Position numbers and translations under genes: made by a program | The notes under the pieces: model-generated | The model's input: only the letters and a program-made list of their open reading frames with translations | Told to the model about the DNA's origin: nothing | Databases searched by the model: none | In this document: positions 1-62,884 of the stretch, in pieces | How positions within the stretch are numbered: the stretch's first letter is position 1 | Layout: each line of letters opens with the position of its first letter | From: a virus | Length of the DNA: 62,884 nt | Virus record (IMG/VR): IMGVR_UViG_3300017989_000120 | Location: 1-62,884 of that record | Direction: 5' to 3' (one strand)

Positions 1-16
1 AAGATAAAAGAAGAAA

Positions 17-1531
17 ATGCCGAGTCTGAACATAAAAGCTTTAAACGCTGGAGATACCCAGGAGTCTATCAGAGAAAAGGTAAACTCAAACTTCGACTCA
101 ATTGTAGCAGCTGGTGGAGGTCCACAAGGACAACAGGGTGAGCAAGGAGAGCAAGGCCCGATTGGACCAGCGGGTCCTAAAGGAAATCCCGGTCAAGAAG
201 GCTTGAGAGGAACTAAATGGTTTGTACAGGGCTCTGAACCTCTTGGAGGTCCGAGCAATCCTATTAGAATCGGCGATTATTGGGTTCAAACTCTTCTTAA
301 TAACTCCATCTATGAATATACAGATTTGGGCTGGGTTGATACCGGTCAAAATTTAAAAGCATCTGAGGTTTTTGAGATCGTAGCTGGCATCTCTGGACCT
401 ACTGGGGGTAAGGATGCTATCGTTATCAGTAGTCCCTTCCCAGAGCTTAATACACTAGTGATTAGTGATTCTGCAGCTGCAACTTCTACTGTAAATCCCA
501 CTTATGCTAAGTTTCTGATTTCATCGAATGGAAGCAATGATTACCCCATCATGGAATTTTCGAAAACCAATGTTGGTGGAATCGGAACCCCAGCTGACTA
601 TAACAGACACCCTCAATTTAGGTGGCTAGATCCTGCTGGAAGTAATTACAATTTGCTTTTTTCTGTACCACAGGATGATTTTTCTGTAATATCCGGAGGA
701 AGCATGCTTCTGCAATCCACTTCATCGACTTTAAATATTTCAGGTAATGGCGGATTGAATATTACATCTGGTGATAAAATGACTTTTACCTCAACTGGTG
801 CAATGTCATTTTCGTCTGGATTATCTTTAATGACTTTTGCTTCCCAGAAATTTAACTTAACCAGTTCACTTTTGGCCCTTAATGTTCCCATGACAATAAG
901 TGGGGTGACAAGTCAGTCTCCCTTGCTTAGCTTATTGAGTAATGGTAGCGGGGATACTTTAAAAGTTCAATCATCTTCAACTTCGTCTTCCTTTTATTTA
1001 CTAAGACTGTTAAGCGGTGGAACTGAAAGGTTTAGTGTTAGAAATGATGGTAAAGTAACATTCCAAAGACAAGTTAATGCGACTAATACAAATACTAGCA
1101 GTACAGCTTCGGACACTCGAACTTTAACATCCTCATTAGGTGGAACAAAAGCTTGTGATCTCTGGATACATGGTCCAATATCTGGGACTCAATCAGGTTT
1201 CACAGTGTATGCATTTGGACCTGGAAACAATATTTATGCAGACTGGACCACTTCAAACGAGAGAGTAATTAATGTAAATAATGCTAGCGGCTCAAACCCT
1301 ACAAGTTGGAGAGAATATCTTTCTAATAATGAATCTATTACCCTAAATTACTACGCTGCCAGTGGAAAGCCCATCGACGGTATAGCATTTTTTACTGGAG
1401 GCCCTCCATCTTTATTTACTGAATTTTTGACACCGGCTAGCCGGGTGGAGGTTACACACATGAAGGTCGGTTCAACATATAAATGTTACTATTCAACATG
1501 TGCTGGTGAATGTGGTACATTAATAGTCTAA
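17..1531 (+). CDS. Collagen-like virion fibre protein (paralogue 1)
   Basis: A 504-residue protein, probably a tail-fibre or virion decoration protein. Residues 33-65 are a run of Gly-X-Y triplets (GPQGQQGEQGEQGPIGPAGP), which in phage fibres form a collagen-type triple helix. The rest is Ser/Thr/Asn/Gly-rich and looks like repetitive beta structure, ending in a Cys-containing segment (YKCYYSTCAGECG). It shares its whole N-terminal plan with the next gene: about 30 residues ending in N-x-N-F, then the Gly-X-Y stalk, a W-F/W-V block, GISGP and a S-D-S block. No catalytic motif is visible. That it is virion-associated is inferred from the collagen stalk and the neighbouring structural genes. 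Confidence 0.75.
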   Translation: MPSLNIKALNAGDTQESIREKVNSNFDSIVAAGGGPQGQQGEQGEQGPIGPAGPKGNPGQEGLRGTKWFVQGSEPLGGPSNPIRIGDYWVQTLLNNSIYEYTDLGWVDTGQNLKASEVFEIVAGISGPTGGKDAIVISSPFPELNTLVISDSAAATSTVNPTYAKFLISSNGSNDYPIMEFSKTNVGGIGTPADYNRHPQFRWLDPAGSNYNLLFSVPQDDFSVISGGSMLLQSTSSTLNISGNGGLNITSGDKMTFTSTGAMSFSSGLSLMTFASQKFNLTSSLLALNVPMTISGVTSQSPLLSLLSNGSGDTLKVQSSSTSSSFYLLRLLSGGTERFSVRNDGKVTFQRQVNATNTNTSSTASDTRTLTSSLGGTKACDLWIHGPISGTQSGFTVYAFGPGNNIYADWTTSNERVINVNNASGSNPTSWREYLSNNESITLNYYAASGKPIDGIAFFTGGPPSLFTEFLTPASRVEVTHMKVGSTYKCYYSTCAGECGTLIV

Positions 1532-1539
1532 TATAGGAG

Positions 1540-3123
1540 ATGGCAGACTTTAATACAAAATACATATTACCAGGAGATGATAAAGATACCATCATCAATA
1601 AGATAAATCACAATTTCTATCAGGTATTTTTTAATGGAGTTGGCGAGAAGGGTCCTGTTGGTAATGTGGGGCCTACAGGGATTAGAGGACAAGCTGGTAG
1701 GGACGGCATACCAGGAGCTACTGGAGAAAGAGCTGCCGAATGGTTTTTCTCTTCTACCGAGCCCCTGGATTCTGTTTCACAGGACGGCGATATCTGGATT
1801 AATATAGGGATAACTGGTGGCCAACAAGTTTATGTTTACTCCTCGGGGTCTTGGGTTTATAGCGGGCAAACGCTTTTATCCTCTGGTGTATTTTCGACAA
1901 TAACTGGTATTTCTGGCCCTGGTAATTCCACTTCAAGTAATGCCATTTATATTAATGCTAACCAAGGGGATAAAACTTTTGTGCTATCAGACTCAATTGG
2001 TGCAACAGCATCCATGAATCCTAACTTTTCTAAAGTTGTGGTTTCAACAGATGCCTCTCAAACTGCTGATTTTCCAATTTTTGGATTTGCAAAGACATTT
2101 TTGCCACAGTCTAGTGGAAATATTGTGGAAATGAAATGGGGTGAGACTGGTAGCTCTTACAACCATAGCTGGACTTTTCCGGATGAACTGAGGATGCAAA
2201 GTGGTCTTTCTTCGACATACTCTGCTACTGGAGGTACTATGAACTTAACCTCACCCAGCGAAAGCGTGGCTGGCTCTTCCCAGAGTTTTGCCAACTTCAC
2301 TGCCGCGACCGGAACTAGCGGGGCTTTTTCATTCTCTACACCTTCCGTTTTAAGTTTTACCTCTTCTTTGGTTAATTTATCTGCATCCTCCTTCTCTGTA
2401 ACACTATCAGCTCCGGGTGGGACTGGATATATTGCAGCTCCAGTAACTCCATCTGTTCCACTAGTAAGCATATCTGGATCCGGATCTGGTGTAAGTATCA
2501 GCTCTTCTTCTGATAGCTCTTCAGAGCTCATGCAGGTTTTAAATACAACTGGTCAATCTTTTATAAAATCTCGAAGGGACAATAAATTTGTGTTTGGTTC
2601 TGTTGGAGCAACTGGCCTTAAAAAAGTAAAGGGCATTACAACAACCTCCCAAAACTTTTTATCTGACGGAACAGATTCTTATGTACTCTGTGGCAACCCA
2701 ATAAACGATGTTTGTGTTATCACCCCACCACCGTCGGGTAGCCCGGTAGCTAATGGAAAGACTAATAGAGTGATGCTTTCTATGGGAACTAATTTTAGTT
2801 GGGCGACTGGATTGGTAAGCGCTGGACAAAGTAGAACATTTGATTTCTTTATGAACAGTTCCACCTATTCCTTTGGTGGAATAAGGGTGGTTCCCGAATC
2901 CGGTCTTGGATCTCCTATTAGAGTTTATATAAATGATAACGCTGCTGGTCCAACAGGATGTCAGCACATTAGAATTACTTTTTTTCCGTCGAGTGTCACT
3001 GAGAAGTTTCACTATGAAGCATTTTCTGATGGTAATTATAAATGTGGACAAATAACATACACTTTTGCAATAGCTGAAGAGATTGGCGGTGGTGGTGGGG
3101 GAGGACCTTTTATAGGATTATGA
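1540..3123 (+). CDS. Collagen-like virion fibre protein (paralogue 2)
   Basis: A 527-residue paralogue of the preceding gene, starting 8 nt after its stop behind a good AGGAG ribosome site. Residues about 35-70 are Gly-X-Y triplets (GEKGPVGNVGPTGIRGQAGR). A Ser/Thr-rich beta-like body follows, and the protein ends in a Gly run (GGGGGGG) and PFIGL. The N-terminal 180 residues align block by block with paralogue 1, while the C-terminal thirds differ. This suggests duplication followed by divergence of the distal, probably surface-contacting, part. Function as a fibre subunit is inferred. Confidence 0.75.
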   Translation: MADFNTKYILPGDDKDTIINKINHNFYQVFFNGVGEKGPVGNVGPTGIRGQAGRDGIPGATGERAAEWFFSSTEPLDSVSQDGDIWINIGITGGQQVYVYSSGSWVYSGQTLLSSGVFSTITGISGPGNSTSSNAIYINANQGDKTFVLSDSIGATASMNPNFSKVVVSTDASQTADFPIFGFAKTFLPQSSGNIVEMKWGETGSSYNHSWTFPDELRMQSGLSSTYSATGGTMNLTSPSESVAGSSQSFANFTAATGTSGAFSFSTPSVLSFTSSLVNLSASSFSVTLSAPGGTGYIAAPVTPSVPLVSISGSGSGVSISSSSDSSSELMQVLNTTGQSFIKSRRDNKFVFGSVGATGLKKVKGITTTSQNFLSDGTDSYVLCGNPINDVCVITPPPSGSPVANGKTNRVMLSMGTNFSWATGLVSAGQSRTFDFFMNSSTYSFGGIRVVPESGLGSPIRVYINDNAAGPTGCQHIRITFFPSSVTEKFHYEAFSDGNYKCGQITYTFAIAEEIGGGGGGGPFIGL

Positions 3124-3160
3124 TTTTAACTTATAAAAATGTTGGATAAATATAGCTAAG

Positions 3161-3397
3161 ATGGAATTAACAAAGGAAGAAAAGGAAAAAGCCAATATGC
3201 TTAAGGATAGATTTTCTTCGGTTAGAGGAGAGATTGAATCGGTACAAGCGGAAATGGATATACTAAATACAAAGGCTGGTACTTTAATCAGGGAACTGGA
3301 GGAATTGAGAGACCAGGAATCCAAGTTTGTTGGTAACCTAAAAGAGAAATATGGTGAGGGTACGCTCGATCCATTTAAACTAACTTATATGAAATGA
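3161..3397 (+). CDS. Small coiled-coil protein
   Basis: A 78-residue, highly charged helical protein. Heptad-like spacing of Ile/Leu/Met runs through residues 10-60 (IESVQAEMDILNTKAGTLIR), so a coiled coil is likely. It overlaps the next gene by 4 nt (ATGA), which indicates translational coupling with the membrane-anchored protein at 3394. A GATAAATATAG element ends only 6 nt before the start. No family is recognised. The pair could be a spanin-like or tail-assembly couple, but nothing in the sequence proves this. Confidence 0.7.
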   Translation: MELTKEEKEKANMLKDRFSSVRGEIESVQAEMDILNTKAGTLIRELEELRDQESKFVGNLKEKYGEGTLDPFKLTYMK

Positions 3398-4209
3398 CAA
3401 CAATTTTGGGTAAAATCTGGTCTGTAGTCAACAGCAAAATTGGACCTATAATAGCCATAGTGGTATTAGCTTTTCTGCTCCTAAGACAGTGCAATATATC
3501 ACAGGACGCCAAGAGAGAAGCTGAAAGAAATATGAACAACCTACTTGCAGAGCAAGATAGTGTTCGGGAGGTATCATCAAAGCTAGGTAACGTACTTGCA
3601 GAAAAGTCTGCTTTTCAGCTTAAGTATAATGAGCTTTCTGCAGAGCAGGAAGAATTGATAAAACAACTTGAGCTTGCTAAAAACAAAAAGCCAGGAGTAA
3701 TCATAGAGACCCAAGTAGTGTATAGAGATACAACTATTATGGTACCGGTAGAAAATGAAATCGGTGATAGCACAAGTTCTCTAAAATTTACGTACAATCC
3801 TACCTTACCTGGTAACAATCGTTTGGTGGTAAGTGGTAGACTACCTTACACTACCAGGGACACTGTTTATGGCGGGGTTGAAAGAACCTTAATTAATCCG
3901 GGGTCTGTTAATTTATCGATTGAACAGAGAATAGATCTTGTTACTGGTTTATATAGGGATCCGAAAACCGATAGACTTTATGTGAGAGCCTCAACAACTT
4001 TTCCTGGCATTTCTTTTAATGATATAAATGCCTTGGATATGGTTGATGATCCGGGGACACGAAAAGCTTTGAGAGGTGCTAGAAAGCCCTTTGGCATTGG
4101 AGTAAATGTAGGTTATGGGATGGTAATTACAACAAACGGTTATCAGGCTGGGCCTGTCATTGGAGTTGGTCTTCATTACTCCCCGAAATTCTTGCAGTTT
4201 GGTAAATAA
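3394..4209 (+). CDS. N-terminally membrane-anchored coiled-coil protein
   Basis: A 271-residue protein with one clear transmembrane segment at about residues 17-30 (IGPIIAIVVLAFLLL). A helical stretch rich in Glu/Gln/Lys follows to about residue 110, and then a beta-rich C-terminal half ends in Gly/aromatic strands (GIGVNVGYGMVITTNGYQAG). The plan resembles both inner-membrane spanins (anchor plus coiled coil) and anchored proteins common in Bacteroidota phages. The beta C-terminus is longer than expected for an Rz-type spanin. The start is set by the ATGA overlap with the upstream gene. Confidence 0.7.
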   Translation: MTTILGKIWSVVNSKIGPIIAIVVLAFLLLRQCNISQDAKREAERNMNNLLAEQDSVREVSSKLGNVLAEKSAFQLKYNELSAEQEELIKQLELAKNKKPGVIIETQVVYRDTTIMVPVENEIGDSTSSLKFTYNPTLPGNNRLVVSGRLPYTTRDTVYGGVERTLINPGSVNLSIEQRIDLVTGLYRDPKTDRLYVRASTTFPGISFNDINALDMVDDPGTRKALRGARKPFGIGVNVGYGMVITTNGYQAGPVIGVGLHYSPKFLQFGK

Positions 4210-4220
4210 AGAAAGATAAA

Positions 4221-6689
4221 ATGGCATTTTCAACAACATCAAAATTTGTTCAGCTAACTCCATATTTGGTTATGGAGTACATGTATGCTGACCAGCCAAA
4301 TCCTGAAACATATTTTGTGAACACCGGATTTCCAGCTGTCGGATTCAACAAATTAGTTAATGGTGTATTTGAGGATGAAAACGGACAACCTTCTAATGAC
4401 ATCCAAATAATGAACTTGGATCAGGATCAATCGGTTACACAAAATACTAGGAATAACAGCGTTGTCCGTACCAACCAGAACACCTTTGTTACACTGGATC
4501 CGAGTTTGATAGTTCCTTATAATGACTTCAATTCGAATCTAACTGACACTGCAAATCTACAGATCACATTTCCTTCCAATATCCAAGTTATTTATGATTC
4601 CATAAGGTATCACATTTTAGCGGGATATAATCTAGATAATGTTGATGGACTGGTGTTGCAGGTACAATACCCTGATGTTGATAGTTCATTTGTTACCTTT
4701 TCTCAGATAAAGTTATCAAAGGGATCCTCTCAAACCTATACGTTAAATCCAAATCCAGTAACCATTGGATCTAGTATTTATGACAAGTATTATGAGGTAA
4801 AAGTTCCAAGCCTTGTTGATATGAACAACAAGTATGCTGTAGCAACCGCCCCAAATAAACCAAATACATTAGCTGGACTAACTAGTAAGAGTGGTAGAGG
4901 ATATCAGACTGCTGCTCCTATTAGGATCAATGCTTACGAGATTCTAAGCACTACTACCACTAATGGTTACGATACTTATGGGGTAGATATTTTGGCATCT
5001 CTATCGCTGGAGTCTACAGATCCATTTAAGAATATTGGTGCATATATTGCTCCTTCGGACCAGGGAGATTATTTCGAATATTTCGCAACAGATAATGGCG
5101 GATTCCCGGAGGATTTTATACTTTTCCAGAATTCGATTGGAAACAGTTATTATCTAAATCACTCAATCGAAACCCTGGAGCAGGTTGGTGGTGCATTGCT
5201 AAACACATCAAACTTTAGCAACATCCAAACAACTGCTTATGACGTCCCAAATCTTTTAAGGCCCATTGTTAGATATCCGCAGGTAGCTTCTTCTTTTACC
5301 TTAAGGTACACTATGACCTTGGTAAACAATAAAGATCAATCCAGATTGATTAGGATTGCAACTTATACCTCGACGGATGTCAGTAGGTATGGTGCTAACA
5401 TTCAGCCATTGCAGCTACAGGTTTTACCCCAACAACAAAAAATTTATAATAAAGTTGCTGCGGGAGTAAGCATTTCAGTACCCGCAAATAAAAATGTACC
5501 TAAGCAGATAACAAAGTTTTCTAATGTCTTTATCGACAGAACCTTGGTAAATACAACTCTTACCAATTTAATTGTTAATGGAACGACCTTAACTGAAGAC
5601 AATTCTAATGAGACTACCGAAACTGCTGCAGTTTCATATGGTGTGGGCAAAGCTTACATTACAGTTTCACCTTTTGATAACTATTATAAGTTTACCTTTT
5701 TCCAGAAGGCAAACGATGGAACTATAAGAAACATAGATCTTTCTTCCTCCGGGGAGTATTCCATGGTTTTCATCAATAACCAAAATAGGAAAGTTAGTGC
5801 TCCTTCTATAGTTGATAATAACATTGCTAAACCTGCTAAGGGAGAGCTTGCTTTCAAGGTTGATGAAGCGCTGTCAACTCAAATATTGCAATTCACTAAC
5901 AAGAAATTCTACATTTCTAACCGGCCAATAGTTGAATCTGAAACTGAATCTAACAATGTCAAGGTTTCTAGACTAAATAAGGTTGCATCTAAACTTGCAT
6001 CAAGGTCTGTTTCTTTAAATGATTCCATAACGGAATTAAGAGCAGAAAGTGTGAGGAGATCTGAGCAACAGACATCGGTAAAAATTGATACAGCTAGAAT
6101 TTCCTCTAAATCTTCCTCTGTGCTTTATTGGGGAAATTGGATTAGCGAGGGTGAAAGTGTTCCTACACCGAATGTGATTACAAACGAGGCTCTAACTAGT
6201 TCAAGAGGTGCGCTTGATGCTCCAACTGTCATAACACAAAGAACGCCTGCTGTTGGAAAGCCATCTTGGCAAAAGTTTGGATCCACCTCTGGTAATTCAC
6301 AGGCTAACACCACGTCGACAGTAAATCCAGGCAGAGGAAATAACCAAACTACTAACTTAAGTCCTTCCCAGCTTAGAAGTGCTATTGCATCCGATGTGCA
6401 AGGAAAAATAGAACTTGGGTGGAGCACACCCGACATCCTCTCATATTTCTTAGACCCTTCTGGAACAGGATATAAGCTTTATGGTGGAATCACAAAAGAA
6501 GTTTTTGAGCAAGCAGTAGCTGGTATATTTGGCAGAGAAGATTTAGCACTACTTCTAAATTACGGAAACACCTCTTCAGGCAGAACAAACGGTGGAAGTG
6601 CATCTCAGGGGGGATCTAATAGTAATCAGACTGGAAGCGACAGCGGTAGTCCAAACAGGGGTCCTCAATTCCCAACAGGTCCTTCATAA
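4221..6689 (+). CDS. Large virion structural protein, unrecognised
   Basis: An 822-residue protein with no transmembrane segment or enzyme motif. The first 550 residues are rich in Asn, Thr, Val and Tyr in alternating patterns typical of beta-sandwich virion proteins. Residues about 580-640 become charged and helical, and the C-terminal 60 residues are low-complexity Gly/Ser/Asn (NGGSASQGGSNSNQTGSDSG). Its place between fibre genes and a tail-tube-like gene suggests a baseplate, neck or fibre-attachment role. I do not recognise the family. Confidence 0.7.
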   Translation: MAFSTTSKFVQLTPYLVMEYMYADQPNPETYFVNTGFPAVGFNKLVNGVFEDENGQPSNDIQIMNLDQDQSVTQNTRNNSVVRTNQNTFVTLDPSLIVPYNDFNSNLTDTANLQITFPSNIQVIYDSIRYHILAGYNLDNVDGLVLQVQYPDVDSSFVTFSQIKLSKGSSQTYTLNPNPVTIGSSIYDKYYEVKVPSLVDMNNKYAVATAPNKPNTLAGLTSKSGRGYQTAAPIRINAYEILSTTTTNGYDTYGVDILASLSLESTDPFKNIGAYIAPSDQGDYFEYFATDNGGFPEDFILFQNSIGNSYYLNHSIETLEQVGGALLNTSNFSNIQTTAYDVPNLLRPIVRYPQVASSFTLRYTMTLVNNKDQSRLIRIATYTSTDVSRYGANIQPLQLQVLPQQQKIYNKVAAGVSISVPANKNVPKQITKFSNVFIDRTLVNTTLTNLIVNGTTLTEDNSNETTETAAVSYGVGKAYITVSPFDNYYKFTFFQKANDGTIRNIDLSSSGEYSMVFINNQNRKVSAPSIVDNNIAKPAKGELAFKVDEALSTQILQFTNKKFYISNRPIVESETESNNVKVSRLNKVASKLASRSVSLNDSITELRAESVRRSEQQTSVKIDTARISSKSSSVLYWGNWISEGESVPTPNVITNEALTSSRGALDAPTVITQRTPAVGKPSWQKFGSTSGNSQANTTSTVNPGRGNNQTTNLSPSQLRSAIASDVQGKIELGWSTPDILSYFLDPSGTGYKLYGGITKEVFEQAVAGIFGREDLALLLNYGNTSSGRTNGGSASQGGSNSNQTGSDSGSPNRGPQFPTGPS

Positions 6690-6707
6690 TTCATAATAGG
6701 ATTCAGT

Positions 6708-7238
6708 ATGTTCCTTCATAGAAGAGGCAAACAATTTTCCACAAGACCTTTCAAAAAGCCCACCTGGGATTTATTTAGGTTGTGGCTTAGAGATTACCTA
6801 AATGAAAACCCTAACCTAAAGTATGATATACTCTTAGTCGGTGCCTTTTGTGAGAATATTTTTGGTGAGTCTGATAAAAAATATGATACCCTGGATGTTG
6901 ATATCGCTTTATGCGGGGAGATCACAGATTTACAGAACCTGAGAAGTGGACTGATAAGTGCTTTTGAAATTGGTAAAAAATATAATTTGTTGATAGATGT
7001 TGCTTGGAGAAGCGACCTTTTGTCTTCCGTGCAGGAATCTATCGGACAGGAGAAGATAATTACTTACTTTGATGTTGAGGATATTGATGATAAAGGAGAT
7101 GGAAGGGTATATACTATGAGTGGGACAGTTACTCCTTTATCGGAAGATCTTTACCACTTCAGGGATTATGATCTTAGCTCCGCACTAAAGAAATTTAAGG
7201 AAAGAGGATATACTGTCCCGTTTAAAAAAATTGCATAA
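6708..7238 (+). CDS. Putative nucleotidyltransferase-fold protein
   Basis: A 176-residue protein. Residues about 43-70 (ILLVGAFCENIF, then TLDVDIALCG) resemble the G-x(n)-D-x-D core of DNA polymerase beta-type nucleotidyltransferases. A second acidic strand (NLLIDVAW) lies near residue 105. The canonical GS motif is weak (VGAF), so activity is uncertain. It sits among virion genes and is directly followed by the tail-tube-like gene without any gap. Confidence 0.5.
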   Translation: MFLHRRGKQFSTRPFKKPTWDLFRLWLRDYLNENPNLKYDILLVGAFCENIFGESDKKYDTLDVDIALCGEITDLQNLRSGLISAFEIGKKYNLLIDVAWRSDLLSSVQESIGQEKIITYFDVEDIDDKGDGRVYTMSGTVTPLSEDLYHFRDYDLSSALKKFKERGYTVPFKKIA

Positions 7239-7799
7239 ATGGGTATATTAAACGCAAGAGCAAATAGTTTTTATTTTGTTTTTCCTAAGGGGTTTTTCCC
7301 GGATAAGGTTCACCAAAAATACATTGACTATCTAAAGAAGCAGCCAACCCCATATGATACACTAACCTCGTATATGAACAGTACGATCCAGAGTGTTACC
7401 TTTCCTTCGATGAACATGGATTTATCTGAACAGGTAAGGCAGCTTGGAAAAAGAGTGAATTATCAAAGTGCTACACCGGTGCAGGATCTTTTCAATAGGG
7501 AATTTCAGGTTTCTTTTAGGATAGCGGAGGGATTTGTTAATTACTTTATAATGTTAGAGACCGTGTTGGATTACTTGGATTTTAAAAATCCTGGGACTTA
7601 TATCCAAAACCTTCCTCTTAGGACTTTGGATAATGAAGGTAATATTCTAACAACTGTGATGTTCAAAGAGGTAACTCTCACTTCCTTCTCTGAGCTTAAT
7701 TTAAACTACACTCAAAATGCACCTTCCGTGTACACCTTCAATGTCGGATTCAAATGCAACTACTTGGGTCTAGATCTTGAAATTGGTAGGGAGAGGTAA
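7239..7799 (+). CDS. Tail tube-like protein (T4 gp19 type)
   Basis: A 186-residue protein starting immediately after the preceding stop. Its features match tail-tube proteins of contractile-tailed phages: a small all-beta protein with an S-V-x-F-P segment near residue 48, a central strand pair (FQVSFRIAEGFVNYFIMLET), a K-x-V-x-L-T-S-x-S-E-L segment and a final antiparallel strand (YTFNVGFKCNYLGL). T4 gp19 is 163 residues. The assignment is by pattern and size; a related tube-initiator or completion protein is possible. Confidence 0.5.
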   Translation: MGILNARANSFYFVFPKGFFPDKVHQKYIDYLKKQPTPYDTLTSYMNSTIQSVTFPSMNMDLSEQVRQLGKRVNYQSATPVQDLFNREFQVSFRIAEGFVNYFIMLETVLDYLDFKNPGTYIQNLPLRTLDNEGNILTTVMFKEVTLTSFSELNLNYTQNAPSVYTFNVGFKCNYLGLDLEIGRER

Positions 7800-7801
7800 G
7801 A

Positions 7802-7808
7802 TATATAG
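7802..7808 (+). promoter_or_regulatory. Late-promoter-like element TATATAG
   Basis: GATATATAG with its first T 27 nt upstream of the ATG at 7829. It belongs to a recurring set that resembles the T4 late -10 element TATAAATA. Confidence 0.5.
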
Positions 7809-7828
7809 AATACAAAAAATACTAAGGT

Positions 7829-8074
7829 ATGAAGAAGTTCTCAGATTTAACCAAAATTAACGAAATGAAATATGGTCAGCCAATGTACGGAGAGGATGAC
7901 CTAAAGCAACATATGAAGGATCTTTTAGTCGCTGCATCTGGTAACGACCAGAGGGTTCTAAATGATATTGTTGATTGCTTGACTGATGATCAGATGAAAA
8001 AGTGTTATGACAAGCTGATCAATGATTACAACTACACTGGAAAGAAAGGTGAGGTTGTAAAACCAACTATGTAA
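7829..8074 (+). CDS. Small tagged protein, probable packaged protein
   Basis: An 81-residue protein opening with MKKFSDLTKINEM. This matches the tag on many unrelated proteins here: basic residue, F-x-x-[FLY], then an [IL]-x-E. T4 internal head proteins carry a similar removable N-terminal capsid-targeting sequence cut after [IL]-x-E by the prohead protease. Cleavage would fall after INE (residue 12). The remainder is a helical body (DDLKQHMKDLLVAA) of unknown function. It is preceded by a late-like promoter and followed by a hairpin array. Confidence 0.65.
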   Translation: MKKFSDLTKINEMKYGQPMYGEDDLKQHMKDLLVAASGNDQRVLNDIVDCLTDDQMKKCYDKLINDYNYTGKKGEVVKPTM

Positions 8075-8082
8075 CCCACTTC

Positions 8083-8119
8083 TCCTTGGATAGTATCCAA
8101 GGACCGACTCATAAGAGTT
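8083..8119 (+). other. Two tandem hairpins in the 3' region
   Basis: An inverted repeat at 8083-8103 pairs TCCTTGGATA with TATCCAAGGA around a single G. A second hairpin at 8106-8119 pairs GACTC with GAGTT around ATAA. Neither is followed by a T run. They directly precede a standard terminator and may form a structured mRNA 3' end or a small RNA. Confidence 0.5.
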
Positions 8120-8121
8120 TC

Positions 8122-8148
8122 AGCTCCCTGGTAATGGGGAGCTTTTTT
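8122..8148 (+). terminator. Rho-independent terminator
   Basis: AGCTCCC pairs with GGGGAGCT across a short loop and is followed by six T. It ends the virion gene block before the RuvC-like gene. Confidence 0.85.
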
Positions 8149-8155
8149 GTGTTGA

Positions 8156-8162
8156 TATATAA
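8156..8162 (+). promoter_or_regulatory. Promoter-like element TTGATATATAA
   Basis: TTGATATATAA just after the terminator, with the first T of TATATAA 31 nt before the TTG start at 8187. It is probably the promoter for the RuvC-like gene and the RuBisCO-like cassette. Confidence 0.45.
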
Positions 8163-8186
8163 CTTGTATCTTTAAACACACAAGTT

Positions 8187-8858
8187 TTGAAAACACTAGT
8201 CGGGATAGACTTTTCCCTTAATTCACCAGCATTCTGCATTTTGAGAGATAATCAATTCACTTGGGGATCTCTGACCAGAAGTGATCGTACAGAAGATTCC
8301 TTAAAAAAGAATTCTAAAAAACCTTACTCTGTCTTATCTGAGGATAAATCCGAAGATTATGTCCTAATGTTTATGTCAAAGGATAAAATGCCAGACGACT
8401 ACTCCGAGAGAGAAAGGATAAAAATAGATTATTTCCAAGAACTTGTCGATGTGTTTTGGTCCGAGATTGAGAACCTCTGTGGTGGAGATGACATTGTGGT
8501 AGCTATGGAAGGACTCAGCTTTGCTTCGAACGGAAATGCTTTAATAGATATTTCCATGGCAACTGCTCTTCTAAGGAAAAAAATAGTGGACCACACAGGA
8601 AGTGATAATTTCTATGTGTATTCTCCCACATCTGTGAAAAAGTTTGCTTACAAGGGAAATGCAAAAAAACACGAACTCTATAATTCTTTAATAGAGCACA
8701 GATTTCCAGAAACTAATCTGAAGTCATTCACTACTATTTTAGAAGAAAACAAGGATGAATGGATAACTCCTTCTGGCAACGTAAATAAGCCACTTGACGA
8801 TATTATTGATTCAACTTGGATATGTTTGTTTTTGCATGACTCAATCAAAGAAGATTAA
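8187..8858 (+). CDS. RuvC-like RNase H-fold nuclease
   Basis: A 223-residue protein predicted to resolve branched DNA (Holliday or Y junctions) during replication and packaging. It has the RuvC/RNase H layout: GIDFSLNSPAF at residues 6-16 with the first Asp, an acidic strand VAMEGLSFA near residue 106, a mid-chain TSVKKFAYKGNAKKHE basic segment, and a C-terminal DDIIDSTWICLFL with paired Asp. RuvC is about 170 residues, so this one is somewhat longer, as in phage members. The start is TTG; no ATG fits the conserved N-terminus. The next gene begins inside its last codons. Confidence 0.75.
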   Translation: MKTLVGIDFSLNSPAFCILRDNQFTWGSLTRSDRTEDSLKKNSKKPYSVLSEDKSEDYVLMFMSKDKMPDDYSERERIKIDYFQELVDVFWSEIENLCGGDDIVVAMEGLSFASNGNALIDISMATALLRKKIVDHTGSDNFYVYSPTSVKKFAYKGNAKKHELYNSLIEHRFPETNLKSFTTILEENKDEWITPSGNVNKPLDDIIDSTWICLFLHDSIKED

Positions 8859-9567
8859 TATACTCATTCCTCTTGGCGGTGCTGGAAGGAGATTTACTGA
8901 AGTAGGGTATAAGCAGGTAAAGCCTTTTATAGATGTAAAAGGTGAAACTATGATTAGGTCAGTTATCAAAAACCTGAACCATAGAGATGCACACTTTATA
9001 TTTGTTGTAAATGAGGAGTATATCTCCCCTAAGGAGTTTAAGTCCCATATAGAAGATGTGGGGATTTCCTATGAAATTTTCTCAACCCCAATCTTGACTC
9101 AAGGACCTGCTTCAACAGTTCTAATTGCCAAAGAAGCTGTAAATAATGAGGTCCCTCTCATTGTTGTAAACTGTGATCAAATTATCCTGGATTTCGATTT
9201 GGATCATTTAATGAACTTTGCAAATTCAACGGGATGTGATGGATTGTTAGGATGTTTTCTTTCTTCCTCTAAGAAGAACAGCTACGTAAAACTTGATCCC
9301 AATGGTGAGGTTTGTGATGTAAAGGAGAAGATTGTTATTTCCAACATAGCTACAAATGGATTGCATTTTTGGAAGCATGGTGAATATTTTGTCTCCAGTG
9401 CAGAACAGATGATAGAATCTAATGACAGATACAACAACGAATTTTATGTTGCCCCCACCTACAATTATCTCATAAAAGATGGAAAAAAAATATTGCCTTT
9501 CTTCTATAATCTTCACTTTCCAATAGGAACCCCGGAGGACCTGGAAAGATTTTTAACGATAGTGTAA
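8836..9567 (+). CDS. Sugar-phosphate nucleotidyltransferase
   Basis: A 243-residue enzyme expected to join an NTP to a sugar- or polyol-phosphate to give a nucleotide-activated precursor. The N-terminal signature is clear: PLGGAGRRFTEVGYKQVKPF (G-x-G-x-R-F and a downstream Lys-Pro). A metal-binding Asp lies in VVNCDQIILD, and G-x-P-E-D-L lies near the end. The length fits the short RmlA/GlmU-N-like class. I place the start at the ATG at 8836, because upstream in-frame codons lie inside the RuvC-like gene. It heads a tightly packed five-gene unit whose third gene is a RuBisCO-like protein. The actual substrate cannot be read from the sequence. Confidence 0.85.
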   Translation: MTQSKKINILIPLGGAGRRFTEVGYKQVKPFIDVKGETMIRSVIKNLNHRDAHFIFVVNEEYISPKEFKSHIEDVGISYEIFSTPILTQGPASTVLIAKEAVNNEVPLIVVNCDQIILDFDLDHLMNFANSTGCDGLLGCFLSSSKKNSYVKLDPNGEVCDVKEKIVISNIATNGLHFWKHGEYFVSSAEQMIESNDRYNNEFYVAPTYNYLIKDGKKILPFFYNLHFPIGTPEDLERFLTIV

Positions 9568-9891
9568 ATGGAGGTTTTTAGAATAGAAGAAATGAAAGAT
9601 GGATGGTACGCTGGTAATTTTTCCCCGTCAGCATACCAAACAGAACAATTTGAGATTTGCTACAAAAAGCATTTTAAGGGTGAAAAATGGCCAAAGCATT
9701 ATCACAAAGAGGCAGACGAAATTAATTATCTTAGATCGGGTAAAATGATAATACAAGGCAGGGAGCTGAGTGCTGGAGATATATTCATCTTGAGAAAAAA
9801 CGAAATTGCTGATCCTGTTTTTTTGGATGACTGCGAGGTCTTTATTGTAAAATCACCTTCTGTACCGGGTGATAAATTTGTGATTGAATGA
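9568..9891 (+). CDS. Single-domain cupin
   Basis: A 107-residue cupin. Motif 1 is HYHKEADEINYLRSG (two His and a Glu in the usual metal-binding spacing), followed by the turn GRELSAGDIFIL. Motif 2 is weak, without its usual His. Small cupins of this sort act as sugar epimerases or isomerases or as sensors of sugar ligands. The start abuts the stop of the nucleotidyltransferase, and the end overlaps the RuBisCO-like gene by 4 nt (ATGA), so the three are translationally coupled. A role in shaping the sugar substrate is inferred. Confidence 0.8.
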   Translation: MEVFRIEEMKDGWYAGNFSPSAYQTEQFEICYKKHFKGEKWPKHYHKEADEINYLRSGKMIIQGRELSAGDIFILRKNEIADPVFLDDCEVFIVKSPSVPGDKFVIE

Positions 9892-11123
9892 TTAGCATTT
9901 TTAAGGATAGGAGTGAATTCGATATTGCTGACTATTTTGTGGTTAGGTATTATTTGGAAGCTAAAACTTCTTTGAGAGATGCCTCTTGGAATTTGGCTAT
10001 CGGTCAAAGTATAGGTAACCCGACGAATCGCAGTGAATGGGAAACTGATGAAATGTTTGAAAATCACAGTTGTTTCATTCTTGCTTCTGAACAAGATCTT
10101 AGCCAAAAAAAAGATGGTGAAGTTGAAATTGCTTTCCCCTTGGCAAACCTTAATTTGGAGGAGGATGGGATATCACAGATCCTTTGCCATATAGCCGGTG
10201 GACAAGTCGATATAGAAGAGGTGAAGCAGTGTCATGTTTTGGATATTGTACTGCCTCAAGAAGTTGAAGACTCTTTTTCTTTGAAACCTGCTTACGGGAT
10301 TAATGGATGGAGAAGATTCAACGGAGTTGATGACAAGCCTTTTCTAGGTGGAATAGTTAAGCCTAAAGTAGGCATGTCCCCTGAGGTATTGCTAGAAGCT
10401 GTTAAAGAGATGGTTTATGGTGGGGTCAACTTTATTAAAGAGGATGAGCTCCTAGCAAACCCTTCTCACTGTCCGCTAGAACAAAGAGTGCCTTTAATTT
10501 CATCTTGGTTAAAAGAAAATGCTCCTGATGTGATCTATTGTTTCTGTATAAATGGTGATAGCCCATATGCTTTGGAAAGAGCTAAATTTGTAGCAGATAA
10601 TGGCGGAAATGGTATTCACATTAATGTTTGGAGTGGATTAGGCGTATATCGTGCTATCAGAAAGCAAAATCCTAATCTTTGGATACACTTCCAAAAAAGT
10701 GGTGATAAATTTTTTACGGATAGAAGATCTCCAAACCATATTTATTGGCCTGTTTTATGCAAGATTGCTGGATGGTCTGGGGTTGATTCTATTCATGCTG
10801 GAATGATTGGTGGTTATATGAACCAGGACGAGGAAGAGATTCGGGATACCCTAAGGGTTCTTTGGAACTATAACATTGTACCTGCTCTTAGTTGCGGAAT
10901 GCATCCGGGTCTAGTCCAGTACATTAACGAAACAATTAGCAGTTTTGATTGGATGGCTAATGTTGGTGGAGCAATGCACGGACATCCACAAGGCACAAGG
11001 GCAGGTGCACTGGCAATGAGACAGTCCATAGACCAAGACTATGATCATCCAGAATATACAATAGCAATAAAAAAGTGGGGAAACAAATGTTTTTCTGAAG
11101 ATTTGGATTACAGAATTTTCTAG
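9888..11123 (+). CDS. RuBisCO-like protein (form IV type)
   Basis: A 411-residue member of the RuBisCO large-subunit superfamily. Landmarks (my residue numbers; spinach equivalents in brackets) are VKPKVGM at 157-163 (K175, K177), K184-x-D-E in NFIKEDEL (K201, D203, E204), H303 in SIHAG (H327), S335 in SCGMHPG (S379) and GGAMHGHPQG at 360-369 (G403/G404 phosphate site). The segment at 267-272 is HFQKSG where true RuBisCO has H-F-H-R-A-G, so His294 and Arg295 are replaced by Gln and Lys. Metal and phosphate chemistry is therefore probably kept but carboxylation is unlikely. Form IV relatives include enolases, isomerases and decarboxylases. The neighbours imply a sugar- or polyol-phosphate substrate. 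I know of no characterised phage enzyme of this type in such a cassette. Confidence 0.9.
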   Translation: MISIFKDRSEFDIADYFVVRYYLEAKTSLRDASWNLAIGQSIGNPTNRSEWETDEMFENHSCFILASEQDLSQKKDGEVEIAFPLANLNLEEDGISQILCHIAGGQVDIEEVKQCHVLDIVLPQEVEDSFSLKPAYGINGWRRFNGVDDKPFLGGIVKPKVGMSPEVLLEAVKEMVYGGVNFIKEDELLANPSHCPLEQRVPLISSWLKENAPDVIYCFCINGDSPYALERAKFVADNGGNGIHINVWSGLGVYRAIRKQNPNLWIHFQKSGDKFFTDRRSPNHIYWPVLCKIAGWSGVDSIHAGMIGGYMNQDEEEIRDTLRVLWNYNIVPALSCGMHPGLVQYINETISSFDWMANVGGAMHGHPQGTRAGALAMRQSIDQDYDHPEYTIAIKKWGNKCFSEDLDYRIF

Positions 11124-11124
11124 C

Positions 11125-11559
11125 ATGAGGCTTATATCGCATAGAGGAAATCTAAACGGACCGAACCCATCAAGGGAAAATAGACTGGATTACATACAAG
11201 AAGCATTGGATATGGGCTATGATGTTGAGATTGACGTCTGGATATCTGATACCTCCATATACTTGGGTCACGATTTACCGGAAACTAAAGTTCCCCTTGA
11301 ATGGCTGCTGGAAAGGTCAGAAAAACTTTGGATCCACTGCAAAAACATAGCAGCTATGGTTTATCTTAAGGAGTATGGTGAACTCAACGTTTTTTGGCAC
11401 GAAGCGGATAAGATTACTTTAACCTCCAGATCATTTATCTGGGCTTTTCCTGGTATGCAGCCAATAAACAAAAGCATTGCTGTTTTGCCCGAAATGTATG
11501 ACGAACCAGTAGACAATTGCTGTGGGGTTTGCTCAGATTACATCTCAAACTATCGATGA
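11125..11559 (+). CDS. GDPD-like half-barrel protein
   Basis: A 144-residue protein with the N-terminal catalytic set of glycerophosphodiester phosphodiesterases: H6-R7-G, E18-N, E35-x-D37-V and G-H49-D50. These residues bind the divalent metal and phosphodiester in that family. Full enzymes are about 240-300 residues, so this is roughly half a TIM barrel. The reading frame is intact, so this appears to be a short family rather than a decayed gene. It begins 1 nt after the RuBisCO-like stop and overlaps the next gene by 4 nt. It could hydrolyse or transfer a polyol-phosphate group. Confidence 0.75.
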   Translation: MRLISHRGNLNGPNPSRENRLDYIQEALDMGYDVEIDVWISDTSIYLGHDLPETKVPLEWLLERSEKLWIHCKNIAAMVYLKEYGELNVFWHEADKITLTSRSFIWAFPGMQPINKSIAVLPEMYDEPVDNCCGVCSDYISNYR

Positions 11560-12338
11560 AAGTAGCATTACTCCTTCCTGGTCAAATAAGAGATGCAGAT
11601 AACACTTTTCCGAACATCAAGAAAAGTATATTGGATAAATTTGACGTTGATGTTTTTATTTCCACCTGGAACCCCTCGAAAGAAATTAAAAACTCACTGC
11701 ACGCGGATACCAAAGATCTTGAAGATCGTATAAACATAGATGCTCTTATGCGTCTTTATTCTCCTGTCCAGATTAGGACTGACAATTTCGATAGTGATGG
11801 TATACAAAAAATCATAGATAGATCTTGGTCCTATGAATCCTTTGGCCCACAGACTGGAGAAATAAGTCCAGTTTCTGTTTTTCTCATGTGGTACAAGATA
11901 AAACAATCTTTCATGTTAATGAAAGACTATGAGGAGATCTTAGGAGAAAGATATGATTATGTCATAAAAGGAAGGATGGACATCCAGATATTGAATGCTC
12001 TAGAACTGGACAAGAATCCCCAAAAGATCTGTGTCCCTCCTGGTTTTGATTGGAAAGGTGGTGTCAATGATATTTTGGCTTGGGGAGGTAGGGATGCAAT
12101 GGAGCATTATTGCAAAATGTTTGATTACTTGGATGAATATATTTTGTCTGGGATCTACTTTCACCCAGAAACTTTATTAAGGCACCATATAGAAAGTTCT
12201 GAATTTATTTTATCTAGGCCTTTTGTTAAGGTGATGCTCCGGGATAAGAATGTTTGGGAGACCGAGGTGTCAGATAATGAAATAGATGAAAAAAGTTTTG
12301 GATATATAGAGTCTAGGGGAAACATTTGGGACACTTAG
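11556..12338 (+). CDS. Glycosyltransferase-like polysaccharide protein
   Basis: A 260-residue protein of the type found in capsule and surface-glycan clusters. It starts MKVALLLPGQIRDAD, has DVDVFISTWNPS near residue 30 and YDYVIKGRMDIQI near residue 132. The R-x-D element matches the substrate-binding acidic motif in GT-A-like relatives. The start is placed at 11556, where ATG overlaps the preceding TGA; an upstream in-frame ATG lies within the GDPD-like gene. As the last gene of the cassette it is the probable acceptor-transfer step. Specificity is unknown. Confidence 0.65.
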   Translation: MKVALLLPGQIRDADNTFPNIKKSILDKFDVDVFISTWNPSKEIKNSLHADTKDLEDRINIDALMRLYSPVQIRTDNFDSDGIQKIIDRSWSYESFGPQTGEISPVSVFLMWYKIKQSFMLMKDYEEILGERYDYVIKGRMDIQILNALELDKNPQKICVPPGFDWKGGVNDILAWGGRDAMEHYCKMFDYLDEYILSGIYFHPETLLRHHIESSEFILSRPFVKVMLRDKNVWETEVSDNEIDEKSFGYIESRGNIWDT

Positions 12339-12375
12339 AGATTAAATAAAGGATTTAAAAATAATTAAAGGAATC

Positions 12376-13326
12376 ATGAGTAATTTAGACATTTTCAATT
12401 TGGATGCGGAAGCATTCGTAACGAAAACAAAGAAGGAGAATTCAGAGGGAACAGAATTTTACAAACCATATCCGGAAAACGGAAAGGATGGAGTTTATAA
12501 ATCGCTGATCCGTTTTCTCCCCAACCACGTCGATCCGACGAAATCAAAAATCCACAAGTACTACGTTTATCTAAACGATCCAACAACGGGAGATGGATTC
12601 CCAGTTGACTGTCCGTCAACAGTAGGAAAAAAATCTGTACTTAAGGATATGTTCTGGAAGTTGAAAAATTCACATTCAGCTGCAGATCAAGAGCTATCAA
12701 GAAGTTTTTCTAGAAAGGAAGACTATTACTCTCTCATCCAAATTGTACAGGATAAGCACAATCCTGAACTTGAGGGTAAAATTATGATCTTCAAATTTGG
12801 ACGCAAGCTAAATGATATGCTCGAAGCACAGCTTAAGCCTGAGTATGGAGATTCGTGCAACCCTTACGACCTTTTCGAAGGTAAACTTTTCTCAGTTCAC
12901 ACAAGAAAAGTTGGTGAGTGGAACAACTACGATCTTTGTTCATTTGTTGGAGATAGAACTCCTATCGAAATCAATGGCAAAAAGATGGAGAAAAATCAGG
13001 ATGACATGAATGCAATCATGGAGTACCTTAAAACAGGTCCTGACAACCTCACCCAGTTTGAATATAAAGATTGGGACGATAACACTACTCAAAGGGTTAT
13101 GAATGTGATTAAAAACACAGTTCCAGATGGAAGGCTAGTTAATGAGGTTTTAGGAGGTGCAAACCAGACTTCGACCCCATCGTCATCTAGCTCAACGAAT
13201 GACTTTTACAACGAGGCTTCATCAACTAAAGTAGGCTCTGAACCTGCAAAGGAAGATAAAGGCATTAGTCAGCCATCAGCACCTGAAACATCTTCGTCTC
13301 TAGACGACCTATACGCAGATCTCTAA
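12376..13326 (+). CDS. 32: Single-stranded DNA-binding protein (gp32-like)
   Basis: A 316-residue homologue of T4 gp32 (301 residues), which coats ssDNA and recruits replication and recombination proteins. The basic, aromatic N-terminal core (KSLIRFLPNHVDPTKSKIHK) leads into a region with the His/Cys spacing of the gp32 zinc site (KIHKYYVYLN, then FPVDCPS). Further conserved-looking segments are GRKLNDMLEAQLKPEYG and KDMFWKLKNSHS. A Ser/Thr-rich linker follows, then a strongly acidic tail ending SSLDDLYADL, the usual partner-binding tail. It is followed by a strong terminator and lies upstream of the primase. Confidence 0.85.
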   Translation: MSNLDIFNLDAEAFVTKTKKENSEGTEFYKPYPENGKDGVYKSLIRFLPNHVDPTKSKIHKYYVYLNDPTTGDGFPVDCPSTVGKKSVLKDMFWKLKNSHSAADQELSRSFSRKEDYYSLIQIVQDKHNPELEGKIMIFKFGRKLNDMLEAQLKPEYGDSCNPYDLFEGKLFSVHTRKVGEWNNYDLCSFVGDRTPIEINGKKMEKNQDDMNAIMEYLKTGPDNLTQFEYKDWDDNTTQRVMNVIKNTVPDGRLVNEVLGGANQTSTPSSSSSTNDFYNEASSTKVGSEPAKEDKGISQPSAPETSSSLDDLYADL

Positions 13327-13339
13327 ATCTACCTTGAAT

Positions 13340-13379
13340 GGGGGCTAAGCAATAATCATTGCTGCCCCCTTTCTTTTTT
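13340..13379 (+). terminator. Rho-independent terminator after gp32
   Basis: GGGGGC pairs with GCCCCC, extended internally by AGCAAT/ATTGCT around AATC, and is followed by a T-rich run. It probably isolates the abundant gp32 transcript from the primase gene. Confidence 0.9.
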
Positions 13380-13400
13380 AACTGTAAATAAAGGATTGAT

Positions 13401-14462
13401 ATGGATTTGGGTAGAATTAGGGAGCTTTTAGAAGATATCTTAAGGAAAGAATTTGCTGGTAATATTGGAAAGCAAAAAATCTATGAAGCCGGTAATAGGC
13501 TGAACATTTCTTGTCCCTATTGTGGGGATAGTTCTAATCCTAGAAAGAAGAGGGGGAATTTTTACATTGATACCCTTACTTACAAGTGCTATAATGGAGG
13601 ATGTGGGATCTATAAGGACGCATATTCTATGTTCCGTGATTTTCATGTTGCGTCAAAGCTTGAGGGTGATGAAAAGAGGGATATAATCGATCTCATTAAA
13701 AAGGGGAAAGAGAAGAGACAGACGATATACGGAGATGTCGACATTTCCCTTTTCTTCGATACGGATTTTAAGTCTGTTGTTATTCCGAGGGATAAGTTCG
13801 TACATGATATGAACCTCCAGGAAGTAAAGGGATCAAAGATGGAAAGATATCTAATGAGGAGAAACCAACAGGCTGATGATAAGTTTGCTTGGGATCCCAA
13901 AAGTGGCAAACTTTATCTTTTCAATTTATCCAAGGATAACGAGATTCTAGGTTTGCAGTTTAGAAATATGGATTCAACGTATGGATCTAAATATTACACG
14001 TACAAGCTCAGTGGTATTTGGGAAAAACTCCTCAAGACCAATGACCAGAATTTGATAGAAGAGGCAAAAAAGATAGATCCTGTATCCTTTGTTTTTAATG
14101 TAGGCAGGATTTCTTTTGATCGGACCATAACTATCTTCGAGGGACCAATGGATTCCTGGCTCTGGAAAAATTCGGTTGCACTTTGCTCTATAGAAAACAA
14201 ATTCCCATTTGATGTTGAGAATGTGCAATATTGGTATGACTGGGACAACGCAGGAAGACAGAAGCATTCTGAGCTTTTATCTGCGGGTAAAAAGGTGTTT
14301 AATTGGAAGAAGTTTTTAATGGATCACGAACTTCCGATAAATAGGAAATGGGACTTAAACGACCTTGTGAATTTTCTTCGAGCGAAGAGAATAAAAATAA
14401 GGAGATTGGATAACTACTTTACCGAGGAGATACTTGATTTATCCGATTTCATATATGCATGA
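13401..14462 (+). CDS. 61: DNA primase (gp61-like)
   Basis: A 353-residue primase, close in size to T4 gp61 (342). The N-terminal zinc-binding module has CPYCGDSSNP at about residues 36-45 and YKCYNGGCG at about 61-69. The middle and C-terminal parts contain a Toprim-like fold: TIFEGPMDSWLW with the catalytic Glu near residue 248, and YWYDWDNAGRQK near 280 with the paired Asp. It makes RNA primers on the lagging strand with the gp41 helicase, which is not in this window. Its last 8 nt overlap the next gene. Confidence 0.85.
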   Translation: MDLGRIRELLEDILRKEFAGNIGKQKIYEAGNRLNISCPYCGDSSNPRKKRGNFYIDTLTYKCYNGGCGIYKDAYSMFRDFHVASKLEGDEKRDIIDLIKKGKEKRQTIYGDVDISLFFDTDFKSVVIPRDKFVHDMNLQEVKGSKMERYLMRRNQQADDKFAWDPKSGKLYLFNLSKDNEILGLQFRNMDSTYGSKYYTYKLSGIWEKLLKTNDQNLIEEAKKIDPVSFVFNVGRISFDRTITIFEGPMDSWLWKNSVALCSIENKFPFDVENVQYWYDWDNAGRQKHSELLSAGKKVFNWKKFLMDHELPINRKWDLNDLVNFLRAKRIKIRRLDNYFTEEILDLSDFIYA

Positions 14463-14682
14463 GATGCCAACTATAGATCAAACACAGGAGTGGGAGGAAA
14501 GCTTAAATTCTGAAGAGGGTGAGGTAAAATTTCCCATATCTTTTCTTGACAGGTTTAACGAGGAAGAGATTAGAATAGAAGCATCCAATATTGATATAGG
14601 TCCACCGAGGCTTAAGAAGTCCTCGGTAAAGGAAATAAAGTTAGGGAAAAAGACTAAAAACAAGGGCAACGAATTATTCTAA
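14455..14682 (+). CDS. Small acidic protein of unknown function
   Basis: A 75-residue protein, very acidic in its first half (EWEESLNSEEGEVKF) and basic at its C-terminus (KEIKLGKKTKNKG). The ATG at 14455 overlaps the primase stop by 8 nt; an ATG at 14464 would also serve. No family is recognised. Its position between primase and the UvsY-like gene suggests a replication or recombination accessory, but that is context only. Confidence 0.55.
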   Translation: MHEMPTIDQTQEWEESLNSEEGEVKFPISFLDRFNEEEIRIEASNIDIGPPRLKKSSVKEIKLGKKTKNKGNELF

Positions 14683-14683
14683 T

Positions 14684-15130
14684 ATGTCAGAGCAACAAAA
14701 AACCGATTACAGTAAGCTTTTCGAAAGGGAAAGAGCTGAATGGAAAGAAAAAATCCAAGTGATATCTTTGAGCCTAAAAAACATTAGAACAGTTGCTGAA
14801 GCACAAGTGGATTTGTTTTCCAATAGACAAATACTATTGGAATACAGCTATAAACTTGCTCAGATTGTTAGTAAGCTTGCTACTAAGGAAAGAAAGCTGA
14901 GAGCTTCCAAACTAAGAGATTATACGGTTAACAGTGATGTGAGATATGGATCTAATGAGACTAAATTACTTATTGAGGGAGATGTTGCCGATGTTGTGGA
15001 AAAAATACAACTAGTGGAAGGACACCGCAAATTTATTGACCAAACAATCCAGACTGTTGATCACATGCTCTATGGTATTAAGTCAAGGATTGCTCTTGAA
15101 GAATATCTTAGAGCTAGCACGATAAAATAA
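14684..15130 (+). CDS. uvsY: UvsY-like recombination mediator
   Basis: A 148-residue, mostly helical, basic protein just upstream of uvsW. In T4 these two genes are also neighbours, and UvsY is 137 residues. The pattern fits: an N-terminal charged helix, a central K-E-R-K-L-R-A-x-K-L-R-D-Y segment, then long helices with MLYGIKSRIALEE, recalling the A-I-K-S-R-G-F-A-I segment of T4 UvsY. UvsY loads the UvsX recombinase on gp32-covered ssDNA. Similarity is weak enough that synteny carries part of the call. Confidence 0.6.
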   Translation: MSEQQKTDYSKLFERERAEWKEKIQVISLSLKNIRTVAEAQVDLFSNRQILLEYSYKLAQIVSKLATKERKLRASKLRDYTVNSDVRYGSNETKLLIEGDVADVVEKIQLVEGHRKFIDQTIQTVDHMLYGIKSRIALEEYLRASTIK

Positions 15131-15139
15131 GATAGGTAG

Positions 15140-16663
15140 ATGATCAAATTTAACGTATCTGAGGATCAACAATGGCTAATACTCGCTCAATCAAATGATG
15201 AGATAGAAAAAAGGCAAATTGAGATCTCTTTAACCAAGAAAATACACAATTGGTATTTTCACCCGCTAGTTAAGAAGAAGATCTGGGACGGTAATATTTG
15301 CTTTATAGAAAAAAGAGGGCCATTTTGGAAAGTCCCAGTTGGGCTCTGGAGGGAGGTTCTGGAGATAGGTAAAGAGTTTGGTATAGACATCGACATTGAG
15401 GGCCTTGATAAGATAATACTCAGCGACTTAACTCTGGAAGAGTTCCAAGAATGGGTAGACGGGTTCTTTGCAGATAAGGATATTACTCCCCGTGATTATC
15501 AGGTTGAAGCTGCATGGAAAATCGTAAAGTATAGGTATTCTGTATCTGAGATTGCTACCTCCTCTGGTAAGACACTTATATCCTTTATGATATTTGCTTT
15601 TCTTAAGCAGAGGGGACTGATTAGAAAGTTCTTAATGATTGTACCAAACACTAACCTAGTCTTCCAAGGAAACGATGACTTTATAGATTATGGCATTGGC
15701 GAACTTGGTGTGAGAATCCAGCAAATTGGAGGTGGTAGTAAGCTTAGAGAAGGGTGTGATCTTATAATAGGTACTTTCCAATCTTTGGTTAAAAAAGACG
15801 AAGATTTCTTCGAGGAGATTGATGCAGTTTTCGTTGATGAAGCACACCACACAAACTCCATGTCAATTAAGAAGATTGTTGCTAAGTGCATGCACAGTAA
15901 GTGGAGGTTTGGTCTAACTGGGACACTTACTAAAAGGGGATCAGCTGACCATTTAACCATACAGCAATTTTTGGGACCTGTTGTCGTTGAGATCTCACCG
16001 GATTTCCTTTTCAAAAATAAACATGCAACCCCGGTCCATATCAAAGTGGTAAGAATGAATTGGCTGGATGACGAGATTAAGGGAAAACTAGCAGACCTCA
16101 AAGCTAATTCACAAAATCTCGAGGGAAATGAGCTTTATAACCTTGAAAGAAAACTTGTAATCGAAAGCGAGAAAAGACTTAATTACGTAGTTGAATTCAT
16201 ATCTAAAACATCTAAGAATTCATTGGTCCTGTTCCAATCGGTAAAGGACGAGTATGGTAAGCAGATATGGAATAGACTCAGGGAGGTAACCAACGATAAA
16301 GAGGTCTTTTACGTCGATGGGGATACAGACGAATCGCTCAGGGAAGAGTATAAATCTAGGATGGCAAATGGGGAGAATAAAATCCTAGTTGCAACATATG
16401 GTACTTTTTCTACGGGTATCTCTATTAACAATCTTCACAACATTTTCTTAGTAGAGTCTTATAAGAGCGAGGTTCTCATTAAGCAGAGCCTCGGTAGGGG
16501 AATGAGAAAAATGGACGGAAAGGAAAAAGTTAACGTGATTGACTTTGTGGACGATTTTTCCTCCCCAAAATACAAGAACTACCTGATTAAGCACAGCGAA
16601 GCAAGGATTGAGATCTATAAAAACGAAAAGTTCAAGTATAAGATCTTTAATGTTAATCTCTAA
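15140..16663 (+). CDS. uvsW: UvsW-type SF2 DNA/RNA helicase
   Basis: A 507-residue SF2 helicase, the length of T4 UvsW (502). An N-terminal substrate-recognition domain (about 1-110) is followed by motif Q/Ia context TPRDYQVEAAW, Walker A ATSSGKT near residue 142, Walker B VFVDEAHHT near 232, motif III GLTGTLT near 260, and motifs V/VI TYGTFSTGIS and QSLGRGMRK near residues 420-455. UvsW unwinds R-loops and branched DNA and helps switch origin use late in infection. It lies 9 nt after the UvsY-like gene and shares its transcript. Confidence 0.9.
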   Translation: MIKFNVSEDQQWLILAQSNDEIEKRQIEISLTKKIHNWYFHPLVKKKIWDGNICFIEKRGPFWKVPVGLWREVLEIGKEFGIDIDIEGLDKIILSDLTLEEFQEWVDGFFADKDITPRDYQVEAAWKIVKYRYSVSEIATSSGKTLISFMIFAFLKQRGLIRKFLMIVPNTNLVFQGNDDFIDYGIGELGVRIQQIGGGSKLREGCDLIIGTFQSLVKKDEDFFEEIDAVFVDEAHHTNSMSIKKIVAKCMHSKWRFGLTGTLTKRGSADHLTIQQFLGPVVVEISPDFLFKNKHATPVHIKVVRMNWLDDEIKGKLADLKANSQNLEGNELYNLERKLVIESEKRLNYVVEFISKTSKNSLVLFQSVKDEYGKQIWNRLREVTNDKEVFYVDGDTDESLREEYKSRMANGENKILVATYGTFSTGISINNLHNIFLVESYKSEVLIKQSLGRGMRKMDGKEKVNVIDFVDDFSSPKYKNYLIKHSEARIEIYKNEKFKYKIFNVNL

Positions 16664-16675
16664 CCATTTGTCCGA

Positions 16676-16682
16676 TATATAG
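16676..16682 (+). promoter_or_regulatory. Late-promoter-like element TATATAG
   Basis: CGATATATAGG with its first T 24 nt upstream of the ATG at 16700. The fixed spacing seen across the window supports 16700 rather than the ATG at 16688 as the start of the next gene. Confidence 0.5.
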
Positions 16683-16699
16683 GATAAATGAGGAAGAAA

Positions 16700-17188
16700 A
16701 TGGATAACATAAAAGATTTTCAAAGTTTTCTCAACGAGAATATTGAAAGAAGAGAACCATATTCTGCTACTGAGTGGATCAAGCAGAAAAGGAGAAGTAT
16801 AGAGGCAGAAACAGGCGCTGAGAAAATCTACCAAATGACTTATGATGAAGGGGGTGCTTTGCAGAGACTTGTAAAAGGTGCTGTTGAAGGACTTAGAAGC
16901 CTAGGACAAGGAATTGCTGATCTATTCGATTCAGGTAAGGCAGCAAGCATGGATATTGAGGGTCTTAGTAAAAATAAAGATCAGGTTTTATCTAGATGGG
17001 GAGATTCAATTAGAGCTTCTGGAAAAAACAAAAGGGGAGAATATGAAACCTTTTATAGGGATGCTATCCGTAAGGGCAAGTCAACTTTTGGTAAAGACTT
17101 TGATATCAACAACCCCCAGGGAAGAGACCAGCAACTTTACAGGGATTATGTCTTTTCTGCCACAGACTATTTTGATTTAGGAAGATGA
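16700..17188 (+). CDS. Tagged protein, probable packaged protein
   Basis: A 162-residue protein opening with MDNIKDFQSFLNENIER, one of the clearest copies of the F-x-x-F-[LI]-N-E tag. Cleavage after LNE would leave a basic, mainly helical body (EWIKQKRRSIEAETGAEKIY, then DLFDSGKAASMDIEG). No known domain is recognised. An in-frame ATG at 16688 adds MRKK, but the spacing from the promoter-like element favours 16700. It overlaps the next tagged gene by 4 nt (ATGA). Confidence 0.7.
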   Translation: MDNIKDFQSFLNENIERREPYSATEWIKQKRRSIEAETGAEKIYQMTYDEGGALQRLVKGAVEGLRSLGQGIADLFDSGKAASMDIEGLSKNKDQVLSRWGDSIRASGKNKRGEYETFYRDAIRKGKSTFGKDFDINNPQGRDQQLYRDYVFSATDYFDLGR

Positions 17189-18096
17189 GAAACGTGCTAA
17201 AATTCGGAGATTACGTTTCGCTGTTCGAAGGTGGAGCTGCGATAAAGGAATCTAGGAGGATAAAGGAGAGTGAGGTTCCAAAAACCATGGAGTCCATCAA
17301 AGAAATTCTTTTCCCTCTGCTTGGTGGTGGGGAGGTAGACAAGGAATATCTTATCATTGGTAGCATTGGTAAAAAGAAAGATCAAAATGACACATCTGGT
17401 GATATTGATCTTGGTATAGATAAAAAGTTCCTCTCTAAGAAGCTGGGTGTTTCTGAAGATGATGTTCTCGGAGCTTTATACAAAAATCTTTCGGAGACCT
17501 TACACAACAAACTTGGCTTTGTACCAGATATGAAATTGATGAGAGGAATTAACGTTCTCTCGATTGGTTGGCCTATAGAGGGTGACGCTGAAAATGGTAT
17601 AGTTCAATTAGATCTTATTCCAATTTCTGATATGGAATGGGCTAAGTTTATATTCTATTCCCCAGATTACAGAAAGAACGAAAGTAAATACAAGTCGGCT
17701 CACAGAAACTGGCTTTTCCAAGCAATTCTTTCAGCACTAAAGGAAGTAATTTCTAAGGACGAAAATGGTGAACTGGAGGATTTTTATTCTTATGCTCTGA
17801 GGTTAAGCGATGGGATTTACAAAAATAAGAAGTCTTTTAGGGGTGCTACAAAAAGACTAAAAAGTCCTAAAACGGTTAAAGGAGAAAGCACTTTGGTAAC
17901 TAGAGATCCCGACGAGTTTGTTGAGATGATGTTTGGTGGTGGGATTAAGAAGGAGGATCTAAAATCTTTTGAGGATGCTTGGAAGTTGGTTTCTTCTCCA
18001 AACTTTGTCCATGCTGACAAGAGGGACGAGATCAGGGACGATCTGGAAAGATATTTAACAAACGGTGGATTTGAAATCCCCACTGAGATCAAATAA
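17185..18096 (+). CDS. Tagged nucleotidyltransferase-like protein
   Basis: A 303-residue protein with tag MRNVLKFGDYVSLFEGG (LFE|G is an ideal prohead-protease site). The body has the polymerase-beta nucleotidyltransferase core: LIIGSIGKKKDQNDTSGDID, with the GS motif near residue 58 and the metal-binding D-x-D, and a third acidic strand VQLDLIPI near residue 137. Such enzymes add nucleotides to RNA, proteins or small molecules. If the tag works as in T4, it would enter the host with the DNA and act at once. Substrate unknown. Confidence 0.7.
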   Translation: MRNVLKFGDYVSLFEGGAAIKESRRIKESEVPKTMESIKEILFPLLGGGEVDKEYLIIGSIGKKKDQNDTSGDIDLGIDKKFLSKKLGVSEDDVLGALYKNLSETLHNKLGFVPDMKLMRGINVLSIGWPIEGDAENGIVQLDLIPISDMEWAKFIFYSPDYRKNESKYKSAHRNWLFQAILSALKEVISKDENGELEDFYSYALRLSDGIYKNKKSFRGATKRLKSPKTVKGESTLVTRDPDEFVEMMFGGGIKKEDLKSFEDAWKLVSSPNFVHADKRDEIRDDLERYLTNGGFEIPTEIK

Positions 18097-18548
18097 TGGA
18101 GTTTACACAAAAACATAACGATTTAATCTACGGCGCCTTGGAGGTTTTCTTAGAAAAGGATTCACCTTCCCTAGTAGCGAGGGAAGAAGATGGACTTATT
18201 TCTTTTTCTACCGTACTTGGTTTAAGTGGTGTAATTGAGAAGGAAGAGGATGGAAGTGCTAATGTATTTTTAGAGGGTCAAAAGTACTATGAAATTGAGA
18301 AAGAGGTTTTCCATCTAATAGAGAATAGAAACGATGCCCCAGAGGTTGAGTCTCTATTGGAAGAGTTGGCTATAATACATCAGATGGAATTACAGGAAAG
18401 ATCGAAAATTCTTATAGAAACGATCATAAGAGGTTTAGCAAAACTTATAGTGGACCAAAAGGTAACTGTCGGAGTTGATATCCAACTTGGACCTGTACTT
18501 ATTAAGAACACCGATGACATGGGGAACGTAAAAATTCTATTGAACTAA
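18096..18548 (+). CDS. Acidic helical protein of unknown function
   Basis: A 150-residue, strongly acidic protein (KEEDGSANVFLEGQKYYEIE) with helical C-terminal half (LLEELAIIHQMELQERSKIL). Its ATG shares an A with the stop of the tagged nucleotidyltransferase (TAATG), so the two are coupled. It has no tag and no recognised domain. An accessory or inhibitory role for the upstream enzyme is possible but unproven. Confidence 0.6.
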   Translation: MEFTQKHNDLIYGALEVFLEKDSPSLVAREEDGLISFSTVLGLSGVIEKEEDGSANVFLEGQKYYEIEKEVFHLIENRNDAPEVESLLEELAIIHQMELQERSKILIETIIRGLAKLIVDQKVTVGVDIQLGPVLIKNTDDMGNVKILLN

Positions 18549-18552
18549 GAGG

Positions 18553-20466
18553 ATGGCTGGGATAAATCACTTATACGACATTTACAATAAGAAGGGATCT
18601 GACTTTGTCAATCAGCTTTTTAATCGTTACGTAACCATCAACGAAAAGATGGACGGCTCGGCTTTCTCTTTTGAAAGAGATAAGGAATCCGGAAATTTCC
18701 GTTTTTATAGGAGGGATCAAAGAAATCCTATAACTTTAGTGGACAGGACTCTCATGAAATATTACGAGAAGCCAATCCAGTATATCGAATCTCTCCCTCC
18801 AAACATACTTGAAAAAATACCTAGAGGATGGAGATTCGGGCTGGAATATTTTTCAAACACCAAACCTGTAGAGATCTCATACGATAGATTGCCAAAGAAT
18901 AACTTGATTCTTTCTTATATCCACAAGATGGGTACTGGAGGTAAGATAGAAAGCACTATCCAGGATAAAGGGGAATTAGATAATTGGGCAGATCTGATTG
19001 GGGTTGAAAGACCACCAATTGTTTTTCAGGGAGTTCTAGACGAGGATCAGAAATCTGAACTTATGGAGTTTTTGAACACCCCGTTCAAGGATCTTGTCGA
19101 AAGATTCAAAACTCAATCTTTTGTTAGGTTTGTTATTAAGACCCTGAACCCAGAGTTAACCAAAACTGCTCTCAACGATGACCTAGATAAGGACGTCGAG
19201 GGAATAGTTTTTAGATTTGGAGAGCCTGATGGGGATAGTGATACTGTTTTAGCTAAAATGGTAGATCCAATATTCACCGAGATTGCTAAGCAAAAGTTTG
19301 CTGACAAAAAGAGCAAAAAACCTTCTGATTTTCTAGGTATTACGCTGCTTGACGTAATGAATTTCATTTTGGAGAAAGATCTTTCCGAATTTGAAGTTGA
19401 AGGAGAGTCTGAGGACGAGAGATACATTTCCTTTATGGGAGACGTTTTTGTCAAGTTCCTTGATGAATACGAGGAAAAGTATAAGGGTACTGATTTCGAA
19501 GAACCAGATTACCTAAAAAGAGAAGAATTTAGGTTAAACAAGGAAAAAATTAAGGATAGAAGAGTTCTTAAGTATGTTGAAAAAGACGACTCGTTCGAAT
19601 CTCTATTCAAACTCATTCTTAATTCCTTCAGAAAAATAAAAACCAGAGCTGGTGGAATAATCACAGCTGGTATGAAGGACCAAATGAATCTTTTGATCAA
19701 AGACATTAAGGACTACATCAAAAAACCAGAGAAGAACGTAAACGAATCTAGGTTTATTAGCTTCGGTGAATTTAGGAAGGAGAACACCCCCTCTGTAGAA
19801 TACCTACAGGAGGAGGATGATTCGGATACAAGTGATGATCCTTTTTTCTCATACCGTGAATTCATCAGCAAACTTGAGACTATTGATAACGAGGAGTTAC
19901 CAAACGAGGTAGAGATTCTTAAAGAGGACGATACCGAGGAAAGAAAGCCGGTAAATGTTATAATGGGTAGATTTCAGCCTTTCCACCAGGGACACCTCAA
20001 GATGGCAAAGGATCTTATGGAGAAAAACGATTTGCCGTCATTCGTTGTTGTAGTTTATCCTGGCCACAACAAGTCTGGAAAATCTCCATTTGATGAAGAA
20101 TCTATCAAAAGATACATGGATGCGATAGTTGCCAACAATGAAGAGATAGAAGGCTATGTTCTTGCTACTCGGGGACTTCTTGGTTCTGCCATTGCAAGAC
20201 TAATAGATATGGGATATGATCCTAAGTTAATTGGTGCAGGCCCCGACCGAATAGATGACTATACTAAGCAGATAGACTATGTTAAGATGTCTGATATAAA
20301 AGACAAAATAAGCGATGACCTAAGCATAGTAGAAACCCCAAGGGTAACGAGTGGTACCGAAGTTAGGCAAGCTATGAAAGACCAGGATTTTGCCAAGTTT
20401 AAAAAGATGGTTCCAAAAGAGGTCTCAAACCTTTATAATGACCTCATTACAAGCGTCAGGGACTGA
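18553..20466 (+). CDS. RNA ligase-like / HxGH nucleotidylyltransferase fusion
   Basis: A 637-residue two-enzyme protein. The N-terminal half is a nucleotidyltransferase-superfamily ligase: motif I EKMDGSAF with candidate adenylated Lys32, motif III-like WRFGLEYF near residue 95, motif IV VEGIVFRFG near 215 and motif V LAKMVDP near 235. The C-terminal domain (about 466-637) is a Rossmann nucleotidylyltransferase: MGRFQPFHQGH with H478-x-G-H481, and late-domain TPRVTSGTEVRQAM, as in NMN or FAD adenylyltransferases. The linker contains two tag-like segments, SRFISFGEFRKEN near 399-408 and SYREFISKLE near 431. It may couple RNA repair to NAD or nucleotide metabolism. Confidence 0.8.
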   Translation: MAGINHLYDIYNKKGSDFVNQLFNRYVTINEKMDGSAFSFERDKESGNFRFYRRDQRNPITLVDRTLMKYYEKPIQYIESLPPNILEKIPRGWRFGLEYFSNTKPVEISYDRLPKNNLILSYIHKMGTGGKIESTIQDKGELDNWADLIGVERPPIVFQGVLDEDQKSELMEFLNTPFKDLVERFKTQSFVRFVIKTLNPELTKTALNDDLDKDVEGIVFRFGEPDGDSDTVLAKMVDPIFTEIAKQKFADKKSKKPSDFLGITLLDVMNFILEKDLSEFEVEGESEDERYISFMGDVFVKFLDEYEEKYKGTDFEEPDYLKREEFRLNKEKIKDRRVLKYVEKDDSFESLFKLILNSFRKIKTRAGGIITAGMKDQMNLLIKDIKDYIKKPEKNVNESRFISFGEFRKENTPSVEYLQEEDDSDTSDDPFFSYREFISKLETIDNEELPNEVEILKEDDTEERKPVNVIMGRFQPFHQGHLKMAKDLMEKNDLPSFVVVVYPGHNKSGKSPFDEESIKRYMDAIVANNEEIEGYVLATRGLLGSAIARLIDMGYDPKLIGAGPDRIDDYTKQIDYVKMSDIKDKISDDLSIVETPRVTSGTEVRQAMKDQDFAKFKKMVPKEVSNLYNDLITSVRD

Positions 20467-20473
20467 TATATAA
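20467..20473 (+). promoter_or_regulatory. Late-promoter-like element TATATAA
   Basis: TGATATATAA overlapping the end of the ligase fusion gene, with its first T 25 nt before the GTG start at 20492. Confidence 0.5.
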
Positions 20474-20491
20474 AAAAATACAAATAAACCA

Positions 20492-21031
20492 GTGGATAAA
20501 AGAATACAGACCTTCTCAGACTTCCTAAAGGCTTCTTCGATTAACGAGGGAGATGGATTTGGTACATACCCTTTCTTGTTAATAAAGGATGGCGATATTT
20601 ACAACTATCTTTTCCAGCTAGAGCTTGAGAATGGCTCTCAGAAAGGATTCATGCTAGTAGTTGGTAAATATTCTCAGTATGAGACAATGGAGGGACCTAA
20701 AAACTCTTACGCAGTTCTAAACATAAATGAGATAGCTCCTGAAATTATAGAGGATATTGCTATCAAGAAATCTGAAATCCCCGATCTAAATGATGCTAAG
20801 TTTAATCTTAAGGACAATGATCTAAGCAGATTTTTAGAGCAGATATCTAAGGCTTTATTAAATTATCTTGAGAAAAATCCAAAAGTAATTCGTATATTTG
20901 ACGAAATGCAGGATAATATGGATATCGAAAACTATGAAGAAATGGTAAAATCAGTTTTACTTTCCTTCCTAGGTCCAGAATGGGCAATTCAGGAAGGATC
21001 TCACAAGGGAACATTCATAATCAGTAGATAA
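20492..21031 (+). CDS. Tagged protein, probable packaged protein
   Basis: A 179-residue protein with a GTG start and the tag MDKRIQTFSDFLKASSINEG; INE|G is an ideal site for a gp21-like prohead protease. The rest is an alpha/beta domain (YPFLLIKDGDIYNYLFQLEL) followed by acidic helices. I do not recognise the fold. It stands alone behind a late-like promoter, as several tagged genes do. Confidence 0.7.
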   Translation: MDKRIQTFSDFLKASSINEGDGFGTYPFLLIKDGDIYNYLFQLELENGSQKGFMLVVGKYSQYETMEGPKNSYAVLNINEIAPEIIEDIAIKKSEIPDLNDAKFNLKDNDLSRFLEQISKALLNYLEKNPKVIRIFDEMQDNMDIENYEEMVKSVLLSFLGPEWAIQEGSHKGTFIISR

Positions 21032-21062
21032 TCCAAATCGAAACATTTACTCTTAACAATCC

Positions 21063-21070
21063 TATAAATA
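21063..21070 (+). promoter_or_regulatory. T4-late-like promoter TATAAATA
   Basis: An exact TATAAATA, the T4 late -10 octamer, 26 nt upstream of the histone-like gene start at 21089. Confidence 0.6.
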
Positions 21071-21088
21071 AGGAAAATTTAAACAATT

Positions 21089-21265
21089 ATGGAAAATTTC
21101 GATCGAATCAAAGAAGTTATGGAAGCTGCAGAAGCCGACGTAGCAAAGTTTGTTGAAAAAGGCAATAAGGCAGCTGGAACAAGAGTTCGCCAAGCCATGC
21201 AAGAAGTTAAGAAGCTTGCTCAACAAGTAAGGTTGGATGTTCAGGAGATGAAGAACAACTCTTAA
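21089..21265 (+). CDS. Histone H1-like protein, Bacteroidota type
   Basis: A 58-residue protein that closely follows the small histone H1-like (Hc1-type) proteins of Bacteroidota. It starts MENFDRIKEVMEAAEADVAK, then has the hallmark FVEKGNKAAGTRVRQAMQE and a basic helix ending VRLDVQEMKNNS. In bacteria these proteins bind DNA and are abundant nucleoid proteins. In a phage it could condense packaged DNA or act on the host nucleoid. It has its own T4-late-like promoter and its own terminator, as expected for a highly expressed product. Confidence 0.8.
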   Translation: MENFDRIKEVMEAAEADVAKFVEKGNKAAGTRVRQAMQEVKKLAQQVRLDVQEMKNNS

Positions 21266-21289
21266 GAAACCAAACTACAAACAGATATT

Positions 21290-21314
21290 AGGCAGCCCTT
21301 CCGGCTGCCTTTTC
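21290..21314 (+). terminator. Rho-independent terminator after histone-like gene
   Basis: AGGCAGCC pairs with GGCTGCCT around CTTCC and is followed by TTTTC. It ends the monocistronic histone-like transcript. Confidence 0.85.
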
Positions 21315-21350
21315 TGTGTACATGGAAATGGAATAAAACCATCTAATTGA

Positions 21351-21357
21351 TATATAA
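21351..21357 (+). promoter_or_regulatory. Late-promoter-like element TTGATATATAA
   Basis: TTGATATATAA with its first TATATAA T 25 nt before the ATG at 21376. Confidence 0.5.
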
Positions 21358-21375
21358 GATGTAAATTTTATACAC

Positions 21376-21582
21376 ATGGGATATTACGTAGCAAAAGTTA
21401 GTTTTGAATCAACTGAAACCAAAAGAAATGGTGATCCAGTAATTCACAAATCAGAATTTCTAGTTGCAGCTGAGTCTGTGCTAGAGGTTGAGACAAAAGT
21501 AGCAGAGTTCCTTGAGGGAACCACTGGATTCTTTGAAACCACACAGATTTCAAAATCCAAAATTGAAGCAGTTATAGAATAA
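21376..21582 (+). CDS. Small DUF4494-like protein
   Basis: A 68-residue alpha/beta protein. It has the order seen in small DUF4494-type proteins of Bacteroidota and their phages: a first strand YVAKVSFES, an Lys/His-containing second strand EFLVAAES, a helix VLEVETKVAEFLEG and a final SKSKIEAVIE. Function is not known for that family. Its stop shares bases with the next start (TAATG), so it is coupled to the DUF5661-like gene. Confidence 0.6.
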   Translation: MGYYVAKVSFESTETKRNGDPVIHKSEFLVAAESVLEVETKVAEFLEGTTGFFETTQISKSKIEAVIE

Positions 21583-22118
21583 TGGCAAATACCGGCAGCT
21601 ATATTCCCCCACAATCCCCCATTGCTATCCAGCCTGGAGACAAGGGATTTGAGATAGTTGGGAAGGGTTACAATAGATGGCTTTGGACATTCCCCGATTG
21701 GAAGAAGGGAAAGAAGAAGATAATTAATCCTGCAACTAACTGGGAATTGAACGCAAAGCCAATGAGTCCTGCAGAGATAAAGAAAAAGATGAAGGGTCTT
21801 TATCTCCAAGAAGACTCTGACGAAAGGATTGAAGGCGGCATTTCCCCTGGAAAAAATCTAAGAGATATCGCTATTATGCATACCTACGACGATTCGATGG
21901 ATCACGTGGACCGTGAAGCTATAGAGAAAATGCTTTCTCACCTGGAGAAACAGCTTCAAATGGGAATTGGTGTAGAGATGGAACATACAGACGATGAGGC
22001 TCTGGCTGCTGAGATCGCTAAGGATCACCTGGTGGAAGATCCAGACTATTATACTAAGCTTCAAAAAGTTGAAGAGAGTATGAAAATTATCATACCTTTC
22101 GAAAAATATAAGATTTAA
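21582..22118 (+). CDS. DUF5661-like protein with C-terminal tag-like end
   Basis: A 178-residue protein. Residues about 130-160 (GVEMEHTDDEALAAEIAKDH then EDPDYYTKL) match the DUF5661 signature found in many phage proteins. The N-terminal half is basic and contains WTFPDWKKGKKKI. The protein ends VEESMKIIIPFEKYKI, whose F-x-x-[FY] resembles the recurrent tag but at the C-terminus. No catalytic site is evident. Confidence 0.65.
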   Translation: MANTGSYIPPQSPIAIQPGDKGFEIVGKGYNRWLWTFPDWKKGKKKIINPATNWELNAKPMSPAEIKKKMKGLYLQEDSDERIEGGISPGKNLRDIAIMHTYDDSMDHVDREAIEKMLSHLEKQLQMGIGVEMEHTDDEALAAEIAKDHLVEDPDYYTKLQKVEESMKIIIPFEKYKI

Positions 22119-22119
22119 A

Positions 22120-22557
22120 ATGCCATCAGTAAGTAAAGCACAACAGGCAATTATGGGTCAAGCTTGGGCTCTTAGACAAAATGAGCTAAAGCTAAAGGAT
22201 ATCAATCCCAGATACAGAAAAGAAATCGAAAAGATTGCTTTTGGTTACAAGGACAAGGACGGAAAGTTTATTGCACCTATGACTGACAAGGAACTTAAAA
22301 AGTTTGCAAAAACAAAATCTAAGGATTTACCCGAGAACGTAAAAGACGGTAAACCGGTGAAGGAGGAAAAATTCACTCCGGGGATAACCAGTTCTAAGGG
22401 AGTTCCATCCTTTACACCTAGTATTACTTTTGGTGGAGAAATTAAACCCATTATACCTTATCTAGACACGGATGCAAAAAAAGAGAAGCCCGGGAAGAAA
22501 AACCTAGAGAATCTCAAGGATTATAGGGACTGGATAAAGGAAAGAAAGAAGTCATGA
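22120..22557 (+). CDS. DUF3008-like phage protein
   Basis: A 145-residue basic protein. The N-terminus MPSVSKAQQAIMGQAWAL is typical of a short family (DUF3008-like) common in large phages. A K/E-rich region and a Pro/Thr-rich segment follow (PSFTPSITFGG), and the end LENLKDYRDWIKERKKS again recalls the F-x-x-F tag with Tyr/Trp in place of Phe. Function unknown. It overlaps the next gene by 4 nt. Confidence 0.6.
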   Translation: MPSVSKAQQAIMGQAWALRQNELKLKDINPRYRKEIEKIAFGYKDKDGKFIAPMTDKELKKFAKTKSKDLPENVKDGKPVKEEKFTPGITSSKGVPSFTPSITFGGEIKPIIPYLDTDAKKEKPGKKNLENLKDYRDWIKERKKS

Positions 22558-22964
22558 TAAATCTTTTTGAGTTTGATAAGTATGATCCTAAATCTGAATA
22601 TCTTGAGGATGAAAGGAGAAACATAGATCTGGATAAGATAAGAAAGTCTGATGCTTATATGGATATTTTAGACCTCGGTTTTTCCGATGAAACCTCGGAT
22701 CAACAGGAACTAAACAATACACTCAAATTCAAAAGAAAGAATCAGCCTGAGGTAAAGGGATATGGTGAGGTATTTTACACTATACACCCAACAGGTGTAA
22801 TTCGTCGCTATAACCCAATCAAATCAAATGAAACCCCAGAGGGACAAGGAAATACTATTAGGACTTATCCATCACCTTTCAGAAACGGTAAGGAATATAA
22901 AAAGGCATTAAGATACCTCTTTAATTATCTACGGAGAAAGGAATTAAGGAAAGACTATAGATAA
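22554..22964 (+). CDS. Protein of unknown function, tag-like N-terminus
   Basis: A 136-residue protein starting MINLFEFDKYDPKSEYLEDE, which carries F-x-x-[FY] early and an L-E-D rather than the usual [IL]-x-E|G, so it is a weak tag candidate. The centre holds a beta-strand pair (EVFYTIHPTGVIRRYNP) and the C-terminus is a basic helix (KALRYLFNYLRRKELRK). No family is recognised. Confidence 0.6.
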   Translation: MINLFEFDKYDPKSEYLEDERRNIDLDKIRKSDAYMDILDLGFSDETSDQQELNNTLKFKRKNQPEVKGYGEVFYTIHPTGVIRRYNPIKSNETPEGQGNTIRTYPSPFRNGKEYKKALRYLFNYLRRKELRKDYR

Positions 22965-22992
22965 ATATAGAAACAACTTAAAGAATACTAAA

Positions 22993-23220
22993 ATGGGATG
23001 TGGATGCAATAAAGGGTCAAGGAGTGAGACAAACACTCAAACTACAAAGCAATACGATGACCTTTCTGGCAAGTTTATACTTGACACACAGGGTAACAAA
23101 TTTCTTGTAACTTCGCCAATATATGATGCTTATAAGGATATTGTTGGATACACTGTCAAGGACGAGCAGGAAAACTCTCTTAGAATATTTGCAAAGAATG
23201 TTCAAAAAATACTAGATTAA
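22993..23220 (+). CDS. Small Cys-initiated protein, unknown
   Basis: A 75-residue protein beginning MGCGCNKGSRSE, a short Cys pair that could bind metal, followed by a compact beta domain (GKFILDTQGNKFLVTSPIYD). It is preceded by ATAAATATAG ending 23 nt before the ATG, a variant of the late-like element. Function unknown. The next gene starts 1 nt after its stop. Confidence 0.55.
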   Translation: MGCGCNKGSRSETNTQTTKQYDDLSGKFILDTQGNKFLVTSPIYDAYKDIVGYTVKDEQENSLRIFAKNVQKILD

Positions 23221-23221
23221 A

Positions 23222-23725
23222 ATGGATTCAATGTACTATCCAACTGGAAATTCAACTAACGGACGAACGCTAGTTTGTTTGTGCTGCGAGGATGTTCCGG
23301 TAATGGAAGACCAGGAAACTCCGGATGCTATGGAACTTAAAATCAAGGAATGGTTGGATGAAAACGACTATTGCGTTGAAAAATGGCAAATGGACGAAGA
23401 AATGAAAAATTGCGGATGTGAAGGGTATGAACTCCAAGAAATGGATGGAGGAGCACCTGCACCAGCCGGAGATGGTGGCGGAGCATTCGCTACATTAGGA
23501 ACTACCCAAGGAATGGGAAATGTTGAAGCACCTTCATCTGGTGGTACTAATGCAGATTTTTATAGTGGAGCAGTTGGATCCGGAGATAAGTTCCCTTCGC
23601 TTACGGTAGGAACACCTGCTGCTAAAGGAGGTTCTAGAGGTTCTTCTAAAAAGAAGAAAAAGAAAGACAAGGTTGTTAAAAGCTTTGAGGATTTCAAGAA
23701 AATGATGAAATCTTTGCAGAAATAA
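23222..23725 (+). CDS. Cys-rich/Gly-rich protein with C-terminal tag
   Basis: A 167-residue protein with three parts. The first is a Cys-containing N-terminus (LVCLCCEDVPVMED, later NCGCEGYEL) that may bind metal. The second is a Gly/Ala/Ser linker (about residues 75-135), and the third is a Lys-rich run. It ends VVKSFEDFKKMMKSLQK, which matches the recurrent F-x-x-F tag at the C-terminus. Its strong following terminator suggests it closes a late transcription unit. Function unknown. Confidence 0.6.
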   Translation: MDSMYYPTGNSTNGRTLVCLCCEDVPVMEDQETPDAMELKIKEWLDENDYCVEKWQMDEEMKNCGCEGYELQEMDGGAPAPAGDGGGAFATLGTTQGMGNVEAPSSGGTNADFYSGAVGSGDKFPSLTVGTPAAKGGSRGSSKKKKKKDKVVKSFEDFKKMMKSLQK

Positions 23726-23748
23726 GACAAAAAGTCATAACTGTTTGC

Positions 23749-23776
23749 AAAAAGGTGCCAAAAAGGCACCTTTTTC
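23749..23776 (+). terminator. Rho-independent terminator
   Basis: AAAAAGGTGCC pairs with GGCACCTTTTT across a short A-rich loop and runs into a T tract. It separates the small late genes from hsp20. Confidence 0.9.
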
Positions 23777-23831
23777 TTTGCTTTTTATTAGTGGAACAGG
23801 ATTTGAAATATTAGTAATAAAAAAACAGATT

Positions 23832-24188
23832 ATGAACAGAACAACTTTTTACAGTCCTCTAGAAATGATGGAAAGGATTTTCCACAACACAAATCCTGTT
23901 ATTCAAAGTAGAAACTACTTTGTGGACGAGAGGGATGGAGAGTATGCTTTAGAAATACCGGTCCCTGGTTTTTCTAAAAAAGACATCTCGGTTGATGTCG
24001 AAGGAAACTTTTTGGTCATAAGCGGTGAAGATAATGAATCATATTGGACAGATGACTTCACGAAGAAATTCAAACTTCCCAATGAAGCTGATCCAGAATT
24101 GATTAAAGCGAAGATAGAAGACGGTGTACTTAAGGTTTCAGTGGGTAAGAAGAAAGAGTCAATGCCTAAGAAGATTAAAATCTCATAA
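23832..24188 (+). CDS. Small heat-shock protein (Hsp20/IbpA family)
   Basis: A 118-residue alpha-crystallin-domain chaperone that holds unfolding proteins. The domain is nearly the whole protein: DGEYALEIPVPGFSKKDISV (strands 2-3), NFLVISGED, and the signature EDGVLKVSVGKKK, ending with the basic PKKIKIS tail. Size and layout match short bacterial Hsp20s and those of T4-like and cyanophages. I place the start at 23832; the longer in-frame start at 23745 lies inside the terminator hairpin. Confidence 0.9.
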   Translation: MNRTTFYSPLEMMERIFHNTNPVIQSRNYFVDERDGEYALEIPVPGFSKKDISVDVEGNFLVISGEDNESYWTDDFTKKFKLPNEADPELIKAKIEDGVLKVSVGKKKESMPKKIKIS

Positions 24189-24220
24189 GTTCCGAAATTT
24201 TTCTTACTTTTATAAATATT

Positions 24221-24253
24221 AAAGCTCGATCACTAAAGATTGAGCTTTTTTAT
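24221..24253 (+). terminator. Terminator after hsp20, overlapping next leader
   Basis: AAGCTC pairs with GAGCTT (extended by G-T, A-T and T-A pairs) and is followed by TTTTTT. A TATAAATA lies just upstream at 24211-24218, so the hairpin sits where a transcript for the next gene would begin. Confidence 0.75.
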
Positions 24254-24254
24254 T

Positions 24255-24470
24255 ATGTCAAGGGAAAAAGAAATATTCGAAAGATTCGCAATTGAGATTG
24301 CACAAGAAATCATTAAGAAGGAAGAAAATCCAGACTATGAGATAATTCTGGATAGAAAGTCTGTTATAAGTAAACTTTCATCTATCATGGGACAAGAATA
24401 TCCAGAAACAGCCTCTCAGTTTGATAAGAGAATAAATGATCACCTAAAAAGATTAAGGAGAAATCTATAA
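24255..24470 (+). CDS. Small helical protein, unknown
   Basis: A 71-residue protein (MSREKEIFERFAIEIAQEII) with two basic/acidic helices and a C-terminus DKRINDHLKRLRRNL. An in-frame ATG at 24240 would add five residues and would place the start 29 nt from the TATAAATA at 24211, so either start is possible. It is coupled to the glycosylase gene through a TAATG junction. Confidence 0.6.
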   Translation: MSREKEIFERFAIEIAQEIIKKEENPDYEIILDRKSVISKLSSIMGQEYPETASQFDKRINDHLKRLRRNL

Positions 24471-24856
24471 TGGAAAGGCTTATACAGGAAGATTACTTAG
24501 ATAGCCCTTGGAAGATGACCGTAATATGTATACTGCTAAACCAAACCACTAACCAGCAGGTAAGAAAAATTTTAGATCCTCTTTTTGATCTAATACAATC
24601 CCCAGAGAAATGCTCTGGATTGAACCCAGACCAGATCTATCCAGTAATTAAAGGAACTGGCTTTGGAAACGTAAAATCTAGGAGGATAATCTCTATGAGT
24701 CAAAAATGGATCGACGGATTTAAAGACGTCCAAGAATTACCTGGTGTTGGAAAATACGCAAAAGAGTCCTGGGAAATTTTTGTGAATGGAAAAACAAATT
24801 TTACTCCAAGTGACAAAAAATTAAGGATGTACCTAGAGGGATTGAATAGTCTCTAA
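24470..24856 (+). CDS. HhH-GPD DNA glycosylase, MBD4-like
   Basis: A 128-residue compact glycosylase. DSPWKMTVICILLNQTTNQQ (residues 11-30) is the MBD4-type opening helix pair. The helix-hairpin-helix is ELPGVGKYAK at 89-98, and the catalytic Asp is D115 in FTPSDKKLRMY, matching the E-D-H-K-L position of MBD4. MBD4 enzymes excise T or 5-hydroxymethyl-U from mismatches. Bacterial and phage members are short like this one. No iron-sulfur cysteine cluster is present. Its last 24 nt overlap the convergent amidase gene. Confidence 0.8.
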   Translation: MERLIQEDYLDSPWKMTVICILLNQTTNQQVRKILDPLFDLIQSPEKCSGLNPDQIYPVIKGTGFGNVKSRRIISMSQKWIDGFKDVQELPGVGKYAKESWEIFVNGKTNFTPSDKKLRMYLEGLNSL

Positions 24857-25525
24857 TAGAGCTGGATGTGGTGGACAGCTCAATCTATCAATTCTTACAT
24901 TGCTATGAGACCAAAGACCTTGACCCCCTAATAAAGCATTTTCTGACAGTTCAAATCCACCAAAATCACCAAACTTCAGGATTTCTTTCTGAAGACCCCT
25001 TTTAAGATCTATTTCATATTTTTCGCTAAGGTATTTAAGTAAACCCTTTAGTGATTCTATTTGAGCTTTTGAATAACTATGAAAATACTTACTGCCCCTG
25101 AAAGGTGATTCAAGCTCTGTAACTTGATTTTTACTTATCTTAACGTGACTTGATGTGTAGAAATCTCCATCCTCTGTTTTTATAAGAGGACCGTAGTTAC
25201 ATATGTCGATGCCTATACTCTTTTGGTTTAGGAAGGTGTTATTTTTTGCTTTTATGAATAGATGGTGTGACCACATAGATTCTTTAAAAGCTCTATAAAC
25301 TATCCCATCATACTTTTTATCTTTCCCGTCGGGAGATATACCACCAATTACGAATGCACTAGAGGATCTTATTTTGTTGGTAGAATTTTTCCTGTCTCTT
25401 CCCCAGTATTCAATCAGCCAATCAGGCCTATAATGTCCAGACGAATCCCTTAGGAAAATGGAATCCTTCGGGTGTGGTTGTTGATAATATGCACTTTCGG
25501 AAAGTGGATAATCAATATATTCCAA
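24833..25525 (-). CDS. Peptidoglycan amidase endolysin
   Basis: A 230-residue probable N-acetylmuramoyl-L-alanine amidase (amidase_2 type), which would cut stem peptides from the cell wall at lysis. Supporting segments are KYDGIVYRAFKESMWSHHLF (the His-rich first zinc ligand region), LNQKSIGIDICNYGPL (the conserved strand after the linker) and the C-terminal GLWSHSNVRIDRLSCPPHP, which parallels the H-x(n)-C/D-P-G zinc/catalytic end. No signal peptide is visible, so a separate holin would be needed. It is one of only three minus-strand genes in the window. Confidence 0.7.
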   Translation of the reverse strand: MEYIDYPLSESAYYQQPHPKDSIFLRDSSGHYRPDWLIEYWGRDRKNSTNKIRSSSAFVIGGISPDGKDKKYDGIVYRAFKESMWSHHLFIKAKNNTFLNQKSIGIDICNYGPLIKTEDGDFYTSSHVKISKNQVTELESPFRGSKYFHSYSKAQIESLKGLLKYLSEKYEIDLKRGLQKEILKFGDFGGFELSENALLGGQGLWSHSNVRIDRLSCPPHPALLETIQSL

Positions 25526-25535
25526 TCCTTGATAC

Positions 25536-25862
25536 TTATTTTTCTTCGGAGGTTTTGGCTGTTGGTGAAAGTTCCTCGTGTATTCTCTTTTTCAAATACT
25601 TGATAACATCCTTAGGTGCCTCTCCATTTTTAACCATATTCGTGAATTCCTCCTCCTCTGCTAACGTATCTAAATAGTTGTAAAGATCCGTACTTTGAAA
25701 CATTGAATCCACTACCTGTGGGGTTTGTGTATAAGCGGGTCTATAGTTTCTTGAGTTAACATTATCCTTGTACCATTCACCAGGAACAACCACACTACCA
25801 GGTGCTGCTGAAATGTAATATTCATTAAGGAAATTCTCGAAACTTTTGATCCTGCTATCCAT
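25536..25862 (-). CDS. Tagged protein upstream of endolysin
   Basis: A 108-residue protein starting MDSRIKSFENFLNEYY, a textbook copy of the tag with LNE as the candidate cleavage point. The body is acidic and helical (YLDTLAEEEEFTNMVKNGEA). I place the start at 25862. An upstream in-frame ATG at 25898 would bury the tag, and a minus-strand GATATATAC lies between the two. It probably shares its transcript with the endolysin 10 nt downstream. Confidence 0.65.
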   Translation of the reverse strand: MDSRIKSFENFLNEYYISAAPGSVVVPGEWYKDNVNSRNYRPAYTQTPQVVDSMFQSTDLYNYLDTLAEEEEFTNMVKNGEAPKDVIKYLKKRIHEELSPTAKTSEEK

Positions 25863-25922
25863 AAGTATGTTGTATATATCTTTAGCGATTTTCGCCAAAG
25901 GTGTAATCTCAAATTTTATTCC

Positions 25923-27335
25923 ATGATAGTAGACATTGAAAACAAAGGGACTTATCTAAAAGTATCGTCTTTCTCCGAGGAGGGCGATTTAATTTTTGTA
26001 GATGTTCCTGTCCCAGAGGAGGAAAGGTTTATCTGGGAAAAATGCTCACCTTCGGATAGAAGAAGGGCATCTGATTGGGAGTCTTGGGATGGAATGCCGG
26101 TTAGAAAAGTGAAGACCCAGAAGTATGACAAATACCGAATGGTTCAAATCTTGGAAGAAGCAGACCCAGAGCTTACTAAATCTCTTTGGGATTTCCAAAT
26201 ACCGAAAAAGTACTTTGTGGATATTGAGGTTGAGATGACCGATGAGATGGGAGATTCCCTAGATACCGCTAATGCCAAGAACAAGGTGCTTTCTATCGGT
26301 ATTGCAACAGATAGGTGTAAATCAATAATTCTAGGGCTTGATCCACTTTCAGCAGAGGAGCAAGCGGACATTTACAAAAAGACCAACGAGTATCTTGAAC
26401 CGATGGGGGATGAATGGTCTTTTAAATATCACCAGTTTGAATCTGAGTATGATATGCTTTATACCTTCTTTAAGAAGTTGGCCCCTAAAATGCCATTGAT
26501 AACTGGGTGGAACTGGTTTGGGTATGACTGGCCATATTTGGTGAATAGAGCTAAGAGACTTGGTATCGATCCGAAGGTAATTTCACCAGCTAACTGGCTT
26601 ATTGGAAAGAAAAATCTTCCTATGCATTTGCTAATGGTCGATTATCTTGAGATCTATAAAAAATGGGATCGGACAATTAAGATCAAGGAGAGCAATAGAT
26701 TAGACTATGTTGCAGAGAAGGCTACAGGATTAAAGAAGATTGTATATGATGGATCTCTAAGGGACCTCTACCAGTCTGATTTCCCTAAGTTTATCCTTTA
26801 CAACGTAATTGACTGTGCCCTGGTTCACTATATAGATGTTAAGTTAAAAACCCTTCTAACTTACTTCAAGATAGCAAATTTAAACAGGGTTGAGATCAGT
26901 AGGGCACTTTCTCCCGTGTGGGCAACAGAGGTTATGATGCTCAAAAAGTTTTTGGAAAGGAATCAAGTCTTTGTGAATGAGAGAAAAGAAGAAAGCCATG
27001 TCAAATTCATTGGTGGGTATGTCAAAGAGCCTATCAAGGGACTTCACGAATGGGTTGCTTGTTATGACTTTGCTTCCCTATACCCAAACACCATTGTGCA
27101 ATGGGGTATTTCTCCTGAGGTTTATAAAGGTAAACTAGGAAAGGATATATCTGAAGCCAAGGAGGGATGGGTGAAAACCTCTTCGACCGCACTCTTTGGT
27201 GGAGACGACGAAAGCCCAATCTTGAAGACAATAATTAAGGACCTATACTCAAAGAGGAAGGCAACAAAAAAGAGAATGCTTGAGTTGCAGATAGAAATTG
27301 ACGGGTTGGAGAAACAATTGAAAAAATTAACATAG
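25923..27335 (+). CDS. 43A: DNA polymerase, exonuclease half (split gp43, part A)
   Basis: A 470-residue N-terminal half of a family B replicative polymerase. It contains Exo I FVDIEVEM near residue 99, Exo II TGWNWFGYDWPY near 195, Exo III YNVIDCALVHY near 293, and polymerase motif A YDFASLYPNTIV near 382 with its first catalytic Asp. It ends after a charged helix (RKATKKRMLELQIEIDGLEK) with a normal TAG. The fingers helix with motif B and the palm motif C are encoded by a separate gene at 45915, 18.6 kb away. Together the parts total 851 residues, against 898 in T4 gp43, so nothing essential seems lost. Confidence 0.9.
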   Translation: MIVDIENKGTYLKVSSFSEEGDLIFVDVPVPEEERFIWEKCSPSDRRRASDWESWDGMPVRKVKTQKYDKYRMVQILEEADPELTKSLWDFQIPKKYFVDIEVEMTDEMGDSLDTANAKNKVLSIGIATDRCKSIILGLDPLSAEEQADIYKKTNEYLEPMGDEWSFKYHQFESEYDMLYTFFKKLAPKMPLITGWNWFGYDWPYLVNRAKRLGIDPKVISPANWLIGKKNLPMHLLMVDYLEIYKKWDRTIKIKESNRLDYVAEKATGLKKIVYDGSLRDLYQSDFPKFILYNVIDCALVHYIDVKLKTLLTYFKIANLNRVEISRALSPVWATEVMMLKKFLERNQVFVNERKEESHVKFIGGYVKEPIKGLHEWVACYDFASLYPNTIVQWGISPEVYKGKLGKDISEAKEGWVKTSSTALFGGDDESPILKTIIKDLYSKRKATKKRMLELQIEIDGLEKQLKKLT

Positions 27336-27374
27336 AATTTCCCTAAAATCACCGCACTTTAGGGACCCACTTGA

Positions 27375-27381
27375 TATATAA
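27375..27381 (+). promoter_or_regulatory. Promoter-like element TTGATATATAA
   Basis: TTGATATATAA 57 nt upstream of the dUTPase start. The motif matches the set but the longer spacing makes its role less certain. Confidence 0.4.
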
Positions 27382-27431
27382 AAAACCTAGAGACGGGAAG
27401 GGATTTTAAAAACTATTGCAAACAAACAAAT

Positions 27432-27899
27432 ATGGCAAATACAGACAATCAATGTTCAGACCTACAGATCAAAAATCTTTATCCCGAATCTAAAGATACT
27501 CTAGGTGACATTTTAAATCTTCAGGCAGAAACCCAGAGGAATGTTTATGGTTACAACTTCGATGAAATGTCTCTAAGGGACCTAATGGAGTTTTGGCACA
27601 TGAACAACCACGCACTGATCGACGAAATCCACGAAGCAACCGACGCACTAGGGGGCATCAAGGACGGCAACGGAAACGCTATATGGAAGAGATGGAAAAG
27701 TGCATACTCTACATATTCAGACAAATGTTTTTCCGATTTATCCGAATCCGACAAAATGGAATGCAAGTTTGAGATTATAGATATGCTACATTTCTTCATG
27801 AACTATGCAGCTTCCATTGGAATGACTTCTCAAGAAATGTACAACATGTACATGAGCAAGAACGAGGAAAATCGTCGAAGACAGGCAAACAATTACTAA
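27432..27899 (+). CDS. dUTPase, dimeric all-alpha type
   Basis: A 155-residue all-helical NTP pyrophosphohydrolase of the dimeric dUTPase/MazG superfamily. It has LQAETQRNVYGYNF, then FWHMNNHALIDEIHEATDAL with the E-x-x-E metal motif, KWKSAYS-like positions, and EIIDMLHFFMNY with the second E-x-x-D. It hydrolyses dUTP to dUMP, keeping uracil out of DNA and feeding thymidylate synthesis. It precedes nrdB and nrdA. Confidence 0.8.
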   Translation: MANTDNQCSDLQIKNLYPESKDTLGDILNLQAETQRNVYGYNFDEMSLRDLMEFWHMNNHALIDEIHEATDALGGIKDGNGNAIWKRWKSAYSTYSDKCFSDLSESDKMECKFEIIDMLHFFMNYAASIGMTSQEMYNMYMSKNEENRRRQANNY

Positions 27900-27924
27900 A
27901 CTAAAAAAAACAAAGTATTAAATT

Positions 27925-28908
27925 ATGAAGGAGGACTATTCGCTACCGGAACCGATTTTACAAGAAAATCCCAACAGATTCGTTATTTTTCCCATACAGC
28001 ATCAAGAGATTTGGGAGATGTATAAGAATCAGGAAGCTTGTATCTGGACAGCAGAAGAGATTGACCTTTCGGCAGATATCGACGATTGGAGAAATAAGTT
28101 AAATGATAGTGAAAGACACTTTATTAAGCACGTGTTGGCATTCTTTGCTGCTTCGGACGGTATTGTGAATGAGAACTTAGCTGAAAACTTCGTTAGAGAG
28201 GTGCAATATTCGGAAGCTAAATTCTTTTACGGATTTCAAATCATGATGGAGAATATCCACTCTGAAACCTACTCCCTCCTAATTGATACCTATATTTCGG
28301 ATCCTGCTGAGAAAAAGATGCTTTTCAATGCAATTGAAACCATCCCGGCGGTGAAGAAAAAAGCCGAATGGGCTTTAAAATGGGTTGAATCCGAGCATTT
28401 CCAAGAGAGACTAGTTGCCTTCGCTGCAGTTGAGGGTATATTCTTCTCTGGTTCTTTCTGTTCAATCTTCTGGCTTAAAAAGCGTGGATTGATGCCAGGC
28501 TTAAGCTTCTCGAATGAACTTATTTCAAGAGACGAAGGGATGCACTGTGATTTTGCAGTTCTTTTGCATAATAATTATCTTGCTAACAAGGTTTCTGAAG
28601 AAAGAATTAGGGAAATCATTCTCAGTGCACTTGAGATTGAAAAAGAATTTATTACAGAATCTTTGCCTGTTAAGCTAATTGGTATGAATCAAGATCTTAT
28701 GAAGCAATATCTAGAGTTTGTTGCTGACAGATTGCTAGTAGATCTTGGATGTTCAAAGGTTTTCAATGCAGAAAATCCATTCGACTTTATGGCAAATATT
28801 TCTTTGCAAGGTAAAACTAACTTCTTTGAAAAAAGAGTTGGGGAATACCAAAAAGCAGGAGTGAAGAATTCCTCCGAAAATACGTTCGATATGGACGTAG
28901 ACTTCTAA
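27925..28908 (+). CDS. nrdB: Ribonucleotide reductase class I small subunit
   Basis: A 327-residue R2 subunit that generates the tyrosyl radical for ribonucleotide reduction. Visible ligands are [12 protein letters not shown] (first Asp/Glu region), [16 protein letters not shown] (E of the helix and neighbours), [15 protein letters not shown] (E-x-x-H), [14 protein letters not shown] (E) and [11 protein letters not shown] (E-x-x-H). The C-terminal FDMDVDF is the usual acidic/aromatic tail that docks to NrdA. It is 17 nt upstream of nrdA. Confidence 0.93.
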
Positions 28909-28924
28909 AAAAATAAAAGCAAGC

Positions 28925-31396
28925 ATGTACGTAACTAAGAGAGACGGATCCAAAGAAGCGGTAAGATTTGATAAGGTTTCTAATCGCGTAAAAAAGATGA
29001 CTTATGGTCTAAACAACGACTTTGTTGATTGGATGGGTATTTCACAAAAGGTAATCGCTGGAATATATGATGGCATTTCAACGGGAGAATTAGACAACCT
29101 AGCTGCTGAAACTGCAGCATCACTTATTCCAAGCCATCCAGATCATTCCATTCTGGCAGCAAGGATTGCCATTTCTAGATTGCACAAATCAACAAAGAAG
29201 AAATTTTCTGAGACCATTGAGGATTTATATTCCTATATTGATCCTGAAACTAATAAGCCTGCAGGACTTATTGGAGATGAAACCTATGAGGTCGTAATGA
29301 AGAATAAGAACAAATTTGATTCTGCCATTATACATGATAGGGATTTCAACTTTGAATATTTTGGATTCAAAACCCTTGAAAAAAGTTACCTCCTTAAAAT
29401 GCATGGAATTCCAGCAGAAACTCCACAACACATGTACATGCGTGTTGCCGTAGGTATCTGGGGAGATGATATTAAAAATGCTCTCAAAACATATGAGCTT
29501 CTCTCAACTCATATGATGACACATGCAACCCCAACTTTATTTAATTCTGGTACTAAGAAACCACAGCTATCCTCTTGCTTCCTTTTAACTATGCAGGAAG
29601 ATTCCATTCCTGGAATCTACAAGACTCTTTCTGATGTTGCGATGATTTCCCAGAATGCCGGTGGTATTGGTCTTGCTATCCATAACGTAAGATCAACTGG
29701 TTCTTATATCAGAGGTACGAATGGTAAATCCAATGGTATTGTACCAATGCTTAAAGTATTCAACGAAACTGCTAGATACGTTGATCAAGGTGGGGGTAAA
29801 AGAAAGGGATCCTTTGCTATTTACTTAGAGCCATGGCACGCCGACGTTGAGGATTTCTTAGATCTGAGAAAGAACACAGGTAAGGAGGAAAGAAGAGCAA
29901 GAGACCTGTTCCTTGCTCTCTGGGTTTCTGACCTTTTTATGGAAAGGGTAGAAAAAGATGAAATGTGGTCTTTATTCTCTCCATCCGAGGTACCTGGACT
30001 TCATGAAGTTTATGGGCAGAAGTTCAATGAAATGTACATAGCAGCTGAAGAGGCTGGGAAGGCAAAGAAAACCATTAAAGCGAGAGAACTCTGGGGAAAG
30101 ATTATCGAGTCTCAAATTGAAACCGGAACACCCTACATCCTTTATAAAGACTCTGCTAATAGAAAGTCAAACCAGCAGAATTTAGGGACCATCAAATCTT
30201 CAAACTTATGCTGTGAGATCATTGAATACACAGACAGGGACGAACAAGCAGTTTGTAACTTGGCCTCTATCCCAGTTAACAAGTTCCTGAAGTCTACTGA
30301 TGCAAGAACATCGAAGATAACTAGGGGTAAGTGTGAGGTCGATCATGATTATCTATATGAAGTAGCATACCAAACTGCTGTAAACTTGAATAAAGTAATT
30401 GATGTAAATTTCTATCCTACTGTTGAAACCAGGAGGTCCAATATGAGACACCGTCCAATTGGTATTGGAATTCAGGGATTGGCCGATCTTTATGCAATGA
30501 TGGGTATTCCATTTACATCTGACGAGGCAAGAAAAATTAACTCGGAATTATTTGAGACAATTTATTTTGCATCAATGACAGCTTCTAAAGATCTTGCTAA
30601 GAAATTTGGAGCTTATGAAACGTTTGAAGGTTCTCCGTTAAGTGAGGGTAAATTCCAATATAACTTATGGCAGGTAAACGACGAGGATCTTTCTGGAAGA
30701 TGGGATTGGAAAAAACTTAGGAAGGATGTTATGAAGCATGGGGTTAGAAACTCTCTTCTTCTTGCACCTATGCCAACAGCTTCAACAGCTCAAATTATGG
30801 GTAACAACGAAGCGTTTGAACCTTTTACCTCTAATATTTACACTAGAAGGACACTAAGTGGCGAGTATGTTATAATCAACAAGCACCTAGTTTCTGATTT
30901 GATTTCTCTAGGACTTTGGAATGAGGATATGAAGAATATGATTATCATCCACAAAGGATCTGTACAGAACATTCCAAACATCCCTGACGACATCAAGGAG
31001 ATCTATAAGACAGTTTGGGAGATCAAACAGAAGGATCTTATTGAAATGTCTGCTGACCGTGGCAAGTTCATTTGTCAATCACAATCTCTGAACTTGTTTA
31101 TAGAAGGAGTAAATGCTGCTAAACTTACTGCAGCCCACTTCCATTCATGGAAGCTTGGTCTTAAAACAGGCATGTATTACCTAAGAACAAAAGCTGCTGT
31201 AGATGCACTTTCTGGTCTTGGTATAGATACGAGCAAATACAAAAAAGTCGAGGAGAACCCAACTCCAAAGGCAATTGTGGTTGAGCAGAAAATTGTGTCT
31301 GCAAACGAAGACCTAAAAGCCCTGGCAGAACAAACTATGAACGATCTTTCTTGTAGCTTGGACAACCCAGATGATTGTTTGTCTTGTGGTTCTTAA
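28925..31396 (+). CDS. nrdA: Ribonucleotide reductase class I large subunit
   Basis: An 823-residue R1 subunit. An N-terminal ATP-cone begins YVTKRDGSKEAVRFDKVSNR. The substrate-site cysteines are in QLSSCFLLTMQ, SSNLCCEIIEY (the N-L-C-x-E active site) and EQAVCNLASIP. The phosphate-binding MPTASTAQIMGNNEAFEP is present, and the end DCLSCGS carries the C-x-x-C that shuttles electrons from thioredoxin; a phage thioredoxin lies at 51542. It provides dNTPs for phage replication with NrdB. Confidence 0.95.
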   Translation: MYVTKRDGSKEAVRFDKVSNRVKKMTYGLNNDFVDWMGISQKVIAGIYDGISTGELDNLAAETAASLIPSHPDHSILAARIAISRLHKSTKKKFSETIEDLYSYIDPETNKPAGLIGDETYEVVMKNKNKFDSAIIHDRDFNFEYFGFKTLEKSYLLKMHGIPAETPQHMYMRVAVGIWGDDIKNALKTYELLSTHMMTHATPTLFNSGTKKPQLSSCFLLTMQEDSIPGIYKTLSDVAMISQNAGGIGLAIHNVRSTGSYIRGTNGKSNGIVPMLKVFNETARYVDQGGGKRKGSFAIYLEPWHADVEDFLDLRKNTGKEERRARDLFLALWVSDLFMERVEKDEMWSLFSPSEVPGLHEVYGQKFNEMYIAAEEAGKAKKTIKARELWGKIIESQIETGTPYILYKDSANRKSNQQNLGTIKSSNLCCEIIEYTDRDEQAVCNLASIPVNKFLKSTDARTSKITRGKCEVDHDYLYEVAYQTAVNLNKVIDVNFYPTVETRRSNMRHRPIGIGIQGLADLYAMMGIPFTSDEARKINSELFETIYFASMTASKDLAKKFGAYETFEGSPLSEGKFQYNLWQVNDEDLSGRWDWKKLRKDVMKHGVRNSLLLAPMPTASTAQIMGNNEAFEPFTSNIYTRRTLSGEYVIINKHLVSDLISLGLWNEDMKNMIIIHKGSVQNIPNIPDDIKEIYKTVWEIKQKDLIEMSADRGKFICQSQSLNLFIEGVNAAKLTAAHFHSWKLGLKTGMYYLRTKAAVDALSGLGIDTSKYKKVEENPTPKAIVVEQKIVSANEDLKALAEQTMNDLSCSLDNPDDCLSCGS

Positions 31397-31410
31397 ATAA
31401 ATATACTACG

Positions 31411-32070
31411 ATGGATAAGGTACGTAATTTTGAAAACTTTATTGCTATAAACGAAAGAGTTATCCCAGATAAACAAGGAGAGATCCTTGTTATTCTGGGT
31501 CCTCCTGGATCTGGTAAAGGAACAGTTTCAAAAAAACTTGTCGAACGGAATAATTTCACCCACATTTCTACTGGAGAACTAATTAGGAATTCTGATGACA
31601 AGGAGCTAAAGAAAAAAATAGAGAAGGGAGAGTTTATACCAGATAGGGTGATGGTTCGAATGCTTAGAAAGGCACTCGGTAAGGCTGACCTCGAGCGAGG
31701 TATTATTCTTGACGGATTTCCTAGAAACGTTAAACAGATAAAATTATTGGATTCTCTCCTGGGAAAACTCGGGGTTGGTCTCAGTCATGTAATTTATTTG
31801 GATCTGGAAGAAGATAAGGCCAAGCAGAGAATCATGAAAAGGGCTGAAAAGGAAGACAGAGCTGACGATAAGAATCCTGAAATCATATCAAAGAGATTCA
31901 AGGAGTATAAGGAGAAAACCCTTCCCCTTGTTAAAAAATACAAGAAGAGTAGGAAACTAGTTAAAGTCGATGCATCTAAGAAAATCGAAAGCGTTTACAA
32001 GCAGTTGCTAGACAAGATAGGAATTTCTTACAAACCTGAGGATGAGAAAGGGAAAGAAAAAACTTCCTGA
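31411..32070 (+). CDS. adk: Tagged adenylate kinase-like protein
   Basis: A 219-residue nucleoside monophosphate kinase. P-loop ILGPPGSGKGTVSKKL lies near residue 31, the NMP-binding segment is FTHISTGELIR, EKGEFIPDRVMVRML resembles the AMP-binding region, GIILDGFPRNVKQIKLLD is the D-G-F-P-R motif, and the lid and RFKEYKEKTLPLVKKY follow. It starts with MDKVRNFENFIAINERVI, a clear tag that is absent from ordinary adenylate kinases. I place the start at 31411; the longer frame from 31375 overlaps nrdA. Packaging of an adenylate kinase in the head is inferred from the tag. Confidence 0.85.
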   Translation: MDKVRNFENFIAINERVIPDKQGEILVILGPPGSGKGTVSKKLVERNNFTHISTGELIRNSDDKELKKKIEKGEFIPDRVMVRMLRKALGKADLERGIILDGFPRNVKQIKLLDSLLGKLGVGLSHVIYLDLEEDKAKQRIMKRAEKEDRADDKNPEIISKRFKEYKEKTLPLVKKYKKSRKLVKVDASKKIESVYKQLLDKIGISYKPEDEKGKEKTS

Positions 32071-32461
32071 TAACATTGTCTATAATGGGGATATTGAAAA
32101 ATATGACGCTTTTCTTAAGCCATATGCAACATCAGTATCTTCTCCTAAAATAGATGTTTCTGGTTTAGCACTATTCAAGCAACGTGCGGCAATCCACTCT
32201 AACCATAAATTCGGAAAAAGGGCTGAGGAGATCAAGGAACAGATTTCAGATCTTCTGCAGGAATTTGAGGATAATGATTTAGTTTGGAACTCGAATATGT
32301 CATTCGAAGCTCATATCGGGACTGAGATATATCTATATGAAAATTCAAAAGGAGAAACTTTTGCAAGTTTAATTTCACCCAATGAATGGAATAACAAGTT
32401 CCGCTATTTTGGTCACTTTAAACTAGACACGGATTTTTCCTGGAAAAGAATAAAAGAGTAG
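32042..32461 (+). CDS. DUF2452-like protein
   Basis: A 139-residue protein overlapping the kinase gene by 29 nt. The pattern fits DUF2452: a basic start, KPYATSVSSPKIDVSG, then a helical stretch (EEIKEQISDLLQEFED), FEAHIGTEIYLYENSKGE and SLISPNEWNNKFRYFGHFKL near the end. DUF2452 proteins are frequent in Bacteroidota and have no assigned function. The real start could be slightly downstream, but there is no better ATG. Confidence 0.65.
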   Translation: MRKGKKKLPDNIVYNGDIEKYDAFLKPYATSVSSPKIDVSGLALFKQRAAIHSNHKFGKRAEEIKEQISDLLQEFEDNDLVWNSNMSFEAHIGTEIYLYENSKGETFASLISPNEWNNKFRYFGHFKLDTDFSWKRIKE

Positions 32462-32462
32462 G

Positions 32463-33164
32463 ATGAGCACACACCATGGCAAATTAGTGGATGATTTCTT
32501 GGCAAAGGTCGAATCTGAGATAGAACACAAGAAGAAGGTCAATCTCTCAGAGATCGAACAACTTGAAACTATTCTGGATATAGTATTAAACTATTTAAGG
32601 TACTTTGCCGAAATAGATGTTAAAGAACCTAAAATTATTGGAGGGAAGCACCCACATTTAATCTTGGACATTCCAAAAACCGATGTGGATGATCTTGTCC
32701 CTATAGTTGAAAAGTTTTTAATGGAATTGGGAATTAGATTTAAAAGGCATCGCTTTCAGGGGTCTTTACCCCTACTTTCCGCAAAAAACAATACTGTCCC
32801 TGGACTTGTTTATGGTAGGGGATATTTTTTAATGACACCTTCTACTAAGTTCAAAAGGAAAGGTTCGACTTTAAGAATTGAATGTCTAAGAGAGAACCAA
32901 GTTGTCAAGATTTTGGATGGTAAATTGGATAACTTAACCCTTGTTTATTGGAATGGTAAGGGAATGAGTAGAATGGCTTTTGACCCTGTTTGTGAAGATG
33001 AGAAGAAAAGGGCAATAGAATACCCAGACGATCAAACTGGACTTGTTACCCTTGACCTAGTTGCAAGGAAAAGAGAGAAAAACCTTAAAGCTGTGGGGAA
33101 TTTCACTTTAACCCTAAATGACGAGCTAATACTTGAAAGAATTACCTCTTTAGCCCGGGGTTGA
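32463..33164 (+). CDS. Protein of unknown function
   Basis: A 233-residue protein. The first 50 residues are helical and charged (DDFLAKVESEIEHKKKV). A mixed alpha/beta body follows with a basic patch (LMELGIRFKRHRFQG), RIECLRENQVVKILDGK and LTLVYWNGKGMSRMAFD. No family is recognised. It follows the DUF2452-like gene by 1 nt and ends before a promoter-like element, closing the nucleotide-metabolism unit. Confidence 0.65.
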   Translation: MSTHHGKLVDDFLAKVESEIEHKKKVNLSEIEQLETILDIVLNYLRYFAEIDVKEPKIIGGKHPHLILDIPKTDVDDLVPIVEKFLMELGIRFKRHRFQGSLPLLSAKNNTVPGLVYGRGYFLMTPSTKFKRKGSTLRIECLRENQVVKILDGKLDNLTLVYWNGKGMSRMAFDPVCEDEKKRAIEYPDDQTGLVTLDLVARKREKNLKAVGNFTLTLNDELILERITSLARG

Positions 33165-33189
33165 GGTGAAATCTTTCTAATTTTTGGGA

Positions 33190-33197
33190 TATAAATA
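33190..33197 (+). promoter_or_regulatory. T4-late-like promoter TATAAATA
   Basis: GATATAAATAG, containing an exact T4 late octamer, 31 nt before the glycosyltransferase start at 33221. Confidence 0.55.
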
Positions 33198-33220
33198 GAA
33201 ACGACAATCATTTAGTTTCT

Positions 33221-34507
33221 ATGGCTTCTAAAAGCAAAAAGAAAAGAGCAAAAAAGGGCTCTAATAAAAACTCCACAAAAAACCATAAACCCAGCGGTCA
33301 AGCAATTGCACAACCCCCTGTAGATTTAACAAAGCAAGACATTTCATTGTGTCTTGTAATGATTGTAAAAGATGAGGGTGACACAATTAGAAGGTGTCTT
33401 ACGCAGGTTGCTCCATTTATTTCATATTATGTAATAGTTGACACCGGGTCTTCTGATAACACCACAGAGGAAATTAATTCCACCATGGAATCTCTTGGTA
33501 TTGAGGGTGAAGTTCACGAAAGACCGTGGGTAAATTTCGAGGTAAATAGGACTGAAAGTCTAGAACTTGCAAAGGGTAAGTGTGATTATAGGTGGATTAT
33601 CGATGCGGACGATACGTTCCAAGTAGCAAATCCAAGTGTAAATCCATTTAGTAATTTACCTAAAGAAAAGGTTGATTGCTTCCAAATTTTATATAAACTT
33701 AATAATCTTCAATACCACAGAGCACAGATCGTCAGGTCTGACCAGGATTGGGTTTATAAAGGCGTATTGCACGAGTACTTAGATCTCCCTGGAAAAGAGC
33801 AATTAATTCAGTACCAGATTCCAGCGGATAAGTGTTATGTAAATGCAGATATCAGTCCGCTTAAAAGAGCAAATTCGTTGGAAGAAAAATATGCTAAAGA
33901 TGCTGAGATCTTAGAAAAAGCATTGGAGGATGAACCTGCCAACACGAGGTATATGTTCTATTTGGCCCAAAGTTATCGGGATTCAAACCAGAAGTTAAAA
34001 GCTATAGAAGCTTATGAGAGAAGAATAGAAGCAGGCGGATGGGAAGAAGAGGTTTATTATTCCATGTACATGATTGGTAAAATTAAAGAGCAACTAGGCA
34101 GACACCCCGATGAGGTTATACAAGCTTATTCAAGGGCATGGGAATATAGACCGGAAAGACTTGAAGCAGTTTTCCATTGTATGAGAAAATTAAGGGAAAG
34201 AGGCAGATGGGTCCTTTCATTTACTTACGGAAATATGGCTGTCAAAAACCCCGGAACCTCTGATATTCTTTTTGTTGAACCCGAGGTTTGGCAGTGGAGA
34301 CTTTTAGACGAATATTCTCTTGCAGCTTTCCATACAGGCAATCCAGAACTGGCCTTTGAAAAAATGGATGCAGTGGTCCGTATGGATTTCTTTGAGCATT
34401 TACCCGCTAATGAGAAGGAAAGAATTCTTAAAAATCTAGATCATTATAGGCAAGCAGCAGCGAAAAAAGCTGAGGTCTTGAAATCTAAGGAAGCTACTAC
34501 CGCTTAA
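33221..34507 (+). CDS. Family 2 glycosyltransferase with TPR-like C-terminus
   Basis: A 428-residue protein. A Lys-rich N-terminal extension (about 1-30) precedes a GT-A domain: LVMIVKDEGDTIRRCL, VIVDTGSSDNTTEEI and the metal-binding WIIDADDTFQ near residue 128. After about residue 220 helical repeats resembling TPRs appear (YMFYLAQSYRDSNQKLKAIE). Such enzymes transfer a sugar from a nucleotide donor to glycans, protein or modified DNA. It is 11 nt upstream of a carbamoyltransferase, suggesting that the sugar it places is then carbamoylated. Confidence 0.85.
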   Translation: MASKSKKKRAKKGSNKNSTKNHKPSGQAIAQPPVDLTKQDISLCLVMIVKDEGDTIRRCLTQVAPFISYYVIVDTGSSDNTTEEINSTMESLGIEGEVHERPWVNFEVNRTESLELAKGKCDYRWIIDADDTFQVANPSVNPFSNLPKEKVDCFQILYKLNNLQYHRAQIVRSDQDWVYKGVLHEYLDLPGKEQLIQYQIPADKCYVNADISPLKRANSLEEKYAKDAEILEKALEDEPANTRYMFYLAQSYRDSNQKLKAIEAYERRIEAGGWEEEVYYSMYMIGKIKEQLGRHPDEVIQAYSRAWEYRPERLEAVFHCMRKLRERGRWVLSFTYGNMAVKNPGTSDILFVEPEVWQWRLLDEYSLAAFHTGNPELAFEKMDAVVRMDFFEHLPANEKERILKNLDHYRQAAAKKAEVLKSKEATTA

Positions 34508-34518
34508 TAAAGCTATCG

Positions 34519-36273
34519 ATGTCCAAGATATTGTCAATATCTGCTGTTGCACACGATTGTGGAATAGCTTATATCGAAGATGGTATTATCAAATATGTTT
34601 TTGAGGAAGAAAGGTTTAAAAGGCTGAAGGGTATTTTTAATCAATTTGCCTTTCCTCATCTTTCCCTTGAAGCATTTGAAAGAGAAACTGGAATAACTCC
34701 TTTTGATAAGGATGTTATAGTTGTAATGCCAAAAGCGGTCCTTTGTGGTCTGGATTATTTGGAGTCTATACTTGAAGTAAAGGACATCTACTTATACGAT
34801 CACCATTTTTCACATGCTTGTACAGCTTATTTTCTTTCTGGGTTTGAAGAGGAGACCCTGGTTTTTAGTTATGACGGAGGTGACTCAAACGGGATAGAGG
34901 AAGATGTTCTCAGTAAGGATGTTCTTCAAAAAATCCGAGATCAAGGTCTCCCAAACAGGGAAACCGAAATTCCAGAGGATGAATACATTAAAGTTGCTTC
35001 CACGGCAAAAACAGATTCGGATTTACCCGATCAACTAAGAATTTGTAACGGCTCTTGGTGGTTTAAAGAAGAACATACACTAAGTAGTAACAGGACATCA
35101 ATCCATGTAGGGAAAAATTCCCAACTAGAGCTAAAATATAAAACTAAGGGATTTGATTCGGTTGCTTCCCTGTGGAATTCTTTTTGTGTGATGAATAATA
35201 TGATAGGAGGGAAAGACGAGGGTAAAATCGTAGGTCTTGCTTCTCAAGGTAAATTCAGCCAAGAAATTTTCGATTCTGTAGGTGATTTTTTTAAATTCGA
35301 CGGCGATCTTAGATGGAAGCATTACTATACTGTGGAAAGCTATTTCCAATCTTTGGACCTGAAAAATCCTGAAATAAAAAAGGACGCAGCCTATATGATC
35401 CAGTATTTTACTGAGTCCTATTTTCTTGAGGTGATACAACATCTTAAATCTCAATATCCGTCTTGCAAAAAATTAGCACTTGCTGGTGGTCTATTTTCAA
35501 ACGTAAAGGTAAACCAAAAGATAAACGAGCTTTCTGAATTTGATGAAATATTTATTGCACCTGGGATGACTGATGGAGGTCTTGCTCTCGGGGCTGCGAT
35601 AGCTAAAGCGAATGAGCTTGGTGAATTCAAAGTGCAGATGATAAATAATGTTTTCTGGGGAAATAAAACCGAGATCCCAGCAATACCCAACAATGTAGAA
35701 CGTGTGGAGCTTAACTTTCACGATATTGCTAATTATCTTGACGAAGGTAAAGTTGTGGGTGTGTTCGCGAATAGAAGAGAGTGGGGACCAAGAGCTTTGG
35801 GTGGAACATCAATTATGTTTGATCCAAGAAGAAATGACGCTCAGGAATACGTAAACAGGAGATTGAACCGGAACGAGGTTATGCCTTTCGCACCCGTTGT
35901 CATGCAAGGGTTTGAATCTATTCCCTTCCATTGTTATAAATCGAAGTATGCATCACAGTTTATGACCATATGCTACGACGTAAAAGATGAGTGGATTAAT
36001 AGAATACCAGGGGTTATAAACACATACGATAATACTGCAAGGATCCAGATTGCTCGAAAAGATAACCTTCCATTTTTCCCCATACTTGAGTCTTTCTATG
36101 AAAAAACTGGGATACCCCTTCTTATGAACACATCGTTCAACGTGCATGGAGAACCAATAATTAATACCTCCGAGCAAGCACTAAATCACTTGCTAGAAGG
36201 GGTAGTTGATATATTAATAGTGCAGGATAGGGTGTATAAATTAAAATCTGATACCTCCATATTCGATACATAG
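34519..36273 (+). CDS. Carbamoyltransferase (NodU/CmcH/TobZ family), copy 1
   Basis: A 584-residue O-carbamoyltransferase that uses carbamoyl phosphate and ATP to carbamoylate a hydroxyl, often on a sugar. The N-terminal Kae1-like fold has ISAVAHDCGIAYIEDG, DHHFSHACTAYFLSG (His ligands) and VFSYDGGDSNG. GKIVGLASQGK and KLALAGGLFSNVKVNQK lie mid-chain. The C-terminal YrdC-like part has WGPRALGGTSIMFDPR, MPFAPVV and NTSFNVHGEPI. It carries about 45 extra residues after the SYDGGDSNG motif compared with the copy at 60692, so it is not a recent duplicate. It forms a pair with the glycosyltransferase upstream. Confidence 0.9.
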   Translation: MSKILSISAVAHDCGIAYIEDGIIKYVFEEERFKRLKGIFNQFAFPHLSLEAFERETGITPFDKDVIVVMPKAVLCGLDYLESILEVKDIYLYDHHFSHACTAYFLSGFEEETLVFSYDGGDSNGIEEDVLSKDVLQKIRDQGLPNRETEIPEDEYIKVASTAKTDSDLPDQLRICNGSWWFKEEHTLSSNRTSIHVGKNSQLELKYKTKGFDSVASLWNSFCVMNNMIGGKDEGKIVGLASQGKFSQEIFDSVGDFFKFDGDLRWKHYYTVESYFQSLDLKNPEIKKDAAYMIQYFTESYFLEVIQHLKSQYPSCKKLALAGGLFSNVKVNQKINELSEFDEIFIAPGMTDGGLALGAAIAKANELGEFKVQMINNVFWGNKTEIPAIPNNVERVELNFHDIANYLDEGKVVGVFANRREWGPRALGGTSIMFDPRRNDAQEYVNRRLNRNEVMPFAPVVMQGFESIPFHCYKSKYASQFMTICYDVKDEWINRIPGVINTYDNTARIQIARKDNLPFFPILESFYEKTGIPLLMNTSFNVHGEPIINTSEQALNHLLEGVVDILIVQDRVYKLKSDTSIFDT

Positions 36274-36287
36274 TCGATATATAGATT

Positions 36288-36845
36288 ATGAAACTAAGAA
36301 GCTTTACCTCCTATACATCCGATACAATAAGTGAATCACTAAAGTATCATTTAGACGAGGGCCTTTCTTTAATGGAGAGTGTTTACAGGATTGAATCAGA
36401 CTCCTGGCTGGATCTTATTAAGGAATCAAGAAGACTTTGGTTAAACGAAGAGATTGATTTAGAACTTGATGATGTTTTTTTAATAAGTACAGATGCAGGA
36501 GAAAAAGCTGATTACAGGGGCGAGATGGTTTTATTGGATGTCCCCTTTGAAATCAACGAGGAAGAATATCGGGGGAGGAAAGTAAAGCTAAATAAGCCAT
36601 TTAGAACTCCTGGTGAGACCAGGAAATTCGCAGTTTACACTAAAAATGGTGAAGGTAAAGTTGTCAAGGTAAGGTTTGGACAACCTGGACAAAGGATCAA
36701 AAATTACGACAAAAAAGCTTCAAAGTCTTTTAGAGCGAGACACAGATGTACCGATCCGGGTCCAAAATGGAAACCGAGGTATTGGTCTTGTAACGTTCAC
36801 AGATATCATAAACTTTTAGGACTTAAATCTAGCAATCCTTGGTAA
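36288..36845 (+). CDS. Tagged protein with phage C-terminal R-H-C module
   Basis: A 185-residue protein beginning MKLRSFTSYTSDTISESLKY; LDEG at about 24-27 is a candidate prohead-protease site. Residues about 120-178 form a module seen at the end of many large-phage proteins: KFAVYTKNGEGKVVKVRFG, then SKSFRARHRCTDPGPKW and RYWSCNVHRY, with paired Cys that could bind metal. Its role is unknown to me. A TATATAG lies only 10 nt upstream, closer than for other tagged genes. Confidence 0.7.
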   Translation: MKLRSFTSYTSDTISESLKYHLDEGLSLMESVYRIESDSWLDLIKESRRLWLNEEIDLELDDVFLISTDAGEKADYRGEMVLLDVPFEINEEEYRGRKVKLNKPFRTPGETRKFAVYTKNGEGKVVKVRFGQPGQRIKNYDKKASKSFRARHRCTDPGPKWKPRYWSCNVHRYHKLLGLKSSNPW

Positions 36846-37120
36846 CCCCATTTTCAGAACAGAAGATCTCAAGCACGGAATTTATAAGATGCTTCAGCCA
36901 GGACATAGATCCAATTGAATTAAAGTGGCACCAAGATTGGGAGGATAGGACTATTAATTTTTTAGAATCCAACGATTGGATGTTCCAGTTTGACAACGAA
37001 CTTCCGATCCCATGCAAAGGTGAATTATTAATTAAAGCTGGAAGGTGGCATCGGGTGATCAAGGGAAGTGGTAATTTGAAGTTAAAGATTATTAAACATC
37101 CTTCTGGTGGAGATATATAA
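36839..37120 (+). CDS. Small cupin-like beta protein
   Basis: A 93-residue protein. The C-terminal part, WMFQFDNELPIPCKGELLIK then AGRWHRVIKGSGNLKLKI, looks like a small cupin-type double strand. One His in WHRVIKG could be a ligand, but the motif is incomplete. The apparent start is TTG at 36839, overlapping the previous gene by 7 nt. The last codons and stop (G-D-I-stop) overlap a TATATAA promoter-like element serving the next gene. Confidence 0.6.
   Translation: MVTPFSEQKISSTEFIRCFSQDIDPIELKWHQDWEDRTINFLESNDWMFQFDNELPIPCKGELLIKAGRWHRVIKGSGNLKLKIIKHPSGGDI
37114..37120 (+). promoter_or_regulatory. Late-promoter-like element TATATAA
   Basis: AGATATATAA overlapping the upstream stop codon, with its first T 25 nt before the tagged gene at 37139. 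Confidence 0.5.
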
Positions 37121-37138
37121 ACAAAGAAATTTTTCAGC

Positions 37139-37669
37139 ATGAACAATTTAAAATTATACGAGGAGTTTTCTAATTCAATTTATGAGGGTGTAACTCCTGT
37201 CTATGACGAGTCTAAGTTTAGAAAGAATGTAAATGTAAAGCCCGAAATGGAGCTTAAATATTCTCAGGTAATTCCAACCCTTCGTGATTTGTTAGCACAA
37301 AAGGAGGCAGGTCAAATCGAGGATATTACAATAATTGCAGAAGTTCCTACACAGGGAAAGGGCGCTCCGGATTATGTAAAAGATATCATTAATCAAGAAA
37401 GAGAAAGACTGGCAAGACAATATAAATCGACTATTGGAAAGTCCATAGATCAAGAACTAGATGCTGAGGAATTTGATTTTGACTTAAATAGATTTGGTGA
37501 TAAGAGAACGATCTTCTTCGATTCTGAGTTTATTGTTGATCGCGTTGAAACTATTGAAGGAAAGGATTATGTCATCGGGATCCCGGTTTCGCTTAAAGAA
37601 AAAGGTTACGAAGCAAAGATCCTACCGATCAAAGTGGAAGAAATTTATTACGAGCCGGCTGGAAAATAA
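37139..37669 (+). CDS. Tagged protein, probable packaged protein
   Basis: A 176-residue protein starting MNNLKLYEEFSNSIYEGVTP, a tag variant with Tyr-x-x-Phe and an ideal IYE|G cleavage site. The body is alpha/beta: a helix with SQVIPTLRDLLAQKEAG, a strand ITIIAEVPTQG, acidic/basic helices and a C-terminal beta hairpin (DYVIGIPVSLKEKGYEAKIL). No known domain is recognised. It is a single-gene unit between a late-like promoter and a terminator. Confidence 0.7.
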   Translation: MNNLKLYEEFSNSIYEGVTPVYDESKFRKNVNVKPEMELKYSQVIPTLRDLLAQKEAGQIEDITIIAEVPTQGKGAPDYVKDIINQERERLARQYKSTIGKSIDQELDAEEFDFDLNRFGDKRTIFFDSEFIVDRVETIEGKDYVIGIPVSLKEKGYEAKILPIKVEEIYYEPAGK

Positions 37670-37690
37670 TCAGCTTGCATAAAGAGGTGT

Positions 37691-37717
37691 AAAAGCGGGA
37701 AGACCCGCTTTTTTTGT
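37691..37717 (+). terminator. Rho-independent terminator
   Basis: AAGCGGG pairs with CCCGCTT around AAGA and is followed by a T tract. Confidence 0.9.
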
Positions 37718-37738
37718 GAAATTAAATCAACCACTAGA

Positions 37739-37745
37739 CATATAA
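37739..37745 (+). promoter_or_regulatory. Promoter-like element CATATAA
   Basis: GACATATAA, a one-base variant of the TATATAA set, 26 nt before the topoisomerase start at 37765. Confidence 0.4.
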
Positions 37746-37764
37746 CCTCAAACAATCATAATTA

Positions 37765-39543
37765 ATGGCTACTAAAGACATACAGGTACTAACCGATTTT
37801 GAACACATTTTGAAAAGGCCAACTATCTATGTTGGTTCCGTTAAACTCAGCGAAGAAGTTGTACCCATCGTTAAGAACGATAGAATAGATGCAATGGGGT
37901 ATCAGATTTCTGTGGGGATGTACAAGCTCTTTGATGAGGTCTTCTCAAATTGTGTGGATGAAGCCAAGAGGATGAAAAAAAATATGGGATCTATTACAAT
38001 CGAGGTAGATTCCAAGACTAATACAATCAAAATTACTGACACCGGGGAGGGATTTACAAACGGGTCTGAAATTAATAAGAAAAGCGGACTAACAAATATT
38101 GCAACTGCGGTATCCATGTTGAGGGCCGGATCAAATTTTGATAATGAGAATGTTTCCGAAACCCTTATCGGAACTAACGGAATGGGGGTAAGTCTTGTAA
38201 ATGCAATGTCCAGTTTTTTCTCTATTGAGACTACTAACTCAAAGGAATATTATTACCAGGAATGGAAAAACTTTAAACCGCAAAAGCCAAAGATTCTTAA
38301 AAAGGGAAGAAATAAACTTGGTACTACCGTAAGTTTTACACCGCTCCCAAATATTTTTGATAAATGTAAGTGGAACAAGGATATTCTTCTCTCCCAATTG
38401 TTGCTTAAGAAAAGGGTTTTAGAGACCGAAGATAATACAAAAGGTATCAAGTTGAATTTTATTTGGGATGGTAAGACAATCCCTGTCGATACATCAACGT
38501 TTAAACAAATTTCCTATAAAACAAAGATTGGTGAACTTCTCATATGGGAAAAAACTCCAAATTCTGGTTCTTTTTCTTTTGTGAATTCTGCTATCTGTAC
38601 AGGAATTCATCAGAAAATTATAGCAGATCAGATTAATAATACATTGGATGATTCCCTCGCTCACCACTTTTACGACTTTTGTTTAATAATAAATTTACCT
38701 CCGGCTTTGGTAAAATTTGGTGACCAGAACAAAACTAAGTTTGTTACTAGGAGGGAAGACATAGAGAATATAATCGTAAATAGCTTTGCTTCCTCTCTTA
38801 AGAAATTCTACAGTACGCCACTCTTTAAAAAAATCAGGAAAGAGGTTGAGGCAAGAAAAAGAGATGCAAGTCTTAAGAAAATCAGGAAGGAGAAAAAGAA
38901 TACTCGGGTAAAATTTTCCAATAAATATTTTCCACCCACTTCTAGGAATGCAGAGAATCTTTTTATAGTTGAAGGATTAAGTGCCATGGGATCTATCCTA
39001 CAAAAAAGGAATCCGACACGGGACGGGGTTTACGCACTCAAGGGTAAAATTAAAAATGCTAGAAGCTTATCGGATCTTGCTGACAATAAAGAGATTCTGG
39101 AATTAATGCAGATCCTAAACCTGGAACCAGAAAGACCAGATCTTGCTTGTCCGTATGATAATATAGTCATTGCAACAGATCAGGATCCCGACGGTGCTCA
39201 CATTACCTCTTTACTAATAAATCTTTTCTTCAAGTGGTTCCCGTGGATAGTAGAAAATAAGAAATTGAGTTTTCTGGAAACCCCTCTAGTTTCTGTTGGA
39301 GACCGAAGTAAGACGTATTACTATTCTTTAGAGGAATTTAAAACCAAAAGCCAAGGTAAAAGGATTTCTAATGTTCGATATCTAAAAGGACTAGGATCTC
39401 TTTCCCTTGACGATTGGGATCACGTAATGAAAAATAAGAAAATCACAAAGATTGTAAAGGATAGAAAATCCAATGCAATGCTTGAGATGGCTTTTGGCAA
39501 ATCTTCCGATGCAAGGAAGGTTTGGTTATCAAATTTTTCCTGA
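37765..39543 (+). CDS. 39: DNA topoisomerase II, ATPase/Toprim subunit (gp39-like)
   Basis: A 592-residue GyrB/ParE-like subunit of the phage type II topoisomerase. The GHKL ATPase has LFDEVFSNCVDEAKR near residue 56 and IKITDTGEGF near 92, then GTNGMGVSLVNAMS (ATP lid). The transducer contains QNKTKFVTRREDIE. The Toprim domain has NLFIVEGLSAMGSI near residue 395 with the catalytic Glu, and IATDQDPDGAHI with D-x-D near 470. It has no GyrB-type C-terminal tail. The DNA-cutting partner is at 43665. Together they act at phage origins and replication forks. Confidence 0.92.
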   Translation: MATKDIQVLTDFEHILKRPTIYVGSVKLSEEVVPIVKNDRIDAMGYQISVGMYKLFDEVFSNCVDEAKRMKKNMGSITIEVDSKTNTIKITDTGEGFTNGSEINKKSGLTNIATAVSMLRAGSNFDNENVSETLIGTNGMGVSLVNAMSSFFSIETTNSKEYYYQEWKNFKPQKPKILKKGRNKLGTTVSFTPLPNIFDKCKWNKDILLSQLLLKKRVLETEDNTKGIKLNFIWDGKTIPVDTSTFKQISYKTKIGELLIWEKTPNSGSFSFVNSAICTGIHQKIIADQINNTLDDSLAHHFYDFCLIINLPPALVKFGDQNKTKFVTRREDIENIIVNSFASSLKKFYSTPLFKKIRKEVEARKRDASLKKIRKEKKNTRVKFSNKYFPPTSRNAENLFIVEGLSAMGSILQKRNPTRDGVYALKGKIKNARSLSDLADNKEILELMQILNLEPERPDLACPYDNIVIATDQDPDGAHITSLLINLFFKWFPWIVENKKLSFLETPLVSVGDRSKTYYYSLEEFKTKSQGKRISNVRYLKGLGSLSLDDWDHVMKNKKITKIVKDRKSNAMLEMAFGKSSDARKVWLSNFS

Positions 39544-39583
39544 TTCATTTTTTACTAACCGGGTAAAGCATTATTATTACCCT

Positions 39584-40531
39584 ATGGAAAGAAAATTCGG
39601 TTATTGTTGTATTAATCTCTCTCTAAACGAGGGGGTCAAAAAGAAGGACAGGATTACAACAAATAGGTCTATGACCAAGAAGACTTTCCTTTCGAGAGGT
39701 ATAGATTATGCTTCTGAACTTGCCTTACAAAACGTAAAGGATCTCAAAACCATTTTGAAGTGGAATCCCGAGAACAATATCCTCATGTATAGAATGAGTT
39801 CTGATATGTTCCCTTGGTGTTCTGAATACGAGTTTAATGAATTACCTAACATCGCTGAGATTGAAGAAACCCTGTTTGAAGCTGGTGAAATAGCTTTATC
39901 CACCGGGCAGCGAATAACTTTCCATCCATCACCATATTCGGTTTTAGCTTCCTTAAGAGAAGATGTAGTAAACAACGCTATCAAGGAGTTAAGACAGCAC
40001 GGTGAAATTATGGATATGATGGGTCTCCCGCAAACTCACTACTATCCTATCAATATACACGTCAATACCACACAGCCATCAAAGGAAGAAGCTGCTGATA
40101 GATTCTGTTCTAATTTCTCAAGATTACCAGAATCGGTTAAGAAAAGACTTGTTGTTGAGGTCGATGATAAGGGTTCTCAATATACCTCAGTTGATTTAAG
40201 GTCGATGGTGTATGAAAAAACCGGTATACCTATAACCTTTGATTATCTTCACAACAAGTGCAATCCCCCAGAGCACCTTTCAGAAATGGAATCTTTAAAG
40301 GTTTGTTTGGATACGTGGCCGGAGGGAATTACCCCCTTAACGCACTTCTCTGAGTCTAGATCCTTGTTCGAAGATAGCTCTGCAAAGGATCTTGCTCACT
40401 CAGATTGGATACACGAAAGGATCGAAACATATGGGCTTGAATTCGATATAGAGTTGGAGGTGAAACAGAAAGATAAAGCCCTTTTGGATTACCATCAAAA
40501 TATCGAACAAATCCTATGTCTAAAGAGCTAA
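39584..40531 (+). CDS. uvsE: UV damage endonuclease (UvdE family)
   Basis: A 315-residue TIM-barrel enzyme that nicks DNA 5' of UV photoproducts and abasic sites. Family features are MERKFGYCCINLSLNEG, NILMYRMSSDMFPW, ITFHPSPYSVLAS (metal-ligand His), NIHVNTTQPSKEEA, VVEVDDKGSQYT and ITFDYLHNKCNPPEH with clustered His/Asp. The start is placed at 39584; the longer in-frame start at 39473 lies inside the topoisomerase gene. It is a repair gene well suited to a phage exposed to light, though that ecology is inference. Confidence 0.9.
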   Translation: MERKFGYCCINLSLNEGVKKKDRITTNRSMTKKTFLSRGIDYASELALQNVKDLKTILKWNPENNILMYRMSSDMFPWCSEYEFNELPNIAEIEETLFEAGEIALSTGQRITFHPSPYSVLASLREDVVNNAIKELRQHGEIMDMMGLPQTHYYPINIHVNTTQPSKEEAADRFCSNFSRLPESVKKRLVVEVDDKGSQYTSVDLRSMVYEKTGIPITFDYLHNKCNPPEHLSEMESLKVCLDTWPEGITPLTHFSESRSLFEDSSAKDLAHSDWIHERIETYGLEFDIELEVKQKDKALLDYHQNIEQILCLKS

Positions 40532-40767
40532 CAAAAGAAGATCTAAAAAGATTTGAAGAATTTGAAAAAACAATCCTTAACCTAAAAGATTCGTCCGTAA
40601 AATACAAAAAGGACGTCGAGATGGAAATTGAAATAAAAAGAGATGTACTTTATTCAAACTTTGGGAAGGAAAGAGTAGATCTTGTTTTAGAAAAACTTAA
40701 AGTTGATTTTAGGGATTTAATCGAACAAAAGGTTTATATAGAGATATATAAATTTTTAGACTCATAA
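40516..40767 (+). CDS. Small coiled-coil protein
   Basis: An 83-residue, charged helical protein (EDLKRFEEFEKTILNLKDSS) overlapping the UV endonuclease by 16 nt. F-x-x-F occurs in its first 20 residues, but without a following [IL]-x-E, so I do not count it as tagged. No family recognised. Confidence 0.55.
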   Translation: MSKELTKEDLKRFEEFEKTILNLKDSSVKYKKDVEMEIEIKRDVLYSNFGKERVDLVLEKLKVDFRDLIEQKVYIEIYKFLDS

Positions 40768-40774
40768 CAAACCA

Positions 40775-41122
40775 ATGAACCTAGGACCTGGAAGCTATCA
40801 TTTTTCTGATTGGGGGTCGTCTTTTGACGATCATCCCCAATATGCTATATTGAAGTGCCACGTTGAAAGAGCAGTCCAGGATCTATTTCTCAATGCTCTC
40901 CGATTGCAATCACAGGATTTCGTCTATATTTTCGACACAGAAGAAAAGATAGACGATTTTTGTAGTAGGATGATCTCATACTGGGAATCTGAAGAGGATT
41001 ACGAGATTTGTGGAGAGATAGTTTCTCTTAAGAAGAAGCTAAAGAAAAAGTGGTTTGATATCCCTCCGGTGGATAGGGGGAAAGAAATGGTAATTCGAGA
41101 ATGGCTTAAATCCTCCTTTTAA
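40775..41122 (+). CDS. Protein of unknown function
   Basis: A 115-residue acidic protein with aromatic-rich N-terminus (GPGSYHFSDWGSSFDDHPQY), a helix HVERAVQDLFLNALRL, and a Lys-rich segment KKKLKKKWFDIPPVDR. No domain recognised. It lies 9 nt upstream of dnaJ and probably shares its transcript. Confidence 0.55.
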   Translation: MNLGPGSYHFSDWGSSFDDHPQYAILKCHVERAVQDLFLNALRLQSQDFVYIFDTEEKIDDFCSRMISYWESEEDYEICGEIVSLKKKLKKKWFDIPPVDRGKEMVIREWLKSSF

Positions 41123-41131
41123 GGATATAAG

Positions 41132-42151
41132 ATGAAGCCAGATTACTACAATATACTCGGAGTAAGTAAGAATTCTACCCCCGAAGAAATAAAGAAAGCT
41201 TATCGAAAGCTAGCTCTCAAATATCACCCAGACAAAGCAGGTGGGGATCCGGAAGCTGAGAAAAAATTCAAAGAAATAGCTGAAGCTTACGAAACTCTAA
41301 GCAATCCAGAGAAAAAATCAAAGTACGATAATCCTAATCCTTTTGGAGGATTTGGTAGAAACCCGTTTGAAGGTGGTTTTGGTGGCTTTCGGGGGAGTAA
41401 TTTCTATGAAAGTGATGTTATCAAAAAAGGTAACAACATAAATGCAAAGGTTGAGATTACCCTGGAGGAGGTACTGAACGGGACAAAGAAAAATGCCAAC
41501 CTATATCGAAAAATGCAGTGCTCCGATTGTGAGGGAACCGGAGCTCAAAATGCTGAACTTGACACCTGTCATGTTTGTGCTGGGATGGGGGTTAAAAGAA
41601 AAATTATAAACACCAATTTCGGACAGATGGCCATGGATGAGACCTGTTATGCCTGTGAAGGTACAGGGAAGATTCCAAAGTCAATTTGCAAAACCTGCTC
41701 TGGAGCAGGGGTAGTTAGAAAACCCGATCAGATAGAAATCCAAATACCTAAGGGATCTGTCACAGGAATAAGTTTTAGAGTTCCTCAAAAAGGAGATCAT
41801 GCTAAATCCCCCTCAGATCCAGGAGATCTCGTTGTTAACGTTTATGATAAAAAACATGACTTCTTTCGAAGAGATGGGTATAATTTAATTTGTGATGTTG
41901 ATCTGACGTTCCCAGAAGCATGTTTGGGTAAAGAAGTCCAAATCCCTAACCTCATATCCGGGGGAGAGTATAAAATTACCATACCTCCTGGCACATCTCC
42001 CGGCAAGATATTTAGACTAGCAGGAAAGGGGGTTCCTGAATTCAATTCTACATATCGAGGAGATATATTGGTTAAGGTTGGGGTAAAGGTTCCTAAAAAC
42101 TTATCCCCCGAACAGCAAGAATTTATTGAAAACTATAAAGACAAATTCTAA
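41132..42151 (+). CDS. dnaJ: DnaJ (Hsp40) co-chaperone
   Basis: A 339-residue full type I DnaJ. The J domain has [20 protein letters not shown] and HPD at residues 32-34. A Gly/Phe linker ([18 protein letters not shown]) follows. Four C-x-x-C-x-G-x-G repeats lie around residues 130-190 ([32 protein letters not shown]), then the substrate-binding domains with [20 protein letters not shown]. It would recruit the host DnaK. Full-length DnaJ with zinc repeats is unusual in phages but known. It overlaps the next ATG by 1 nt. Confidence 0.93.
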
Positions 42152-42495
42152 TGAAAGACTTATATTTTATACTTATTGCCTGGTCAATCACTTCGATTCT
42201 AGTGAATGGGACAATTTTTGATCAGTTAAGGGTTTACCTTCTAATCAAAGCACCTGTGCTACATAAGCTATTCTCGTGTATGCAATGCAGTGGTTTTTGG
42301 GTTGGTGTAATTTTAGGGATTTTGGCAACGGATGGAATTATCTACAACCCACTAGGAACTCTTTTCCCTTCTCATCTTAACTTTTGGGTTGATTATCCAC
42401 TAACTACGCTTTCGTATGGATTCTTATCTAGCGGAGTTAGTGTTTTATTGAATAGTCTCGTCGTATTCTTTTATTCTTTCAGTGATAAAGAATAA
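42151..42495 (+). CDS. DUF1360-like membrane protein
   Basis: A 114-residue protein with three predicted transmembrane segments (about 3-22, 48-66 and 85-108). The motif LFSCMQCSGFWVG at residues 41-52, with C43-x-x-C46-x-G-F-W, matches the DUF1360 family of small membrane proteins. Function unknown. As one of few membrane proteins here it could be a holin candidate, but the Cys motif argues for a different role. Confidence 0.7.
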   Translation: MKDLYFILIAWSITSILVNGTIFDQLRVYLLIKAPVLHKLFSCMQCSGFWVGVILGILATDGIIYNPLGTLFPSHLNFWVDYPLTTLSYGFLSSGVSVLLNSLVVFFYSFSDKE

Positions 42496-42507
42496 CAGGA
42501 CATTGGA

Positions 42508-42514
42508 TATATAG
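42508..42514 (+). promoter_or_regulatory. Late-promoter-like element TATATAG
   Basis: GGATATATAGG with its first T 26 nt before the tagged gene at 42534. Confidence 0.5.
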
Positions 42515-42533
42515 GTTAAACATTTTCCAACCA

Positions 42534-43613
42534 ATGGGAAGAATAAGATCTTTTGACGAATTCCAGAAAAAATTAAATGAAGAAGTGGCTTCCAGCGCCG
42601 GCGAGTTTATACAACAAGCGACTGGGCAGGCTTCTTCACGTACTTCTTCTTCTTCTGCATCTTCCACATCCACAAGTAGTCAAAGCGGAGGAACAGTTTT
42701 TGGAAGGGGAAAAATATCTGGGTTGGACCTTCTAATGGCAACTAAGGTTGGCCAGCAATTAGAGGATTGGATCTTATCTAATTCTGATATTGAGAGCGGG
42801 CGAGCTTCAGATTCTCCCCAACCTGCTGATGAAATAATTTCACAAATCAGTGGAAATCGGTCGGAAGAGGAAAGGGTTAACAGAAATTTAGAGGTTGCTA
42901 GGAGCGAGAATAGCTCTTTTGAAGTGATAGAGCCAAATGCTTCTCTTCTTCCCCCAAGTTCTCCTTATACATATAGGGATATTGAAAAACTAACCTGGGA
43001 TAAGGTTAAGGGATTTTTAGAATCCTCTGGAGAGTGGAATAAGATCGACAAGGACAAATATACCCTTGTTGCACTTAGAAATAAATTGAGTCTAAAGAGA
43101 AGATCTCATAACCATTTTATAGATGCATTGGTATTAATGTCTCCAGAGGACGATAAGGAAGTTTGGGCATACAAGGCAACTACTGTACCTGGACCAATGT
43201 TCATGGTACAACAATTCAGAAATTGGTATACTACCCACGGCAGGGATAACAATATAAATCCAAAGGGACTTGCAATTATCCAGCCTGGTGTATATGATTA
43301 CAAGATCGGCAGGCACAACGGATACCCGGCTTTTGTACAGGACGGTAATGTTACGGTTGACCGATATGAGCCAGTAAACGGTCCTAGAGAAGTCGAGTTT
43401 AGGACTTTTTCTCCAGGTAACACTGAATCCGGTAAATTTGGAATTAATATACACAGAGCGGGTTCAAGCGGAACCTCTCAAAATGTAAACACACATTCTG
43501 CTGGGTGTCTTGTTTTCGCAAACGCTAGGGATTTGAGCGAGGTAATAGATAAGCTTAGGAACTCCCGTCAAAGGACTATCAAGTTGGCAGTTGTTCAATT
43601 GGATGACGTCTGA
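42534..43613 (+). CDS. Tagged L,D-transpeptidase-like protein
   Basis: A 359-residue protein with tag MGRIRSFDEFQKKLNEE. It has a long Ser/Thr/Gln-rich linker (about 24-60), a helical middle, and a C-terminal domain from about residue 170. That domain ends with FGINIHRAG and NTHSAGCLVFANARD. An I-H-R followed by H-S-A-G-C-x-V-F matches the catalytic His and Cys layout of YkuD-like and related phage peptidoglycan domains. It could act on the cell wall during DNA entry, which would suit packaging in the virion. Substrate unproven. Confidence 0.65.
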   Translation: MGRIRSFDEFQKKLNEEVASSAGEFIQQATGQASSRTSSSSASSTSTSSQSGGTVFGRGKISGLDLLMATKVGQQLEDWILSNSDIESGRASDSPQPADEIISQISGNRSEEERVNRNLEVARSENSSFEVIEPNASLLPPSSPYTYRDIEKLTWDKVKGFLESSGEWNKIDKDKYTLVALRNKLSLKRRSHNHFIDALVLMSPEDDKEVWAYKATTVPGPMFMVQQFRNWYTTHGRDNNINPKGLAIIQPGVYDYKIGRHNGYPAFVQDGNVTVDRYEPVNGPREVEFRTFSPGNTESGKFGINIHRAGSSGTSQNVNTHSAGCLVFANARDLSEVIDKLRNSRQRTIKLAVVQLDDV

Positions 43614-43664
43614 TAATTAGAAACAAACATTTCACATTACTATAGAACTACCGTAAATCAAATA

Positions 43665-45041
43665 TTGGTGGCGAATACTTTAACTATTACAGAGCAGATT
43701 AATGAGAAGTACAGGGATTATGCCCTTTACGTCTTACAGTCAAGGGGAATCCCAAATTTCTACGATTCACTAACTCCTGTTCAAAGAATCATTATTGAGA
43801 ATAGCCCTAATTCATTTAACAAAACCATTGGACTTGTTGGTGAGGTTATTAGGACGGGTCTTTATCATCATGGGGATGCTTCTTTGGCTGGTGCGATTTC
43901 AAAATTAGCTAGGCCCTTTGGGTGTTCTTTTGAAATTCTAGAGGGAGATGGGTTTTTTGGATCTCCTGTTAATCCAAATCCTTCTGCCCCAAGATATACC
44001 GCAGTTAAAATTAACAGGAGCATTAAGGATATAGTTGAAAAACATAAAGACCTTAATGAAAAAAACGAAGAGGGAGGATACGATTGGCTCCATCTGGAAA
44101 TACCAATAGGTCTTCTAACTCACATAGTGGGAATTGCGGTCGGATACAGAAGCAATATCTTGCCACGTAAGGTAGAAGATATAGTTGAATATCTAGAGGG
44201 TAAAAACAAACTTCTCAAACCATATTTCAAAGATTTCTCCGGTAAGATTTATAAACTTGATTCCGATGATTCGTGGATTATAGAGAGCGGATTCGAGATA
44301 AATGAGAGAAAAAAGACTATCCGGATCTTTGACCTTCCCCCGATCATGAGGTACGAGTCTTTTATGAAAAAACTTCTTACCAAACTCGAAGCATATGGAT
44401 ATGAATATTATATGCAAAACAACTCCCAAAGCAAGTGTGACGTTGGTATATCTCTGAAGAAGGTTTCCCCAAAGGAATTTAAGGAAGCAGTTGATGTTAT
44501 CAAGAAGCAGACACAGATAGTTGTTAGAGAAAATGTTGTATTCATTAAGGACGGAGCGGTAGCACAGTTCGATTCTGTAAAGTCATACTTAGATTCTTTT
44601 AAAGTCCATCTGGAAAATGTTCGACTCAAGAGACTTATGAAAGATGAAGTGGACCTTAAGTTAGATTTAGAATTCCTTGAGGCAAAGCTTAAGTTCTTAA
44701 TCTTCATGAGTCAAAAGAAGAGACAAAATAAAGAGATTGTAGAATTCCTTAGCAAATTTGCTAAATGGATCTCAACTAGACTTTCTCAGATTCAGATAGT
44801 TAAGCTATCCTCAGATCATATCAAAGAAACCGAAGATATGATTAAGGACATTAAGAAACGTATACAAGAAACCAAAAAGGCAATCACTAAGCAAAAGCAG
44901 GTTGTTAAAAAGGTTACTGATGCTTTAAAGAAAATCAAATCTGCATCCCTGATGCCTAAATCAGTAGTCCCCAAGAATATTTCTATAGACCCAGAGATTG
45001 AGATTTTTGATCTGGAGGACGAAGATGACGAAGAAGCTTAA
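43665..45041 (+). CDS. 52: DNA topoisomerase II, cleavage subunit (gp52-like)
   Basis: A 458-residue GyrA/ParC-like subunit, like T4 gp52 (442). The N-terminal EKYRDYALYVLQSRGIPN and LTPVQRIIIE form the winged-helix core. HHGDASLAGAISKLAR leads to the active-site segment NPSAPRYTAVKI with the R-Y catalytic tyrosine pair near residue 112. A long coiled coil (about 300-430) and an acidic tail (FDLEDEDDEEA) follow, and there is no GyrA beta-pinwheel. The start is TTG (43665) or GTG (43668). A strong terminator follows. It works with the ATPase subunit at 37765. Confidence 0.92.
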   Translation: MVANTLTITEQINEKYRDYALYVLQSRGIPNFYDSLTPVQRIIIENSPNSFNKTIGLVGEVIRTGLYHHGDASLAGAISKLARPFGCSFEILEGDGFFGSPVNPNPSAPRYTAVKINRSIKDIVEKHKDLNEKNEEGGYDWLHLEIPIGLLTHIVGIAVGYRSNILPRKVEDIVEYLEGKNKLLKPYFKDFSGKIYKLDSDDSWIIESGFEINERKKTIRIFDLPPIMRYESFMKKLLTKLEAYGYEYYMQNNSQSKCDVGISLKKVSPKEFKEAVDVIKKQTQIVVRENVVFIKDGAVAQFDSVKSYLDSFKVHLENVRLKRLMKDEVDLKLDLEFLEAKLKFLIFMSQKKRQNKEIVEFLSKFAKWISTRLSQIQIVKLSSDHIKETEDMIKDIKKRIQETKKAITKQKQVVKKVTDALKKIKSASLMPKSVVPKNISIDPEIEIFDLEDEDDEEA

Positions 45042-45057
45042 GAAAAATATACTACAT

Positions 45058-45089
45058 GAAAATCCTAGCCAAAAGCTAGGATTTTTTTT
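45058..45089 (+). terminator. Rho-independent terminator after topoisomerase subunit
   Basis: AATCCTAGC pairs perfectly with GCTAGGATT around CAAAA and is followed by a T tract. Confidence 0.93.
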
Positions 45090-45148
45090 GTGATAGACGA
45101 AAACAATTCGTTTTATGACCGTAGAAGATTAAAGTTAAAACATTAGAA

Positions 45149-45910
45149 ATGAAGATTAGGGTAACAAGCACAAACAATCTCATAGCTTTCCTTAAAAAGC
45201 TTAAGGTTGTTGATAAGAGTGTTCTTTTGGAGTTGAATGCAGAAAAGCTATTCTGTAAGGTACACACCCCAGACAAATCGGTTATGAAATACTCCTCCGT
45301 AGATATTAGTCAGGTTTTTGAGGAGGTCCCTGGATTTGATGATCTTGGGTGTGATCGGATTAAAATTGGTCTAATTGACGTAACTCGACTAATGGACTGT
45401 TTTAAACACTTCCGCCCGGAAGAAGATATACATTTGGATCTAAACATTAATGAAGTTGACGGAGAATGTGTTGCATCGGAAATGCATGTTGTTTCTCCAT
45501 CCTTAAAGATCAAGATTCGATGTGCAGATTTATCCCTGCTTTCTTATGTTGAGGACACAATCTTAAGTATGGTTCATTCGCAGGAAGATGCGCTTTCCAA
45601 TTTTAAGATTTACAGCTCAGACTTTTCTTCCGTAATGTCACTCTGTGGTCTAGAATCAAATTCTGAAGAATTACTTGTATATCGTGTTAATAAGGAACAA
45701 GTAAAGATTAGTGGAGATTCTTTTGATTATAAGTTGAACATAGGTCCATCTGAGATTGAGGTTCAGGATCCTCTGGAATCTTCAATCTATAAATCTCACC
45801 TTAATTACGTTGATGCTGAATCCTCGTCTTGCTATGTCCACGAGAATCGAATTGTTTTCTTCTCCGAGCAAACAGAAACTTCGACTGCAGTAGGAATCAT
45901 AGAAAAATAA
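45149..45910 (+). CDS. 45: Sliding clamp-like protein (gp45 type)
   Basis: A 253-residue protein, near T4 gp45 (228). It has the repetitive beta-strand pattern of a PCNA-like clamp: FLKKLKVVDKSVLLELNAEK with a following strand LFCKVHTPDKSVMKY, an interdomain region DLNINEVDGECVAS, and a second half with SEELLVYRVNKEQVKI and a final strand NRIVFFSEQTETSTAVGII. Clamps tether the polymerase. Placement 4 nt upstream of the polymerase C-terminal half supports the call, but sequence similarity alone is modest. Confidence 0.65.
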   Translation: MKIRVTSTNNLIAFLKKLKVVDKSVLLELNAEKLFCKVHTPDKSVMKYSSVDISQVFEEVPGFDDLGCDRIKIGLIDVTRLMDCFKHFRPEEDIHLDLNINEVDGECVASEMHVVSPSLKIKIRCADLSLLSYVEDTILSMVHSQEDALSNFKIYSSDFSSVMSLCGLESNSEELLVYRVNKEQVKISGDSFDYKLNIGPSEIEVQDPLESSIYKSHLNYVDAESSSCYVHENRIVFFSEQTETSTAVGIIEK

Positions 45911-45914
45911 AAGA

Positions 45915-47060
45915 ATGTCAGAAGTACAGGAACTAAAGGAAAAAATAGAAAGGCTCACTGCTTTAAAAAATGAGCTAAAGAACGAAGAGCAAGCCATCAA
46001 GTTGACTATGAACTCTATCTATGGAGCGATTGGTAATAGCTGGTTCGTTTGCTTTAATCCAGAGGTTGCTGAAGCTGTGACTTTGCAGGGGCAAGATCTA
46101 ATTAAGCATTCTGAAAAAATTCTCCACAAGTACTTCCACGAATTTTGGCACAAGGACAAAGAGTTGCACGACAAACTTGGCCTTACTAATGTCAAAAAAA
46201 TACACCGCCCGATGGTAGTGTATGGAGATACTGATTCCAATTATGTTACTTTCCAGGAGGTCGTTGCTTCTTGTGAGGGTTGGGAAGGAAGCGATAAGGA
46301 TTTAATTCTTGCCATCAACGAACACCGATTGGTTGGTTATCTTAAAAAGTGTTTTGACATCTACGCAGAAAAATGGGGCACGGATAACTATCAGGACTTT
46401 GAGCTGGAAACCCTTTCTATTAATGGCATATTCCTTGGTAAGAAGAAGTACGTTACCAATATTGTTTATTCTGATGGAGTACACTCGGAACCCCTTAGTT
46501 CTATCAAGACAACTGGGGTTGAAATGGTAAAGGGTGGTACCCCCTCGTTTGTGAGAGAAAAGCTTATCTATCTAACCAAATTTATCTTTAGCCGCGGTAG
46601 GTCTTTTGAATTAAGGGAGTTTGTCCAAGAACTTAAAACAATTAAGAAAGACTTTAAGGCACAGGAACCCGAAAATATATCGGTTGCTGTAAATGTCAAT
46701 AATTATCAGAAGTTTGTGTTAAACGATACCACAGCTTTGGAAGTAGCAAAGGGATGCCCAATTCATGTAAGAGCATCTGCTTATCACAACTTCTTACTTA
46801 ATTCAACCAAGTATAAGGACAAATATCCGCTTATTGGGGGTGGTGAAAAAGTAAGATTCTATTTTGTTAAGGTTAAGAACCCAGGAGACAATAATGTTTT
46901 TGCTTATTCACAAGGTACCTATCCATATGAATTTGCTCCTCCGATAGATTTTGATCAACAGTTTACAAAAACTATCCTGGACCCGATCAATCGATTTATA
47001 GAGGTAATGGGTCACAATCCAATTTCACCAAACCTTTTTATGATTAACACTTTGTTTTAA
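45915..47060 (+). CDS. 43B: DNA polymerase, catalytic C-terminal half (split gp43, part B)
   Basis: A 381-residue C-terminal half of the family B polymerase. It starts with a short coiled coil (EVQELKEKIERLTALKNELK), then motif B IKLTMNSIYGAIGN, motif C VVYGDTDSNYVTF with the catalytic D-x-D, a thumb region with GIFLGKKKYV (K-K-x-Y motif), and ends SPNLFMINTLF, a plausible clamp-binding tail. The break lies in the fingers between motifs A and B, and both broken ends are helical. The two chains could rejoin as an antiparallel helix pair. It directly follows the clamp-like gene. Confidence 0.9.
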   Translation: MSEVQELKEKIERLTALKNELKNEEQAIKLTMNSIYGAIGNSWFVCFNPEVAEAVTLQGQDLIKHSEKILHKYFHEFWHKDKELHDKLGLTNVKKIHRPMVVYGDTDSNYVTFQEVVASCEGWEGSDKDLILAINEHRLVGYLKKCFDIYAEKWGTDNYQDFELETLSINGIFLGKKKYVTNIVYSDGVHSEPLSSIKTTGVEMVKGGTPSFVREKLIYLTKFIFSRGRSFELREFVQELKTIKKDFKAQEPENISVAVNVNNYQKFVLNDTTALEVAKGCPIHVRASAYHNFLLNSTKYKDKYPLIGGGEKVRFYFVKVKNPGDNNVFAYSQGTYPYEFAPPIDFDQQFTKTILDPINRFIEVMGHNPISPNLFMINTLF

Positions 47061-47061
47061 A

Positions 47062-47268
47062 ATGGGATTCAATAAGAGATATTTGCCTGATTTAGAGCTG
47101 TTACAAAAAATAAGAAAAGAAACTGGGGATGATCTTAGTTTTCTTACAACTTACCTTTACCGACCAGATGCTATAATTGGATCTCAAGGAGCTTTGGATT
47201 TTCTTAAAAAGGTCGAGGAAGAACTTTTAATAAAACAATTAGATGAAGCAGAGAAAAATAGCAATTAA
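47062..47268 (+). CDS. Small protein of unknown function
   Basis: A 68-residue helical protein (LPDLELLQKIRKETGDDLSF, then ALDFLKKVEEELLIKQL). It starts 1 nt after the polymerase stop and overlaps the next gene by 26 nt. No family recognised. Confidence 0.55.
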   Translation: MGFNKRYLPDLELLQKIRKETGDDLSFLTTYLYRPDAIIGSQGALDFLKKVEEELLIKQLDEAEKNSN

Positions 47269-47632
47269 GGCAGAGTATAGAAAAGACTCTGAAGCTTTCC
47301 CTGAGTGGCTGAAGTATGAAGTAACTATACTTAAAGACGACGGAACAACAGAAAAAGTACCAGCTTATGGTAAGGATCTCCAGGACGCACTCTCTAGGGT
47401 AGTACACGACGAAAAGGTAAAAAAAGTTGGTGAGACAACCAAAAAAATACCAGACATAGTTTGGGCTGTCCTGTGGTTTGGGTATATGCTAGGACTTGTT
47501 AACGTAACCTACCTAATCTCGGGTGATGGAAAGTTTAATGGTATATTTTTTGTCGGAGGTCTAGCAGTTTTGAGCTTGGGAATTTGGAGAGCTGAGAGTT
47601 GGTTAAGAATGAGAAACAGAGACAAAATATGA
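47243..47632 (+). CDS. Two-helix membrane protein, unknown
   Basis: A 129-residue protein with a soluble basic N-terminal domain (about 1-68) and two hydrophobic segments at about 71-92 (IVWAVLWFGYMLGLVNVTYL) and 100-115. The C-terminus is basic (LRMRNRDKI). Topology with both ends in the cytoplasm is likely. A holin role is possible given the endolysin elsewhere, but no evidence beyond membrane segments. It overlaps the next start by 4 nt. Confidence 0.6.
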   Translation: MKQRKIAIKAEYRKDSEAFPEWLKYEVTILKDDGTTEKVPAYGKDLQDALSRVVHDEKVKKVGETTKKIPDIVWAVLWFGYMLGLVNVTYLISGDGKFNGIFFVGGLAVLSLGIWRAESWLRMRNRDKI

Positions 47633-47925
47633 TAGATCCCTTAACTGAACATCTCTTTGATGAAGGATTTGAGGAATATCGGGACTTCATGTACACCAAC
47701 TATGATGCTATTATCAAGCACCGATCATTCTTCATCTCAGATAAATATTTTTCAACCTCTTTCAAGTGTGAAAGGGTAAAGGAGCTTTTGGATTTTTTTG
47801 AACTGGAAGAAGATTTTGAGAAGTGCTCCGAGTTAAAAAAATTGTATGCTGCTGTTGAGGTTGATCACCTGTTTAGTGAAATTGCAAGTAAGATTAAGGT
47901 AAGCGGCAAGGAAACCAAAAAATAA
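47629..47925 (+). CDS. Small acidic protein, unknown
   Basis: A 98-residue protein starting at the ATGA overlap (47629). It is helical and acidic (LTEHLFDEGFEEYRDFMYTN; LLDFFELEEDFEKCSELKKL). The middle recalls UvrB/UvrC-like helix pairs, but there is not enough to assign it. An upstream in-frame start at 47599 lies in the membrane-protein gene. Confidence 0.55.
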   Translation: MIDPLTEHLFDEGFEEYRDFMYTNYDAIIKHRSFFISDKYFSTSFKCERVKELLDFFELEEDFEKCSELKKLYAAVEVDHLFSEIASKIKVSGKETKK

Positions 47926-47932
47926 TTTTAAG

Positions 47933-49054
47933 TTGGATAAGCCCTATGATTATATTATTGTTGGTTCTGGTCTTTTCGGAAGTGTCTTTGCACAACAACT
48001 TACCGAAGCTGGAAAGAGGTGTCTTATTTTAGAGAGAAGGAATCACAACGGTGGAAACTGTTATACTGAAAATGTTGAGGGGATAGAGGTTCATAAATAC
48101 GGTCCACATATTTTCCACACCTCAGATAAGGGGATATGGAATTACGTAAACAGATTTGCAGAATTTAACAATTTCGTGAACAGACCAAAGGTCATGTATG
48201 GTGACAAGCTCTATTCTTTCCCCATTAACTTGATGACCCTTCATCAGTTGTTTGGTGTTAAAACACCAGAGGAGGCTAAAGCAAAACTCGATGAGGTAAG
48301 GATTAAGATCAATAAGCCTTCTAATCTTGAGGAATGGGTCCTGAACGAGGTGGGTGAGGAGATTTATGAAACCTTTGTAAAGGGATATACAACAAAGCAA
48401 TGGGGAAGAGATCCTAAGGAACTTCCCTCTTTTATAATTCGTAGACTTCCAATACGTTTGACATACGACGATAATTATTTCTTTGACCGGTATCAGGGAA
48501 TTCCTGTTGGAGGATACACAAAGATGATTGAAAATATCCAGGGTGATGTAGAGGTAAGGTTTGGTGTTGATTTCCTCCAGGAAAGGGAATACTGGGAATC
48601 ACAGGCACATAAGATAGTTTTTACTGGTCCTATAGACGAATTCTTTGAATTTTCTGAGGGAGTACTAGAATATAGAAGTCTAGACTTTGAAACCTCAGTG
48701 TTGGATATGGAAGATTATCAGGGCAACGCAATTGTAAATTACACGGAGGCTGAAGTACCCTGGACAAGAATATGTGAGCACAAGCACTTTGATCTGCATA
48801 AAACAGATAAAACAGTTATCACCAAGGAATATCCCGCAGAGTGGAAGGTTGGTAAGGAGAGGTTTTATCCAGTTTCTGATGAAAAGAATAAGGAGCTGTA
48901 TGGAAAGTATAAAAAACTTGCCGATCAAATTGCAGACAAATACATATTTGGTGGACGGTTAGCCGAATATAAATACTACGATATGCACCACGTTGTTGGT
49001 AGTGCATTGGCAAGATCTAAAAGGGAAATAAGAAACATCTCTGAGGATATATAG
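47933..49054 (+). CDS. glf: UDP-galactopyranose mutase
   Basis: A 373-residue flavoenzyme converting UDP-galactopyranose to UDP-galactofuranose. The FAD-binding N-terminus is YIIVGSGLFGSVFAQQL, then CLILERRNHNGGNCYTE, and HKYGPHIFHTSDKGIWNYVN is a family hallmark. Later come KGYTTKQWGRDPKEL, the substrate-site RLPIRLTYDDNYFFDRYQG and the C-terminal FGGRLAEYKYYDMH. The start is TTG at 47933. The stop overlaps a TATATAG promoter-like element. It would supply galactofuranose for a glycan or modified base made with the phage glycosyltransferases. Confidence 0.93.
   Translation: MDKPYDYIIVGSGLFGSVFAQQLTEAGKRCLILERRNHNGGNCYTENVEGIEVHKYGPHIFHTSDKGIWNYVNRFAEFNNFVNRPKVMYGDKLYSFPINLMTLHQLFGVKTPEEAKAKLDEVRIKINKPSNLEEWVLNEVGEEIYETFVKGYTTKQWGRDPKELPSFIIRRLPIRLTYDDNYFFDRYQGIPVGGYTKMIENIQGDVEVRFGVDFLQEREYWESQAHKIVFTGPIDEFFEFSEGVLEYRSLDFETSVLDMEDYQGNAIVNYTEAEVPWTRICEHKHFDLHKTDKTVITKEYPAEWKVGKERFYPVSDEKNKELYGKYKKLADQIADKYIFGGRLAEYKYYDMHHVVGSALARSKREIRNISEDI
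49048..49054 (+). promoter_or_regulatory. Late-promoter-like element TATATAG
   Basis: GGATATATAGG overlapping the glf stop codon, with its first T 25 nt before the tagged RimK-like gene at 49073. Confidence 0.5.
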
Positions 49055-49072
49055 GATAAATTATTTCTCTTG

Positions 49073-50563
49073 ATGAAGAAGGTAACCCCTGCTCTTAATT
49101 TTGAATCTTTTCTGAACGAAGCCAAGGATAATGGGATGGTAGACATCCTTATTTTAAGCGGGGAGTCCAAGCCCAGCAAAACTGCAAAGTCTTTCCTTGA
49201 AGAATGTAGTAAAAGAGATATTCCCTGTAATGTAGTAAATGTCAACAATGTGGTCCTGGAAAAAATATACAACGGACACATTGTTAAATTTTCTGAGGGT
49301 GAAGAAACCAAGGAGATTTTAATTAAGCCTGAGACTACTGCTATAATTCCAAGAAGGGGCGTAATTACAAATTCTTATACTAAGCAGATAATGAGAGACC
49401 TGGAAGCTTCTAGGTACTTTTGTGTCAACACTCTAGAATCTATTGAAATCTGTGAAAGCAAATACCTCACCTCGAAAGTTCTTGAGGAAGAGGGACTACC
49501 AATACCGAGATATTCGCTAGTTAATGGAATAGAGGGACTTGATAGATCTTTGGAAGAAGTTGGTGGTGAATTTCCTGTTGTTATGAAGCTTCTTTCGGGT
49601 GCACAAGGAATCGGGGTTTCTATTGTTGATTCATACGCTTCACTAAAATCGGTTTACCAAACTATTGAAAAGCTTGATCCAGAAGGAGAAATCCTTTTAC
49701 AGGAAAAGATAGATTCAAACTTCGATGTTAGAGTGCAAGTAATTATAAAGAAGTTCGATCCGCTAAATCCTGGAGTTGAGAATTGTGAGATCCTTGGAGC
49801 CATGAAAAGGGAAGCGGTTGAGAAAGACTTTAGAACTAATTACACATTAGGTGGTGAAGTGTCAGCTTATGAAATAACAGAAGAGATTGAAAAGATAGCA
49901 TGTGAAGCTGCAAATGCTGTTGCTTGTCATTGGTGTGGTGTTGATATAATGATAGATTCTAAAACCAACAGGCCATACATCTTGGAGGTAAACTCATCTC
50001 CTGGAACAGATGGAATCTCACAAGCAATAGGAAAACCTATTGTGGACGATGTGATTAACTATGTTGTTAAAAAAGACAATTGGTCTCAAGCTAAGCTTGA
50101 AGTTGGGTATTTAGAAACCATTGAGATTCCCCAAGTTGGTAAGATGGTAGCTAAATTTGATACCGGAAATGGATCTACTGCTTCCTCTATACATGCAGAT
50201 GAAATATCTGAAGATGGCGATACACTTACCTGGAAGATAGGTGACAGCGAAATGAGCGGTAAAATCATTGGTCGTACAAAAACCGAGATTGGCAGGGATA
50301 CGGAGGAAAGACCTATAGTAAAAATGGATATTCTATTTAATGGAGTTAAGATCCCGGGGGTTAAAGTTGCACCGACAGATAGGATTTCAAAAAGTACTCC
50401 ATTCTTAGCAAACAGGCCGCTTATGAAAAAGCTTGGTGTAATGGTTAACCCTCACAAAGCATTTGTAGTGTCGGACCGTGTTAATGATTATTCACCAATG
50501 CAAGCTAAAGGAGATCCTTATGGGGGAATAGAATTTATTGAAATTTCTGACCGGGAGGATTAA
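49073..50563 (+). CDS. Tagged RimK-like ATP-grasp ligase fused to retropepsin-like domain
   Basis: A 496-residue protein in three parts. The tag MKKVTPALNFESFLNEAK (LNE|A ideal) comes first. An ATP-grasp ligase of the RimK glutamate-ligase type follows (about 90-340), with SIEICESKYLTSKVLEEEGL, FPVVMKLLSGAQGIGVSIV (ATP-binding Lys) and RPYILEVNSSPGTDG (metal site). A C-terminal RimB/retropepsin-like domain contains VAKFDTGNGSTASSI with the D-T-G motif near residue 363. RimK adds glutamates to ribosomal protein S6, and related fusions occur in some phages. The ATG at 49073 is preferred over the TTG at 49070. With the tag it could modify host proteins immediately after infection. Confidence 0.85.
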   Translation: MKKVTPALNFESFLNEAKDNGMVDILILSGESKPSKTAKSFLEECSKRDIPCNVVNVNNVVLEKIYNGHIVKFSEGEETKEILIKPETTAIIPRRGVITNSYTKQIMRDLEASRYFCVNTLESIEICESKYLTSKVLEEEGLPIPRYSLVNGIEGLDRSLEEVGGEFPVVMKLLSGAQGIGVSIVDSYASLKSVYQTIEKLDPEGEILLQEKIDSNFDVRVQVIIKKFDPLNPGVENCEILGAMKREAVEKDFRTNYTLGGEVSAYEITEEIEKIACEAANAVACHWCGVDIMIDSKTNRPYILEVNSSPGTDGISQAIGKPIVDDVINYVVKKDNWSQAKLEVGYLETIEIPQVGKMVAKFDTGNGSTASSIHADEISEDGDTLTWKIGDSEMSGKIIGRTKTEIGRDTEERPIVKMDILFNGVKIPGVKVAPTDRISKSTPFLANRPLMKKLGVMVNPHKAFVVSDRVNDYSPMQAKGDPYGGIEFIEISDRED

Positions 50564-50564
50564 A

Positions 50565-50571
50565 TATATAA
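50565..50571 (+). promoter_or_regulatory. Late-promoter-like element TATATAA
   Basis: AATATATAA with its first T 27 nt before the small gene at 50592. Confidence 0.5.
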
Positions 50572-50591
50572 AGTAGAAATAAATTCCAATT

Positions 50592-50771
50592 ATGGCAAAA
50601 GGAGAAGATAAAACAGAAAAAATCCAGGTCCTGTTATCAACAGAAGACCTGGAAGAACTAAGTAAAAAGATTTCTAAGAAAGCTTTGACTTCTGGAGAAC
50701 CCCCAGTTTCAATCTCTCATTATGTGAGAGGCCTAATCCGGAGGGATCTTGGAAGATCCGAGAAGGATTAA
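50592..50771 (+). CDS. Small ribbon-helix-helix-like protein
   Basis: A 59-residue protein, MAKGEDKTEKIQVLLSTEDL followed by a helix and then VSISHYVRGLIRRDLG. A short beta strand with IQVLLS, a helix and a final S-x-Y-V-R-x-L-I-R-x-D-L helix match CopG/Arc-type ribbon-helix-helix DNA-binding proteins. It could be a small transcriptional regulator. It has its own promoter-like element, and its end overlaps the convergent minus-strand gene by 4 nt. Confidence 0.6.
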   Translation: MAKGEDKTEKIQVLLSTEDLEELSKKISKKALTSGEPPVSISHYVRGLIRRDLGRSEKD

Positions 50772-51115
50772 TCTCTATTGTTAAGAAAATCCTCAAACCT
50801 CATTACTCTTCCGGGTGATGAGGTTTCTTGTGATTGTTGAACTGGTTGCTCTGGAGCCATTTCTCCTGTGGTCTCTGGAACATTAGGTTCTAAAGGTTCT
50901 TGCGGAGTTTCAGTTTGTTCCGCAGTATCTGCTTGATCCATTTGTTGTGGCTCTGGTGTTTCAGCAGAATCCGCAGGAATCTCAGATGCTACCTCTTCTC
51001 CGTCAGTTTGTTCAAAATCATTTACCTCTGGTGTAAGTTCTTGTTGTTCTGGGGATTGTTCTTGTGTAAAATCAACCTGATCTTCAATTTGTGTATCTCT
51101 TTCTTCTGTAGACAT
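50768..51115 (-). CDS. Acidic low-complexity protein with C-terminal tag
   Basis: A 115-residue, extremely acidic protein rich in Glu, Gln, Pro and Thr (TPEVNDFEQTDGEEVASEIP), with no hydrophobic core, so probably disordered. It ends SSPGRVMRFEDFLNNRD, placing the recurrent R-F-x-D-F-L-N motif at the very C-terminus. On the opposite strand a long frame exists, but its composition (Phe/Cys/Leu/Arg-rich) looks like an antisense shadow. An acidic disordered protein with a head-targeting end could be a scaffold or internal head component; inferred. Confidence 0.65.
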   Translation of the reverse strand: MSTEERDTQIEDQVDFTQEQSPEQQELTPEVNDFEQTDGEEVASEIPADSAETPEPQQMDQADTAEQTETPQEPLEPNVPETTGEMAPEQPVQQSQETSSPGRVMRFEDFLNNRD

Positions 51116-51141
51116 GCTAATTATAAATTAGAGTTATTGAA

Positions 51142-51150
51142 TATATATCA
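51142..51150. promoter_or_regulatory. Divergent promoter-like element
   Basis: TTGAATATATATCAAG is nearly palindromic and reads TTGATATATATTCAA on the minus strand. It lies 32-33 nt from both the minus-strand start (51115) and the plus-strand start (51175), so one site may serve both genes. Confidence 0.4.
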
Positions 51151-51174
51151 AGTAAAAGAATAAGTGTTTCGGCT

Positions 51175-51495
51175 ATGAGATTGATTAGAGAATTTGATGA
51201 CTTTATGTCCAATTTATCCTTAACCCAGCCAGAGCAAGCTATGATTAGGGATTTTGTAAAGAAATATGAGAAGTATTTCAAATTCCACGACCCGGCAGAG
51301 TTTGAGAATTCGCTAGACAAAATAGTTGATGATGTGATGTCCACTTATAGTTTTCCACCGGAAAAGAAGGAGGATGTTAAAAATTACATCTCTAGCCTTC
51401 ATGATCTTTCCGATGGAATCTCTGTTGTTATGTCTCCAAACCCACAGATCATATATAGAACCCAACCCGACATGGTTCAAACCATACTTATCTAA
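51175..51495 (+). CDS. Tagged helical protein
   Basis: A 106-residue protein beginning MRLIREFDDFMSNLSLTQPE, which has the basic-x-F-x-x-F core but no clear [IL]-x-E|[AG] site nearby. The body is helical and acidic (FVKKYEKYFKFHDPAEFENS) and ends in a short strand. Function unknown. Confidence 0.6.
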   Translation: MRLIREFDDFMSNLSLTQPEQAMIRDFVKKYEKYFKFHDPAEFENSLDKIVDDVMSTYSFPPEKKEDVKNYISSLHDLSDGISVVMSPNPQIIYRTQPDMVQTILI

Positions 51496-51541
51496 TGGAA
51501 TAATCGTTCTGGTTGAAGCTATAACTAATAAATAACAAACT

Positions 51542-51844
51542 ATGACAGTAGAAGAATTTAAGCAGGAACTTTCAGAAAACGAAAACGCATTGGTCGATTT
51601 TTGGGCACCTTGGTGCGGCCCTTGTAAAATGATGGGACCTGTTTTGGAAAAGATTGACAGTGAAAACCCAAATCTAAAGGTTATCAAAGTAAATGTTGAT
51701 GAATCTGGAGAATTGGCGGGCATGTTTGGAATAAGGAGTATTCCAACCCTTACCATGTTTAAGGGGGGTCAGCCTACATCCACTAAAACTGGTGCTTTAC
51801 CTCAAGCTAAGGTTCAAGAGTGGATCAATGAACACATTGTTTAA
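51542..51844 (+). CDS. trxA: Thioredoxin
   Basis: A 100-residue thioredoxin. FWAPWCGPCKMMGPVLEKI at about residues 20-38 contains the active W-C-G-P-C (C25, C28), and the cis-Pro is in GIRSIPTLTMFKGG. It is compact and cytosolic, with no signal peptide. The likely partner is the phage ribonucleotide reductase, whose large subunit ends in a C-x-x-C pair. It may also serve repair of oxidised methionine or act on host proteins. Confidence 0.95.
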   Translation: MTVEEFKQELSENENALVDFWAPWCGPCKMMGPVLEKIDSENPNLKVIKVNVDESGELAGMFGIRSIPTLTMFKGGQPTSTKTGALPQAKVQEWINEHIV

Positions 51845-51849
51845 CCAAT

Positions 51850-52173
51850 ATGAACTTCCTAAAAGAATTAGAATCGTATTTAAAGGAGAAGGAGGGTTTT
51901 GATACCCACTTCTCCGATTTTTTCCAAAAACCATCTGGTGATGGTGTTCTTTACATTCAATGCATTTGTCCTGTTCATGGTAAATGTACTTTGAGGTGTA
52001 AATTTTCAAAAATGATGGGCGACAATAAACTTGTTTCGGTAAAGCCCATGGTAAGACTTTCAGAATCCCAATTTCCTTGGGATAGCACAATAAAGAACGT
52101 ATATTCTTTGTATAGCGGAATTGCTGGTGTGGGTGGAGTAGCTCACAGATCTGTTAATAATTCCCTCATTTAA
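51850..52173 (+). CDS. Small Cys/His protein of unknown function
   Basis: A 107-residue protein with a central YIQCICPVHGKCTLRCKF segment (residues about 35-53) whose four Cys and one His could bind zinc. The C-terminus is Ser/Gly/Val-rich. No family recognised. It starts 5 nt after the thioredoxin stop. Confidence 0.55.
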   Translation: MNFLKELESYLKEKEGFDTHFSDFFQKPSGDGVLYIQCICPVHGKCTLRCKFSKMMGDNKLVSVKPMVRLSESQFPWDSTIKNVYSLYSGIAGVGGVAHRSVNNSLI

Positions 52174-52230
52174 ATTTTTTTTCTTCGTTTCTTCCTGATA
52201 GTTTTGTAGTATAATCCAAAACTGTATAAA

Positions 52231-52470
52231 ATGGAAAACGTAAAATATATGCTCCAAGAAGCAGGTGCAAAAGTAAATTCAGCTATTTGTGATATTGAGG
52301 ATTTAACGATATCTAAAAACCATAAGGTCAACATCCTTGACGTCTTGGAAGAATTAAAGAAAGCGAGGGAAATAATCTATCACTTGCAGGGTAATATTGA
52401 TACCGATGTGGATCGCTATTTTATCAATCGAGAAACCGGGATAAGGGAGCCATTCAAACTAGATTATTGA
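52231..52470 (+). CDS. Small helical protein, unknown
   Basis: A 79-residue helical protein (VKYMLQEAGAKVNSAICDIE; VLEELKKAREIIYHLQGN) ending FINRETGIREPFKLDY. The next gene begins directly after its stop. No family recognised. Confidence 0.55.
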   Translation: MENVKYMLQEAGAKVNSAICDIEDLTISKNHKVNILDVLEELKKAREIIYHLQGNIDTDVDRYFINRETGIREPFKLDY

Positions 52471-53049
52471 GTGATAGTAGTTATTGACGACTTTATTAAG
52501 GACGAAGAGCTGTTAGCAGAAATTGCAGCTGATAAAGATTTCTTCAAGTATGCGGGAGCTAATTATTTTTTCTGGGAGGGATGGTGGAGTACATCACCGG
52601 ACACCCTCAAGAAAAGACTCATCAAACACATCTGGGGTGATAACTGCCCGATTAATAAAGTATTCAATGTAGCTGGTTTTGAGTACTGGACGGGCATACT
52701 TTCAGCGGACCCAGGGAATCATTACCAAGACACCCTAGGTGTTCATTTTGATAAAGACGAGGAATTGTTCTCCGAAACTGGGGAAATACAATCCTCTCAA
52801 ATTGGAACGGTATATTACCCACCACAGGAAGAATTTGATGGCGGAATGTTGGAAATCTTTTCAGAGGGTCTTGATAAAGAACCAGAAAGGATTTATGCGA
52901 AGTCAAATAGACTTGTAATATTTGATGCTGGAACGGTTCCACATGGGGTTTCTACAGTAACAAGCGGAACAAGAAAAGCAATAGCAATAAACCTTTGGGA
53001 GTTTATCCCGCACAGCCAAACTTTAGGAAAGCTTAAAAAAGAAACATGA
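52471..53049 (+). CDS. 2-oxoglutarate/Fe(II) oxygenase-like protein 1
   Basis: A 192-residue protein of the prolyl-4-hydroxylase-like oxygenase class. It has GVHFDKDEEL with the H-x-D iron motif near residue 92, a double-stranded helix core (GTVYYPPQEEFDGGMLEIF), and PHGVSTVTSGTRKAIAINLW, giving the distal iron His and the 2-oxoglutarate Arg. The start is GTG. Such enzymes hydroxylate protein side chains, sugars or nucleobases. It is coupled to clpP by a 4-nt overlap. Confidence 0.75.
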   Translation: MIVVIDDFIKDEELLAEIAADKDFFKYAGANYFFWEGWWSTSPDTLKKRLIKHIWGDNCPINKVFNVAGFEYWTGILSADPGNHYQDTLGVHFDKDEELFSETGEIQSSQIGTVYYPPQEEFDGGMLEIFSEGLDKEPERIYAKSNRLVIFDAGTVPHGVSTVTSGTRKAIAINLWEFIPHSQTLGKLKKET

Positions 53050-53711
53050 GAAAAGACTTTGAAAAATACGCAATGAGTGAACATCGAATCGGTTCCCTCG
53101 ACGTGCACAACTATTCTAAATTTATCGAGGGTTCTCTAACCCCCTATATTTTGGAGGAGCGAGAATTGAGAGCCACCCAAATGGACATCTTCTCGAGGTT
53201 GATGATGGATAGGGTTCTTTGGGTTGCTGGACCTGTTAACGACAAGATGTCAACAATAGTTCAAGCACAGTTAATGTTTTTGGATTCTGTGGATAGCAAA
53301 GATATTACTATGCATATCGATTCACCAGGTGGGTCCGTTAAATCTGGGCTTTCTATGGTGGATGTTATGGATTACATCAAATCTGATATAGTTACGGTAA
53401 ATACCGGTATGGCTGCTTCGATGGGTTCTATACTACTGGGGGCAGGAACAAAAGGCAAAAGATATTCTCTGAGATTCTCTAAAGTAATGCTTCACCAATC
53501 ATCTGGAGGATTTAGCGGTAACATCCAAGATGCTAAGATTGATTTTGAAGAATGGGAAAAATACAACAAAATTCTTTTTGAATTGTTGGGTGAGTACTGT
53601 GATAAAGACCCAAAACAAGTTGCTGAAGATGCAAGCAGAGATTTTTGGATGGATGCTAAAGAAGCTGTTAAATATGGCATCATAGATGATGTGATCAAAA
53701 ACAAAAAATAG
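53046..53711 (+). CDS. clpP: ClpP-type serine protease
   Basis: A 221-residue ClpP-family peptidase. Features are ITMHIDSPGGSVKSGLSMVD, the nucleophile S125 in GMAASMGSILLGAG, the catalytic H150 in VMLHQSSGGFSG, and an acidic C-terminal helix (CDKDPKQVAEDASRDFWMDA) that supplies the Asp. It would form barrel oligomers and may pair with the host ClpX or act alone. Some phages use ClpP-like proteases for head maturation, but here it lies between two oxygenases, away from head genes. Confidence 0.9.
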   Translation: MRKDFEKYAMSEHRIGSLDVHNYSKFIEGSLTPYILEERELRATQMDIFSRLMMDRVLWVAGPVNDKMSTIVQAQLMFLDSVDSKDITMHIDSPGGSVKSGLSMVDVMDYIKSDIVTVNTGMAASMGSILLGAGTKGKRYSLRFSKVMLHQSSGGFSGNIQDAKIDFEEWEKYNKILFELLGEYCDKDPKQVAEDASRDFWMDAKEAVKYGIIDDVIKNKK

Positions 53712-54473
53712 ATGATAGATTCCCAATTAACCCAAAAGATTAGATTTGGGTATTCAATAGCTTATCCTTTTCCCCACACAGTCATTGATAATTTTATTGT
53801 TGATGAGAGTAAATTGAGACAATCCGCTTCAGAAATGGAAAGATATGAATATTGGGGATGCGATGCATCTAACTATTCTGGGGAAAACCAGGTTAATAAG
53901 TTCTTTACCCCTTGGTGTGAGGATAACATCCAGGATATAAAATTACATTCCCCGTCAACCTTTGAAATCCTAAATTTTCTTAATTCAGATACAGCTTTGA
54001 GGTTTTTAGAGGATCTAACTGGAATAGATGGATTAATAGCAGATCCTACTTTTGTTGGTGGTGGGGCTCATAAAATAATGCGAGATGGAAAGCTTTCTGT
54101 TCATGCAGATTATAATATCCACCCTCATACTGGATTACACAGGAGGATAAATTTACTCCTCTATCTAAATGAAAATTGGGATAAATCTTGGGGCGGCAAC
54201 CTCGAGCTTTGGGATAAGGACTTGAAAAATTGTGTAAAATCAATTCCTCCAGTTTTTAACAGGGCTGTTATTTTCAACATAACAGATGACGCTTTCCATG
54301 GACACCCAGAGCCATTAGCTTGTCCATCGGAGGAATCAAGAATTTCTCTTGCTCTTTATTATTTTACTAAAGACAGACCGGATGATGAAAAGAGTAGCCA
54401 ACACGCTGCTATTTGGAAACACCCAGAGGATAAAGGAACTAAAAACCCTGACAAAAAGTTATTTGAGGTTTAA
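53712..54473 (+). CDS. 2-oxoglutarate/Fe(II) oxygenase-like protein 2
   Basis: A 253-residue oxygenase of the P4H-like class, not closely similar to oxygenase 1. The iron motif is SVHADYNIHPHTGLHRRIN (H-x-D near residue 135), followed by LLLYLNENWDKSWGGNLELW. The distal part has VIFNITDDAFHGHPEPLACP and RISLALYYFTKDRP with His and Arg. Family members of this form hydroxylate proteins or sugars and are common in marine phages. It follows clpP with no gap and is joined to the next gene by a TAATG junction. Confidence 0.85.
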   Translation: MIDSQLTQKIRFGYSIAYPFPHTVIDNFIVDESKLRQSASEMERYEYWGCDASNYSGENQVNKFFTPWCEDNIQDIKLHSPSTFEILNFLNSDTALRFLEDLTGIDGLIADPTFVGGGAHKIMRDGKLSVHADYNIHPHTGLHRRINLLLYLNENWDKSWGGNLELWDKDLKNCVKSIPPVFNRAVIFNITDDAFHGHPEPLACPSEESRISLALYYFTKDRPDDEKSSQHAAIWKHPEDKGTKNPDKKLFEV

Positions 54474-55594
54474 TGAGTGGAACATTAGAAAAAATAGCTT
54501 GGCTTGCCTCTTGGCCGGATTCCCAAGAAAAGGTGGATCAAATTAATACTAATGCTACCCTTCTAAGAGAGAATGGGTGGGAGGTTGGTTTGGTTACCCA
54601 ATACCCAAAATTGGATGCTATTGATTTTTCTGGGTTAGACCATGTTGTTTTTGACAATACCAACGAGATGTATTTCTCAGAAACTAAATCCTTTAGATTT
54701 GGTTTTGATAGAATAATCCCATCCTGCTCAGAGATGAAACAAGATTGCGGAGATTGGGTTTTTGTAGATACCAAGACAAGGGCACCTCACGTTTATTCCG
54801 TTTATCGTCTTTACTCCATTTCTATGCATCTAAGCTCCGGGTATGGTTATAAGGTTTATGCGTATTTCGAAGCAGATTTTAATGGAACACAAAAGCTGTG
54901 CGACGGGATAAATGAGCTTGCAAATGATATAATTCGGCACGAATTAAATTTTGTGGGGTTTGATTCATCAAACCAAAAAGGTGGGATGAATGCTTGTTTG
55001 TTTCTAGGGTCTCCCAAAAAACTGTCTTCATATTTTCCTATGTATGCCATCAAAAGTGAGGATGATTTTTTTAGACACTACCAGAATGAAAGTGTTGAAG
55101 ATTCGCTTGTAAGATTTTTTAAAGGTGATCCAAATTCAAAAATTTATCCAAAAGAAGACGTGGTTAATTTCTTGGGTGAATATGGGAAAGACTGGGATAC
55201 CTCACACGCTGGTCTAAATTGGGTAGAAGAAGTAAGTGCAAGGGCCTTATCAGCCTTTACTACAAATGCTCCGTTCTTGAAACCCATCGAAAATGGATTT
55301 TCCTTGTTTTATCTTTTTAAGCAAGAGTTGATACTCAAGGAAGTTAAATTTAAAGCAAAACTTACGTTATCCAACAAATCCGGGGATACAGTCATATTTG
55401 ATGAAACCACATCTCTCTCATTTAACCACTACAGGTTTTTTGTTGATCTATCCGAGATTCTCTTTGACGGAAACGGGAGTATAAGGGTTGAGACTGAAAC
55501 CTCATGTGAGGATTCTATCTTGCGGGAGGATTATTTGATCCCTTTGAGCTTTAAAGAATTAACTGGTTACTATAGGATTAGACACATAGAATAA
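54473..55594 (+). CDS. Possible glycosyltransferase-like protein, unassigned
   Basis: A 373-residue protein. The N-terminal half looks like a nucleotide-sugar-binding Rossmann/GT-A region (EKIAWLASWPDSQEKVDQIN; GWEVGLVTQYPKLDA; GDWVFVDTKTRAPHVYSVYR). KVYAYFEADFNG near residue 135 could hold an acidic donor-site motif. The C-terminal third is a beta-rich domain (KFKAKLTLSNKSGDTVIFDE). The assignment is tentative and rests on context among oxygenase and sugar genes. Confidence 0.5.
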   Translation: MSGTLEKIAWLASWPDSQEKVDQINTNATLLRENGWEVGLVTQYPKLDAIDFSGLDHVVFDNTNEMYFSETKSFRFGFDRIIPSCSEMKQDCGDWVFVDTKTRAPHVYSVYRLYSISMHLSSGYGYKVYAYFEADFNGTQKLCDGINELANDIIRHELNFVGFDSSNQKGGMNACLFLGSPKKLSSYFPMYAIKSEDDFFRHYQNESVEDSLVRFFKGDPNSKIYPKEDVVNFLGEYGKDWDTSHAGLNWVEEVSARALSAFTTNAPFLKPIENGFSLFYLFKQELILKEVKFKAKLTLSNKSGDTVIFDETTSLSFNHYRFFVDLSEILFDGNGSIRVETETSCEDSILREDYLIPLSFKELTGYYRIRHIE

Positions 55595-56088
55595 TGGGAA
55601 CAAACTATTATAGAATTCCGACAGAATTAGAAATGGAGGAGCGTAGGGACAGACTTAGGGTAAGACTTATTGGTCTCAAGATGACACCGGATCTTATCGC
55701 TGATGGATTCAGGTACATTGAAACCCCCGATGACGAATGGATCCACCTTGATCCTTGGGACGAATTTATCGAGGGAACAAGCATTCACCTGGGAAAAAGA
55801 AGTATGGGGTGGAAATTCTGCTGGAACTTCCACGACAATAAGTACTATTCTAATAAGCAACAATTAATCGATTTTGTCAAGAATGGTCGAGTAGTTGATG
55901 AGTATGGTGCAGAGGAAGATCCTCAAGCATTCTTAGATATGGCATTTGAGTGGGGTGGACCTGATGGTTTGACTGTTGATGCTGAATATTACAAAAACAA
56001 CGAAAGGAGTTCCCTGTTTAACGATCCTAAATATTATGATCGTGAGATCGACGGTTTAAGAGTATGTAGTTCAACTGAATTTAGTTAA
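55594..56088 (+). CDS. Conserved phage-type protein, unknown
   Basis: A 164-residue protein starting MGTNYYRIPTELEMEER and containing SIHLGKRSMGWKFCWNFHDN, a combination seen in a family of small phage and bacterial proteins of unknown role. The C-terminal half is acidic. It is joined to the previous gene by TAATG and lies 2 nt before the next. Confidence 0.65.
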   Translation: MGTNYYRIPTELEMEERRDRLRVRLIGLKMTPDLIADGFRYIETPDDEWIHLDPWDEFIEGTSIHLGKRSMGWKFCWNFHDNKYYSNKQQLIDFVKNGRVVDEYGAEEDPQAFLDMAFEWGGPDGLTVDAEYYKNNERSSLFNDPKYYDREIDGLRVCSSTEFS

Positions 56089-56090
56089 GG

Positions 56091-56393
56091 ATGAAATCAC
56101 AAGCCAATTTCTTAATCAAACATTACGAATACTTTGACGAGAAAGGTAATCTCTCCAATGAGTATTACTACATCCAAGAATGGAAAAAGTTCTTATGGTG
56201 GTCCTATTGGAAAGATATAAACCATGAGACTTGGGGATATGATGACTGTTATAAAGTGAGAACTACGTTTAAGACTCTTAAAGAGGCACAAGACTTTGTG
56301 AGAAATGTACTCTGTCCAGAAATACCAAGGGATAGTCGTAAAGAAACAGTAGTAGATGAAATGGTTTGTAAAAACGGAAAATCAAAATGGTAG
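56091..56393 (+). CDS. Small aromatic-rich protein, unknown
   Basis: A 100-residue protein with many Trp, Tyr and Phe residues (YYYIQEWKKFLWWSYWKDIN), followed by a helix (TFKTLKEAQDFVRNVLC). No family recognised. It ends the run of uncharacterised genes before the Dda-like helicase. Confidence 0.55.
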   Translation: MKSQANFLIKHYEYFDEKGNLSNEYYYIQEWKKFLWWSYWKDINHETWGYDDCYKVRTTFKTLKEAQDFVRNVLCPEIPRDSRKETVVDEMVCKNGKSKW

Positions 56394-56420
56394 GTGAGAA
56401 ATTCTGTAAGGTATTTTTAA

Positions 56421-57863
56421 TTGACCTCCCATAATAAATTTGAAAGTTTGGGCACTAAAACAAAAACAGTAGATACCTCGATATTAAATGGCGACCAAAG
56501 GCTGGCATTTGGGAAGCTTGTAAATTATGTCAGAAACCCAGCTGACAGATCCATCTATGTGCTTAGAGGTTGGGCCGGGACGGGTAAAACATTTTGCGTA
56601 AGTCTTTTGGTTAACTACCTCTTAACAGAGCTTTATCGGGATAAGGGGTGGTACAGAATTGCAGTTACGGGTCCAACTAATAAATCAGTCAGGGTGATTC
56701 GTAGATCGTCTGATATACACGACACCCGCGTCTCATTCCAAACCATCCATAAGTTACTTGGATTAAAGGAGAAGATAACACTTGACGGAAAGCAGGAGTT
56801 TGTCAAGGATCCTGGATTTCAGCCGAAGATATCGAAAATTAAGCTTCTAATAATCGATGAGGTCTCTATGTTGAATGATGATCTCTTTGAAAAAATAATT
56901 AAGCACAGGGAAAATATAAAGGTAATATGTATGGGGGATCCTGCACAGATCCCACCTGTTGGGAAACCCGATTGTATTCCCTTTAGAGAAGAGCTTGCAG
57001 AGGAATATGACATTAAGACTTTGGATCTGAAGACAATCATGAGACAAAAGCTTGACAACCCAATTATTAGTTCTTCTGTAAAGATCCGAGAAAATATCAA
57101 CGAGTCAGATTCTGGTATTTTACCACAGACCTTAACAAATAAATCTGGGGAAGGGATTGAATTTCTAAATCTTGGTGATCCCGGGGTAAGGAAAAACATT
57201 TCCTCTTACATGGAAAAGTATTTCAAAACCAAAAAGTTTGAAGAGGATTCGGAATATGCTAAGGTGATAGCTTGGAGGAATAAAACGGTGTCAACCATGA
57301 ACACCTTAGTTAGAAGAGTGATCTACGGGGAAGAGCAAATAGGCGAAAAGATATTGGTTGGAGAAAAACTGATTATCAATAGTCCCTATATTGTGAATGG
57401 AATGGTGGTTTTCAACACCAACGATGAATTCACTGTTGATTCATTTGAGATCAAAACACAGAAGGCTAAGGTTGAAGATCTTGAGGTAGATCTAAAATAC
57501 TATGAAACCCGTGTTTGGTTTTTGGACGACAACAACTCAAGACACGAAGACACCATAGAGATTCTCCACGAGGATAGTGAATACGATTTCAAGAGGGTGG
57601 CAAACATTCTTAAGAATATAGCAATCCAAAAGAAAGGAAAGGACAAGTCCTGGCTTGCTTACTATGATTTTCTTAGAGAATTCGCTGATGTTTCTTATGC
57701 TTATTGTATAACCGCACACAAGTCTCAGGGAAGTACCTACGAAACTTCTTTCGTAATGGAGGATGACATTGAGATGAACTGGGATGTCATAGAAAGAAAC
57801 AGAATCAAGTACACAGCATATACGCGGGCAAGCAAAAAACTTTATGTGCTGAAGAGATTTTAG
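56421..57863 (+). CDS. dda: Dda-like SF1B helicase
   Basis: A 480-residue 5'-3' DNA helicase (T4 Dda is 439). Features are motif Q region LNGDQRLAFGKL, Walker A RGWAGTGKTFCV near residue 55, motif II LLIIDEVSMLND near 148, motif III CMGDPAQIPPVG, motif IV region KTIMRQ, motif V CITAHKSQGSTYE near 435, and motif VI AYTRASKKLYVLKRF. Dda clears proteins and primes origin melting. The start is TTG; the first ATG downstream would remove the Q motif. Confidence 0.9.
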   Translation: MTSHNKFESLGTKTKTVDTSILNGDQRLAFGKLVNYVRNPADRSIYVLRGWAGTGKTFCVSLLVNYLLTELYRDKGWYRIAVTGPTNKSVRVIRRSSDIHDTRVSFQTIHKLLGLKEKITLDGKQEFVKDPGFQPKISKIKLLIIDEVSMLNDDLFEKIIKHRENIKVICMGDPAQIPPVGKPDCIPFREELAEEYDIKTLDLKTIMRQKLDNPIISSSVKIRENINESDSGILPQTLTNKSGEGIEFLNLGDPGVRKNISSYMEKYFKTKKFEEDSEYAKVIAWRNKTVSTMNTLVRRVIYGEEQIGEKILVGEKLIINSPYIVNGMVVFNTNDEFTVDSFEIKTQKAKVEDLEVDLKYYETRVWFLDDNNSRHEDTIEILHEDSEYDFKRVANILKNIAIQKKGKDKSWLAYYDFLREFADVSYAYCITAHKSQGSTYETSFVMEDDIEMNWDVIERNRIKYTAYTRASKKLYVLKRF

Positions 57864-57953
57864 GAATTTTTCAGAAACATTTTTTTAGTTAGGAGGATCC
57901 CATTAATATTGCGTTGTTCTTCAAAAAAACGAGAAACAATCAATGTTTAGAGG

Positions 57954-57960
57954 TATATAA
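57954..57960 (+). promoter_or_regulatory. Late-promoter-like element TATATAA
   Basis: GGTATATAA with its first T 24 nt before the vWA protein gene at 57978. Confidence 0.5.
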
Positions 57961-57977
57961 AGTCCAAAATCGGTAAT

Positions 57978-59417
57978 ATGAAACTCGTAGACGCACTTAG
58001 AACCAAGAATACCACCACGGAAAATGGTATGGCAACTAATTCATCTTCTTTGAATGCTTGCGTAGATTTATTCTTCATGATTGGTGCTATGAGGGGGCAG
58101 GATAAGCAAAGACTTATTGCAAATTTCTCACTTGCGTTTCACGAGGATCCACTTACAGCCATGAGAATTCTTTTTTGGGTAAGAGACATCAGAGGTGGAG
58201 CGGGAGAAAGACAGATCTTCAAGGACATTATTACATATTTAGCAAGCGACAACCCAGAGATACTAGGAAAAAACCTACATCTCATCCCAGAATATGGAAG
58301 ATGGGACGATTTGCTTACTTTGATTGGTACCAAGCTCGAAGCACCTGCATTAGATCTAATAAAGAGTGGTCTCGAAAGCGAAAATGGACTTTGTGCTAAA
58401 TGGATGCCTAGAAAGGGACCGATAGCAAACAGACTAAGAAACTTCTTAGGATTCACACCTAAGCAATATAGAAAGACACTGGTTGGCCTCACAAATGTTG
58501 TCGAGCAGGCTATGTGTGCTAAAGATTGGGAGTCTATTGAGTATGGTAAGCTTCCTTCAGTAGCAGCAGCAAGATACACTAAGGCATTTCACAAAAACGA
58601 TTCGGAGAGATATAATTTATATCTTGAGAAATTAAGGTCTGGCGAGGAAAAAGTAAATGCTTCTGCAGTCTATCCTTATGATGTGACCAAAACTCTCAAA
58701 CACGGAGATGCAGACTTTGCCTCTGAGCAATGGAAAGCACTTCCTGATTACATGGAGGGGAGCGAGGAAAGAATTCTTCCAGTCGTTGACACCTCAGGTT
58801 CTATGGCGACACCAGCTGGGGGAAATTCTAATGTTAACTGCTTGGATGTTGCAATCTCTCTGGGTATGTACATTTCTGAAAGAAACGAGGGAGCATTTAA
58901 GGACTCTTTTGTAACTTTCTCTGCTAACCCAGAGATTCAAATACTTAAGGGAGATTTAAAATCGAGGTTTTCCCAATTATCAAGAGCTGCTTGGGGTATG
59001 AACACGGATCTCCAAAAGACTTTTTCACACATATTGGATCAGGCAGTAAAAAATTCTGTACCTGCATCTGAAATGCCAACGAAGATCTTGATCCTCTCCG
59101 ACATGGAATTCGACAATGCGACAAGGGCTAACTCTTATTGGAATAACACTGATACTGTAGAGTGGAATCCTACTGCACAGGAAATGATCAGAGAGATGTA
59201 TGCTGAAGCAGGATACACAATGCCTTCCATCATCTACTGGAATATACAATCCAGGGGTGGTAATGTGCCGGTTTCTTTCACTGAATCCGGTACAGCTTTG
59301 GTAAGCGGTTTCTCTCCAGCAATTCTTAAAAGCATTTGCAAGGGTGAAATTATTTCGCCACTTCAGGTGATGAACGAAACTATTCTTTCTGAAAGGTATA
59401 AAGACATTATAATTTAA
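57978..59417 (+). CDS. DUF2828/TROVE-like protein with vWA domain (Ro60-like plan)
   Basis: A 479-residue protein with helical repeats followed by a von Willebrand A domain, the overall plan of Ro60/Rsr RNA-binding proteins. The N-terminal part has ENGMATNSSSLNACVDLFFM, LTAMRILFWVRDIRGGAGER and LIPEYGRWDDLLTLIG, which match DUF2828. The vWA domain starts near residue 268 with the MIDAS motif VVDTSGSMAT (D-x-S-x-S), then a Thr in GMNTDLQKT and an Asp in ILILSDMEFD, so metal binding looks intact. Ro60 proteins bind Y RNAs and misfolded RNAs; here a structured RNA candidate lies 350 nt downstream. That it binds this RNA is inference. Confidence 0.75.
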   Translation: MKLVDALRTKNTTTENGMATNSSSLNACVDLFFMIGAMRGQDKQRLIANFSLAFHEDPLTAMRILFWVRDIRGGAGERQIFKDIITYLASDNPEILGKNLHLIPEYGRWDDLLTLIGTKLEAPALDLIKSGLESENGLCAKWMPRKGPIANRLRNFLGFTPKQYRKTLVGLTNVVEQAMCAKDWESIEYGKLPSVAAARYTKAFHKNDSERYNLYLEKLRSGEEKVNASAVYPYDVTKTLKHGDADFASEQWKALPDYMEGSEERILPVVDTSGSMATPAGGNSNVNCLDVAISLGMYISERNEGAFKDSFVTFSANPEIQILKGDLKSRFSQLSRAAWGMNTDLQKTFSHILDQAVKNSVPASEMPTKILILSDMEFDNATRANSYWNNTDTVEWNPTAQEMIREMYAEAGYTMPSIIYWNIQSRGGNVPVSFTESGTALVSGFSPAILKSICKGEIISPLQVMNETILSERYKDIII

Positions 59418-59423
59418 TTCAAG

Positions 59424-59699
59424 ATGGCAGATATAAATATTGACCCAGAAGATTATTGGTATTCATGCTCTGAATATGAAAGGGAGGAGCTGGCAAAAAC
59501 GGTAGTTCAGGAAGGATATATTTCAGACCTACTTCTTGAGATGGTTAAAAAGGGTGGAACCACATCATTTCAACCTGAAACTTACACCGAGCAAGAAATT
59601 GTAAGGTTGTTTAATGCCATTTGGGATAGTAAAAGATTTATCGAGCAAAAGCACATTGACGAAATATTCAAAAGCTTGAGGGAGCAAAGAGTTCTTTGA
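59424..59699 (+). CDS. Small acidic protein, unknown
   Basis: A 91-residue acidic helical protein (DPEDYWYSCSEYEREELAKT; DSKRFIEQKHIDEIFKSLRE) lying 6 nt after the vWA protein gene and upstream of the RNA candidate. No family recognised. It may be a cofactor of the vWA protein by context only. Confidence 0.6.
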   Translation: MADINIDPEDYWYSCSEYEREELAKTVVQEGYISDLLLEMVKKGGTTSFQPETYTEQEIVRLFNAIWDSKRFIEQKHIDEIFKSLREQRVL

Positions 59700-59746
59700 A
59701 AATATTAGGTTTCTTACAGCAATTTTTTATACTATCCAATAAGTGT

Positions 59747-59753
59747 TATATAA
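59747..59753 (+). promoter_or_regulatory. Promoter-like element TATATAA before RNA candidate
   Basis: GTTATATAA followed by no start codon in the usual window. If it works like the other sites, transcription would begin near 59760, just ahead of the closing stem of the RNA candidate. Confidence 0.5.
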
Positions 59754-59759
59754 AAAAGA

Positions 59760-59995
59760 AACCTGTGAAAGGATCGGTACAGCAAACCTATTCTATACTA
59801 GATGCAGAGTTAGTTGTAGTACAGCGCAAGCTTACTCTCTAACGAGACCCGGAGATCAGTGACCTGGTTCAAAACTAAAATCACGACGTCAACTTCTCAT
59901 TGGCGTAAAGAGAGATATAGCTGCAGAGCCGAATAATACTAATAGCGATCCTGTTATTTTAAATCCCTGGGTTAATAACCCGGGGATTTTTTTTG
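59760..59995 (+). ncRNA. Candidate structured non-coding RNA
   Basis: The 348-nt stretch between 59700 and 60047 has no credible ORF but strong RNA signals. AGGATCG (59770-59776) pairs perfectly with CGATCCT (59945-59951), closing a domain of about 180 nt. Inside are GTA-C-AGC-GCAA-GCT-TAC (a GNRA hairpin near 59818-59834), an alternative longer pairing of GTTAG with CTAAC around it, TCTC/GAGA around TAAC, and a 7-bp hairpin ACGTCAA/TTGGCGT near 59885-59907. GGTTCAAAAC resembles a tRNA T loop and GTTAGTTGTAGTAC a D arm. A promoter-like element precedes it and a strong terminator ends it. It may be a Y-RNA-like partner of the vWA protein; that is inferred. Confidence 0.55.
59961..59994 (+). 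terminator. Strong terminator of RNA candidate
   Basis: AAATCCC-T-GGGTT pairs with AACCC-G-GGGATTT around AAT (12 pairs plus one T-G), followed by an eight-T tract. Confidence 0.95.
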
Positions 59996-60047
59996 GAAAC
60001 AATATGTGTAAAAAATCTAGAATACTGGGCATCACAAGGATTAATAA

Positions 60048-60695
60048 ATGACAGATTTTGAAAAAATAAAGGCCACGGTAGACTTTATTGATGGTCCTAA
60101 AATAGAGATTGGTGATAGTCACTCTGAAAATTTCTTGGTTGAACTTTACGAAGACATTGGTGGTGAGTGGGGAATCATCTATTCAAACCATGAATTCAAG
60201 CCCTTTATGTGGTACAAGTATTTAAGGAAATTTAGAACTAAGTGGAGGGTTAACATCTGGGGGATAGAAAATTTCGAGCCCGTTTTACTTTTTCAACATA
60301 CTTATAATGAGCAGGACAAAAAGATCCTTTTACGTTTTGACTCCCACTCTTACGACGTAAACTACAGATGGCTTCTGAAAGCTGAAAGTTTTGGTAAGTC
60401 AACCGGGAGCGAAATATTAGTTTCCTCTAAGTTCCACGACAGGCTTCGAAAAAATTATTCGGGCAGTGTTCAGATCATTGAACAACAAAAAGACTTTATT
60501 GGGTATTGCGAGACCAATGGAATATACGCATCTTACGATATTGGAAAACACGACATCCAAAGTAACATGTGGGACTTTTGGGAATCTGGTGGTATTTTTG
60601 AAAACCACGCTTCTTATTATGCTAGCTGGCACCATCCACAGAACTGGATCGGTTTAAGTAACGAGGATTTATTTGATAACATTCTAAGATTATGA
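60048..60695 (+). CDS. Protein of unknown function beside carbamoyltransferase
   Basis: A 215-residue protein with many aromatic and charged residues. It has strands NFLVELYEDIGGEWGIIYSN, a basic-aromatic segment WYKYLRKFRTKWRVNIWG, and KILLRFDSHSYDVNYRWLLK. The C-terminal part HNP-like HHPQNWIGLSNEDLF follows a Trp/Tyr-rich stretch. It may be a sugar- or polysaccharide-related protein, since it overlaps the carbamoyltransferase gene by 4 nt. I do not recognise the family. Confidence 0.6.
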   Translation: MTDFEKIKATVDFIDGPKIEIGDSHSENFLVELYEDIGGEWGIIYSNHEFKPFMWYKYLRKFRTKWRVNIWGIENFEPVLLFQHTYNEQDKKILLRFDSHSYDVNYRWLLKAESFGKSTGSEILVSSKFHDRLRKNYSGSVQIIEQQKDFIGYCETNGIYASYDIGKHDIQSNMWDFWESGGIFENHASYYASWHHPQNWIGLSNEDLFDNILRL

Positions 60696-62305
60696 GTATC
60701 ATTTTAGGAATTGGATTTTGCTCACACGATACCTCTGTTGCTGTATTAAAGGACGGTGAAATTCTAGGTATTTACGAGGAGGAAAAGCTAGTTGGCATAA
60801 AATCCTGCTACAACGTTTTCGCTCCACCCACCAATTGCCTTGAGGTTATAAAGAGGGACCATGGAATAGATCTTACAGACGTAGATCATTTTGCTATTTC
60901 CTCATTCTACAAGAAAGATATTGTCAAGGATAACATTGGAGTATTTTTGGGAAAAACAACCGAGGTATCTCACCATCTATCTCACACACTTGGTTCTTAC
61001 TTCACGTCGGGCATGAAGGGAAAGGTACTTAGTGTTTCCCATGACGGGAAGGGTAATCGGAGTAGAGGCAAGATATTGCTTTGTGAGGATGGTAATTACG
61101 AGGTAGTCCACTCACAGCATATTCCCACAACTGCATCCTTAGCAGGTCTTTGGGCTTCTTCTTGTACTCATCTGGGCTGGAAAATGCTTAAAGATGAGGG
61201 CAAGATAGTTGGTTTAGCTGCTCACGGTAAGCACGACAGCATAATCTACAAGTTAATCAAGGATTGTATACATTATGGTGGGGATCTAAATTTCCGTCCA
61301 GCAAACCACGAAGCCAGATTCCACTACGTCTGTGAACATATTCTTAAACCCCGTGGGGTTTTTACTGATAAACAGCTGAGAGCTAATTTTGCTTTTGCCC
61401 TTCAGAAGGTAACAGAAGAAACAATGAGAGATTTTCTGAAAGACCTAAGTAGTAGATTTCCAGAATACAGAAAGATCTGTTTTTCTGGCGGACTCTTTGC
61501 GAATGTTAAGATGAACATGTCCATCAACGACCTGGGACTTTTTGATGAAATCTACATTCATCCGGCAATGTCTGACAGCGGTTTAGCACTGGGTGCAGCA
61601 ATCAAGGTTGCAAACGACCTTGGAGAAATAACAGAACCTTTTAGACTCGAAAATGCTTTCCTTGGAGAAAGACACAATAGAGAAGCATGGGATGCTATTA
61701 TCAAAGAAAACTCAGAGGATCTGGAAACAGAACCCATGACATACGAAAGGATTGCTCAACTTGTAGATCAGGGATCTGTCGTTGGGGTATTTGTAGGAAG
61801 GACCGAATATGGTCCAAGAGCCTTGGGTAATAGGAGCATAGTAGTGAAACCAACCGATAAGGATACACACAGGAGACTGAACGAGAAGCTCAGAAGAACA
61901 GAGATAATGCCTTTTGCCCCTTCTGTGTTGGAAGAATTCAGCCAAGACGTTTTCCACATTGAGAAATCAAAACACACTGCTGAATTTATGACTTTGTGCT
62001 ATGACACAAGGGAAGAATGGCTCGGTAGAATCCCAGCAGTTGTACATACAGAAGACGGTACAGCAAGACCACAGATAGTAAACAAGGAAAGAAATCCACA
62101 CTTCCATAAATTGATCTCGGCATATCATAACATTTCTGGAATTCCCGTTGTTCTGAACACGTCTTTAAATGCCCATGGGGAGCCAATCAATAACTACCCA
62201 TACCAGGTGATCAAACACTTGCTTGATGATTCGCTAGATTATATTGCAACCGAGGATTACATTATAAACAAGAAAACAACCAGTAGTGTAAACTGGGAGG
62301 TGTAG
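60692..62305 (+). CDS. Carbamoyltransferase (NodU/CmcH/TobZ family), copy 2
   Basis: A 537-residue O-carbamoyltransferase. The Kae1-like part has GIGFCSHDTSVAVLKDGEIL, SHHLSHTLGSYFTSG (His ligands), SVSHDGKGNRSRGK and GKIVGLAAHGK. The centre has ICFSGGLFANVKMNMS, and the C-terminal part has YGPRALGNRSIVVKP, IMPFAPSVLEE and NTSLNAHGEPINNYP. It lacks the insertion of the copy at 34519 and is clearly diverged, so the two probably act on different acceptors. An aminotransferase for amino-sugar synthesis follows 28 nt downstream. Confidence 0.92.
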   Translation: MSIILGIGFCSHDTSVAVLKDGEILGIYEEEKLVGIKSCYNVFAPPTNCLEVIKRDHGIDLTDVDHFAISSFYKKDIVKDNIGVFLGKTTEVSHHLSHTLGSYFTSGMKGKVLSVSHDGKGNRSRGKILLCEDGNYEVVHSQHIPTTASLAGLWASSCTHLGWKMLKDEGKIVGLAAHGKHDSIIYKLIKDCIHYGGDLNFRPANHEARFHYVCEHILKPRGVFTDKQLRANFAFALQKVTEETMRDFLKDLSSRFPEYRKICFSGGLFANVKMNMSINDLGLFDEIYIHPAMSDSGLALGAAIKVANDLGEITEPFRLENAFLGERHNREAWDAIIKENSEDLETEPMTYERIAQLVDQGSVVGVFVGRTEYGPRALGNRSIVVKPTDKDTHRRLNEKLRRTEIMPFAPSVLEEFSQDVFHIEKSKHTAEFMTLCYDTREEWLGRIPAVVHTEDGTARPQIVNKERNPHFHKLISAYHNISGIPVVLNTSLNAHGEPINNYPYQVIKHLLDDSLDYIATEDYIINKKTTSSVNWEV

Positions 62306-62333
62306 AGGGATAAACCAGTAAATTAATTAGATA

Positions 62334-62884
62334 ATGAAAAAAAATATACCGCTCTTCAAGGTTTTTATGTCGCCCACCGCTGGTGAAAAAGTTACAGAGG
62401 TCTTAAATAGTGGCTACATAGGACAAGGTCCTAAGGTGGATGAATTTGAAACCAAATTGAAAAGGTTTTTTAACCAGGACTATGTTTCAACACTTAACTC
62501 CGGTACATCAGGATTACATCTTGCGCTACATCTGCTTAAAAAGCCAGTTAAGAATACAAAAATTTTTCGTGGGTCTATTTCTATGGATTCTCTTTGGCCC
62601 GGATTGCAAGAGGGAGATGAGGTATTAGCAACACCATTAACTTGCACTGCATCTAATTGGCCAATACTAGCAAACGGTCTAAAAATTAAATGGGTTGATA
62701 TTGACCCAAATACACTTAATATCGATTTAGACGATCTCGAGAGGAAAATTACAGATAAGACTAAAGTGATAATGCTTGTCCACTGGGGAGGATACCCAAA
62801 CGATCTTAATAGGATAAAAGAAATCCAGGAGAGAGCGGAAAGGAGATTCGGATTTAAACCCGCAGTCATTGAAGACGGTGCACA
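62334..62884 (+). CDS. DegT/DnrJ/StrS aminotransferase, 5' part
   Basis: The first 183 residues of a PLP-dependent sugar aminotransferase; the gene runs off the window. Seen are the start MKKNIPLFKVFMSPTAGEKV, GYIGQGPKVDEFETKL, the PLP phosphate-binding LNSGTSGLHLALHLL, the substrate-pocket TPLTCTASNWPILAN, MLVHWGGYPNDLNRI and the PLP-ring Asp in AVIEDGA. The Schiff-base lysine lies beyond the end. These enzymes make amino sugars from nucleotide keto-sugars. Confidence 0.88.
   Translation, partial: MKKNIPLFKVFMSPTAGEKVTEVLNSGYIGQGPKVDEFETKLKRFFNQDYVSTLNSGTSGLHLALHLLKKPVKNTKIFRGSISMDSLWPGLQEGDEVLATPLTCTASNWPILANGLKIKWVDIDPNTLNIDLDDLERKITDKTKVIMLVHWGGYPNDLNRIKEIQERAERRFGFKPAVIEDGA

Follow-up and report, generated by a model that had tools for sequence, protein, structure and literature searches.

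A RuBisCO-like protein encoded by a T4-like phage is placed in a separate, mostly viral clade and is a candidate enzyme of nucleotide-sugar synthesis

In this study, we analyzed a RuBisCO-like protein (RLP) encoded in the 62,884-nucleotide viral record IMGVR_UViG_3300017989_000120, the whole of which is hereafter called the window. Based on its domain matches, predicted fold and metal-ligand residues, the protein is assigned to the RuBisCO superfamily as a genuine member, and phylogenetic analysis places it in a separate, mostly viral clade. Its gene lies in a conserved, apparently operon-like block, and the RLP probably works in a nucleotide-sugar pathway. A more specific proposal, that it is a metal-dependent enediolate enzyme, probably isomerizing or epimerizing a sugar phosphate to supply nucleotide-sugar synthesis, draws on sequence, structural modeling and analogy, and we give it about an even chance.

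The window comes from a T4-like phage and encodes a UvsW-like helicase, a gp32-like protein and parts of a family-B DNA polymerase. The polymerase is apparently split into ORFs at 25923–27335 and 45915–47060, which lie 18 kb apart and match PHROG 262 at profile positions 109–489 and 492–840, respectively. Additionally, a second glycan-related block at 33221–36273 holds beta-1,4-glycosyltransferase-like and NodU-like carbamoyltransferase genes, and a 637-aa ORF at 18553–20466 has a cytidyltransferase-like C-terminal part (PHROG 3041). The RLP gene belongs to a tightly packed run of five genes:

8122–8143, plus strand: terminator-like hairpin and T run upstream of the gene block (consensus match only)
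8839–9567, plus strand: sugar-phosphate nucleotidyltransferase (PF00483; PHROG 3980), the core RLP partner; alternative TTG start at 8794
9568–9891, plus strand: small cupin of 107 aa with the metal motif HxH-x4-E (H44, H46, E51) and without the motif-2 His
9888–11123, plus strand: RLP of 411 aa, overlapping the preceding cupin gene by 4 bases (domain, fold and clade evidence)
11125–11559, plus strand: short glycerophosphodiester-phosphodiesterase (GDPD)-like protein of 144 aa, with HRG, ExD and GHD motifs retained
11517–12338, plus strand: glycosyltransferase-like protein (PHROG 13607; weak DUF7796), overlapping the GDPD-like ORF; the ATG at 11556 is the likelier start

The ORF check of the window showed the RLP frame to be open over exactly 9888–11123. 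The protein matches RuBisCO_large (PF00016, E = 3.6e-32, 112 bits against a cut-off of 30), and its N-terminal domain matches RuBisCO_large_N (PF02788, 4.1e-5, 24.2 bits against 20.7). The top PDB sequence match is the form III RuBisCO of P. horikoshii (2cwx, E = 1.2e-36), and a Burkholderia RLP is also among the nearest solved sequences. The AlphaFold model, computed with 26 homologues as input, has a pLDDT of 90 and a pTM of 0.88; it aligns to form III RuBisCO with a TM-score of 0.85 in Foldseek and to 2cwx with a Z of 42.5 over 379 residues in VIA-align. The first-pass annotation had called a RuBisCO-like protein here and suggested modeling it; the call is borne out, and the modeling returned a RuBisCO fold rather than an unrelated one. 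Moreover, against five homologues, pN is 0.07–0.15 and pS 0.74–0.84 (near saturation), and the gene is under purifying selection relative to these homologues.

To place the RLP, we compared it with NCBIfam models and in a maximum-likelihood tree. The form III RuBisCO model scored best, at 169 bits against a cut-off of 497; the OiaX model gave 124.6 bits against 700, and the two MtnW models gave 82 bits (cut-off 514) and 115 bits (cut-off 409). The tree comprises 66 rows, of which those from the PDB hold aligned parts only because they were copied from HMMER alignments; since it is rooted at its midpoint, no order is asserted for the deep splits. Its sample leaves out the R. rubrum Deep-Ykr isomerase and IV-GOS, an unassigned ocean-metagenome RLP clade. 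One clade of 29 rows, supported at 100/100, includes the window RLP and stands apart from forms I, II and III, from MtnW (2zvi, 2oek, 4nas and 3fk4 of the PDB, and locus L274), from the photosynthetic-type RLPs of C. tepidum (1tel) and R. palustris (RLP2), and from the OiaX/3nwr group. L274 was considered as a Deep-Ykr representative and rejected, as its neighbors read as MtnX, MtnB and MtnD-like, so L274 is MtnW. The first-pass annotation had left the placement to such a tree; neither MtnW nor any other sampled characterized clade holds the RLP, in a sample without Deep-Ykr, IV-GOS and the reported viral rbcL. The Global Ocean Sampling study of 2007 noted unassigned branches of RuBisCO homologues (PMC1821046), and the window RLP family may be among them.

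We then aligned 29 family members with solved RLPs and RuBisCO of forms I, II and III and scored their active-site residues. In the window RLP, the relevant segments are as follows:

10356–10373, plus strand: VKPKVG, with K158 and K160 at RuBisCO K175 and K177 (kept in 29 of 29)
10437–10448, plus strand: KEDE (K184-E185-D186-E187), with K184 at the carbamylated K201 and D186 and E187 at the metal ligands D203 and E204, as predicted by alignment (kept in 29 of 29)
10686–10703, plus strand: HFQKSG (residues 267–272), with Q269 at H294 (Gln in 29 of 29) and K270 at R295 (Lys in 27 of 29)
10794–10817, plus strand: H303 (H327, kept) to Y310 (loop-6 K334; Tyr in 29 of 29)
10890–10898, plus strand: S335-C336-G337 at S379-G380-G381, the Cys being fixed across the family
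10965–10970, plus strand: G360-G361 at the phosphate-loop G403-G404

Across the family, K175, K177, K201, D203, E204, S379, G381 and G403 are kept in all 29 members, and H327 and G404 in 28 each. Seven positions are replaced in every member: H294 by Gln, K334 by Tyr, G380 by Cys, E60 and N123 by Gly, T65 by Asn and W66 by Pro. Additionally, 27 of the 29 carry Lys at R295 and Asp at H298. In the window RLP itself, E60/T65/W66/N123 read G/N/P/G, G380 corresponds to C336 and K334 to Y310, replacements that the first-pass annotation had not noted. The residues that the first-pass annotation had listed as retained (K175/K177, K-x-D-E, His327, Ser379 and the GG phosphate loop) are all correct by alignment, as is its reading of HFQKSG as His294 to Gln and Arg295 to Lys. 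This altered pair, fixed clade-wide, is the signature of the separate clade. However, the annotation argued against carboxylation from the pair and overlooked the universal loss of K334, which is the stronger argument. Established RuBisCO biochemistry requires both K334 and H294 for carboxylation; because both are replaced in 29 of 29 members, a carboxylase is unlikely, and judged by its residues the window RLP is almost certainly not one. Of the proposal that the protein enolizes rather than carboxylates, the negative half thus holds, and enolization of a sugar phosphate is plausible. Furthermore, the RLP keeps K177, which is lost in the examined MtnW, photosynthetic-type and OiaX-type RLPs, and is therefore not a decayed copy of those.

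The gene neighborhood is conserved well beyond the window. Of 97 viral RLP loci, 93 encode the nucleotidyltransferase, 87 the cupin and 74 the GDPD-like protein; when RLPs are clustered at 70% identity, the nucleotidyltransferase lies no more than four genes away in 31 of 35 clusters. Contig ends explain some of the loci lacking it and not others. In Legionella, nanoarchaea, Verrucomicrobia and SAR11, the RLP and nucleotidyltransferase genes sit next to each other as well, and in Elusimicrobia they lie a short distance apart. As the pair is also cellular and the cupin is mostly absent from these cellular loci, the RLP–nucleotidyltransferase pair looks like the oldest core. The divergences of the two proteins correlate (rho 0.60; 0 of 500 permutations), partly from shared phage ancestry. 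The window encodes exactly one of each, and the first-pass description of a T4-like phage with an RLP beside sugar-nucleotide genes is supported.

Several loci add to this picture. A LicD-family gene (PF04991, 1e-42) lies next to the Legionella RLP. LicD-type proteins move phosphodiester-linked groups off nucleotide-activated donors. In Legionella maceachernii, nautarum and drozanskii (L102–L104), the RLP and nucleotidyltransferase sit by this gene as a chromosomal version of the module. At loci L113 and L138, the nucleotidyltransferase carries a fused beta-phosphoglucomutase-like HAD domain and adjoins the cupin and RLP. In SAR11, two nucleotidyltransferases flank the RLP (L091 1545–2282 and equivalents in L089–L094); the upstream one lacks the GxGxR nucleotide-binding motif, with IPVAGPNNEF instead, and may be inactive or divergent. 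By sequence reading, a transaldolase-like gene lies near the RLP cassette at L133 (4126–4959) and relatives among L125–L136, as in cyanophages. Profiles gave no substrate for the window nucleotidyltransferase, which scored far below every NCBIfam cut-off, and its nearest structure, 4evw, carries a generic name only and no substrate clue. A phosphonate or glycerol pathway was considered for the block and dropped, the pathway genes being absent.

The distribution of the family is uneven. It has no match among 50,697 isolate-phage records, no PHROG was found for it, and among the matches listed from the BFVD viral structure library none is RuBisCO-like (best TM 0.38, to generic barrels), a missing match there not being proof of absence. 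However, at least 353 IMG/VR stretches encode relatives in a pattern-limited search that kept the 80 best matches per scan, with identities, among the matches listed, of 74–88% in a close group and about 48–57% in a wider one. The first-pass view that such an enzyme is very unusual in a phage thus holds for isolates and fails for uncultivated phages. Relatives also occur at 23 cellular loci (SAR11, Legionella, Azospirillum, nanoarchaea, Patescibacteria, Bacteroidota, Verrucomicrobia and Elusimicrobia), patchily: 2 of 197 genomes in one SAR11 order and 4 of 22 Legionella genomes. Among 398 Pseudomonadota genomes scanned, only Azospirillum matched at comparable similarity. Matches listed from 353 plasmid records were rejected as family members, being other RLPs of about 30% identity or less, and served as references only.

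Isolate cyanophages lack the RLP and carry a homologous nucleotidyltransferase, a GDPD-like protein and sometimes a cupin. Phage Bellamy encodes the nucleotidyltransferase as a fusion with an RpiB sugar-phosphate isomerase (PF02502, 3.9e-32); genes for a PfkB-like kinase and a KdsC-like HAD phosphatase come before the fusion, and the same cupin and GDPD family come after it. The fusion gene, gp206 (L314 5835–6992), is annotated as a "phosphatase"; the order HAD, PfkB, nucleotidyltransferase::RpiB, cupin and GDPD is common to many cyanophage contigs. Scans with the Bellamy fusion and cupin yielded 106 loci, defined by similarity to one cyanophage type, with some contigs present twice and the loci not independent, of which 96 encode RpiB and none an RLP. 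Conversely, RpiB, PfkB and the KdsC-like HAD are found in none of the 97 viral RLP loci, and RLP and RpiB never occur together in the stretches examined. This exclusion pattern is what replacement would give. Any such exchange would not be a clean one-for-one swap, because most RLP cassettes have no counterpart to the kinase and phosphatase of the RpiB cassette.

We propose that a phosphorylated ketose would bind at the carbamate–Mg2+ site of the RLP, which would take the proton alpha to the carbonyl to form an enediolate. Reprotonation elsewhere, in the manner of an isomerase or epimerase, would give a sugar or polyol phosphate, which the adjacent nucleotidyltransferase would activate. The nucleotide-linked unit would then be transferred onto a glycan; the GDPD-like partner, together with the LicD neighbor in Legionella, raises the possibility of a phosphodiester linkage. 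Because sugar-activating genes adjoin and its residues are non-carboxylating, the RLP is probably remodeling a surface-glycan sugar phosphate and not capturing carbon. In R. rubrum, an RLP paired with a cupin isomerizes a sugar phosphate (PMC4958253, PMC6302742), and the RuBisCO fold is thus capable of isomerase chemistry. Cyanophages appear to meet the same need with RpiB, the PfkB-like kinase and the HAD phosphatase. The wider reading, that a largely viral branch of the superfamily makes activated sugars or polyols for glycans, with some phages using an RLP and others the RpiB–kinase–phosphatase route, is tentative, and we place it slightly below an even chance.

Other reactions, such as decarboxylation or a different enolate chemistry, may apply instead and were weighed against this route. 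An OiaX-like decarboxylase or C–C bond enzyme, acting on an oxidized sugar-acid phosphate and supplying an unusual (e.g., branched or shortened) sugar to the nucleotidyltransferase, is unlikely. OiaX-branch RLPs use 3-oxo-isoapionate-4-phosphate (NCBIfam name; PMC6302742) and also have Gly at N123; however, the OiaX score lies far below its cut-off, the clade is separate, OiaX keeps the H294, R295 and K334 that the window family has lost, and the sugar-acid kinases and dehydrogenases that adjoin OiaX have no equivalent among the recognized neighbors. It is rather improbable that the RLP acts after the nucleotidyltransferase, epimerizing or isomerizing a nucleotide-linked sugar, or performs a side reaction of the same glycan pathway. 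Adjacency gives no step order, and several loci place the RLP among epimerases and glycosyltransferases, but both phosphate-site elements are retained and, to our knowledge, all RLP and RuBisCO substrates are small sugar phosphates. A methionine-salvage role, as MtnW (DK-MTP-1-P enolase) or as an R. rubrum-type 5-methylthioribulose-1-P isomerase with a cupin, is very doubtful. The RLP–cupin adjacency resembles that in R. rubrum (PMC4958253), and enolase chemistry would be common to both; however, the tree, with no Deep-Ykr clade knowingly in its sample, separates the RLP from five MtnW sequences, both MtnW models score far below cut-off, no methionine-salvage genes are recognized among the neighbors, and deeper clade members keep the nucleotidyltransferase without the cupin. 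Finally, a true RuBisCO, carboxylating RuBP for phage CO2 fixation or nucleotide salvage, is scarcely credible, although form III gives the best model and nearest solved structures, K175, K177, K201, D203, E204, H327 and S379 are retained and a soil-virus rbcL has been reported as active (PMC12615777), given the replaced K334, H294, N123, E60, T65 and W66, the score far below the form III cut-off, the position outside forms I, II and III, and the nucleotide-sugar neighbors.

If the RLP is indeed a sugar-phosphate isomerase or epimerase of this kind, activation of glycan sugars or polyols would be a new biological role for the RuBisCO superfamily. Its known roles are few: CO2 fixation, salvage of nucleotides and of methionine, and apionate catabolism. 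A conserved, mainly phage branch whose active-site signature is its own and whose context is that of nucleotide sugars points to a further reaction, which becomes testable with the partner nucleotidyltransferase as the read-out. Carbon-fixation roles have been ascribed to virus-encoded rbcL genes from the Great Salt Lake (PMC8506154), from landfills, where they cluster with RbcL-like proteins (PMC12607003), and from mining soils, with activity claimed (PMC12615777); some of these may belong to the window RLP family. A viral rbcL that carries AIGQSxGNP, HFQKSG and a loop-6 GGY needs an assay before it is counted toward CO2 fixation. Our literature search, with most subscription papers beyond its reach, found no paper describing the clade, signature or cassette, a silence that is weak evidence of novelty.

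Compared with known systems, the window RLP shares with form III RuBisCO (P. horikoshii 2cwx/2d69; about 28% identity) the fold, K175, K177, the carbamate and metal triad, H327, S379 and the phosphate glycines; it differs in having Q at H294, K at R295, D at H298, Y at K334, G at N123 and G/N/P at E60/T65/W66. MtnW (2oek, 2zvi) shares the fold (Z about 41), K175 and the site for carbamate and metal, whereas it has Lys at N123, Met or Val at K177 and a kept H294, and belongs to another clade and gene context. The R. rubrum 5-methylthioribulose-1-phosphate isomerase (Deep-Ykr), likened here by description, is also an RLP with a cupin (PMC4958253), in a methionine-salvage context. OiaX and IV-NonPhoto-type RLPs (L263, L280, 3nwr) share the superfamily and metal site, and OiaX the Gly at N123; in contrast, they form a separate clade in a catabolic context, and OiaX and 3nwr keep H294, R295 and K334. 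Finally, three proteins of the Bellamy cassette are homologous to those of the window, namely the nucleotidyltransferase (at 33% identity), the cupin (41%) and the GDPD-like protein (40%); in place of the RLP, the cassette has the RpiB isomerase together with the PfkB-like kinase and the KdsC-like phosphatase.
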